Origin: a virus
Reading direction: 5' to 3' (one strand)
DNA length: 31,632 bases
IMG/VR virus record: IMGVR_UViG_3300025646_000197
Coordinates: 1 to 31,632 of that record
Below the pieces are notes generated by a model, which was given only the letters and a program-made list of their open reading frames with translations, searched no databases and was not told where the DNA came from. Below, one piece after another: positions 1-31,632 of this stretch. The translations under genes and the position numbers were made by a program. Position 1 is the stretch's first letter, and the number at the start of each line of letters is the position of its first letter.

Positions 1-447
1 AATACTTTATGTCTATTTCAGTTTGTAGAAAAACACGGAGAAGTATTATATAATTTATTAAAAGATAGTCCTAATAAAAAAGTATTCTTTATACACGGCG
101 GTGTAGAAACGGATGAAAGAGAAAGAGTGCGTGGTATTGTAGAGAAATCAGATAACGCTATTATTATTGCAAGTTATGGTACATTTAGTACTGGTGTTAA
201 TATAAGAAATTTACATAACTTAGTATTTGCATTTTCTGGTAAAAGTAGAATAAGACATTTACAATCAATAGGTAGATCGTTACGTCTTGGAGATAATAAA
301 ACAGACGCAACTATGTATGACATAACGGATGATTTATCTATAGAAGAAAACAAAAACTACACATTACAGCACTTTTTAGAACGAATAAATATTTACAATG
401 AAGAACAATTTGATTATGAAATACACAACGTGGAGTTAAAAAAATGA
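1..447 (+). CDS. uvsW: UvsW-type DNA/RNA helicase, C-terminal part
   Basis: The reading frame is open from base 1, so this is the 3' end of a longer gene cut by the window edge; 148 residues remain. They correspond to the second RecA-like domain of a superfamily 2 helicase. A motif V-like stretch (STGVNIRNL) is followed by a motif VI Q-S-I-G-R-S-L-R box at about residue 88 of the visible part, which supplies the arginine finger. In T4, UvsW drives branch migration, rewinds R-loops and shuts off origin-dependent initiation. Its place directly upstream of gene 55 matches T4-like marine phages. The stop overlaps the next start (ATGA). Family assignment rests on the motifs and synteny; the N-terminal Walker A domain is outside the window. 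Confidence 0.88.
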   Translation, partial: NTLCLFQFVEKHGEVLYNLLKDSPNKKVFFIHGGVETDERERVRGIVEKSDNAIIIASYGTFSTGVNIRNLHNLVFAFSGKSRIRHLQSIGRSLRLGDNKTDATMYDITDDLSIEENKNYTLQHFLERINIYNEEQFDYEIHNVELKK

Positions 448-908
448 CAACACCAGCAAAACCACCATATGTTTCTACTTGTAAGATTATCAAGTTAGTA
501 AACGGAGAAGAAATTGCTTGTCAATTACCCAAAGAACAATTAGGTGATAAATCTCCTTTATTAAGAATAGAAGAAGCATTTGTATTAAGAGTTGCACCAC
601 GAATCGTTCAATTGGGCGTGGAAGAAAGTATAATGTTGGTAAGATGGAATAACTTCACTCCAGATAAAGTAATTAGTATTCCTAAAGATAAAATAATTTC
701 AATAGTTAACGCAGATAAAACTTTTACTAAACATTATGATAATGTAAGATCCGATTATGCTAATTATAAAATAAAATTTAAAGAAAAACACGCTAAAGAG
801 ATTAATAAGTTAAACAAACTTGTAGATCAATTTAAAGATAGGGAAAGATATGACGAAGATGATGACTTCTTTGAAGAACCTGATATGCCTTCTAAAAAAT
901 TACACTAG
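444..908 (+). CDS. Conserved small phage protein, possible Sm-like fold
   Basis: This 154-residue protein is translationally coupled to uvsW (ATGA) and preceded by a GGAG Shine-Dalgarno. Its first ~95 residues read like a short beta-barrel domain: an opening strand with L-V-N-G-E-E-I, later a W-x-x-F and a conserved proline step before a last strand. The opening resembles the R-L-Q-S-G-E-D-V of the 96-residue protein at 24587, suggesting a shared Sm-like fold (inference). The C-terminal third is a charged helix rich in Lys, Asp and Glu that ends in an acidic patch (D-E-D-D-D-F-F-E-E). A protein of this kind between uvsW and gene 55 is common in T4-like marine phages, but no function is known to me. 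Confidence 0.75.
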   Translation: MTTPAKPPYVSTCKIIKLVNGEEIACQLPKEQLGDKSPLLRIEEAFVLRVAPRIVQLGVEESIMLVRWNNFTPDKVISIPKDKIISIVNADKTFTKHYDNVRSDYANYKIKFKEKHAKEINKLNKLVDQFKDRERYDEDDDFFEEPDMPSKKLH

Positions 909-1031
909 AGACGCTAGAGTATATCTAATAGGATTATTGGTTGAATGGCTACACGCCAATTATAACACAAACCATCAACTTTGTCAAACCTTTTTAAAAA
1001 TAAAAACAAACAAAAAAAGTATAGGGAAAAG

Positions 1032-1060
1032 TTGACAAATAAGTCAATATGTAGTATAAT
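1032..1060 (+). promoter_or_regulatory. Consensus sigma70-type promoter for gene 55
   Basis: TTGACA at 1032-1037 and TATAAT at 1055-1060 are perfect hexamers separated by exactly 17 bp. The gene 55 ATG at 1067 lies only 6 nt past the -10 box, so a start site at the usual distance falls on or next to the ATG and the transcript would be essentially leaderless. No Shine-Dalgarno is seen in the space. Being a host-type promoter it should act early, before gp55 is made. Confidence 0.8.
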
Positions 1061-1066
1061 AATATT

Positions 1067-1591
1067 ATGAATAAAGATCAATTAAAAAAAGAACATTACG
1101 TAGATAATAAAAAGTTTCTACAGGCAATGATAGATTATAAAAAACTATGCAACAAAGCAAAGAAAGATAAACAACCTAATCCTCCTGTAACTGATTATAT
1201 TGGTGAATGTTTTTTGAAGATTGCAAATCATTTAAGTTATAGACCAAATTTTATTAATTACACATTTAGAGACGATATGATAAGTGATGGAATAGAGAAC
1301 TGTTTACAATACTTAGGAAACTTTAATCCTTTGAAATCTAAAAATCCTTTTGCTTATTTTACACAAATCATTTATTATGCCTTTATAAGAAGAATACAAA
1401 AAGAAAAAAAACAAGTTATGATTAAAGGTAAACTAATAAAAGAATTTAACTTAGATGATCCTACTTTAAATCCAGGTGGTTTAGGTGACAAACACCTATC
1501 ATCTTTTTTAAAACAGAATTACTTTGTTGAAGTTGACGACATAGAAACAAAAAAAGCAGAAGAAAAAAAGAAACAAAAAAGGAAAAAATGA
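1067..1591 (+). CDS. 55: Late-transcription sigma factor gp55
   Basis: This 174-residue protein is close to T4 gp55 through its core. The stretch DYIGECFLKIANHL, the RPNFINYTFRDDMISDGIENC block (residues ~62-83) and NPFAYFTQIIYYAFIRRIQKEKKQ are hallmark gp55 sequence and form the sigma region 2-like domain that binds core RNA polymerase and the TATAAATA late -10 element. In T4, gp55 works with the co-activator gp33 and the DNA-loaded clamp gp45; gp45 is encoded here at 18355. The C-terminus is a lysine-rich tail (K-K-A-E-E-K-K-K-Q-K-R-K-K) rather than an obvious hydrophobic/acidic clamp-binding tail. The gene follows a consensus promoter at 1032-1060 and ends in an ATGA overlap with the next small ORF. 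Confidence 0.95.
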   Translation: MNKDQLKKEHYVDNKKFLQAMIDYKKLCNKAKKDKQPNPPVTDYIGECFLKIANHLSYRPNFINYTFRDDMISDGIENCLQYLGNFNPLKSKNPFAYFTQIIYYAFIRRIQKEKKQVMIKGKLIKEFNLDDPTLNPGGLGDKHLSSFLKQNYFVEVDDIETKKAEEKKKQKRKK

Positions 1592-1749
1592 AGTTAGATA
1601 TTGAACCGCAGGTAGAAGAAATTATTAAAGATGAATATGATAAAGATATACCTGACATTATAATTAATCTTTGTCTAAACAAAAGTGACCCCAAAATAGT
1701 CGAAAAACTAAATAAGATTAAAAAATTCATTGAACAAGAATTATCTTAA
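1588..1749 (+). CDS. Small acidic/helical protein downstream of gp55
   Basis: A 53-codon ORF begins in the ATGA that ends gene 55 and has no stop until 1747-1749. The product starts MKLDIEPQVEEIIKDEY and ends with a short amphipathic helix (KNKIKKF-like, then IEQELS). Charged and hydrophobic residues alternate as in a real helical protein, and codon use matches its neighbours. Translational coupling to gp55 and tight packing support it being a gene. Function is unknown; a role as a partner of gp55 would be a guess from position only. Confidence 0.6.
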   Translation: MKLDIEPQVEEIIKDEYDKDIPDIIINLCLNKSDPKIVEKLNKIKKFIEQELS

Positions 1750-1763
1750 TTAGTAGGAGACAT

Positions 1764-1901
1764 ATGGCGAAAAGAACGTTTTGGAGAACTTTTATAGTAA
1801 AGTTACGAATGTTTTATGCTGACATAAGAGGACATCACGGTAAACGTTGGGATTACGAACCAAGTGATTACTATATGGGCAGATATAAAAAAAGAAAATA
1901 G
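1764..1901 (+). CDS. Small basic hypothetical protein
   Basis: A 45-codon ORF starts at an ATG preceded by a good Shine-Dalgarno (TAGGAGA, 1753-1759). The product is very basic and aromatic: MAKRTFWRTFIVKLRMF at the start, a G-H-H-G-K-R-W-D centre, a Y-E-P-S-D-Y-Y-M-G block and a K-K-R-K end. The start signal and lack of overlap with other genes favour a real gene. It could bind nucleic acid by charge, but nothing more specific can be said. Confidence 0.6.
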   Translation: MAKRTFWRTFIVKLRMFYADIRGHHGKRWDYEPSDYYMGRYKKRK

Positions 1902-1929
1902 ATTATAATATATTACTGATTTTTAGATT

Positions 1930-3009
1930 ATGAAAATAGCATTATTAAATGATACACATTTTGGAGTACGAAATGATAGTACTGCATTTGCAGATTATCA
2001 ATTAAAATTTTATAAAAATATATTTTTTCCTTATTTAAAAGAACATAATATAAAAACACTTATTCATTTAGGTGACGTAGTTGATCGTAGAAAATTTATA
2101 AACTTTCAAACAGCAGAAACTTTTAGAAAAGAGTTTTTTGAAATATTATGGAAAGAAAAAATTGATACACATATTATATTAGGTAACCACGATACCTATT
2201 ACAAAAACACAAATTCAATAAACGCAATTAAAGTTTTATACACTACATTTGATGGTGTACACGAACCTTTTATTTACGAACACGCACAAGAGGTAGAGAT
2301 AGGTGGATTAAAAATGTTATTTCTTCCTTGGATATGTGATGATAATGAAAAACATACTATGGAATTAATCAAATCTACAGACGCACAAGTTGTTATGGGT
2401 CATTTAGAAATTAAAGGTTTTGAAATGCACAATGGACAACAAAACTTTCACGGTTTTGATAAAGAGTTTTTTAATAAATTTGATATGGTAATGTCTGGTC
2501 ATTTTCATAAAAGATCAAACAACAATCACATTTATTACTTAGGCGCTCAATATGAAATGACTTGGTCAGACTTTAAAGACCCAAAAGGTTTTAATGTATT
2601 TGATACTGAAACTAGAGAACTCACTCATATTAAAAATCCTTATACAATTCATAAAAAAATATTTTATGATGATACAAAAGAAGATTACACAAACAAAGAT
2701 ATAACAGAATACGATCATCACTTAGTCAAACTTATTGTGGTTAATAAATCAGATAAAAAAATGTTTGAAACATATGTTGAAAAGTTTTATCAAAATAGTA
2801 AAGTACACGAATTAAATATTATAGAAGACTTTAAAGAATTTGATACTTCTTCCGTAAGTGATAACGTAGTAGATATATCTGAAGATACAGTTACACTATT
2901 AAATGGTTATATAGATCAAATAGATACACCTTTAGATAAACAAAAGTTAAAAAATTTTATGAAGTCATTATATAATGAAGCAGGAGAAACAGGAGGAGAT
3001 ACAGTATGA
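1930..3009 (+). CDS. 47: Recombination nuclease subunit gp47 (SbcD/Mre11-like)
   Basis: The 359-residue protein has all metallophosphoesterase motifs of the Mre11/SbcD family in order: N-D-T-H (residues 7-10), G-D-V-V-D-R (48-53), G-N-H-D (85-88), G-H (157-158) and G-H-F-H (190-193). T4 gp47 is 339 residues, so this is full length. With gp46 it forms the nuclease/ATPase that resects DNA ends for recombination-dependent replication and helps degrade host DNA. The gp46 partner follows at 3637, separated by an oxygenase gene that starts within the last codons of this one (ATGA). Confidence 0.95.
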   Translation: MKIALLNDTHFGVRNDSTAFADYQLKFYKNIFFPYLKEHNIKTLIHLGDVVDRRKFINFQTAETFRKEFFEILWKEKIDTHIILGNHDTYYKNTNSINAIKVLYTTFDGVHEPFIYEHAQEVEIGGLKMLFLPWICDDNEKHTMELIKSTDAQVVMGHLEIKGFEMHNGQQNFHGFDKEFFNKFDMVMSGHFHKRSNNNHIYYLGAQYEMTWSDFKDPKGFNVFDTETRELTHIKNPYTIHKKIFYDDTKEDYTNKDITEYDHHLVKLIVVNKSDKKMFETYVEKFYQNSKVHELNIIEDFKEFDTSSVSDNVVDISEDTVTLLNGYIDQIDTPLDKQKLKNFMKSLYNEAGETGGDTV

Positions 3010-3650
3010 AATATGAATTAGATAGAATGGTTATACATCCACTATGGCCAACAAATGTATATGCTTTAAAAACTGAAGACTTAAATTTAATGCCAGTTAT
3101 TCAACAAGAAAAAGTAAAAGAAATAGGTCGTAACAGATCAAACGTTGGTGGTTATCAATCACATCAACATATGGATAAAGTTGTAGGATTTAAACCTCTA
3201 ATAGAACAGATTACAAAATTTTTTAGAACAATAAAACAAATACCAGGTTATGATACAATACAAGATATTCAAATACCTCAAATGTGGTTTAACATAAACA
3301 CAAGAGGTAACTATAATGAAATACACAACCACGGAAATCAATATCAGTTTTCTGGAACTTATTATGTTAAAGTTCCAAACAAGTGTGGAAGAATATGTTT
3401 TAGAGACCCACGTCAAGGTGCTGTTTCTAACGAATTTCATTTTAGATATTCACAAGTAAATTTTGGAACAAATTATCACGCAACTTTTAAATTTCCTGTT
3501 GAAGAAAATTTATTAGTAATTTTTCCTTCTTTCTTAGAACACTATGTTGAAGCAAGTAATACAGATGAAGAAAGAGCATCCATTTCGTTTGACATATGCG
3601 TAAGAACAAATGACTTTAAAGGTTTTGTAACTAAAGATGATATTTTTTAA
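3006..3650 (+). CDS. Putative 2OG-Fe(II) oxygenase (2OG-FeII_Oxy_5 type)
   Basis: This 214-residue protein fits the 2OG-FeII_Oxy_5 (TIGR02466-like) double-stranded beta-helix family. The first iron-ligand region is E-I-H-N-H-G with H107 and H109, followed by the S-G-T-Y-Y-V-K strand and a C-G-R-I-C-F-R-D-P turn. The distal ligand is H179 in P-S-F-L-E-H-Y-V, and the 2OG-binding arginine is in E-E-R-A-S-I-S-F-D. Members couple 2-oxoglutarate decarboxylation to hydroxylation of an unknown substrate. It overlaps gp47 by 4 bp and gp46 by 14 bp, so it is embedded in the 47-46 operon and would be co-translated with it. Confidence 0.82.
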   Translation: MKYELDRMVIHPLWPTNVYALKTEDLNLMPVIQQEKVKEIGRNRSNVGGYQSHQHMDKVVGFKPLIEQITKFFRTIKQIPGYDTIQDIQIPQMWFNINTRGNYNEIHNHGNQYQFSGTYYVKVPNKCGRICFRDPRQGAVSNEFHFRYSQVNFGTNYHATFKFPVEENLLVIFPSFLEHYVEASNTDEERASISFDICVRTNDFKGFVTKDDIF

Positions 3651-5346
3651 AAAATGTAGATGGAAGAACTTTCTATCAACTGGCGATCAGTTTATAGAAG
3701 TTGACTTTTTAAAGTCTCCTTTAACATTAATTGTAGGTAATAATGGTGCAGGTAAATCAACTTTACTTGACGCATTGTGTTTTTCTCTATTTAATAGACC
3801 ATTTAGAAAACTTAAAAAAGATCAATTAGTTAACTCTATTAATGACAAAGATTGTCTTATAGAAGTAGAGTTTAAAATAGGCACAAAAGAATATTTAATT
3901 AGAAGAGGAATAAAACCTAATTTATTTGAGATATTTGAAAACGGTGAACTGTTAAATCAGGATGCTACAACAACAGATTATCAAAAAGTATTAGAAAACA
4001 ATATAATGAAACTTAATTACAGATCATTTATACAAGTTGTTATACTTGGTTCTTCTTCTTATGAACCTTTTATGAAATTAGGTGCTAGATATAGAAGAGA
4101 AGTTGTTGAAGAGATATTAGATATAAGAGTTTTCAGTTTAATGGATATAATACTAAGAACTAGACAAGGTGATCTATCAAAAGAATTAATTGAAATGGAA
4201 CACAATGTAAAACTATTAGATGAAAAATATAACATAAAATTAGATTACTTTAATAAAGCAAAAGATCAAAGTACTTTACAAACAAATGAATTGCGAAAAG
4301 ACTTAGAAGAAGCACAGATAGAACTAAAAAAATATACAGAAACAGTAATAAGACAAAGACAAGAAGTAGATTTTTTAAATTCAACAATAGAAGATAAAAA
4401 AGATATTATTAATAAAATAAAAAAGTTAGAATCTTTAGAAGCAAAAGTTGAGAACAATGCTATGAAACTTAAAAAAGATTTAGACTTCTTTAATGAAAAT
4501 GATGATTGTCCTGTATGTAAACAAAGTATAGAAGAAGATTATAAAAGTCATATGATTAAACATAAAAAAGAAACAATAACAAATGTTGAATCAGGTTTAA
4601 AAAAATTAATAGATGAAGTTGTAATAAATGAAAATAGATTAAATTCAATACACACAATAGAAGAAAAAGCAAGAACTTACGATATAGCAATTGCAAAAAA
4701 TACTTCTTCCATATCATCATTAGAAAATCAAATACATAATCTTAATTCTAAATTAGAAAGTATTACAAATAATAAAGATGATGTTATAAAACTAGAAGCA
4801 GAATTAGAACAAATTAAAGTATTATTAGCAGAAGCAAAAGAAAAGTTACAAAAAGAAAGTAGTTTAAAAGAATATATTGATACAGCAAGAGGATTACTAA
4901 ATGATGAAGGTATTAAAGCAAAAATAATTAAAAAATACTTAGACCCTATGAATCAATTAATCAACAAGTATTTACAAGCAATGGATTTTTTTATATCGTT
5001 TCATTTAGATGAACAGTTTAAAGAAACTATAAAAAGTAGAGGTAGAGAAGACTTTAGTTACGAAAACTTTAGTGAAGGTGAAAAGATGAGAATAGATTTA
5101 GCGTTACTGTTTACTTGGAGACAGATTGCTAAAATGAAAAATAGTACAAATACAAACTTATTAATACTAGATGAAATATTTGATAGTAGTTTAGATATGC
5201 AAGGTACTGATTTCTTTTTTAAACTAATAAAATCTTTACCAAAAGAAAATGTTTTTATTATATCACACAAAGGAGATATATTATTTGATAAATTTACAAA
5301 TATAATTAAATTTGAAAAAGATAGAAATTTCACAAAACAAATATGA
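3637..5346 (+). CDS. 46: Recombination nuclease ATPase gp46 (SbcC/Rad50-like)
   Basis: The 569-residue protein starts with an ABC-type half ATPase domain carrying Walker A G-N-N-G-A-G-K-S-T (residues 34-42). Long coiled-coil arms follow on either side of a zinc-hook C-P-V-C at 291-294. The C-terminal lobe has the ABC signature F-S-E-G-E-K-M-R (from ~478), Walker B L-L-I-L-D-E (508-513) and an S-H-K switch histidine. This is the Rad50/SbcC architecture, and T4 gp46 is of similar length (~560). It partners gp47. Start overlaps the upstream oxygenase by 14 bp; the stop overlaps the next ORF by 4 bp. Confidence 0.95.
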   Translation: MIFFKKCRWKNFLSTGDQFIEVDFLKSPLTLIVGNNGAGKSTLLDALCFSLFNRPFRKLKKDQLVNSINDKDCLIEVEFKIGTKEYLIRRGIKPNLFEIFENGELLNQDATTTDYQKVLENNIMKLNYRSFIQVVILGSSSYEPFMKLGARYRREVVEEILDIRVFSLMDIILRTRQGDLSKELIEMEHNVKLLDEKYNIKLDYFNKAKDQSTLQTNELRKDLEEAQIELKKYTETVIRQRQEVDFLNSTIEDKKDIINKIKKLESLEAKVENNAMKLKKDLDFFNENDDCPVCKQSIEEDYKSHMIKHKKETITNVESGLKKLIDEVVINENRLNSIHTIEEKARTYDIAIAKNTSSISSLENQIHNLNSKLESITNNKDDVIKLEAELEQIKVLLAEAKEKLQKESSLKEYIDTARGLLNDEGIKAKIIKKYLDPMNQLINKYLQAMDFFISFHLDEQFKETIKSRGREDFSYENFSEGEKMRIDLALLFTWRQIAKMKNSTNTNLLILDEIFDSSLDMQGTDFFFKLIKSLPKENVFIISHKGDILFDKFTNIIKFEKDRNFTKQI

Positions 5347-5819
5347 AGATAATAGATAATTTTTTACCAAAGGAGATATATACGGAAGTATATAATAGAA
5401 TGATATATAGATTTCCTTGGTTCTATACAGATAGAGTAACAGATGATTCTGAAGGACAACATTTTCTATTTCAACATTTCTTTGTAGATGAGGAAAATAT
5501 ATGTAGTGATAGATTTGATGATATTATTATTCCACTATTAGGACCTTTATCATATACAAAACTTTTAAGAATTAAAGCAAACTGTTATACTCGTACTGAA
5601 AAAACAATAGAGCATAACTTTCATACAGATCATACTTTCAAACATACCGTTGGATTGTATTCTATAAATACTAATAACGGTTATACGTTGTTTGAAGACG
5701 GAACTAAAGTTGAATCTGTTGCAAATAGAATGTGTATATTTGATGGTTTATTAAAACATAAGAGTTGCACACAAACAGATGAGAAGTTAAGACTTAACAT
5801 TAACTTCAATTATATTTAG
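5343..5819 (+). CDS. Putative prolyl-hydroxylase-like 2OG-Fe(II) oxygenase
   Basis: A 158-residue single-domain protein. It has the full ligand set of a 2OG-Fe(II) dioxygenase: H-T-D (H94, D96), a distal H139 in L-L-K-H-K-S-C and a following arginine in K-L-R-L-N-I-N-F. The opening I-I-D-N-F-L-P-K-E resembles the start of prolyl-4-hydroxylase-like phage proteins. It overlaps gp46 by 4 bp. Its layout is mirrored by the protein at 7138, which has lost the metal ligands. Substrate is unknown; peptide/protein hydroxylation is the usual reaction for this subtype. Confidence 0.78.
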   Translation: MKIIDNFLPKEIYTEVYNRMIYRFPWFYTDRVTDDSEGQHFLFQHFFVDEENICSDRFDDIIIPLLGPLSYTKLLRIKANCYTRTEKTIEHNFHTDHTFKHTVGLYSINTNNGYTLFEDGTKVESVANRMCIFDGLLKHKSCTQTDEKLRLNINFNYI

Positions 5820-5827
5820 GAGAAATA

Positions 5828-6376
5828 ATGATATATAATTTAATACCACCATCGGACCCACGTGTTTTAACACAAGTAGCACCATTTACAGATGAGTTAC
5901 TAAAAGAACATAATCTAAAAACTAGACAAGAGTTATCAGATAACTTATTTGAAACTATGTTGCATTATAAAGGCATAGGTTTATCTGCTAATCAATGCGG
6001 TTTACCTTTTAGAGTTTTTGTTATGGGCGGTCACGCTCAGTTTGCTAATGGAGAAAGATTTAGTATCTTTAATCCTAAAGTAACTGCTGTTAGCGATCAG
6101 GAAGTTATGATGGTTGAAGGTTGTTTAACCTTTCCTTTATTATTTGTCAAAATTAAAAGACCAGCAGCGTGTAAAGTAGAGTATGAAGATGTAAATGGTA
6201 ATAAAGTAGAGAAAGAATTATCAGGTTTAACTGCTAGATGTTTTCTACACGAATACGATCATATGCAAGGCGTTATTATGACCGATAGAATATCAAAGTT
6301 AAAGTTTGATATGGCTGCTAAGAAAAGAGAAAAATTATTTAAAAGATTAGAGAAGATGAAAAATGCCAGAAAATAA
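5828..6376 (+). CDS. def: Peptide deformylase
   Basis: The 182-residue protein has the three deformylase motifs: G-I-G-L-S-A-N-Q (49-56; usual form GxGxAAxQ), E-G-C-L (97-100) with the metal-binding cysteine, and H-E-Y-D-H (141-145) with two metal histidines and the catalytic glutamate. It removes the formyl group from the N-terminal methionine of new proteins, in the cytoplasm at the ribosome exit. Virus-encoded deformylases are known from marine T4-like phages. Length is like bacterial enzymes (~170) and all catalytic residues are present. A Shine-Dalgarno (AGGAGA) spans the end of the upstream gene. Confidence 0.95.
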   Translation: MIYNLIPPSDPRVLTQVAPFTDELLKEHNLKTRQELSDNLFETMLHYKGIGLSANQCGLPFRVFVMGGHAQFANGERFSIFNPKVTAVSDQEVMMVEGCLTFPLLFVKIKRPAACKVEYEDVNGNKVEKELSGLTARCFLHEYDHMQGVIMTDRISKLKFDMAAKKREKLFKRLEKMKNARK

Positions 6377-6443
6377 CTTTAATATATTTGCAAAAGGAAG
6401 TTTAGGTGCAGACGAAATAACGTCTGGATTAATTTTGAAATAA
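6363..6443 (+). CDS. Possible 26-residue peptide
   Basis: A 26-codon ORF begins inside the last codons of the deformylase and ends eight bases before the next gene. The peptide (M-P-E-N-N-F-N-I-F-A-K-G then S-L-G-A-D-E-I-T) is well-formed and would be coupled to the deformylase by overlap. It fills an otherwise empty 75-bp gap in a genome with almost none. It may equally be chance; there is no clear Shine-Dalgarno. Confidence 0.3.
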   Translation: MPENNFNIFAKGSLGADEITSGLILK

Positions 6444-6451
6444 GGAGAATT

Positions 6452-7138
6452 ATGGAACAACAAATGGAAGTACAATTACCTTTTGGACCTGCTATAATGA
6501 TAGGAAAAGTGCCAGAAGATATTTTTAGTTTATTACAAAAATATACAGATCAAGTTAAAGGTGATGGTTTTAATGATTATAGAGATAAGTTAGCAGGCAA
6601 TATTGCTGAAGAATATGATCTAATGACTTCTATGATTAAAAATAACGAGTTTATGCCTGTTTCAAAATATCTTTTAGATTTAGCAGATGGTTATATTGAT
6701 TTTTTAGTAAATACAAAAAGAATAATTTTTAATAGTGAAGTTGATAGTGTAAGTCACTATAATAGTGGTAGCAGACCTATGGTATTACAAAGTCTATGGG
6801 TAAACTTTCAAAAAAAATATGAATTTAATCCTCTACATAATCATACTGGAATATTTTCGTTTGTAACTTATTTAAAAGTACCTTACAAAATGGAAGACGA
6901 AGCAAAATTGCCACATCAAAAAGGTAACTCACCAAATGCAGGAAAGATAACATTTCAAGCAGGAGATTATGATTATGCTCCAGTTTCAAAAGAATATATA
7001 CCAGAAGTGCAAAAGATTATCTTTTTTCCAGCACAACTAAAACACTATGTATATCCATTTTATACTAGTGATGAAGAAAGAATATCAATATCAGGCAACA
7101 TTGTTGTTGATCCAAGAGTTGATTTAAAAAAGAAATAA
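6452..7138 (+). CDS. Putative 2OG-Fe(II) oxygenase (2OG-FeII_Oxy_5 type)
   Basis: A 228-residue protein preceded by a strong AAGGAG Shine-Dalgarno. Residues ~117-131 carry the family strand S-L-W-V-N-F-Q and then F-N-P-L-H-N-H-T-G with H129 and H131. The distal histidine is H198 in A-Q-L-K-H-Y-V, followed by the E-E-R-I-S-I-S-G-N arginine motif. About 90 residues precede the beta-helix, longer than in the gene at 3006, and contain no motif I recognise. The stop overlaps the next start (TAATG). Substrate unknown. Confidence 0.82.
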   Translation: MEQQMEVQLPFGPAIMIGKVPEDIFSLLQKYTDQVKGDGFNDYRDKLAGNIAEEYDLMTSMIKNNEFMPVSKYLLDLADGYIDFLVNTKRIIFNSEVDSVSHYNSGSRPMVLQSLWVNFQKKYEFNPLHNHTGIFSFVTYLKVPYKMEDEAKLPHQKGNSPNAGKITFQAGDYDYAPVSKEYIPEVQKIIFFPAQLKHYVYPFYTSDEERISISGNIVVDPRVDLKKK

Positions 7139-7638
7139 TGATTGAATATTACGAAAATATAATACCACCTATTATACAAAAAGAAATAGAAGAGACTTTA
7201 TCAGACGAGAATTTTAGTTGGTTTTTAAAAGAAAAAGATAAACAACATCATTTTGAACACATATTATTTCATAATGGTTTGATTAATTCTTCTTTTTATG
7301 ATATAATAGTTAAACCTATTGTATCTATTGTGGATTCTAAAACTGAATTGGATATTAGTAATATGATTTACGCTAAAGCAATTTGCAATTCAAATACGAA
7401 ACAACTCAACTTGGAATGGGCGTATGATGTATATACATTAATATATTGCGTTAATGATACACTTTCAGATATAATAGTAAACGTTGAAGAGGAAGATAAT
7501 TTACAAGATATAGAATGTAAAAAAGGTAAGATATTTTTAACAGATAATCAAAGCATAATTAATATGCCAACAGTATCTGGTAATAAAAAAATTATATTAA
7601 TACAGTTTGCTAAACTAAAAACGAAAGAGATAAAATGA
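7138..7638 (+). CDS. Degenerate 2OG-oxygenase-like protein, probable pseudoenzyme
   Basis: The 166-residue product follows the same path as the oxygenase at 5343: an opening with I-I-P-P-I-I-Q-K-E where that protein has F-L-P-K-E, a W-F segment, an I-I-V-K-P-I segment like I-I-I-P-L-L, and an A-K-A-I-C-N-S strand where it has I-K-A-N-C-Y-T. Where the H-x-D pair should be it reads L-E-W-A-Y-D-V-Y-T, and the distal H is replaced in I-I-N-M-P. It would therefore not bind iron in the usual way. The ORF is intact and coupled on both sides (1-bp and 4-bp overlaps), so it is maintained and not a broken gene. Assignment is by side-by-side reading only. Confidence 0.6.
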   Translation: MIEYYENIIPPIIQKEIEETLSDENFSWFLKEKDKQHHFEHILFHNGLINSSFYDIIVKPIVSIVDSKTELDISNMIYAKAICNSNTKQLNLEWAYDVYTLIYCVNDTLSDIIVNVEEEDNLQDIECKKGKIFLTDNQSIINMPTVSGNKKIILIQFAKLKTKEIK

Positions 7639-8768
7639 AACCGTGGCAAAAAGGCATTGAATTAGATTATTTAAAGAAAATAGAAAAGATGTTTTCTAGT
7701 TATAATAACTTTGCACAACACGAATTATCTAAATTCAAAAAAAATAATATTGCTGATGCTTTTAGTAAAGATGAAATAATGATAATAGGTGAAACTTTAT
7801 TACATTATAAAGAAGTTAAAAGACCAGGACCTTTAAATATGTTTCCAGGTATAACATTTGCACACAAGAAACCTGGAGATATAGTAATAGAACATTTAGG
7901 ATATAAAACTGAAAACGATAAACAAACATTAGTTGAGGTATTAAGAGATACGGATGAGTTTTTAAGTAAAGATGTTTGGGTTTATGCACACGAAGAAAAT
8001 GAAGAAGACAAAGAAGTATTAAGACGTGCTAACTTTTATAAAGTAGGAACTAGATTTAATTCACTTGCTGATATTATAGGTGTTTATTTTAGAGAAGCAA
8101 AAGAAAATTTATTTGAGTCTAAAAGAACTTTTATAGAAGTGCCTGAATATGAAACTTATACATTAAAACAATTTAATTTAGATTTTTCTAAACAAGTTAA
8201 AAAGATACAAGAAAGACTTGAAGATTTAGATTTAACATTTACAAATCATTATTCAAATTATAATAAAGGTAAGTCTTGGAGTGCTATTTCATTAAGAGGT
8301 TATACTGACAGTCCAAATTTTATAACTAAACCTATTGAAATGAATAAGAAGTGGCAAGAAGAACACAAAGATGAACATTTTGAAATGAGAGATACTTCAA
8401 TGAGATCAAAGTTTCCAGAAGTTGAAGAGATACTTTCAAAGTTTAAAACTGAAATACATAGAGTTAGATTTATGAAATTAAAACCTGGAGGAGGCGAACT
8501 TGAAAGACATACAGATCAAGTCGATCCAGATGTTGGTATAATTAATGGTAAACTTATGAGAATACACGTACCTATAAAAACAAATGATAAAGTAGAGTTT
8601 ACTAGTTGGTCTCCAGAAGGCGAGAAAACAATAGTAAATATGAAAGAAGGATCAGTTTGGTATTTGGATATTAGAAAACCACATACAGCAATTAATAATG
8701 GAGATACAGAAAGAACTCATTTAGTAATAGATGTGGTAGCAAATGATTCAGTTAGAGGTATGTTATAA
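7635..8768 (+). CDS. GNAT-like domain fused to Asp/Asn beta-hydroxylase-like oxygenase
   Basis: This 377-residue protein looks bipartite. Residues ~1-155 contain alternating strands and helices (F-A-H-K-K-P-G-D-I-V-I, a V-W-V-Y-A-H-E-E-N strand, then a R-R-A-N-F-Y-K-V-G-T strand) like an acetyltransferase (GNAT) fold; the acetyl-CoA loop is not clear, so this is inference. Residues ~200-377 are a 2OG-Fe(II) dioxygenase resembling the aspartyl/asparaginyl beta-hydroxylase family: R-H-T-D (H292, D294), K-P-H-T-A-I-N (H350) and E-R-T-H-L-V-I-D with the 2OG arginine. It overlaps both neighbours by 1-4 bp in the oxygenase island. The combination suggests two-step modification of one substrate. Confidence 0.68.
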   Translation: MKPWQKGIELDYLKKIEKMFSSYNNFAQHELSKFKKNNIADAFSKDEIMIIGETLLHYKEVKRPGPLNMFPGITFAHKKPGDIVIEHLGYKTENDKQTLVEVLRDTDEFLSKDVWVYAHEENEEDKEVLRRANFYKVGTRFNSLADIIGVYFREAKENLFESKRTFIEVPEYETYTLKQFNLDFSKQVKKIQERLEDLDLTFTNHYSNYNKGKSWSAISLRGYTDSPNFITKPIEMNKKWQEEHKDEHFEMRDTSMRSKFPEVEEILSKFKTEIHRVRFMKLKPGGGELERHTDQVDPDVGIINGKLMRIHVPIKTNDKVEFTSWSPEGEKTIVNMKEGSVWYLDIRKPHTAINNGDTERTHLVIDVVANDSVRGML

Positions 8769-9325
8769 TGACAACAACAGAAATGTTTGGTGTGCCATTT
8801 TATTATGGCGATTTTAATGCTGAAGATATATCATTAGATTATAAGTTAGATACTAAATGGAGATCAGAAACTCCTTCATCTTTTAATGTTGTTAATACTT
8901 TAGATAAGACAAGTGCTGAAAAATTATTAAAAGAAATATCTAACTATACAAATACAGTAATTAGAGTACCGCATAGATTGAGATTACAGGAATGTTGGAG
9001 AAATGAATACGGATATAGAGATCAACAAGAAGTACATTTACACGCACACTCTCATTTTTCATTTACAATATTTAAAGATATACCAAAAGATTGCGGTAAT
9101 ATAGTTTTCTTTCATCCAGCAAAAGACTTAATGTACAATTTTGAAGAAAAGGATATGTTAATACAAGAAATATCACCACAACCTAAACCTAATAAATTAT
9201 TAATATGGCCTTCATTTATAAAACATATGGTAACTCCAAACAATAATAAGACTGAAAAAAGAGTTACATATTCTGGAAATGTTTGGATAGAAAGATTTGA
9301 ACAAAATGAAAATAACAAACTTTGA
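8768..9325 (+). CDS. Putative 2OG-Fe(II) oxygenase (2OG-FeII_Oxy_5 type)
   Basis: A 185-residue protein starting in the TAATG of the previous gene. The ligand region is unusually histidine-rich: E-V-H-L-H-A-H-S-H-F-S-F, with histidines at 90, 92, 94 and 96, so which pair binds iron cannot be told from sequence alone. A C-G-N-I-V-F-F-H-P strand follows. The distal histidine is H153 in P-S-F-I-K-H-M-V, then E-K-R-V-T-Y-S-G-N with the arginine. Its length and ending match the other members here. Substrate unknown. Confidence 0.8.
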   Translation: MTTTEMFGVPFYYGDFNAEDISLDYKLDTKWRSETPSSFNVVNTLDKTSAEKLLKEISNYTNTVIRVPHRLRLQECWRNEYGYRDQQEVHLHAHSHFSFTIFKDIPKDCGNIVFFHPAKDLMYNFEEKDMLIQEISPQPKPNKLLIWPSFIKHMVTPNNNKTEKRVTYSGNVWIERFEQNENNKL

Positions 9326-9857
9326 GACAAGTCTATACGTAAATCAGATAAAAGAACATCAATCAAACAAACATAATTTGTTAAAACTGATTGATGAAAT
9401 GCCAGATAATCAATATACTAGAGACGATCAAACAATCACTAAAACTGATTGGAACGTACCTTCAGACAGGCATAGAGACTATTTAACGGCGTTTTATCGT
9501 ATGATTGCACCATACTATGATAATATAATGAAAACTTTAAAATTCACTAAATGGGAAATATATAATGGATGGTTTCAACAATATATCAAATCAGACTATC
9601 ACAGTTGGCACGTACATCCAACAGGAAACTATACAAATGTTTATTATCTGGAAATGCCAGAATATGAAATGAAAACTGAAATTTATAATACAGCAACAAA
9701 TGATATTGTTTATATTGATGTAAGAGAAGGAGACTTAATAACGTTTCCTGCTTTTTTACATCACAGATCGCCATTAATACATAGTGATAAAAGAAAAACA
9801 ATTATATCTTTTAATTCAAGTTTTGATTGTGTAGATTTAGATAAAATGGTAAAATGA
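9306..9857 (+). CDS. Putative 2OG-Fe(II) oxygenase
   Basis: The frame is open from a TTG at 9297, but the ATG at 9306 gives a natural start (M-K-I-T-N-F-E-T) and a short overlap with the previous gene, so I use it (183 residues). Iron-ligand region: Y-H-S-W-H-V-H-P-T-G with H102 and H104, then the N-V-Y-Y-L strand. Distal: E-G-D-L-I-T-F-P-A-F-L-H-H-R with H152/H153, then D-K-R-K-T-I-I-S-F-N. The protein belongs to the same broad family as its neighbours but is divergent from them. It ends in an ATGA overlap with the 78-residue ORF that opens the PLP/methyltransferase group. Confidence 0.8.
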   Translation: MKITNFETSLYVNQIKEHQSNKHNLLKLIDEMPDNQYTRDDQTITKTDWNVPSDRHRDYLTAFYRMIAPYYDNIMKTLKFTKWEIYNGWFQQYIKSDYHSWHVHPTGNYTNVYYLEMPEYEMKTEIYNTATNDIVYIDVREGDLITFPAFLHHRSPLIHSDKRKTIISFNSSFDCVDLDKMVK

Positions 9858-10090
9858 AAAAAAAGAAAACTTATATACACGTAAACCAACACGTAATAAG
9901 GAGTAATAAGAAACACAATGAAAACAAACCTGTTATCACAGTTAAACAAGGATCTAAAAATACTTACTGCCACGAGGTGGCGATTAAAGGTGAAAGTCGC
10001 ATTATGTATGGCGGTAATGATAAACCTCTTTTATCTTGTGGTGCTCGTGTCGTAATAGAAACTGAAAGTGAAGTAGAGATTATAAAATGA
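9854..10090 (+). CDS. Conserved small protein of unknown function
   Basis: The 78-residue product begins K-K-K-K-T-Y-I-H-V-N-Q-H-V-I-R-S-N and ends C-G-A-R-V-V-I-E-T-E-S-E-V. I recall small proteins with this H-V-N-Q-H-V-I-R start and C-G-A-x-V-x-I-E-T end in many unrelated phages and bacteria, always without a function. The spacing of glycines and beta-branched residues suggests a small all-beta domain. It is coupled by ATGA overlaps both to the upstream oxygenase and to the PLP enzyme downstream, which hints at a joint role with the latter. Confidence 0.7.
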   Translation: MKKKKTYIHVNQHVIRSNKKHNENKPVITVKQGSKNTYCHEVAIKGESRIMYGGNDKPLLSCGARVVIETESEVEIIK

Positions 10091-10839
10091 AAGAATATGA
10101 ATTTCCTAAAATACAAATAGAAGAATATGACGGTATACACGTAGTTAGAGACGATTTATTAGAAGGTGGAAGTAAAAGAAGATTTATAGACAGATATATT
10201 AGAGAACAAGTTTCTAAAGGTGTAAATGAATTTGTATTTGGTGGTTGTCCTGCAACAGGATATGCTCAAATGTCTCTAACATTACAAGCAAAACAATACG
10301 GCGCTAAATCAACTTTCTTTATGGCAAAAAGAAATTTAAACAATCTCCACGAGTATCAAAAGAAAGCATTAGAATATGGCGCTAATATACAATGGGTTAA
10401 TATGGGTATGTTAAATGTTACAATGAGTCGTGCTAAAAAATACTATGAAGAAGACACGAATCATAGATGTATATTTCCATTAGGGTTGGAACACCCATAT
10501 GTTATTGAGGATATTGAGAGACTTGCAAAATCTATCAAAATATGGTATAATAAACCTATAACTGAAATATGGTCAGTTGGGTCAAGTGGGACACTCTCAC
10601 GTGGGTTGCAAAACGCATTTCCAGACTTACCTGTATATGTAGTTTCAGTAGGACACAAAATGAAAGATAGAGAAATAGGTAGAGCAAAAATGTTTAGATC
10701 ACCTTATAAGTTTGATAAACCAATTAAAAAAGAAGAAGCACCACCATTTCCGTCAGCACCAACATATGACGCTAAAGCGTGGCCATTTATTAAACAGTAT
10801 GCTAAACCAGGTGCCTTATTTTGGAATGTAGGAAAATGA
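10087..10839 (+). CDS. Fold-type II PLP-dependent enzyme (ACC deaminase / D-cysteine desulfhydrase-like)
   Basis: The 250-residue protein resembles the tryptophan-synthase-beta fold PLP family. R-D-D-L-L-E-G-G-S-K-R-R (residues 21-32) matches the RDDL..GGNK block of ACC deaminase-like enzymes and puts K30 as the PLP Schiff-base lysine. G-S-S-G-T (165-169) is the phosphate-binding loop, and V-V-S-V-G-H follows. It is shorter than the ~330-residue free-standing enzymes and the C-terminal part is reduced. It overlaps the methyltransferase gene at 10836 by 4 bp, so the two are very likely made together. Substrate is unknown; supply or attachment of an amino-acid-derived group to DNA is a hypothesis based on context. 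Confidence 0.72.
   Translation: MKEYEFPKIQIEEYDGIHVVRDDLLEGGSKRRFIDRYIREQVSKGVNEFVFGGCPATGYAQMSLTLQAKQYGAKSTFFMAKRNLNNLHEYQKKALEYGANIQWVNMGMLNVTMSRAKKYYEEDTNHRCIFPLGLEHPYVIEDIERLAKSIKIWYNKPITEIWSVGSSGTLSRGLQNAFPDLPVYVVSVGHKMKDREIGRAKMFRSPYKFDKPIKKEEAPPFPSAPTYDAKAWPFIKQYAKPGALFWNVGK
10523..10551 (+). promoter_or_regulatory. Possible sigma70-type promoter inside the PLP gene
   Basis: TTGCAA (10523-10528), a 17-bp spacer and TATAAT (10546-10551) in the extended form TGGTATAAT. It lies about 280 bp upstream of the methyltransferase start and could give that gene extra transcription. The -35 is imperfect and the site is inside coding sequence, so this is tentative. Confidence 0.35.
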
Positions 10840-11981
10840 AATTAATTAATGAAAAATCAACTGCTGTACTAAACTTTGATTTAGGAGAAAATAAAGAATT
10901 AGTTACTAGACACGGTTCATTAAAAAAGAAAACAAATATTAGTGATGAACAATTAAGTAAACAAATTGATATAGTTTATGATTATTGGAAACAAAGAGGA
11001 TTTCCTTATTACAATACTGATAAGGTATGGAGAGAAAGTAAGTTTAGAGAATTACAAAAAACTGATATAAAAAATTTACTTGATTTAAAAACAAAACATA
11101 TTAAACCTAATCAACTTGGTCTATCACTTGCTTGGTCATATATGCCACATAGTTTTGGTATTCGTTGTGGTAAAATGAAAACTCCAATGGAGATATATCA
11201 AAACGAAGAACATTTTAAAAAAGGTATTAAGAAATTATTAACAGGTAGTTTTTTTGTAAAACAATCCGTAGATCAATTAGCACCTATTTCAACAAATTTA
11301 TATGGAGAAATAACAGAAACATCTCCAGAAGCAAAACATAAATCAGAAAGTACTATGAGGTCTTTATTGAGAAGATATACAGGTACACAATGCGTATCTA
11401 ATTTTAGACCTACTGCTGCCGCTTGTTTATATCAACACTTTGCTAAACCAGGAGATACTATCCAAGATATGTCTATGGGTTATGGTGGTAGAATATTAGG
11501 TGCAATTATATCAGATGTAAATTACATAGGTACAGACCCAGCAACTCCAACATTTAAAGGTTTAACTGAAATAAAAAATAACTTTGGTAGAAAAGATAGA
11601 ATGTATCAATTACATCAATTAGGAAGTGAAGTTTTTGTACCTGAAAAAGAAAGTATAGACTTTGCGTTTACAAGTCCACCTTATTTTAATTGGGAACAAT
11701 ATTCAGATGATGAAGGACAATCATTTAAACAGTTTAGTACTAACGAAGATTGGAATAATGGGTTTCTAAGAAAGACAATACAAAACGTTAAACACGGTTT
11801 AAAACCAGGTAAGATTATGGCATTAAACGTTGCCAATATTAAGTCTCATAAAACGTTTGAAAACGATACAGTTGAAATTGCAAAAAGTGAAGGTTTTGAA
11901 CATATAGATACCTTTAAATTATTACTATCATCACAAGAATCATCATTAAAATTTGAACCAGTTTTCATATTCAGAAAATAA
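10836..11981 (+). CDS. DNA amino-methyltransferase-like protein (SPPY motif) with novel N-terminal region
   Basis: The ATG at 10836, in an ATGA overlap with the PLP gene, is preferred to the upstream in-frame TTG at 10821 (381 residues). The C-terminal ~195 residues form a class I methyltransferase: S-N-F-R-P-T-A-A precedes the SAM-binding motif I-like D-M-S-M-G-Y-G-G-R-I-L-G (211-222), and the catalytic T-S-P-P-Y (279-283) is the N4-cytosine/N6-adenine type. The first ~170 residues (with Y-W-K-Q-R-G-F-P-Y-Y and S-L-A-W-S-Y-M-P-H) match no domain I know and may read the target or bind the partner. The gene is intact and ends just before a terminator. Confidence 0.8.
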   Translation: MKLINEKSTAVLNFDLGENKELVTRHGSLKKKTNISDEQLSKQIDIVYDYWKQRGFPYYNTDKVWRESKFRELQKTDIKNLLDLKTKHIKPNQLGLSLAWSYMPHSFGIRCGKMKTPMEIYQNEEHFKKGIKKLLTGSFFVKQSVDQLAPISTNLYGEITETSPEAKHKSESTMRSLLRRYTGTQCVSNFRPTAAACLYQHFAKPGDTIQDMSMGYGGRILGAIISDVNYIGTDPATPTFKGLTEIKNNFGRKDRMYQLHQLGSEVFVPEKESIDFAFTSPPYFNWEQYSDDEGQSFKQFSTNEDWNNGFLRKTIQNVKHGLKPGKIMALNVANIKSHKTFENDTVEIAKSEGFEHIDTFKLLLSSQESSLKFEPVFIFRK

Positions 11982-12011
11982 AAACTAGAACAAAACAAGA
12001 ACATTTAAAAT

Positions 12012-12040
12012 AAAAAGCAAGTAAAATCAATGCTTTTTTT
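12012..12040 (+). terminator. Probable intrinsic terminator
   Basis: AAAAAGCA (12012-12019) pairs perfectly with TGCTTTTT (12031-12038) across an 11-nt loop, and the 3' arm runs on into more T. It separates the methyltransferase gene from the VWA gene and sits at the upstream edge of the repeated promoter-region element. The stem is A/T-rich, so its strength is uncertain; the second repeat copy has a mismatch here. Confidence 0.55.
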
Positions 12041-12084
12041 AGTGCTTGACATTTGACCCATTTTATGGTACCTTATAGTATAAA
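12018..12084 (+). repeat. Promoter-region repeat, copy 1 (upstream of VWA gene)
   Basis: About 65 bp shared, with one 1-bp indel and few substitutions, with 14402-14467. Shared blocks in order: CAAGTAAAATCAATGCTTTTT, GCTTGACATTTGA, CCA, TATGGTACC and a TATA-rich end. TTGACA is at 12046-12051 and the TATGGTACC at 12064-12072. The A/T-rich end (TATAGT at 12074-12079) is only 7 nt from the ATG at 12087. It probably holds a promoter plus an operator-like palindrome core (GGTACC). Confidence 0.7.
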
Positions 12085-12086
12085 TT

Positions 12087-14387
12087 ATGACAAATACTAT
12101 GATAAATTTTGACGCAAAAAGTCAACTAGCAAAACTAATCGCAACAGAAAATATTGATATACAACATAACAATGTTAAAACTGCTTCTTTTGATGTAGTT
12201 AATAGAGTACTAACCCTACCAAATTTCAAAGTAAAAAATAAAGACGTTTACGATATGTTAATAGCACACGAATGTGCTCACGCTTTATTTACACCAGCAG
12301 AAAGTTGGAAAGAGATTGGTGATGATAAAGAATTAAGATCATATGTAAATGTATTAGAAGACACTAGAATTGATAAATTAATTCAAAACAAATATCCAGG
12401 TATTGTAAACAATTATTTAAATGGTTTTGATGTACTAAATCAAAATGATTTTTTCAGTATCAAAAAACTTAATATTAATACTGATCTAATGTTAATTGAT
12501 AAAATTAATTTGAGATCAAAGTCATTAAATAGATTACCTTTAAACTTCAATACTACTGATAAGAATTGGTTGAAAAAGGTTGATGATCTAAAAACTTTTG
12601 ATGATGTTATGAAACTTGCCAAAGAAATGTTAGATTGGCAGAAAAAACAAATTGAAAAACTTAAAAAGTTACCTGATTTTGATAATCATATTTACGCAAA
12701 ACTTTATAAATCACAACCTGGTCAGGATGAAGGTGATAAACAAGACTCAAATAAAGAAGATTCAAAATCAAATGGTGACGAATCACAAGACTCTAACAAG
12801 ATGTCAGGTGAAGAAATAAACGATACAGACAATTCAACAGATGGTAATACTTCTAAAGTTGATGATAAAGAAAAAGATGAGTCTGGTAAAAACTCTAGTG
12901 ATAGTGCTTATGGTGCTGGTGGTGATGATATTTCAATTACTTCTTTAACTAATGGTTCGTTTGAAGGTAAAAGAGAACAATTAGTTGATACTAAAACAAA
13001 ATATAATTATGTTAGTTTACCAAAACTAAAATTAGATAACGTACTTGTGTCTAATAAAACATTTTTATCCGATTTTAGAAAACACATTAAATCAATGTCT
13101 GATTATTCATCTAGTTTATCAAAACTAAAAAATAAATTTAATCAGTTTAAAAATGATAATAAAAAAACGGTACAATATCTTGTAAAAGAATTTGAAATGA
13201 AGAAAGCGGCAACTGCTTATAAAAGAGCAACTACCGATAAAACAGGTATTATTGATCCTCTTAAATTAAAAAACTATAAATTTAGTGATGATATATTTAA
13301 AAGATTAACTATATTACCAAATGCAAAAAATCACGGTATGATAATGTTACTTGATTGGTCAGGTTCAATGCATAATCATTTATATAAAACTATCGAGCAG
13401 ACTATTAACTTAATTATGTTTTGTAAACAAGTCAATATTCCTTTTGAGTTATATGGTTTTAGTTCAGAATATTTTGAAAAGAAATCTCGTTATGATGGTG
13501 GTTATGATGAGAATGGCATTTTAACTAAAGATCAAGCAAATTATAAACACGGTGACGCAATTATGGATCAATTTGCTATGATTAACTTTGCTTCACATAA
13601 GAGTACTAAAAAAGAATTAGATGAGTCTTTATTGTACTTGTATCAAATGGGTATCTATTACAATGCTAACTATTCAAGTTATTCAATTAATGGAGATTAT
13701 TATGATATGATTGGTATTCCTAATCTGTTTAGACTAGGTTCAACACCTTTAAATGAGGCATTAGTTTGTATAAATCAATTAATTCCATTATGGCAATCAA
13801 AATACAAAGTTGAGAAGTTAACACTTATTACTTTAACAGATGGTGGCGCTAATAGTGGTTTTTCTTATACTGCTAACTTTGATGGCGAGAAGTTAACTCA
13901 AAAAGCAGGTAAAGAATACGGCGAACAAGTAATAATTAAAGACGGTAAAAAAAGATATACTTCTTTTGATAAGAAAAACATTTACTGGTCTAATGAAAGA
14001 GTTACTGGTTTACTTTTAGATATTATAAAACAAAAACACAATATTACAGTTGTTGGTTTCTATTTAATTGCTAGAATAAACAGATGGGATATAGAAAGAT
14101 ATTTAGAAGATGATATGCCAAAAGGTATTGGTTATTATGAAAAACAAGAATTTATGAAGAAAAAAAGATTATCTTTTAGTAAAGAAAAATTTGTTAACGT
14201 AAACAAATATGGTTATGACAAGTATTTCTTTGTTAATGCTAAGTCAATGAGAGTTGAGAATACTGATTTATCTAGTATTAATACTGAAATGAAAACTGCT
14301 AGAATGAAACAGTTGTTTAGTAAAACAATGAAAGGAAGAATCACTTCCAGAGTACTTTTAAACAATTTTATCGCTGAGGTTGCATAA
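12087..14387 (+). CDS. HEXXH plus von Willebrand A domain protein (phage CobT-like)
   Basis: A 766-residue protein. Near the N-terminus H-E-C-A-H (61-65) is a zinc-metalloprotease HEXXH motif with a downstream E-D-T-R (91-94) that could give the third ligand. Residues ~210-290 are a low-complexity Asp/Ser/Lys/Asn linker. A VWA domain follows, with the MIDAS D-W-S-G-S (423-427) after a hydrophobic strand and a later T-L-T-D-G-G strand. The arrangement resembles the phage proteins often labelled CobT (cobaltochelatase subunit-like). With the MoxR-type ATPase at 14494 it forms an AAA+/VWA pair, a common chaperone-like scheme. Cobalamin synthesis is unlikely with no other cob genes visible. No Shine-Dalgarno is evident at the ATG. 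Confidence 0.82.
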   Translation: MTNTMINFDAKSQLAKLIATENIDIQHNNVKTASFDVVNRVLTLPNFKVKNKDVYDMLIAHECAHALFTPAESWKEIGDDKELRSYVNVLEDTRIDKLIQNKYPGIVNNYLNGFDVLNQNDFFSIKKLNINTDLMLIDKINLRSKSLNRLPLNFNTTDKNWLKKVDDLKTFDDVMKLAKEMLDWQKKQIEKLKKLPDFDNHIYAKLYKSQPGQDEGDKQDSNKEDSKSNGDESQDSNKMSGEEINDTDNSTDGNTSKVDDKEKDESGKNSSDSAYGAGGDDISITSLTNGSFEGKREQLVDTKTKYNYVSLPKLKLDNVLVSNKTFLSDFRKHIKSMSDYSSSLSKLKNKFNQFKNDNKKTVQYLVKEFEMKKAATAYKRATTDKTGIIDPLKLKNYKFSDDIFKRLTILPNAKNHGMIMLLDWSGSMHNHLYKTIEQTINLIMFCKQVNIPFELYGFSSEYFEKKSRYDGGYDENGILTKDQANYKHGDAIMDQFAMINFASHKSTKKELDESLLYLYQMGIYYNANYSSYSINGDYYDMIGIPNLFRLGSTPLNEALVCINQLIPLWQSKYKVEKLTLITLTDGGANSGFSYTANFDGEKLTQKAGKEYGEQVIIKDGKKRYTSFDKKNIYWSNERVTGLLLDIIKQKHNITVVGFYLIARINRWDIERYLEDDMPKGIGYYEKQEFMKKKRLSFSKEKFVNVNKYGYDKYFFVNAKSMRVENTDLSSINTEMKTARMKQLFSKTMKGRITSRVLLNNFIAEVA

Positions 14388-14401
14388 TAATGTCAAAAAA
14401 A

Positions 14402-14467
14402 CAAGTAAAATCAATGCTTTTTATACGCTTGACATTTGAACCAAAATATGGTACCATATATTATATA
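14402..14467 (+). repeat. Promoter-region repeat, copy 2 (upstream of MoxR/CobS gene)
   Basis: Second copy of the element at 12018-12084. TTGACA is at 14429-14434 and here the core is a perfect 12-bp palindrome, TATGGTACCATA (14447-14458). A TACCAT hexamer lies 17 bp after TTGACA and could be a weak -10; TATATT lies 22 bp after it. Unlike copy 1 it is followed by a 27-nt leader with an AAAGGA Shine-Dalgarno. Confidence 0.7.
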
Positions 14468-14493
14468 CTAAAATAAGAAAGGACAAATATACT

Positions 14494-15714
14494 ATGTTAA
14501 ATGTGAAACAAAATGAATTTGTTAAAGTTGCATACGAGACTTTTAACAAAGATGTACTAACTAGAAATGAGTTAGTAAAAGTTGCCAACAAAATGGGTAT
14601 GAAATATGCACCTAGTTGGTTAGTAAAAGATCAAGCATATAGATCAGGTAATGGTAAATACAAATTGCCACTTGACGGTGACGTTAAGATTTCAAAAAAA
14701 TCTGTTGTTACTAAATCTGAAAAATCTGAACCAGTTGTAAATGAAATCAAAAAAGAGGCGGCATATATCGTATCGTCTTTAACTGGTGATATAGTTCCAA
14801 AAAAAGATAAGGTGTTTGTACCATTTGGTAATTATACAGATTTAAAATCTATTATTAAATCTAATAAATTTTATCCAATATTCATCACAGGTCTTTCTGG
14901 TAACGGTAAAACAATGTCAGTTACTCAAGCGTGTGCTGAAGTAAAAAAAGAATTAATCAGAGTCAATATCACTATTGAAACAGATGAGGATGATCTGTTA
15001 GGTGGTTATAGACTTAAAGACGGACAAACTGTATGGCAGAATGGTCCAGTAATTGAAGCAATGGAAAGAGGTGCTCTTCTTTTACTTGATGAGATTGACT
15101 TAGCAAGTAATAAGATTATGTGTTTACAACCGATCCTTGAAGGTTCTGGTGTCTTTGTTAAAAAGATTAACAAATTCGTTAAACCTAAAGATGGTTTTAA
15201 TGTGATCGCTACTGCTAATACTAAAGGGCAAGGTAGTGATGACGGTAAGTTTATCGGTACTAATGTATTGAACGAGGCGTTCCTAGAAAGATTTCCAGTA
15301 ACGTTTGAACAAAAATATCCTAGTGTTAAGATTGAAGAAAAAATCTTAAACTCAACACTTCAAGCGACAGGTAAGTCTGATAAAAAATTCTGTACTAATT
15401 TAACTACTTGGGCAGATGTAATCAGAAAAACTTACTTTGATGGTGGCGTTGATGAGATTATTTCAACCAGAAGACTTGTTCATATAGTTCAAGCATATTC
15501 AATCTTTAATAATAAGATGAAAGCAATTGAAATGTGTACTAATAGATTTGATGATGATACTAAAACATCATTTAAAGAGTTGTACACTAAAGTTGACTCT
15601 GGTGTTAGTGTTGATGATATAATCAAACAACAAAATGACCAAAGTAATCAATTATTAGATGAAGTTGAAAAAGATTCCAATGATGATGAGGAGGATAGTG
15701 ATAACACTATCTAA
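14494..15714 (+). CDS. cobS: MoxR-type AAA+ ATPase (phage CobS-like)
   Basis: A 406-residue protein with an N-terminal ~110-residue region of unknown role and then an AAA+ module. Walker A is G-L-S-G-N-G-K-T (133-140). Walker B is L-L-L-L-D-E-I-D with D199-E200, and N-V-I-A-T-A-N-T gives sensor 1. An arginine-containing L-E-R-F-P-V-T-F follows. This matches the MoxR/CobS branch that remodels protein complexes together with VWA partners. The C-terminus is acidic (D-S-N-D-D-E-E-D-S-D). It lies behind the VWA/HEXXH gene under a copy of the same upstream repeat, so the pair is co-regulated. Phage copies are labelled cobS by similarity; a real role in cobalt insertion is unproven. Confidence 0.88.
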   Translation: MLNVKQNEFVKVAYETFNKDVLTRNELVKVANKMGMKYAPSWLVKDQAYRSGNGKYKLPLDGDVKISKKSVVTKSEKSEPVVNEIKKEAAYIVSSLTGDIVPKKDKVFVPFGNYTDLKSIIKSNKFYPIFITGLSGNGKTMSVTQACAEVKKELIRVNITIETDEDDLLGGYRLKDGQTVWQNGPVIEAMERGALLLLDEIDLASNKIMCLQPILEGSGVFVKKINKFVKPKDGFNVIATANTKGQGSDDGKFIGTNVLNEAFLERFPVTFEQKYPSVKIEEKILNSTLQATGKSDKKFCTNLTTWADVIRKTYFDGGVDEIISTRRLVHIVQAYSIFNNKMKAIEMCTNRFDDDTKTSFKELYTKVDSGVSVDDIIKQQNDQSNQLLDEVEKDSNDDEEDSDNTI

Positions 15715-15737
15715 ATTCATCCATAGTATATGTCCTC

Positions 15738-15769
15738 GGAGAGGCGAGTCTAACTCGCCTTTCCTTTTT
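15738..15769 (+). terminator. Strong intrinsic terminator
   Basis: GGAGAGGCGAGT (15738-15749) pairs with ACTCGCCTTTCC (15753-15764) with one G-T wobble and a 3-nt loop. TTTTT follows at once. The GC-rich 12-bp stem stands out in this AT-rich genome. It closes the VWA/MoxR unit before bS21. Confidence 0.85.
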
Positions 15770-15803
15770 ACATATACATTTACTGTAAAGGAGGTAAATT
15801 AAA

Positions 15804-16034
15804 TTGGCAATTACTGTTGAAGTAAGAAACGGAAATATCATCAAAGCAATGAGGATATTAAAGAAGAAGGTTTTAAAAGAAGGTCTTTTAAATGAATTGA
15901 GAGAACGTCAGTATTATATGAAGCCATCGGAGAAAAAACGAGAGGCAAAAAAACGTAATATGAAACGTGTTTTCAAAGAACGCCAAAAGAGAGAAATGGA
16001 ATTAGGTATAGTTCCAACTCCAAAAAAGAGATAA
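15804..16034 (+). CDS. rpsU: Ribosomal protein bS21
   Basis: This 76-residue protein has the bS21 pattern: an I-T-V-E-V-R-N-G start, A-M-R-I-L-K-K-K-V-L-K-E-G-L-L-N-E-L-R-E-R-Q-Y-Y, K-P-S-E-K-K-R-E and a basic C-terminus. bS21 sits on the 30S platform near the anti-Shine-Dalgarno and affects initiation. The start is TTG, placed 8-9 nt after a near-perfect Shine-Dalgarno AAAGGAGGT (15787-15795); no in-frame ATG is available nearby. Phage-encoded bS21 has been reported from pelagiphages. It stands alone between a strong terminator and a non-coding, hairpin-rich region, so it has its own regulation. Confidence 0.9.
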   Translation: MAITVEVRNGNIIKAMRILKKKVLKEGLLNELRERQYYMKPSEKKREAKKRNMKRVFKERQKREMELGIVPTPKKR

Positions 16035-16044
16035 ATAATTATAA

Positions 16045-16175
16045 CTTGCGAGCAGTCCGTAAGTCTCGTAAGTGGCGTTAGGTTAATGACAACCTTGCTA
16101 TCTGTAGCAAAAGTCATTAGATGTCGCTGATGTTTGGTACTTTTACTGCGTGATAAAAAAAAGTACCGTTTTTTT
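16045..16175 (+). ncRNA. Candidate structured RNA 1 ending in a terminator
   Basis: The stretch after bS21 has no ORF worth the name but is full of stems. CTTGCGAG (16045-16052) pairs with CTCGTAAG (16065-16072) with one wobble. TAATGAC (16084-16090) pairs with GTCATTA (16113-16119), enclosing TTGCTA/TAGCAA (16095-16100/16105-16110) around a TCTG tetraloop. GGTACTTTT (16136-16144) pairs with AAAAGTACC (16159-16167), followed by G and a run of seven T, a good intrinsic terminator. It may be a free sRNA or the 3' UTR of bS21 mRNA. It fits no tRNA or known RNA that I recognise. Confidence 0.5.
16136..16175 (+). terminator. Intrinsic terminator after bS21 / RNA 1
   Basis: A 9-bp stem GGTACTTTT/AAAAGTACC (16136-16144 and 16159-16167) with a 14-nt loop and a T7 tract at 16169-16175. 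Palindromic arms mean it could also end transcription in the other direction, but no genes lie on that strand. Confidence 0.75.
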
Positions 16176-16180
16176 ATAGA

Positions 16181-16320
16181 ATTTGAGAGCGGTAGCCTTA
16201 ACTCAAATAGTGGATTGTTTTACCAGTTGCGGTTAGTTTCGCACCACTCAAAATAAACAAACTAAAGTTGCGAGTTAATGTTTTGGCAATTTTAAACTCC
16301 AAAAAGAAAAATTGCCATTT
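16181..16320 (+). ncRNA. Candidate structured RNA 2
   Basis: Directly after the first terminator come further stems: ATTTGAG/CTCAAAT (16181-16187/16202-16208), and AGTGG/CCACT (16209-16213/16244-16248) enclosing TGCG/CGCA (16228-16231/16240-16243). A TGGCAATTTT/AAAATTGCCA hairpin (16284-16293/16308-16317) followed by TTTTAT closes the segment and looks like a second terminator. Whether this is a separate transcript or one long leader for hsp20 cannot be decided from sequence. Confidence 0.42.
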
Positions 16321-16322
16321 TA
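16284..16322 (+). terminator. Probable intrinsic terminator upstream of hsp20
   Basis: A perfect 10-bp stem TGGCAATTTT (16284-16293) / AAAATTGCCA (16308-16317), 14-nt loop, then TTTTAT. The short T tract makes it weaker than the one at 16136-16175. Confidence 0.55.
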
Positions 16323-16381
16323 TATATGCGACAACTTGTCAATATTGTAATTTGAAAAATTGTACTTATATAAATTAATAA

Positions 16382-16433
16382 GACAACGCCAATAATGGGT
16401 TGTCAAAAAATAAACTTGCTTAACAAAGGAGTA
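16382..16433 (+). promoter_or_regulatory. hsp20 leader with hairpin and ROSE-like Shine-Dalgarno pairing
   Basis: GACAAC-g-CC (16382-16390) pairs with GG-GTTGTC (16397-16404) leaving one bulged G and a 6-nt loop. Further down TTGCT (16416-16420) faces AGGAG (16427-16431), the Shine-Dalgarno of hsp20, across a 6-nt loop. Pairing U-A, C-G, G x G, U-A, U-G is the signature of ROSE-type RNA thermometers, which control small heat-shock genes in alphaproteobacteria. The stem is short, so a working thermometer is a proposal. Confidence 0.4.
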
Positions 16434-16436
16434 AAT

Positions 16437-16886
16437 ATGACAAATAAAGCACTTTCTATTTTTAATCAATTAAGACCTGTGTCTGTAGGATTTGATTCAA
16501 TCTTTGACCATTTTGAGTCAATGTTTGATGATGATATTTTCAGAACACCTGTGGTCAACTACCCACCATATAATATCGTAAAGACTGGCACTAACAAGTA
16601 CGACATTGAAGTCGCTCTTGCAGGTTTCAATAAAAAAGATATTAATGTTAACGTAGAAAACGGTTTACTAACTATCGAGTCTAAAGTAGAAGAAAAATCT
16701 AACGACAAAGACGAAGACGGTGAAGTAATACATAAAGGTATCTCTAAAAGATATTTTAAAAGATCATTTACAATTGCTGATGATGTTGAAGTCAAAGGCG
16801 CTGAATTGAAAGACGGTCTGTTGAGAGTATCAATGGAGAAAATTATACCTGAATCTAAAAAACTTAAATCAATTGAGATTAAGTAA
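16437..16886 (+). CDS. hsp20: Small heat-shock protein Hsp20 (IbpA-like)
   Basis: The ATG at 16437 with AAAGGAG upstream is chosen over an in-frame ATG at 16395, which lacks one and lies in the leader hairpin (149 residues). The centre is an alpha-crystallin domain: Y-D-I-E-V-A-L-A-G-F-N-K-K-D-I-N-V-N-V-E-N-G-L (the A-x-x-G-x-L-like turn of the family) and, near the end, A-E-L-K-D-G-L-L-R-V-S-M. The N-terminal region resembles IbpA (S-V-G-F-D-S-I-F). Hsp20 binds unfolded proteins; T4-like marine phages often carry it, perhaps for capsid scaffolding or stress. A hairpin without a clear T tract follows at 16900-16924. Confidence 0.93.
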   Translation: MTNKALSIFNQLRPVSVGFDSIFDHFESMFDDDIFRTPVVNYPPYNIVKTGTNKYDIEVALAGFNKKDINVNVENGLLTIESKVEEKSNDKDEDGEVIHKGISKRYFKRSFTIADDVEVKGAELKDGLLRVSMEKIIPESKKLKSIEIK

Positions 16887-16899
16887 TTAGATACTAGAG

Positions 16900-16924
16900 A
16901 GTGGCGGCTTTAATAGTCGCCACT
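16900..16924 (+). terminator. Possible terminator hairpin after hsp20
   Basis: AGTGGCG (16900-16906) pairs with CGCCACT (16918-16924) across an 11-nt loop. The stem is GC-rich, but the following bases are TATAAATAAC and not a T run, so termination may be weak or factor-dependent. Confidence 0.5.
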
Positions 16925-16932
16925 TATAAATA
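16925..16932 (+). promoter_or_regulatory. T4-type late promoter TATAAATA
   Basis: An exact TATAAATA, the -10 element read by gp55 in T4, lies 34 bp upstream of the ATG at 16967 and right after the hsp20 hairpin. The AT-rich genome makes chance matches possible, but position and identity are good. Confidence 0.5.
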
Positions 16933-16966
16933 ACAATGCTATACACACAAACACAAGGAGTAAATT

Positions 16967-17320
16967 ATGGCAACAACATCAAAAAACGCTTATGAAATAA
17001 GAAGCGATCTATTAGGACTTGCTAAACAATTAGTTGAGTTCAATTATCAAGTACAAGTAAACAACTTTGAATATAAAGTTAGAAAAGACGGTGACCAAGT
17101 AGTTACTGAATTTAAAGCACCAACAGTATCTCCAGAAGATATTATTGAAACTGCTAAAAAATTCAATGACTTTGTAACTAATGGTGAAGGTCTTGCAACT
17201 TTTAAAGAAGTTGGACAAAAAATGTATGAAGAAGGTTTAAAAAACAGTAAACCTTTTACAGAAGCATACCAAAATATGGTAAAGGCTTTCTATCCTCATT
17301 TAAATAGTCAGTCTAAGTAA
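16967..17320 (+). CDS. Conserved phage protein of unknown function
   Basis: A 117-residue protein with a clear Shine-Dalgarno (AAGGAG). Sequence features: an N-terminal helix (Y-E-I-R-S-D-L-L-G-L-A-K-Q-L-V), a short beta region, then P-E-D-I-I-E-T-A-K-K-F-N-D-F-V and a helical C-terminus with Y-Q-N-M-V-K-A-F-Y-P. No enzymatic motif, signal or membrane segment is visible. Its own upstream TATAAATA suggests late expression, which would fit a virion or assembly role, but that is inference. Confidence 0.75.
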   Translation: MATTSKNAYEIRSDLLGLAKQLVEFNYQVQVNNFEYKVRKDGDQVVTEFKAPTVSPEDIIETAKKFNDFVTNGEGLATFKEVGQKMYEEGLKNSKPFTEAYQNMVKAFYPHLNSQSK

Positions 17321-17321
17321 T

Positions 17322-17468
17322 ATGTGGCCTTACAATTATTGTGAGTGGAAACAAATCACTTACGGAATTAGTAAGTCCAAATCTTACTGGAGACGAAATA
17401 GATCATTAATATTAATGTGTACTGTACCTAGTTTAGTATTAGGTTGGTTACTATTACTTATGATCTAG
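17322..17468 (+). CDS. Small membrane protein
   Basis: A 48-codon ORF starting 2 bp after the previous stop. The N-terminal half is polar and basic (S-K-S-K-S-Y-W-R-R-N-R) and the C-terminal half is one hydrophobic span (S-L-I-L-M-C-T-V-P-S-L-V-L-G-W-L-L-L-L-M-I). By the positive-inside rule the basic half would stay in the cytoplasm. It is followed by a terminator. Function unknown. Confidence 0.55.
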   Translation: MWPYNYCEWKQITYGISKSKSYWRRNRSLILMCTVPSLVLGWLLLLMI

Positions 17469-17479
17469 TCTATTAATAT

Positions 17480-17509
17480 AAAGGCGAAGAGATTTGACTT
17501 TTCGCCTTT
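17480..17509 (+). terminator. Terminator hairpin overlapping the next promoter
   Basis: AAAGGCGAA (17480-17488) pairs with TTCGCCTTT (17501-17509); the stem can extend by G-T and A-T pairs. The loop holds TTGACT, the -35 box of the following promoter, so the end of one unit and the start of the next share the same bases. Confidence 0.65.
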
Positions 17510-17522
17510 ATTATGTTATAAT
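17494..17522 (+). promoter_or_regulatory. sigma70-type promoter for peroxiredoxin
   Basis: TTGACT (17494-17499), 17-bp spacer, TATAAT (17517-17522) in the extended form TGTTATAAT. Transcription would start near 17529, leaving a ~20-nt leader with an AAGGAA Shine-Dalgarno before the ATG at 17549. Confidence 0.72.
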
Positions 17523-17548
17523 AATTTAAATTTATTTAAGGAATAATT

Positions 17549-18040
17549 ATGAAGTTACCACAAGTTACATTTAAAGTTAGAGAATTAGGAGAATGGGTAG
17601 ATAAAACTACAAATGACTTATTCGCTAACAAAAGAGTTATAATCTTCTCTTTGCCAGGTGCATTTACACCTACTTGTTCATCAAAACAATTACCTGGATA
17701 TGAAACTATTTACAATGCTTTAAAAGATAAAGGTATTGATGAAGTTTATTGTGTATCTGTAAATGATTCGTTTGTAATGAACGCTTGGGCAGAAAAAGAA
17801 AATATTAAAAATGTTAAAATGATTCCAGACGGTTCTGGTCTTTTTACTCTTGCAATGGGTATGTTAGTTGCAAAAGATAATAAAGGATTTGGTAAGAGGT
17901 CTTGGAGATATGCTGTAGTTGCAGACAATTTAGAAATTGAAAAATGGTTTGTTGAACCAGGAAAGATTGATAATAGTCCAACTGATCCATACGGAGAATC
18001 AGCACCTGAAACTGTAATGAAATATTTACAATCATATTAA
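17549..18040 (+). CDS. Peroxiredoxin (Prx5/AhpC-TSA type)
   Basis: The 163-residue protein has the Prx5-type active site P-G-A-F-T-P-T-C-S (36-44) with the peroxidatic cysteine C43 and T40, and a conserved later arginine in K-R-S-W-R-Y-A-V-V. The ending (N-L-E-I-E-K-W-F-V-E-P-G and A-P-E-T-V-M-K-Y-L) is also typical of the family. It would reduce peroxides with thiols from host glutaredoxin or thioredoxin; another cysteine is C68. It has its own promoter and is followed by the DUF3310 promoter, so it is a one-gene unit. A role in protecting the infected cell from oxidative stress is inferred. Confidence 0.9.
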   Translation: MKLPQVTFKVRELGEWVDKTTNDLFANKRVIIFSLPGAFTPTCSSKQLPGYETIYNALKDKGIDEVYCVSVNDSFVMNAWAEKENIKNVKMIPDGSGLFTLAMGMLVAKDNKGFGKRSWRYAVVADNLEIEKWFVEPGKIDNSPTDPYGESAPETVMKYLQSY

Positions 18041-18059
18041 CATTATTAATGAAATTGGT

Positions 18060-18088
18060 TTGACAAATAATTAGAATTGTGATATAAT
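18060..18088 (+). promoter_or_regulatory. Consensus sigma70-type promoter for the gp45 operon
   Basis: TTGACA (18060-18065), 17-bp spacer, TATAAT (18083-18088): a perfect match. The ATG at 18095 is only 6 nt past the -10 box, with the same TATAAT-n-ATATT-ATG arrangement as at gene 55. The first mRNA codon would be at or near the 5' end. Confidence 0.8.
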
Positions 18089-18094
18089 TATATT

Positions 18095-18358
18095 ATGAAA
18101 TACAATGAAGATAAAATATTAAAAGAGATCGGTGATTATATAAAGTCAACTTATGGCCAACACTATTCAAGTGGTAAAAATGGTTTTCAAGTACAAGATT
18201 TATTTAAGACACTAAACATTGGAAAAGATTTTTGCCAAGCAAACGCAATAAAATATTTGTGTAGGTATGGTAAGAAGAACGGTTATAACAGAGCAGACTT
18301 GCTTAAAGCGGTTCATTATGTTATATTATTATTAAATTATGATAAGGAGAAAAAATGA
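18095..18358 (+). CDS. DUF3310 family protein
   Basis: The 87-residue protein has the DUF3310 (SaV-like) pattern: an H-Y motif (23-24), then Q-A-N-A-I-K-Y-L-C-R-Y-G-K-K-N-G (49-63) and D-L-L-K-A-V-H-Y-V-I. Family members are small, common in phages, sometimes called nucleotide-kinase-like, but lack a shown activity. It is first in the operon with gp45 (overlap ATGA) and apparently translated from a leaderless or near-leaderless mRNA. Confidence 0.8.
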   Translation: MKYNEDKILKEIGDYIKSTYGQHYSSGKNGFQVQDLFKTLNIGKDFCQANAIKYLCRYGKKNGYNRADLLKAVHYVILLLNYDKEKK

Positions 18359-19023
18359 AGATCAGTAATGAGACTATTAGTGTGTTGAAAAATTTTTCAG
18401 ACATTAATCAAAACATTCTTGTTAAACCTGGCAAGAAACTTCAAACACTTTCTGGTATGAAAAATATCTTAGCAGAAGCAAGTGTTACGGAAGCATTTGA
18501 ACAGGAATTTGGTATCTACGATTTAGGAGAGTTTATTAATACACTTTCTTTGTTCAAAGAACCAGAATTAAAATTTGAAAACGACAAATCGCTTAAAGTA
18601 GTGAACGGTGATGGTAAATCACAAGTAAAATACTTTTTTGCTGATAAGTCAGTTATCTTATCACCAACAAAAACTATACCAATTGATGATGTTAAATGTT
18701 CGTTTAACATATCTTCAAACGAGTTAGATCAATTAAAGAAAGCAAGTGCTGTTTTAAACTTACCTGATTTATCAGCAGTAGGTGATGGAAAGCATATTCA
18801 TTTATCAGTATCAGATAAAAAGAACTCTACAGGTAATGATTACTCTTTAAAAGTAGGAGAAACAAAAAGTAAGTTTCAAGTAAATTTTAAAGTAGAAAAT
18901 CTTAAAATAATACCTGGTAACTATTCTGTTCAAGTAGATGGTAAGAAAGTTGCTTTATTTGAAAATAAAGATAAACCAGTTAAATACTGGATTGCATTAG
19001 AACCAGATTCGACATTTGAATAA
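18355..19023 (+). CDS. 45: DNA polymerase sliding clamp gp45
   Basis: The 222-residue protein matches T4 gp45 (228 residues) at the N-terminus: I-S-N-E-T-I-S-V-L-K-N-F-S-D-I-N, then I-Y-D-L-G-E-F-I-N-T-L-S-L-F. It also has F-N-I-S-S-N-E-L-D-Q-L-K-K-A-S. gp45 forms the trimeric ring that tethers gp43 to DNA and, when loaded, activates gp55-dependent late transcription. It lies next to the loader genes 44 and 62, the order found in T4. It starts in an ATGA overlap with the DUF3310 gene. Confidence 0.93.
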   Translation: MKISNETISVLKNFSDINQNILVKPGKKLQTLSGMKNILAEASVTEAFEQEFGIYDLGEFINTLSLFKEPELKFENDKSLKVVNGDGKSQVKYFFADKSVILSPTKTIPIDDVKCSFNISSNELDQLKKASAVLNLPDLSAVGDGKHIHLSVSDKKNSTGNDYSLKVGETKSKFQVNFKVENLKIIPGNYSVQVDGKKVALFENKDKPVKYWIALEPDSTFE

Positions 19024-19026
19024 TAA

Positions 19027-19638
19027 ATGTTTGAAATTAACGAGTTTACATCTTTAATCCAAGATGATGGATTTTCTTATATAGATAATTTTTATAAGAA
19101 TCCTGATGAAGTTGTTACTTGGTTAAAAAAAAGAACTCCTTCCTATCATAAAGAAGCGGAATATCCTTCCTATAATGGCATACACTTTGCTGACTTTAGA
19201 CACGATATTACTGATCCTGATTGGACTAAAACATTAGAGTTACTAGAATCTAAATTAAATTTAAAAGCACAAAACAGAAATGTTAACACAAATATGATAA
19301 CATTTTTTGAAAATGATTTTAATGACTTTAAAAATAATGTTTGGTTTCCTCACGTTGACAGAGCAAAGTATAATGTCATTATCTTCTTAAACAAAGAAGA
19401 AACACCTGGAACGAATCTTTATGAATTGCTAGATAAGAATTATGATGTTTATAAAAGACCATTTGAACATTATAAACCTTGGGAGAGTAGAAAAATATGG
19501 AGAGTTGCAAAAAATATCAAATCGTGTTATAATAGATTAATATTATTTGAAAGTCATAGATGGCACGGTATGGCAATAGAGGATAAAACATTTTTTGATA
19601 ATAATTTTAGATTAAATCAAGTTGTGTTTTTTGAATAA
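19027..19638 (+). CDS. Putative 2OG-Fe(II) oxygenase (DUF6445-like)
   Basis: A 203-residue protein inserted between genes 45 and 44. Ligands: F-P-H-V-D-R (H109, D111), a distal histidine in H-R-W-H-G-M (H180), and the 2OG arginine in N-F-R-L-N-Q-V-V-F-F at the very end. Y-N-V-I-I-F-L-N and T-P-G-T-N-L-Y between these are typical of the DUF6445 type. It resembles the protein at 24884 in layout. Substrate unknown. Confidence 0.78.
   Translation: MFEINEFTSLIQDDGFSYIDNFYKNPDEVVTWLKKRTPSYHKEAEYPSYNGIHFADFRHDITDPDWTKTLELLESKLNLKAQNRNVNTNMITFFENDFNDFKNNVWFPHVDRAKYNVIIFLNKEETPGTNLYELLDKNYDVYKRPFEHYKPWESRKIWRVAKNIKSCYNRLILFESHRWHGMAIEDKTFFDNNFRLNQVVFFE
19505..19533 (+). promoter_or_regulatory. Possible sigma70-type promoter upstream of gene 44
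   Basis: TTGCAA (19505-19510), 17-bp spacer, TATAAT (19528-19533) in the extended form TGTTATAAT. It sits in the 3' part of the oxygenase gene, about 110 bp before the ORF at 19642, and could boost the 44-tRNA-62-regA segment. Confidence 0.5.
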
Positions 19639-19641
19639 ATT

Positions 19642-19989
19642 ATGAGTGAAATATATAAACTAGAAGACGGTACTGAATACAAATCAGATGACTTTATAAA
19701 AGTCGAAACAAGAGAATATCATCAAACAACACATTATCTTAACAGACAAATTGCTGTTTCTGATATTATAGATGAGTTTGGTGATCTACCTACTTTTGAA
19801 AAAGGTCTTTACTTTGATTGGTCTACTTATCACAATGCTAGTGATGAAGATAAAGAATTAGCAGATAAAGTCCAAACATTTGTTGATGAACACGATTATG
19901 ACCGTGAAGAAGATTGTTGGACAATGAATAAAGGCGGTTATGATACTGATACTGAAATTGTAGAAAAATTTACAATGGAGACAAAATAA
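19642..19989 (+). CDS. Hypothetical acidic protein
   Basis: A 115-residue acidic protein, overlapping gene 44 by one base. It contains E-D-G-T-E-Y-K-S-D-D-F near its start, I-I-D-E-F-G-D-L-P in the middle and W-T-M-N-K-G-G-Y-D-T-D-T near its end. I do not recognise the family. Its location inside the clamp/clamp-loader cluster and lack of catalytic motifs suggest a small accessory or binding protein at most. Confidence 0.65.
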   Translation: MSEIYKLEDGTEYKSDDFIKVETREYHQTTHYLNRQIAVSDIIDEFGDLPTFEKGLYFDWSTYHNASDEDKELADKVQTFVDEHDYDREEDCWTMNKGGYDTDTEIVEKFTMETK

Positions 19990-20933
19990 TGAGTGAATTT
20001 TTATGGGTAGAAAAGTATAGACCAAAGAAAATTGCTGATTGTATTTTAACTGAAGATTTAAAAAACACTTTTTCTAAATTCTTAGATCAAAAAGAAATAC
20101 CTAACTTATTATTATCAGGTACAGCAGGTACAGGTAAGACAACAGTTGCAAAAGCATTATGTGAAGAACTAGGTATTGATTATATAGTAATTAACGGTTC
20201 AGATGAAGGTAGAGCAATTGATACGGTAAGAACTACAATCAAAAACTTTGCGTCAACTGTATCACTATCTGGAACAGCAAATCACAAAGTTATTATAATA
20301 GATGAAGCAGATTATATGAACGCTGAGTCTGTTCAACCTGCATTAAGAAATTTTATAGAGACATTTCATAAAAATTGTAGATTTATTTTTACTTGTAATT
20401 TTAAAAACAAGATTATACCTGCTTTACATAGTCGTTGTACTGTAATAGACTTTAGAATTGTAAATGGCAATAAAGTAAAAACAGCACAACTATTTCTAAG
20501 TAGATTGGAAGACATCTTAGAAAAAGAAGATATACCTTATGATAAGAAAGTATTAGCAGAATTAATACAAAAACATTTTCCAGATTTTAGACGAACAATT
20601 AATGAATTACAAAGATATTCAGCAAGAGGTAAGATAGACACAGGAATACTTGTATCTCTTTCTGAAATTAATAATAAAGAATTAGTTGATTGTTTAAAAA
20701 ATAAAAAGTTTGTTGATATGAGAAAATGGGTAGTACAAAATTTAGATAAAGACCCAAGTAGTTTATATAGAGGTCTTTATGATATTTTATATCCAATGTT
20801 ATTACCTGCTTCAATGGCACAGATAACATTAATCATTGCAAACTATCAATACAAGGCGGCATTTGTAGCAGACCAAGAAATTAATATGGTTGCTTGTTTG
20901 GCAGAAATAATGGCGAATTGTAAATTTAAATAA
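19989..20933 (+). CDS. 44: Clamp loader large subunit gp44
   Basis: The 314-residue protein is an AAA+ ATPase of the RFC-small type and close in length to T4 gp44 (319). It begins L-W-V-E-K-Y-R-P-K (the RFC box), has Walker A G-T-A-G-T-G-K-T-T (44-52), Walker B I-I-I-D-E-A-D (102-108), sensor 1 T-C-N-F and the S-R-C motif carrying the arginine finger. With gp62 it forms the loader that opens gp45. The last base of the preceding ORF stop is the first of its ATG. A tRNA gene starts 6 bp past its stop codon. Confidence 0.95.
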   Translation: MSEFLWVEKYRPKKIADCILTEDLKNTFSKFLDQKEIPNLLLSGTAGTGKTTVAKALCEELGIDYIVINGSDEGRAIDTVRTTIKNFASTVSLSGTANHKVIIIDEADYMNAESVQPALRNFIETFHKNCRFIFTCNFKNKIIPALHSRCTVIDFRIVNGNKVKTAQLFLSRLEDILEKEDIPYDKKVLAELIQKHFPDFRRTINELQRYSARGKIDTGILVSLSEINNKELVDCLKNKKFVDMRKWVVQNLDKDPSSLYRGLYDILYPMLLPASMAQITLIIANYQYKAAFVADQEINMVACLAEIMANCKFK

Positions 20934-20939
20934 TGATAA

Positions 20940-21013
20940 GCGGGTGTGGTTCAATAGTAGAACGTATCGTTGCCAACGATAAGACGGCGGAGCGTAACCG
21001 CCCATCCGCTCCA
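20940..21013 (+). tRNA. tRNA-Gly (anticodon GCC) with atypical T-loop
   Basis: A 74-nt cloverleaf with encoded CCA. Acceptor GCGGGTG (20940-20946) pairs with CATCCGC (one G-T), then T-CCA. The D stem is GTTC/GAAC with a short loop lacking the usual GG. The anticodon stem TATCG/CGATA holds the loop TTGCCAA, anticodon GCC for glycine. The T stem is GGCGG/CCGCC, but the loop reads AGCGTAA where TTCRANN is expected, so positions 54, 55 and 58 are all changed. All four stems pair well. The gene lies between genes 44 and the oxygenase at 21021. Confidence 0.9.
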
Positions 21014-21020
21014 ATATATT

Positions 21021-21599
21021 ATGCAAGTTTATTATTATAATGATCCAACGGTAGATTTATTAAACAACGTAATACAAAATAAATTTTTTCATTGGTTTTA
21101 TATTGACAAGACATCAGGAACAGACGGACCTGATAATAATGATTTCTTTATAGATTCTAATACTGAAGACAGACCTTTTTTTGTTCACTTCATCTATGGA
21201 GAAGAAGAAGGTATTACTTCTCCAGGCACAATTCATTTAGTAAAAAATTTAGTATATAAATTTACAAAAGATTTTAAAATACCTTTTAAAAAAGTTTTAC
21301 GTGCTAAATTAAATTTATCATTAAGTCAAAATGGTTTTAATGATAATAACTATTGTATACCACACGTAGATTATGTTAAACCACATAAGGTTCTTTTATT
21401 TTATTTAAATGATAGTGATGGAGATACTGTAATGTTTAACGAAACCTATCCAAACAAATTTGATAAATTAACTGAACATAAAAGAATATCTCCTATGCAA
21501 TATAGAGTTTTAAATTTTGATGGATTTCAATGGCACGCCAATTACAATCCAGTTAAAAGTAAATTTAGAATAGTATTAAATGTAGATTATGAGGAATAA
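21021..21599 (+). CDS. Putative 2OG-Fe(II) oxygenase
   Basis: The frame is open back into the tRNA, but the first ATG outside it, at 21021, is only 7 bp past the CCA and is taken as the start (192 residues). Ligands: I-P-H-V-D-Y (H115, D117), the distal histidine in F-Q-W-H-A-N-Y (H172) and the 2OG arginine in K-F-R-I-V-L-N-V near the end, with V-L-L-F-Y-L-N-D-S between. This is the same overall subtype as the protein at 19027. It lies in the clamp-loader cluster between 44 and 62; the substrate is unknown. Confidence 0.8.
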   Translation: MQVYYYNDPTVDLLNNVIQNKFFHWFYIDKTSGTDGPDNNDFFIDSNTEDRPFFVHFIYGEEEGITSPGTIHLVKNLVYKFTKDFKIPFKKVLRAKLNLSLSQNGFNDNNYCIPHVDYVKPHKVLLFYLNDSDGDTVMFNETYPNKFDKLTEHKRISPMQYRVLNFDGFQWHANYNPVKSKFRIVLNVDYEE

Positions 21600-21992
21600 A
21601 TGTACGAATTAAAAGATTATTTAAAAGCAATAAATGAGACAAAAGAAGACCTAGTTTCTTCGGAAGATATTATGTGGGAAAAAAAATATCCTGCTTATAT
21701 TGTAAATCGTTGTTTATCAATGTTTATTGACACATTACTTTTTGCTAATGAAATGAATAGTAAACACTTTTTAGACAAGAAAATACAGTTTCAATTTTTA
21801 CTAAATATTATAAGAAAAAAGAAGCGATTTGGTGGTAAATGGTTATCACAAAAGAAGTGGAAAGATATAGATTATGTTAAAGAATATTATGGATATAGCA
21901 ATGAAAAAGCAAAACAAGCATTATCTGTCCTTTCTTCAAATCAAATTAATGAAATAAAAAATACACTTGAAAAAGGTGGGAGAAAAAAATGA
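21600..21992 (+). CDS. 62: Clamp loader small subunit gp62
   Basis: The 130-residue protein is recognised by position (44-62-regA) and by its start L-K-D-Y-L-K-A-I-N-E-T-K and middle P-A-Y-I-V-N-R-C-L-S-M-F-I-D-T-L, typical of gp62 of T4-like phages; T4 gp62 itself is longer (187). It gives the collar/bridge of the clamp loader and has no ATPase motifs. It begins immediately after the oxygenase stop and ends in an ATGA overlap with regA. Confidence 0.9.
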   Translation: MYELKDYLKAINETKEDLVSSEDIMWEKKYPAYIVNRCLSMFIDTLLFANEMNSKHFLDKKIQFQFLLNIIRKKKRFGGKWLSQKKWKDIDYVKEYYGYSNEKAKQALSVLSSNQINEIKNTLEKGGRKK

Positions 21993-22444
21993 ATGAGGAA
22001 AAAGGTAGATACGATATAAGCAATATGCTTGAAGTCGTATTAAAACAACCAGATGATTTCCTTAAAGTAAGAGAGACTTTAACTAGAATTGGTGTTGCAA
22101 GTCGTAAAGACAAAACACTATTTCAATCGTGTCATATATTACACAAACAAGGTAAATACTATATCGTACACTTTAAAGAACTTTTTGCTTTAGACGGAAA
22201 AAAATCTACAATAGTAGAAAACGATATAGAACGAAGAAATACAATAGCAGGATTATTATCTGATTGGAAATTAATTGAAATAGTTAATGAAGAACAATCA
22301 AGTAAAAGAGCGCCATTGTCTCAAATCAAAGTAATAGCATTTAAGAATAAAAAAGAATGGAACTTGCAAGCGAAATATAATATTGGAAAGAAAAAAGGTG
22401 AAGAGACACAAGGTGATAATTTAAATGCAGATACCAAAGTTTAA
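21989..22444 (+). CDS. regA: Translational repressor RegA
   Basis: The core (residues ~13-130) follows T4 RegA closely: L-K-Q-P-D-D-F-L-K-V-R-E-T-L-T-R-I-G, then Q-S-C-H-I-L, Y-Y-I-V-H-F-K-E and A-G-L-L-S-D-W-K-L-I-E-I-V, and V-I-A-F-K-N-K-K-E-W. RegA binds early mRNAs near the start codon and stops their translation, including its own and those of 44, 45 and 62 in T4. At 151 residues it is longer than T4 RegA (122), with an N-terminal extension of ~11 residues and a polar tail. The RimK-like gene starts 20 bp before its stop. Confidence 0.95.
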   Translation: MNEEKGRYDISNMLEVVLKQPDDFLKVRETLTRIGVASRKDKTLFQSCHILHKQGKYYIVHFKELFALDGKKSTIVENDIERRNTIAGLLSDWKLIEIVNEEQSSKRAPLSQIKVIAFKNKKEWNLQAKYNIGKKKGEETQGDNLNADTKV

Positions 22445-23924
22445 AGATTTTTTTGTAGAACAAGATTTAGAACGTAAAGATAAACCTATTACGGTTGCTA
22501 TTATAACTAAATCTAATCCTAAAGTTAAAACACAAAAAGCAGGTCAACCTAATAAAAAAGAACTTACTGTTGCTTTAATAGAAAAGGCGTGTAAGAAAAA
22601 AGGTTTTGATTGTATTATTATTAATACAAAGTATGCTATCATCACAGGTAAAGACGAAGAAAAAAATACACTTACAGTTTATAACTATGATGGTAAAGAT
22701 AGTGAACATACTTTCATAGGTAAAGATACAGTTTGTATTACAAGAGCAGGTGCTGCTGAAGATGAGGCAGGTCTTTCTTTAATATCAGCATTTCAAAACT
22801 CATCAGCATTTATGGTCAACACAAGAGCGGCAATGCTTACGTGTTCAAACAAATTAACATCAGCACTATTATTTGAGAAGTTTAATATACCTACACCAAG
22901 AACTGCTTTTATTACTAACGAAAAAAATATAGATGACGCAGTAAAATTAATAGGTAATAAGTTTCCTGTTATTATTAAAACACTTACAGGCACACAAGGT
23001 ATTGGTGTAATCAAATCTGAAAGTTATGAATCATTAGTATCTACAATACAGGCATTATGGAAATATGACGCTGAATTATTAATCCAAGAATATATGCCAA
23101 CTAAATTTGATGTTAGAACTTTTGTAGTAGATAATAAAATATTTGCTTCAACTAAAAGAATACATAGTGGTTATGACTTTAGATCAAATACACATAGAGG
23201 TGCTGAAGCACAACCATATAAATTAAGTGAAGAAGAAAAAGAAGTTGTTTTGAGAGCAAGTAGAATTTCAAAAGCATATATGGTAGGTGTAGATCACATT
23301 ATATTTAATAATAAAATTCACGTATTAGAAATAAATGGTAGTCCAGGTTCAGGTGCTGATTACGAAGGTTATCAGTACAAAGATTATTATTCTGATCCAG
23401 AACCAACAGGTAGAATTAACGGTGAAACTTTAATGTCTAATTTTATAGATTGGGTTTCAAAAAGAAATCATTGGGATAGACAAGCATTAAGTGAAGTTGG
23501 TTGGTTAGAAACAGTTGACATAACAGATGTTGGTAAAGTTAGAGCAAAATTTGATACAGGTAATGGTTCAAAGGCGTGTGCTTTACACGCTGATGAGATT
23601 TTAGAAGAAAATAAAAAAATTATTAAATGGAAATATGATGGCAAAACAATTACTAAACCAAGACACGGTACAAGTGAAGTTTATAGAGCAAACGCTGATG
23701 GCGAAGAACCATCGGAAACAAGACCTACAGTTTTAATGGATATAACTTTTAATGGTTTTACTTATAAAGATATTGAAGTTGGATTAGATAGTAGACCAAG
23801 GTCAGGTTCAGATTTATTAGTTAATAGAGATTTAATGAGACAAATGAATGTTAGTGTAAATCCTAATAGAACGTTTGTACAAAGTAAAAGAATGAAACCA
23901 GTTGAAAAGAAAAATGGATTATAA
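22425..23924 (+). CDS. RimK-type ATP-grasp ligase fused to RimB-type aspartic protease domain
   Basis: A 499-residue protein. Residues ~20-340 are an ATP-grasp domain of RimK type: P-V-I-I-K-T-L-T-G-T-Q-G-I-G-V supplies the nucleotide lysine and glycine loop, and V-L-E-I-N-G-S-P-G (E303, N305) binds metal. RimK adds glutamates to the C-terminus of ribosomal protein S6. The C-terminal ~140 residues contain A-K-F-D-T-G-N-G-S-K (D377) and match the retropepsin-like 'ATP-dependent Zn protease'/RimB family (DUF785). In bacteria these are separate gene products; here they are one. The start overlaps regA by 20 bp. Other ATP-grasp substrates, such as small peptides, cannot be excluded. Confidence 0.87.
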   Translation: MQIPKFKDFFVEQDLERKDKPITVAIITKSNPKVKTQKAGQPNKKELTVALIEKACKKKGFDCIIINTKYAIITGKDEEKNTLTVYNYDGKDSEHTFIGKDTVCITRAGAAEDEAGLSLISAFQNSSAFMVNTRAAMLTCSNKLTSALLFEKFNIPTPRTAFITNEKNIDDAVKLIGNKFPVIIKTLTGTQGIGVIKSESYESLVSTIQALWKYDAELLIQEYMPTKFDVRTFVVDNKIFASTKRIHSGYDFRSNTHRGAEAQPYKLSEEEKEVVLRASRISKAYMVGVDHIIFNNKIHVLEINGSPGSGADYEGYQYKDYYSDPEPTGRINGETLMSNFIDWVSKRNHWDRQALSEVGWLETVDITDVGKVRAKFDTGNGSKACALHADEILEENKKIIKWKYDGKTITKPRHGTSEVYRANADGEEPSETRPTVLMDITFNGFTYKDIEVGLDSRPRSGSDLLVNRDLMRQMNVSVNPNRTFVQSKRMKPVEKKNGL

Positions 23925-24567
23925 TAATATAAGAACGGACGATATATTTTGTTTATTTTCACAACCGTTATATAAATCAAAAGTAGATGTAAATTTAAAA
24001 CCAATATTACAACACGATTGGGAAAGTGAAAATATATTTACTGTTGATGCTAAGTCTAATAAAATGTTTTATAATGAAGATGATAGAATATTAGATAGAC
24101 CTTTATTAAAAGATTTAAAAGAGCAAGTTGAAGCAAATATAGAATGTTATATAAAAAGACATCTATGTTTAGATGATGAAATATCTGCCTATCAACAAGC
24201 GTCTTGGATTATGATTAATAAACCAGGTGCTGTTCATCCAACTCACGTACACAATAATGCTTTTTTAAGTGGAGTTGTTTATATAAAAGTTCCAGAAGAT
24301 TCTGGTAATATAATATTTTCAGCACCAGATATGTTGCCAACTTGGAGCAGTCCTGCATTAAGACCAGGAAGAAAAAGTTTCAATGTTATAAATTCAGATT
24401 ACTTTGTACAAGTACCTGAACCTAAAACAATTTATATATTTCCAGGACATATGCAACACAAGGTAGAAGAAAACAAATCAGATGAAGATAGAATATCTAT
24501 CTCATTTAATTACTATTTGAAAGGAAAGATATTTGAAGGACACGGTCATAGATTGACAATTGCCTAA
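23914..24567 (+). CDS. Putative 2OG-Fe(II) oxygenase (2OG-FeII_Oxy_5 type)
   Basis: The ATG at 23914 is used; an in-frame TTG lies 12 bp upstream (217 residues). The protein has the clearest family pattern of the window: G-A-V-H-P-T-H-V-H-N-N with H111 and H113, S-G-V-V-Y-I-K-V-P, D-S-G-N-I-I-F-S-A-P, then Y-I-F-P-G-H-M-Q-H-K-V with H182 and E-D-R-I-S-I-S-F-N with the 2OG arginine. The start overlaps the RimK-like gene by 11 bp. Its 3' end contains the promoter of the next gene. Confidence 0.85.
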   Translation: MDYNNIRTDDIFCLFSQPLYKSKVDVNLKPILQHDWESENIFTVDAKSNKMFYNEDDRILDRPLLKDLKEQVEANIECYIKRHLCLDDEISAYQQASWIMINKPGAVHPTHVHNNAFLSGVVYIKVPEDSGNIIFSAPDMLPTWSSPALRPGRKSFNVINSDYFVQVPEPKTIYIFPGHMQHKVEENKSDEDRISISFNYYLKGKIFEGHGHRLTIA

Positions 24568-24581
24568 AAATATGTTATAAT
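24553..24581 (+). promoter_or_regulatory. Consensus sigma70-type promoter, near-leaderless
   Basis: TTGACA (24553-24558), 17-bp spacer, TATAAT (24576-24581), in the extended form TGTTATAAT. It overlaps the last codons of the oxygenase gene, and the ATG at 24587 is only 5 nt past the -10, as at genes 55 and DUF3310. Confidence 0.75.
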
Positions 24582-24586
24582 ATGAT

Positions 24587-24877
24587 ATGAGTAATATAAA
24601 AATAATAAGACTTCAATCAGGAGAAGACGTAATAACTAAAGTAAAAAGTGAAGATAGTGATTCGGTCACACTAAATAAACCATTCGGACTATATCCAGTG
24701 CCAGGACAACAAAGAGTTGGGTTGACACCATATGCTCCATTTACAGATGATAATGATATTACAATACCAAAACAATGGATTGTAACTAGAACAAATGCAA
24801 AAAAAGAAATTGCAGATCATTATAGTAAGATAACAACAGGTTTAGTAAGTACTAGTGGTCCTAAACTAATAACATAA
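24587..24877 (+). CDS. Small Sm-like conserved phage protein
   Basis: A 96-residue protein beginning I-K-I-I-R-L-Q-S-G-E-D-V-I, with an N-K-P-F-G-L-Y-P-V-P centre and a W-I-V-T-R-T-N end. The short beta-rich pattern with a G-E-D turn after the first strand is like Sm/LSm-type proteins, and like the start of the protein at 444. Proteins of this kind are widespread in T4-like marine phages without known function. RNA binding would fit the fold but is unproven. Its promoter directly abuts the start codon. Confidence 0.75.
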   Translation: MSNIKIIRLQSGEDVITKVKSEDSDSVTLNKPFGLYPVPGQQRVGLTPYAPFTDDNDITIPKQWIVTRTNAKKEIADHYSKITTGLVSTSGPKLIT

Positions 24878-24883
24878 TGAATA

Positions 24884-25543
24884 ATGTATTACGGCATATA
24901 TCAAAATTTTAACTTCTATGACAATCCTAAACGTATTATAGATAAAGTTAAGTCATACGGATTTATAGAAGAACAAGAAAAAAACTATCCAGGTAAAAGA
25001 ACAAAACCTTTAAATGAGATAGATTTAGATTTATTCAATTATTCTTGTTTAAAAGTTTTAAAACTAATATACGGACAAACTGATAATATATCTTTCTTTG
25101 CTAGAAATAGTTTTCAGTTAATTAGTTATGATGATGTGAAAGCAAATAACAATGAAGGTTGGATACATTTAGACAAGACTTCAATGTTAACAGTTGTCAT
25201 TTACCTAACGCCAAACGTAAAAACATCTGGAACATCAATATATAAACCTATTGATGAATCAATACCTATTTTAAATCCTAATGTTAAATATGATTATTAT
25301 AAGACTCATAAGACAAATGAACCTGAATATCAAAAATTATTAAAAGAAAACAATAGTAATTTTGAGTTAGTATCTAAATTTAATTCTACTTTTAATAGTA
25401 TGATCGCTTTTGATGGTTGCCATTATCATCAAGCAAATTTTGATTTAAATCCTGGAGAAGAAAGGTTGACACAAGTTATTTTTTATGATAAAATATATGC
25501 ACCTCACTTTCCAGTAATTGAAATGAGTAGAACAAGATTATGA
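24884..25543 (+). CDS. Putative 2OG-Fe(II) oxygenase (DUF6445-like)
   Basis: A 219-residue protein with ligands W-I-H-L-D-K (H95, D97), a distal H182 in G-C-H-Y-H-Q-A-N-F and the 2OG arginine in E-E-R-L-T-Q-V-I-F-Y. The S-G-T-S-I-Y segment between them matches T-P-G-T-N-L-Y of the protein at 19027, so the two are related. It overlaps the ferredoxin gene by 4 bp, which places an oxygenase and an electron carrier in one unit. Confidence 0.8.
   Translation: MYYGIYQNFNFYDNPKRIIDKVKSYGFIEEQEKNYPGKRTKPLNEIDLDLFNYSCLKVLKLIYGQTDNISFFARNSFQLISYDDVKANNNEGWIHLDKTSMLTVVIYLTPNVKTSGTSIYKPIDESIPILNPNVKYDYYKTHKTNEPEYQKLLKENNSNFELVSKFNSTFNSMIAFDGCHYHQANFDLNPGEERLTQVIFYDKIYAPHFPVIEMSRTRL
25466..25494 (+). promoter_or_regulatory. 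sigma70-type promoter for ferredoxin-gp43
   Basis: TTGACA (25466-25471), 17-bp spacer, TAAAAT (25489-25494) preceded by TG in the extended position. It lies inside the oxygenase gene, ~45 bp ahead of the ferredoxin start, and would also drive DNA polymerase. Confidence 0.6.
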
Positions 25544-25881
25544 TAAAACCAGAATTGACAGTAAACTTTATAACACAAAACGATCAAAAAGTATCAGTTA
25601 AAGTACCAGTTGGACAAACAGTTATGGAAGCGGCAAAGTTTTATGCTAGTCCTTCTATTGAAGGTATAGACGCAGATTGTGGCGGTGCTTGTAGTTGTTG
25701 TACTTGTCAAGTATGGGTAGAACCTGAATGGTTTGAAAAAACAGGTCCAGCAAGTGATGAAACTATGGAAATGGAATTGCTTTACTTAGATAGATTTTTT
25801 GATAAGAACAAAAGTAGATTAAGTTGTCAAATAATATTAGACGAAACATTAGATGGAATAACAGTTAGGATACCTAAGTGA
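25540..25881 (+). CDS. Adrenodoxin-type 2Fe-2S ferredoxin
   Basis: The 113-residue protein has C47-x5-C53-x2-C56 in D-C-G-G-A-C-S-C-C-T-C and a fourth ligand C96 in S-R-L-S-C-Q-I, the pattern of the adrenodoxin/bacterial Isc-type ferredoxins (usually ~36 residues between third and fourth ligand; 39 here). Extra cysteines at 51 and 54 lie in the loop. It would carry single electrons in the cytoplasm. It starts in an ATGA overlap with an oxygenase and its stop overlaps the GTG of the DNA polymerase gene. The client enzyme is unknown; 2OG oxygenases themselves do not need a ferredoxin, so a role with another phage or host enzyme is likely. Confidence 0.88.
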   Translation: MIKPELTVNFITQNDQKVSVKVPVGQTVMEAAKFYASPSIEGIDADCGGACSCCTCQVWVEPEWFEKTGPASDETMEMELLYLDRFFDKNKSRLSCQIILDETLDGITVRIPK

Positions 25882-28367
25882 ATTTTTATAAAAGTGTAAT
25901 TGAAGATAAAGGTAAACTTCTTATTAGAGGTATTGCAAGTGGCAAACCTTTTTCAACTAGATTACAATATCAACCTAGTTTATTTGTTAAACAGAATGAA
26001 GATAGTGAATATAAAACACTTGATGGACACAATCTTAAAAAGATAAAATTTAGTACTATTTCAAAAGCAAGAAATTTCTTACAAGGTTATAAAGATCAAC
26101 CTGAATTTAATGTCTTTGGAATGAATCGTTATAACTATCAATTTATATCAGAAATATATAAAGGCGAAATACAATGGGATAAAGATTTAATTTCTATCTT
26201 TACTTTAGATATTGAAACTGCCTGTGAAAATGGATTTCCTGACGCCGTTGACGCAATTGAAGAGATACTTGTTATAACAGTTAAAAATCATTCTAATAAA
26301 AGAATATTAACTTGGGCAACAGGAGATTTTGTAAATAAAAATCCATTAGTAACTTATATTAAATGTGATAACGAACATCATTTATTAGAAGAGTTTTTAA
26401 AGTTTTGGTCTAAAAATCATCCAGATATTGTTACAGGTTGGAATGTTAAGTTTTTTGACTTACCATATCTAGTGAATAGAATTAGAAATTTAAAAGGCGA
26501 TAATGAAGCAAAGAAATTATCTCCTTGGAATAATATACAAGCAGATAGAGTTGTTAAACAAGGTAACGCAAGACAGATATGGGTAATAACAGGTGTTACA
26601 ACTTTAGACTATTTGGATTTGTATAGTAAATTTATTCCTACTAGACAAGAAAGTTATAAATTAGATTATATTGCTTCAGTTGAAGTTGGTGAACAAAAAT
26701 TAGAAAATCCTTATGAAACATTTAAAGAGTTTTATGAAAAGGATATGCAAAAGTTTATTGAGTATAATATACAAGACGTTATACTTGTTGATAAACTAGA
26801 AGACAAATTAAAATTAATTGAATTGTGTTTAACTATGGCATACGAAGCCAAAGTAAATTATCAGGATGTATTTTCACAAGTAAGAATGTGGGATACAATT
26901 ATCTACAATCATTTAAATGAACAAAAGATACAAATACCACCACGTGAAGATAGTATTAAAAATGAAAAATATGAAGGCGCTTATGTTAAAGACCCAACAA
27001 TAGGTATGCACGATTGGATTGTTTCATTTGATTTAAACTCACTTTACCCACACCTAATTATGCAATATAATATAAGTCCTGAAACATTTGTAGGTATGCA
27101 CACAGATAGAGTAACTGTTGATAGAATGCTTACAAAACAATTAGACACTAGTTTCTTAAAACAAAAAGACTTAACAATGACGCCAAATGGTGCATTATTT
27201 AAAAGAGACAAACAAGGTTTCTTACCTGCATTGATGGAAAAGATGTATAGTGATCGTGTTGTATTTAAACAAAAAATGTTAGAGGCAAAAAGACAATTTC
27301 AAAAAACAAAAGATCCAATCTATAAAAAAGAAATAGCAAGATGTCAAAATATTCAATGGGCAAAGAAGATTGCTTTAAATAGTGCTTACGGTGCAATTGG
27401 TAATGAATACTTTAGATTTTATGATGTAAGACACGCTGAAGGTATTACAACGGGAGGTCAGTTATCTATTCGTTGGATTGAAAATGAAGTAAATAAGTTT
27501 ATGAATAAGTTATCTCAAACAGAAAACAAAAATTATATTGTTGCTTCAGATACAGATTCAATATATGTTAAATTTGATAAAGTAGTTTCTAAATTAGTTA
27601 AAACAGACGATAAAGAAAAGATTATAAACATCTTAGATAAATTTTGTGAGGATAAAGTACAACCTTATATTGACAGTTGTTATGATAGTCTTGCAGACTA
27701 TGTAAATGCATTTGCACAAAAGATGGCAATGAAACGAGAAGCAATTGCCGATAAAGCATTATGGATTGCTAAAAAAAGATATATGATGAATTGTTATGAT
27801 ATAGAAGGTGTTAGATATAATCCTGCAACATTAAAAGTTATGGGTGTAGAGGCAGTTAAGTCAAGTACTCCAGCACCTTGTCGTGTTAAAATTAAAGAGG
27901 CAATTAAACTAATTCTAACTAAAGATGAAAGTACTGTAATATCTTTTATTGAACAATTTAAAAAAGAATTTTTTAATATGAATGCTAGAGAAATTGCTTT
28001 TCCTAGATCAGTAAATAATTTAAAAGAGTATTATGACGCAACTACTATCTTTAGAAAATCTACACCTATTCACGTAAGAGGTGCTTTAGTTTATAATCAA
28101 CATTTAAAAGATAAAAAACTAATAAACAAATATCCTTTAATACAAGAAGGAGATAAAATTAAATTTCTAATGTTAAAAATGCCTAATAAATTACAAAACA
28201 ATGTAATATCTTTTTCAGCGTCTTTACCAAAAGAGTTTGGAGTGATAGAACAAATAGATTATGAGTTACAGTTTGAAAAATCTTTTATTGATCCTCTGAA
28301 GTTAATATTAGATTCTATAGGATGGAGTTATGAACGAAAAGCAACACTTGAGCACTTATTTTCCTAA
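25878..28367 (+). CDS. 43: DNA polymerase gp43 (family B)
   Basis: The 829-residue protein is a family B polymerase with the exonuclease Exo I motif T-L-D-I-E-T-A near residue 110, motif A F-D-L-N-S-L-Y-P, motif B A-K-K-I-A-L-N-S-A-Y-G-A-I-G-N and motif C A-S-D-T-D-S-I-Y with D558 and D560. T4 gp43 is 898 residues, so it is full length but shorter. It starts with GTG in a GTGA overlap with the ferredoxin stop. Downstream the MT-A70 gene starts inside the last ~38 bp. In T4-like phages gp43 can repress its own translation; no such operator hairpin is obvious here. Confidence 0.97.
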   Translation: MNFYKSVIEDKGKLLIRGIASGKPFSTRLQYQPSLFVKQNEDSEYKTLDGHNLKKIKFSTISKARNFLQGYKDQPEFNVFGMNRYNYQFISEIYKGEIQWDKDLISIFTLDIETACENGFPDAVDAIEEILVITVKNHSNKRILTWATGDFVNKNPLVTYIKCDNEHHLLEEFLKFWSKNHPDIVTGWNVKFFDLPYLVNRIRNLKGDNEAKKLSPWNNIQADRVVKQGNARQIWVITGVTTLDYLDLYSKFIPTRQESYKLDYIASVEVGEQKLENPYETFKEFYEKDMQKFIEYNIQDVILVDKLEDKLKLIELCLTMAYEAKVNYQDVFSQVRMWDTIIYNHLNEQKIQIPPREDSIKNEKYEGAYVKDPTIGMHDWIVSFDLNSLYPHLIMQYNISPETFVGMHTDRVTVDRMLTKQLDTSFLKQKDLTMTPNGALFKRDKQGFLPALMEKMYSDRVVFKQKMLEAKRQFQKTKDPIYKKEIARCQNIQWAKKIALNSAYGAIGNEYFRFYDVRHAEGITTGGQLSIRWIENEVNKFMNKLSQTENKNYIVASDTDSIYVKFDKVVSKLVKTDDKEKIINILDKFCEDKVQPYIDSCYDSLADYVNAFAQKMAMKREAIADKALWIAKKRYMMNCYDIEGVRYNPATLKVMGVEAVKSSTPAPCRVKIKEAIKLILTKDESTVISFIEQFKKEFFNMNAREIAFPRSVNNLKEYYDATTIFRKSTPIHVRGALVYNQHLKDKKLINKYPLIQEGDKIKFLMLKMPNKLQNNVISFSASLPKEFGVIEQIDYELQFEKSFIDPLKLILDSIGWSYERKATLEHLFS

Positions 28368-28899
28368 AAAGAAATATAAAATTATATACGCTGATCCACC
28401 TTGGACATTTGATACAAGGTCTGAAAAAGGCAAAGGTCGTAGTCCAGAAAAACACTATTCAACTATGACATTAAAAGATATTGAAAAATTACCAGTTGGA
28501 GAATTAGCAGATAAAGATTGTGTATTGTTTATGTGGTGTACTGATCCTTTACTACATAAACAAATACCTTTAGTAGAAAGTTGGGGTTTCACTTATAAGA
28601 CGGTTGCATTTTATTGGGCAAAGACAAATAGAAAGTCAAATGGTTTCTTTACAGGTTTAGGATATTGGACAAGAGCAAATCCAGAGATATGTATATTAGC
28701 AACAAAAGGTAAACCTAAAAGAGTAGATGGTGGAGTGGATAGATTGGTTGTTTCTGAACGAAGAGAACACAGTAGAAAACCTGATAGAATAAGAGACGAC
28801 ATAGTAAGGTTATGTGGAGATTTAGATAGAATTGAGTTATTTGCACGTACAAAAACACCAGGATGGGACATTTGGGGCAACCAAATAGATAAGTTTTAA
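28330..28899 (+). CDS. MT-A70 family N6-adenine methyltransferase
   Basis: A 189-residue protein with the D-P-P-W motif (22-25) in the I-I-Y-A-D-P-P-W context of the MT-A70 family. It also has L-F-M-W-C-T-D-P-L, an R-A-N-P-E-I-C-I-L-A-T-K-G strand, and the R-E-H-S-R-K-P-D block near the C-terminus. Such phage enzymes methylate adenine N6, usually in DNA, giving protection from restriction. It overlaps gp43 by 38 bp. It is the second amino-methyltransferase of the window and unrelated in subtype to the one at 10836. Confidence 0.92.
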   Translation: MNEKQHLSTYFPKKKYKIIYADPPWTFDTRSEKGKGRSPEKHYSTMTLKDIEKLPVGELADKDCVLFMWCTDPLLHKQIPLVESWGFTYKTVAFYWAKTNRKSNGFFTGLGYWTRANPEICILATKGKPKRVDGGVDRLVVSERREHSRKPDRIRDDIVRLCGDLDRIELFARTKTPGWDIWGNQIDKF

Positions 28900-28900
28900 T

Positions 28901-29053
28901 ATGGACTTGATTTTATTACTAGGATATGTTATAATAATAAGGTTCTTTATTGATATAACAATATTAATTGAGAAAACAGGAATTAGTATCATTAACTTTA
29001 TTTTTATTTGTTTAATTATTAGAGTTATGTTTAAGGCGATTTATGGAACTTAA
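28901..29053 (+). CDS. Possible tiny membrane protein
   Basis: A 50-codon ORF directly after the MT-A70 gene. The product has two hydrophobic spans: M-D-L-I-L-L-L-G-Y-V-I-I-I and I-N-F-I-F-I-C-L-I-I, separated by a short polar turn with E-K. It overlaps the next gene by 11 bp. Against it, it lacks a Shine-Dalgarno and a promoter-like sequence (28907-28935) lies within it, so the segment may be just an intergenic leader. Confidence 0.4.
   Translation: MDLILLLGYVIIIRFFIDITILIEKTGISIINFIFICLIIRVMFKAIYGT
28907..28935 (+). promoter_or_regulatory. sigma70-type promoter upstream of the DruA-like gene
   Basis: TTGATT (28907-28912), 17-bp spacer, TATAAT (28930-28935) in the extended form TGTTATAAT. 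A start near 28942 would give a ~100-nt leader to the gene at 29043. Confidence 0.5.
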
Positions 29054-30173
29054 TGAACAAGACACAAATTATATTTCGCAAGAAATAATTAATTATTATA
29101 GTAAGTTTAAAAATATAGGAGACTATATTAAAGAAACTAAAATATCTCAAATATCATCTTCACAATCTTTACTTCCAGGTATGAGTATTGAAGACGATTT
29201 CTTTGATAACTTTGATACTAATCCTAACGATATGGATATTGGATTTAGAAAAGTTGATGAAGATACTTTTAAATCTATGTTAGATATAGTTTCATCACAT
29301 ACTAATATGGTTTCTATACCTGGTAAAAATATGAGATATGTTGTGTATGAAAAAAACACAAATAAGATTTTAGGATTTATTAGACTAAGTTCTCCAGTTA
29401 TGTTTATGAAACCTAGGAATACTTTATTAGGTCGTCCTTTACAAACAACTGTGCCTGAAGAAATGATTAGATTTAATAAAAGTGTTATTATGGGTTTTGT
29501 TATAGTTCCAACTCAACCTTTTGGATTTAATTATTTGGGTGGTAAACTATTGGCTGCTATTTGTTGTACACACGAAGTTAGAGAAGATATTAATAGAACA
29601 TATGACGCTGACATTTGTATGTTTGAAACTACAAGTTTATATGGCACAAGTAAAAGTGCAAGTCAATATGACGGTATGAAACCTTTTTTAAGATATAAAG
29701 GATTAAGTGAAAGTGCTTTTGCACCTATGATTGAAGGAGAAACCTTTAAGAAATTCGAACATTGGTTTAAAAGTAAAAACGATAACAAACCTTTAGTAAG
29801 TGCGGATGCGTCTAGTAGAAAAATGTTAATGCAAGGTAAAATGATTTCTATTACTAAAAAGTTTTTAAAGAAATATAATGAAAGTAAATATAAAGAGTTT
29901 GTTGAAATGGTTGAAAATGCAAAACACTTGACCGAACAAAAAAGATATTATACTTCATTCTACGGATATTCAAATGTTCCAGAATTTTTATCAGGTAAAG
30001 ATAAAGAGTTAAAGAAAGCAGAAAACTATGATAGTTTTAAATTCAATAACGTAATTGAATGGTGGAAAAAGAAAGCAAGTAAAAGATACGAACAGTTGAA
30101 AAACGAAAATAGATTAAGAACAAAATTAGAAATCTGGTCAGTTAATAATACAGATATAGATATAATAAGATAG
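29043..30173 (+). CDS. DruA/DUF4338-like protein, possible GNAT-fold transferase
   Basis: A 376-residue protein that I relate, with caution, to the DUF4338 family of Druantia DruA. Shared layout: R-Y-V-V-Y-E and I-L-G-F-I-R-L-S-S-P, an R-N-T-L-L-G segment, F-V-I-V-P-T-Q-P-F-G-F-N-Y-L-G-G-K-L-L-A, then M-F-E-T-T-S-L-Y-G-T-S near the position of the DruA L-E-T-F-V motif. The C-terminal ~150 residues are highly charged and helical with no motif I know. It lies between the polymerase/methyltransferase genes and uvsX. In a phage it might act on DNA or on host defence; which is open. Confidence 0.55.
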   Translation: MELNEQDTNYISQEIINYYSKFKNIGDYIKETKISQISSSQSLLPGMSIEDDFFDNFDTNPNDMDIGFRKVDEDTFKSMLDIVSSHTNMVSIPGKNMRYVVYEKNTNKILGFIRLSSPVMFMKPRNTLLGRPLQTTVPEEMIRFNKSVIMGFVIVPTQPFGFNYLGGKLLAAICCTHEVREDINRTYDADICMFETTSLYGTSKSASQYDGMKPFLRYKGLSESAFAPMIEGETFKKFEHWFKSKNDNKPLVSADASSRKMLMQGKMISITKKFLKKYNESKYKEFVEMVENAKHLTEQKRYYTSFYGYSNVPEFLSGKDKELKKAENYDSFKFNNVIEWWKKKASKRYEQLKNENRLRTKLEIWSVNNTDIDIIR

Positions 30174-30186
30174 GATATATATAATT

Positions 30187-30999
30187 ATGAGTACAATTAA
30201 AATATGGTCAAAAGAACCAGGTTTAGAAAAAGTTGAAGAAGCAAGACCAAGATTAATGCGTGAGTTTATACCTGAATGGTATAAAACTATGCCACGTGAT
30301 ACAGTTGAAACTTTATTAAAAACTGAAAATCAAACAATTAAAACTTGTCCTAGTTTTGGCGAATGGTTTAATACAGGCATTGTTATTCCAGCGTGGACAG
30401 ATATGTTTCTTCAATTAGATGAAAAGACTAGAGATGTAAGGTGGAAAATTTCACAAGGAACATTTAGAGTAGATGTTCACCACGATGGACAATATAGAGA
30501 TCACTTACCACCACACGCACAACAACAATTAGCAGCAGTATTTAAATTAATATGTCCTTGGAGAATTAAAACTGAACCAGGTTATTCATTATATCAAATG
30601 CCTTTGATATATCATTTTAATAAAGACTTTGATGTTGCCGCTGGTATGATTAAAACAGATCAATGGCACGAAATAAATCAACAACTCCTTGTTAGAAGAT
30701 ATGGAGATGTGTTAATAAAGAGAGGTACACCACTCGCTTGTTATGTTCCATTTAAACGTGAGACACATAAATATAATATACTAGATCATTTTAAAAACGA
30801 AAAAGAAATACATAATCTTAATAAAATGGACTATGTAAATACTTTACAAGTACGTACTTCATTTAAACACGGTTATAGAAAAAAGACTAACGAGACGACT
30901 AGTGGTTGTCCATATCACAGGAGAGTAAATGATTTCAAAGGAATCTTACAAAGATTTAAAAGAATATTGGGATTATCAAAGAAAGATACAATACAATAA
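30187..30999 (+). CDS. Conserved protein of unknown function (DUF6065-like)
   Basis: A 270-residue protein with K-T-C-P-S-F-G-E-W-F-N-T-G, I-P-A-W-T-D-M-F-L, F-K-L-I-C-P-W-R-I-K-T-E-P-G-Y-S, and later K-R-G-T-P-L-A-C-Y-V-P-F-K-R-E. This resembles the DUF6065 family found in marine phages and some bacteria, apparently an all-beta fold with conserved proline/tryptophan turns. The P-Y-H-R-R and basic residues mark the C-terminus. No function is known to me. The next ORF starts 71 bp before its stop, an unusually long overlap. Confidence 0.65.
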   Translation: MSTIKIWSKEPGLEKVEEARPRLMREFIPEWYKTMPRDTVETLLKTENQTIKTCPSFGEWFNTGIVIPAWTDMFLQLDEKTRDVRWKISQGTFRVDVHHDGQYRDHLPPHAQQQLAAVFKLICPWRIKTEPGYSLYQMPLIYHFNKDFDVAAGMIKTDQWHEINQQLLVRRYGDVLIKRGTPLACYVPFKRETHKYNILDHFKNEKEIHNLNKMDYVNTLQVRTSFKHGYRKKTNETTSGCPYHRRVNDFKGILQRFKRILGLSKKDTIQ

Positions 31000-31288
31000 A
31001 GAACAAGTTTACTCTATGGCAGATCAATTTAAAAATAGATTGATTGTAGATCGTAGTAATATAAGTTTAGAAGAGTTTAAAAGTAATCTTTGGTCAAATG
31101 TTCCAGTAGAAGAGTATGAAGACCCACCTAAAGAATGGATACCTGAAGATCAAAACTATAGATTTGAATGGGAAGAAATAGATAAGAAAACAAAATCTAA
31201 AGGGAGACCTGTTGTTTTAAGAGCAAAAGATAGTAAAGAATGGCAAGAGGCGTTTGAAGAGTTGGATAATGCAAATAGTAATATATAA
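30929..31288 (+). CDS. Hypothetical protein upstream of uvsX
   Basis: A 119-residue protein, charged and rich in Trp and Pro (L-W-S-N-V-P-V-E-E-Y-E-D-P-P-K-E-W-I-P). The start at 30929 has a good Shine-Dalgarno (AGGAGAG) but overlaps the previous gene by 71 bp; an in-frame ATG at 31016-31018 (M-A-D-Q-F-K-N) would avoid the overlap. Codon pattern supports the ORF. Family unknown. Confidence 0.6.
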   Translation: MISKESYKDLKEYWDYQRKIQYNKEQVYSMADQFKNRLIVDRSNISLEEFKSNLWSNVPVEEYEDPPKEWIPEDQNYRFEWEEIDKKTKSKGRPVVLRAKDSKEWQEAFEELDNANSNI

Positions 31289-31442
31289 AAATGGAAGACC
31301 TGCATTTACTCACAACTTTAAATCAAATGAACTTGACAATATTAAAGAAATATGTTATAATAATAATATAAAATGGTACACGATAAGTTACACAGATAAG
31401 GAGTATAAAGAATATGAGCAATTTTCTAAAGGACATAATTAA
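31269..31442 (+). CDS. Small hypothetical protein
   Basis: A 57-codon ORF from the ATG at 31269 (the in-frame TTG at 31254 is not needed). The product starts [14 protein letters not shown] and looks like a small beta-rich domain ending Y-T-D-K-E-Y-K-E. It overlaps the previous gene by 20 bp and uvsX by 29 bp. The uvsX promoter lies inside it. Function unknown. Confidence 0.5.
31333..31361 (+). promoter_or_regulatory. Consensus sigma70-type promoter for uvsX
   Basis: TTGACA (31333-31338), 17-bp spacer, TATAAT (31356-31361) in the form TGTTATAAT: a perfect match. It lies in the small upstream ORF, 52 bp before the uvsX ATG, leaving a leader of ~45 nt with a TAAGGAG Shine-Dalgarno (31397-31403). 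Confidence 0.75.
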
Positions 31443-31632
31443 AGAAACTGGCAATGAATATGCTGGTTTAGTAAGTGAAGGAGTTGATAGTGCAGACGTA
31501 ACAAGTTTTATTGATACAGGTTCTTATTCTTTCAATGCGTTATTATCAGGTTCAATATATGGCGGTATGCCAGGTAATAAAATAACTGCTATTGCAGGTG
31601 AAGCCGCTACAGGTAAAACTTTCTTTGCATTA
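31414..31632 (+). CDS. uvsX: UvsX recombinase (RecA-like), N-terminal part
   Basis: The first 73 residues of a RecA/UvsX-type protein cut by the window end. The ATG at 31414 has TAAGGAG 10 nt upstream. After an N-terminal helix it reads [16 protein letters not shown] and then [21 protein letters not shown], where G-E-A-A-T-G-K-T is Walker A. UvsX catalyses strand exchange for recombination-dependent replication and works with UvsY and UvsW. Position after gp43 is as in T4-like phages. Confidence 0.92.

Follow-up and report, generated by a model that had tools for sequence, protein, structure and literature searches.

PLP enzymes are already known from phage DNA hypermodification. In the thymidine hypermodification of Pseudomonas phage M6 and Salmonella phage ViI, a PLP enzyme of the superfamily described below is part of a phage cassette (PMC9476957, PMC6336734). 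That pathway relies on a 5-hydroxymethyl-dU handle, a kinase and an amino acid:DNA transferase, whereas the PLP enzyme studied here has an SPPY amino-methyltransferase-like partner and no such transferase beside it in the window, meaning the whole 31.6-kb virus fragment that was analyzed. By analogy, the nearest published logic to this PLP-methyltransferase (MTase) pair is that of CmoA-CmoX-CmoY, the 5-carboxymethylcytosine system, in which a DNA-MTase homologue, often linked to ParB domains, installs a non-methyl handle that is then tailored further (PMC12783734). CmoX, however, is a C5-MTase with an SPPC motif that is fed by carboxy-SAM, whereas here an N4/N6-type MTase is found with a PLP enzyme, and the partner MTases carry TSPPY or SCPPY rather than SPPC; no CmoA appeared among the annotated neighbours. 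The authors of the CmoX study found no candidates for N4/N6 carboxymethyltransferases (PMC12783734). Mom, which produces N6-carbamoylmethyladenine, is likewise a phage base hypermodification enzyme but, unlike the PLP-MTase pair, has a GNAT fold and no PLP. Finally, phage orphan N4/N6 DNA methyltransferases, including the ParB-MTases, share PF01555 and motifs I and IV with the MTase in the window; they differ in that a PLP or SpeD partner recurs here and that the window type has an extra N-terminal region. No description of a PLP enzyme coupled or fused with an amino-MTase, or of the SpeD alternative, was found in the open-licence library that was searched, although Iyer 2013 may mention it.

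The window contains a T4-like replication block (gp47-/gp46-like SbcD/SbcC, sliding clamp, clamp loader and DNA polymerase) and the overlapping genes collected in Table 1. The first-pass annotation had described a module of three ORFs, joined by ATGA overlaps and ending at a terminator. The 4-base ATGA overlaps on the plus strand are present, but the terminator is not supported, as the A/T-rich hairpin downstream of the MTase gene (approximately 12012-12040) was no better than shuffled sequences (z -0.76) and is absent from the terminator scan list. The small ORF, PLP and MTase genes are not a free-standing operon, because the run of overlapping genes begins further upstream, at least at 6452 (6452-7138, 7138-7638, 7635-8768, 8768-9325 and 9297-9857), with four of these upstream genes being 2OG-Fe(II) or Asp/Asn-hydroxylase-like. 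A three-gene unit was also rejected: the PLP and MTase genes are conserved together, but the small ORF varies from locus to locus and is not specific to PLP, as phrog_8676 proteins accompany PLP in only about 8 of 80 viral loci and can stand beside MTases that have no PLP gene. For the MTase ORF, an alternative TTG start at 10821 is possible.

Table 1. Positions of genes and predicted functional motifs around the PLP-MTase pair, numbered on the window
Feature	Position	Strand	Remarks
2OG-Fe(II) oxygenase overlapping small ORF	9297..9857	+	PF13759 E 5e-10; phrog_81
Small protein, 78 aa, phrog_8676	9854..10090	+	Overlaps both neighbours; not conserved core
PLP-dependent fold-type-II enzyme (predicted), short form, 250 aa, phrog_7093	10087..10839	+	PHROG E 9e-33
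Lys30 codon, predicted PLP-binding lysine (GGSK)	10174..10176	+	Invariant in 98/98 relatives
GSSGT phosphate-binding loop (165-169)	10579..10593	+	Gly168 98/98, Ser167 94/98 relatives
YDAKAW C-terminal motif (227-232)	10765..10782	+	Tyr227, Asp228, Lys230, Trp232 98/98
DNA amino-methyltransferase-like protein, 381 aa from ATG	10836..11981	+	PF01555 27.8 bits
MTase motif I region DMSMGYGGR with invariant Arg219	11466..11492	+	Invariant in 27/27
MTase motif IV TSPPY	11670..11684	+	TSPPY 71, SCPPY 23 of 96 partner MTases

Based on its modelled structure and its motifs, the PLP protein is predicted to be a shortened fold-type-II PLP enzyme. The AF2 model (pLDDT 95.3) had D-cysteine desulfhydrase as its top Foldseek match (E 5e-12), with an ACC deaminase homologue, CJ0600, TrpB and CysK among the other matches; TM(query) values were 0.73-0.79. 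The phage protein thus has the fold of the ACC deaminase/D-cysteine desulfhydrase branch, together with the catalytic Lys, phosphate loop and C-terminal Tyr motif found in those enzymes, but its family is tied to an MTase and is approximately 75 residues shorter (250 residues versus about 325 in the nearest solved relatives). This agrees with the earlier reading of a shortened enzyme that keeps its lysine and GSSGT loop. When the Vincenzo relative is aligned with 1j0a, an ACC deaminase homologue, GGSK corresponds to GGNK and YDAKAW to DPVYTGKA, an active-site motif in enzymes of the ACC deaminase type, so the shortening leaves recognizable active-site motifs intact. The window protein itself is not matched by PF00291, for which the relatives P0001, P0002, M6 and Vincenzo are above the cut-off. 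The family phrog_7093 had been called 'threonine dehydratase'.

The MTase-like protein has every element that had been noticed in it, namely motif I, TSPPY and an N-terminal region of about 170 residues with no known domain. The PF01555 match spans residues 274-359 only, just above the cut-off of 26.7 bits, and with motifs I and IV it assigns the protein to the DNA N4/N6 amino-methyltransferases; the first ~170 residues matched no family above noise in Pfam, PHROGs or NCBIfam. Foldseek searches with the AF2 model (pLDDT 84.5) led to the class I MTases Trm11 and TYW2, the latter alongside many methyltransferases. Across the window-type MTases, Asp211, Gly215, Gly217, Gly218 and Arg219 are invariant (27/27). 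The motif IV counts in Table 1 refer to the 96 partner MTases with a readable motif; the Cys of SCPPY was rejected as a mark of hypermodification, as lone ParB-MTases (phiFL3A, B054 and HCTV-2) also carry SCPPY.

In order to be informative about pairing, a locus needed sufficient flanking sequence, and short-flank loci were excluded from the counts. The search yielded at least 567 relatives of the PLP enzyme in viral contigs and a further 35 in contigs of bacterial genomes, most of them resembling prophages, with an MTase no more than 3 kb from the PLP gene in 63 of the 69 informative viral loci and 23 of the 28 genome loci. In most prophages the PLP and MTase genes overlap by 4 bases, as the MTase gene does with the PLP gene for the prophage ParB-MTases. 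The partner MTases are of the window type (~360 aa), a 530-aa type or ParB-MTases. The first-pass annotation had made its reading depend on homologues being found together, and for the PLP enzyme and MTase this pairing does recur. In addition, Erythrobacter phages (R6L and ZS04) and Pseudanabaena phage Pam4 encode single-chain fusions, with the order ParB, MTase half with motif I, PLP domain, MTase half with SCPPY. In both ZS04/R6L and Pam4, the PLP domain interrupts the MTase at an identical point, after motif I and before motif IV, although the PLP domains of the Erythrobacter and Pam4 fusions lie on different sides of the tree. The R6L protein was described only as CcrM-like (PMC5463345).

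The PLP enzyme of the window is also homologous to the PLP enzymes of thymidine hypermodification. An HMM of the window family matched the M6 PLP enzyme, among 271 ORFs, at 56.5 bits (E 3.7e-17), and the M6 enzyme has the same C-terminal signature, the match including PFPCNPFYDLKAW...FWNIG. In M6, an amino acid:DNA transferase (PF18724, E 1e-46) is directly followed by the PLP enzyme and then by a radical SAM protein, and the M6-like phage SN1 has a cassette for which these enzyme classes are likewise listed (PMC9476957). A second link comes from Mycobacterium phages Vincenzo and AlanGrant, whose PLP protein lies beside a ParB-MTase and shares 34% identity with its counterpart in Glutamicibacter phage Montesquieu, where the PLP gene adjoins an annotated aGPT-PPlase. 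The Vincenzo/AlanGrant protein matches 335 phage records, 158 of them from Salmonella phages. A PLP enzyme is also among the conserved 5-hmdU genes of the related Dickeya phage PP35 (PMC6336734). In an IQ-TREE tree with midpoint root, MTase-linked and thymidine-cassette-linked PLP enzymes alternate, with at least ~3 changes of partner. The cassette enzymes are reportedly PLP-dependent decarboxylases that act on amino acids attached to 5-hmdU, as Lee et al. are said to have described in 2018 and 2021. An amino acid:DNA transferase neighbours the PLP gene in M6 and Montesquieu, and a TS-like gene is present in L109; none of the scanned window proteins was an amino acid:DNA transferase, 5-hmdU kinase or TS-like hydroxymethylase. 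The genes beside PLP in L091 and L109-L111 were suspected by eye to be amino acid:DNA transferases, and this was rejected, as they had no Pfam or informative PHROG match.

A different partner was detected in the ParB-MTase class. In Pseudomonas phage ZRG1, an AdoMet decarboxylase (SpeD; PF02675, E 1.6e-23) overlaps the ParB-MTase, and gp66 (MTase) and gp67 (SpeD) of Croceibacter phage P2559S likewise overlap. The gene directly downstream of the ParB-MTase was SpeD-like in 46 of 79 informative viral loci, PLP in four, both in none and neither in 29, with the SpeD-like ORFs mostly overlapping. When prophage PLP loci were pooled with these, SpeD was present in 0/29 loci with PLP versus 46/75 without (Fisher 8e-10, for phylogenetically non-independent loci, with 0.027 for the viral scan alone). 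Motif I differs along the same lines, shifting from GG.VRG to GD.VFG in SpeD-linked MTases: these have FAGD[ST]VFG (D 48/48, F 47/48), PLP-linked ones have FAGGSVRG (G 29/29, R 28/29), and lone ones mostly have GGSVRG (R 30/34). The invariant Arg219 of the window-type MTases likewise stands at the end of motif I. As decarboxylated SAM would have no carboxylate for the Arg to hold, this difference may reflect a change of donor; it could also mark a clade. No SpeD was found near window-type MTases, so that the SpeD evidence comes from the sister ParB class. An E. coli speD mutant makes spermidine again when given the AdoMet decarboxylase of P2559S (PMC9992855); certain other phage SpeD homologues decarboxylate Arg or Orn (PMC9992855, PMC10407285).

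The recurrent adjacency, the two sets of single-chain fusions and the homology to the M6 PLP enzyme together argue for treating the PLP enzyme and SPPY MTase as one DNA-hypermodification unit, and it is likely that the two proteins act jointly on phage DNA. On balance, we lean toward the view that the PLP enzyme tailors a group that the MTase homologue puts on DNA. In the following scheme we infer that DNA is the substrate, as well as which group is transferred, in what order the steps occur and what the PLP enzyme does. The MTase homologue would flip out a base, with the SPPY motif suggesting an exocyclic amine (cytosine N4 or adenine N6) as target, and would use SAM to add a group that keeps the amino-acid part of SAM, such as the 3-amino-3-carboxypropyl group for which TYW2 is a precedent. 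Lys30 of the PLP enzyme would then form an aldimine with the amino group of the DNA-linked amino acid, which the enzyme may decarboxylate or otherwise reshape, as reported for the superfamily in thymidine hypermodification. The SpeD swap, the family link and the TYW2 precedent suggest this specific chemistry, with an aminocarboxypropyl group transferred first and tailored by the PLP enzyme second, and we put it forward tentatively. Somewhat more speculative still is its extension to widespread phage 'DNA methyltransferases', which would move the aminocarboxypropyl of SAM, or with SpeD the aminopropyl of decarboxylated SAM, rather than methyl to a base amine, giving an aminopropyl-type base through two interchangeable decarboxylations, by SpeD before transfer or by PLP after it. 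What weighs against PLP tailoring is that the window-type MTase has a use without PLP and that the substrate of the PLP enzyme could be a free metabolite.

Indeed, window-type MTases often have no PLP gene within 6 kb, and MTases without PLP are found in Enterococcus phage phiFL3A, Listeria phage B054 and many contigs. Obligate mutual dependence of the two proteins was rejected on these grounds, and because MTases also occur without PLP, the PLP step would be an addition rather than a requirement. The same lone MTases, the intact motifs I and IV and the resemblance of the PLP fold to amino-acid lyases are what would be expected if the MTase made ordinary m4C or m6A, with the PLP enzyme as a co-travelling metabolic helper, for instance in SAM/SAH-related amino-acid metabolism, sulfur supply or nucleotide-precursor metabolism. 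We regard this as unlikely, since the insertion of PLP inside the MTase, the recurrence in unrelated phages and the links to M6-type cassettes are hard to explain in this way.

Joint action could also run in another order, with the PLP enzyme altering SAM first, as CmoA or SpeD does, and the MTase then transferring the resulting non-methyl group to DNA. CmoA-CmoX is a precedent for altered SAM with a DNA transferase (PMC12783734), and the sister MTases have as their alternative partner an enzyme that acts on SAM, namely SpeD; yet PLP-linked MTases keep the motif I Gly and Arg of lone MTases while SpeD-linked ones have changed, which suggests an unaltered SAM donor, and superfamily members in M6 and Ackermannviridae belong to pathways whose reported substrates are amino acids linked to DNA. 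We therefore hold this order to be rather improbable. A further possibility is that the PLP enzyme works by beta-replacement, like CysK or TrpB, forming an aminoacrylate and linking an amino acid directly to a base or thiol, so that the MTase domain would only bind and flip the base. This is very unlikely, since the conservation of SAM motif I and its acidic partner suggests that SAM chemistry is used, even though TrpB and CysK belong to fold type II and PAPS reductase-like genes adjoin the pair in L077 and L087.

Other genes beside the MTases bear on the same question. Next to window-type MTases, only PLP was found in 18 cases, only a weakly GNAT-like gene in 23, both in one and neither in 22, so these two neighbours largely exclude each other. 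The GNAT identity of this gene (d15) is weak, with a best PDB profile match of E 0.003 and a PHROG acetyltransferase match of 0.04. Interchangeable partners (PLP, AdoMet decarboxylase and GNAT) give indirect support to the MTase-like protein going beyond plain methylation. The same gene runs contain a carbamoyltransferase (PF02543, L016), a Mom-like gene (phrog_1384) that follows the MTase in L024, a PAPS reductase (L077, with a relative in L087), and the glycosyltransferase-like proteins c14 and c40; for cluster c14 a glycosyltransferase identity was rejected, as the motif was seen by eye only and had no Pfam or PDB sequence match. Tailoring enzymes of these kinds would be more readily explained by an MTase that leaves behind a functional group than by one that leaves a methyl, and in some phages the base may be decorated further by enzymes resembling glycosyltransferases, GNATs, carbamoyltransferases or Mom.

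If this reading is true, phage genes now annotated as plain DNA methylases or threonine dehydratases would, in their hundreds, use SAM and PLP chemistry to make a base modification that has not been described, probably against host restriction, and would provide enzymes that place a reactive amine on DNA. Direct tests then become feasible, since cultured phages carry the pair or its SpeD variant: Mycobacterium phages Vincenzo/AlanGrant, Erythrobacter phages R6L/ZS04, Pseudanabaena phage Pam4, Microcystis phage Mae-JY30, Croceibacter phage P2559S and Pseudomonas phage ZRG1.

Five oxygenases resembling 2OG-Fe(II) enzymes or Asp/Asn hydroxylases are encoded in the window, and four of their five genes belong to the overlapping run that leads up to the PLP gene. 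An Asp/Arg-hydroxylase-like family also lies upstream of PLP at many related loci. The PHROG label carried by two window genes, DNA endonuclease V, may be wrong, because on visual inspection the relatives of their products bear a closer resemblance to small 2OG oxygenases. The RimK-like protein of the window is possibly an ATP-grasp ligase and could be an amide ligase.

Features of the window and of phage loci encoding ParB-MTases, the sister MTase class with a ParB domain
Feature	Position	Remark
Oxygenase, 2OG-Fe(II) or Asp/Asn-hydroxylase-like	window 3006-3650	
Same	window 6452-7138	
Same	window 7635-8768	
Same	window 8768-9325	
Same	window 9297-9857	
DNA endonuclease V label	window 5343-5819	phrog_274
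Same	window 7138-7638	phrog_274
RimK-like protein	window 22425-23924	phrog_2599; flanked by clamp-loader and polymerase genes
ParB-MTase + AdoMet decarboxylase-like gene	L290:2356-3997	Croceibacter phage P2559S
Same	L207:1856-3701	Pseudomonas phage ZRG1

At other loci, overlapping runs hold PLP, a GT-like gene, the MTase and a carbamoyltransferase together (L016:1445-4853 and L019), the MTase gene is overlapped at its 3' end by that of a Mom-like DNA modification protein (L024:11050-11649; phrog_1384, E 3e-7), or a PAPS reductase-like gene sits between PLP and MTase (L077:8663-9412, matching PF01507 at E 7e-42, and L087:3716-4396). Four loci (L091, L109, L110 and L111) carry PLP homologues without an MTase, neighboured by the two uncharacterised genes c51 and c83 and by c41 (phrog_13881), with a thymidylate synthase-like gene at L109; this gene set is possibly another thymidine hypermodification cassette.

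An AdoMet decarboxylase-like gene lies immediately 3' of the phage ParB-MTase gene at 46 of 79 informative loci in the scan (L210-L289), and MTase motif I is altered in step with this neighbour, from GG.VRG to GD.VFG. ParB-MTases so accompanied are possible DNA aminopropyltransferases. A further type of ParB-MTase partner is the second AdoMet-MTase gene that comes after it in Haloarcula tailed virus HCTV-2 (L204:1739-3967).
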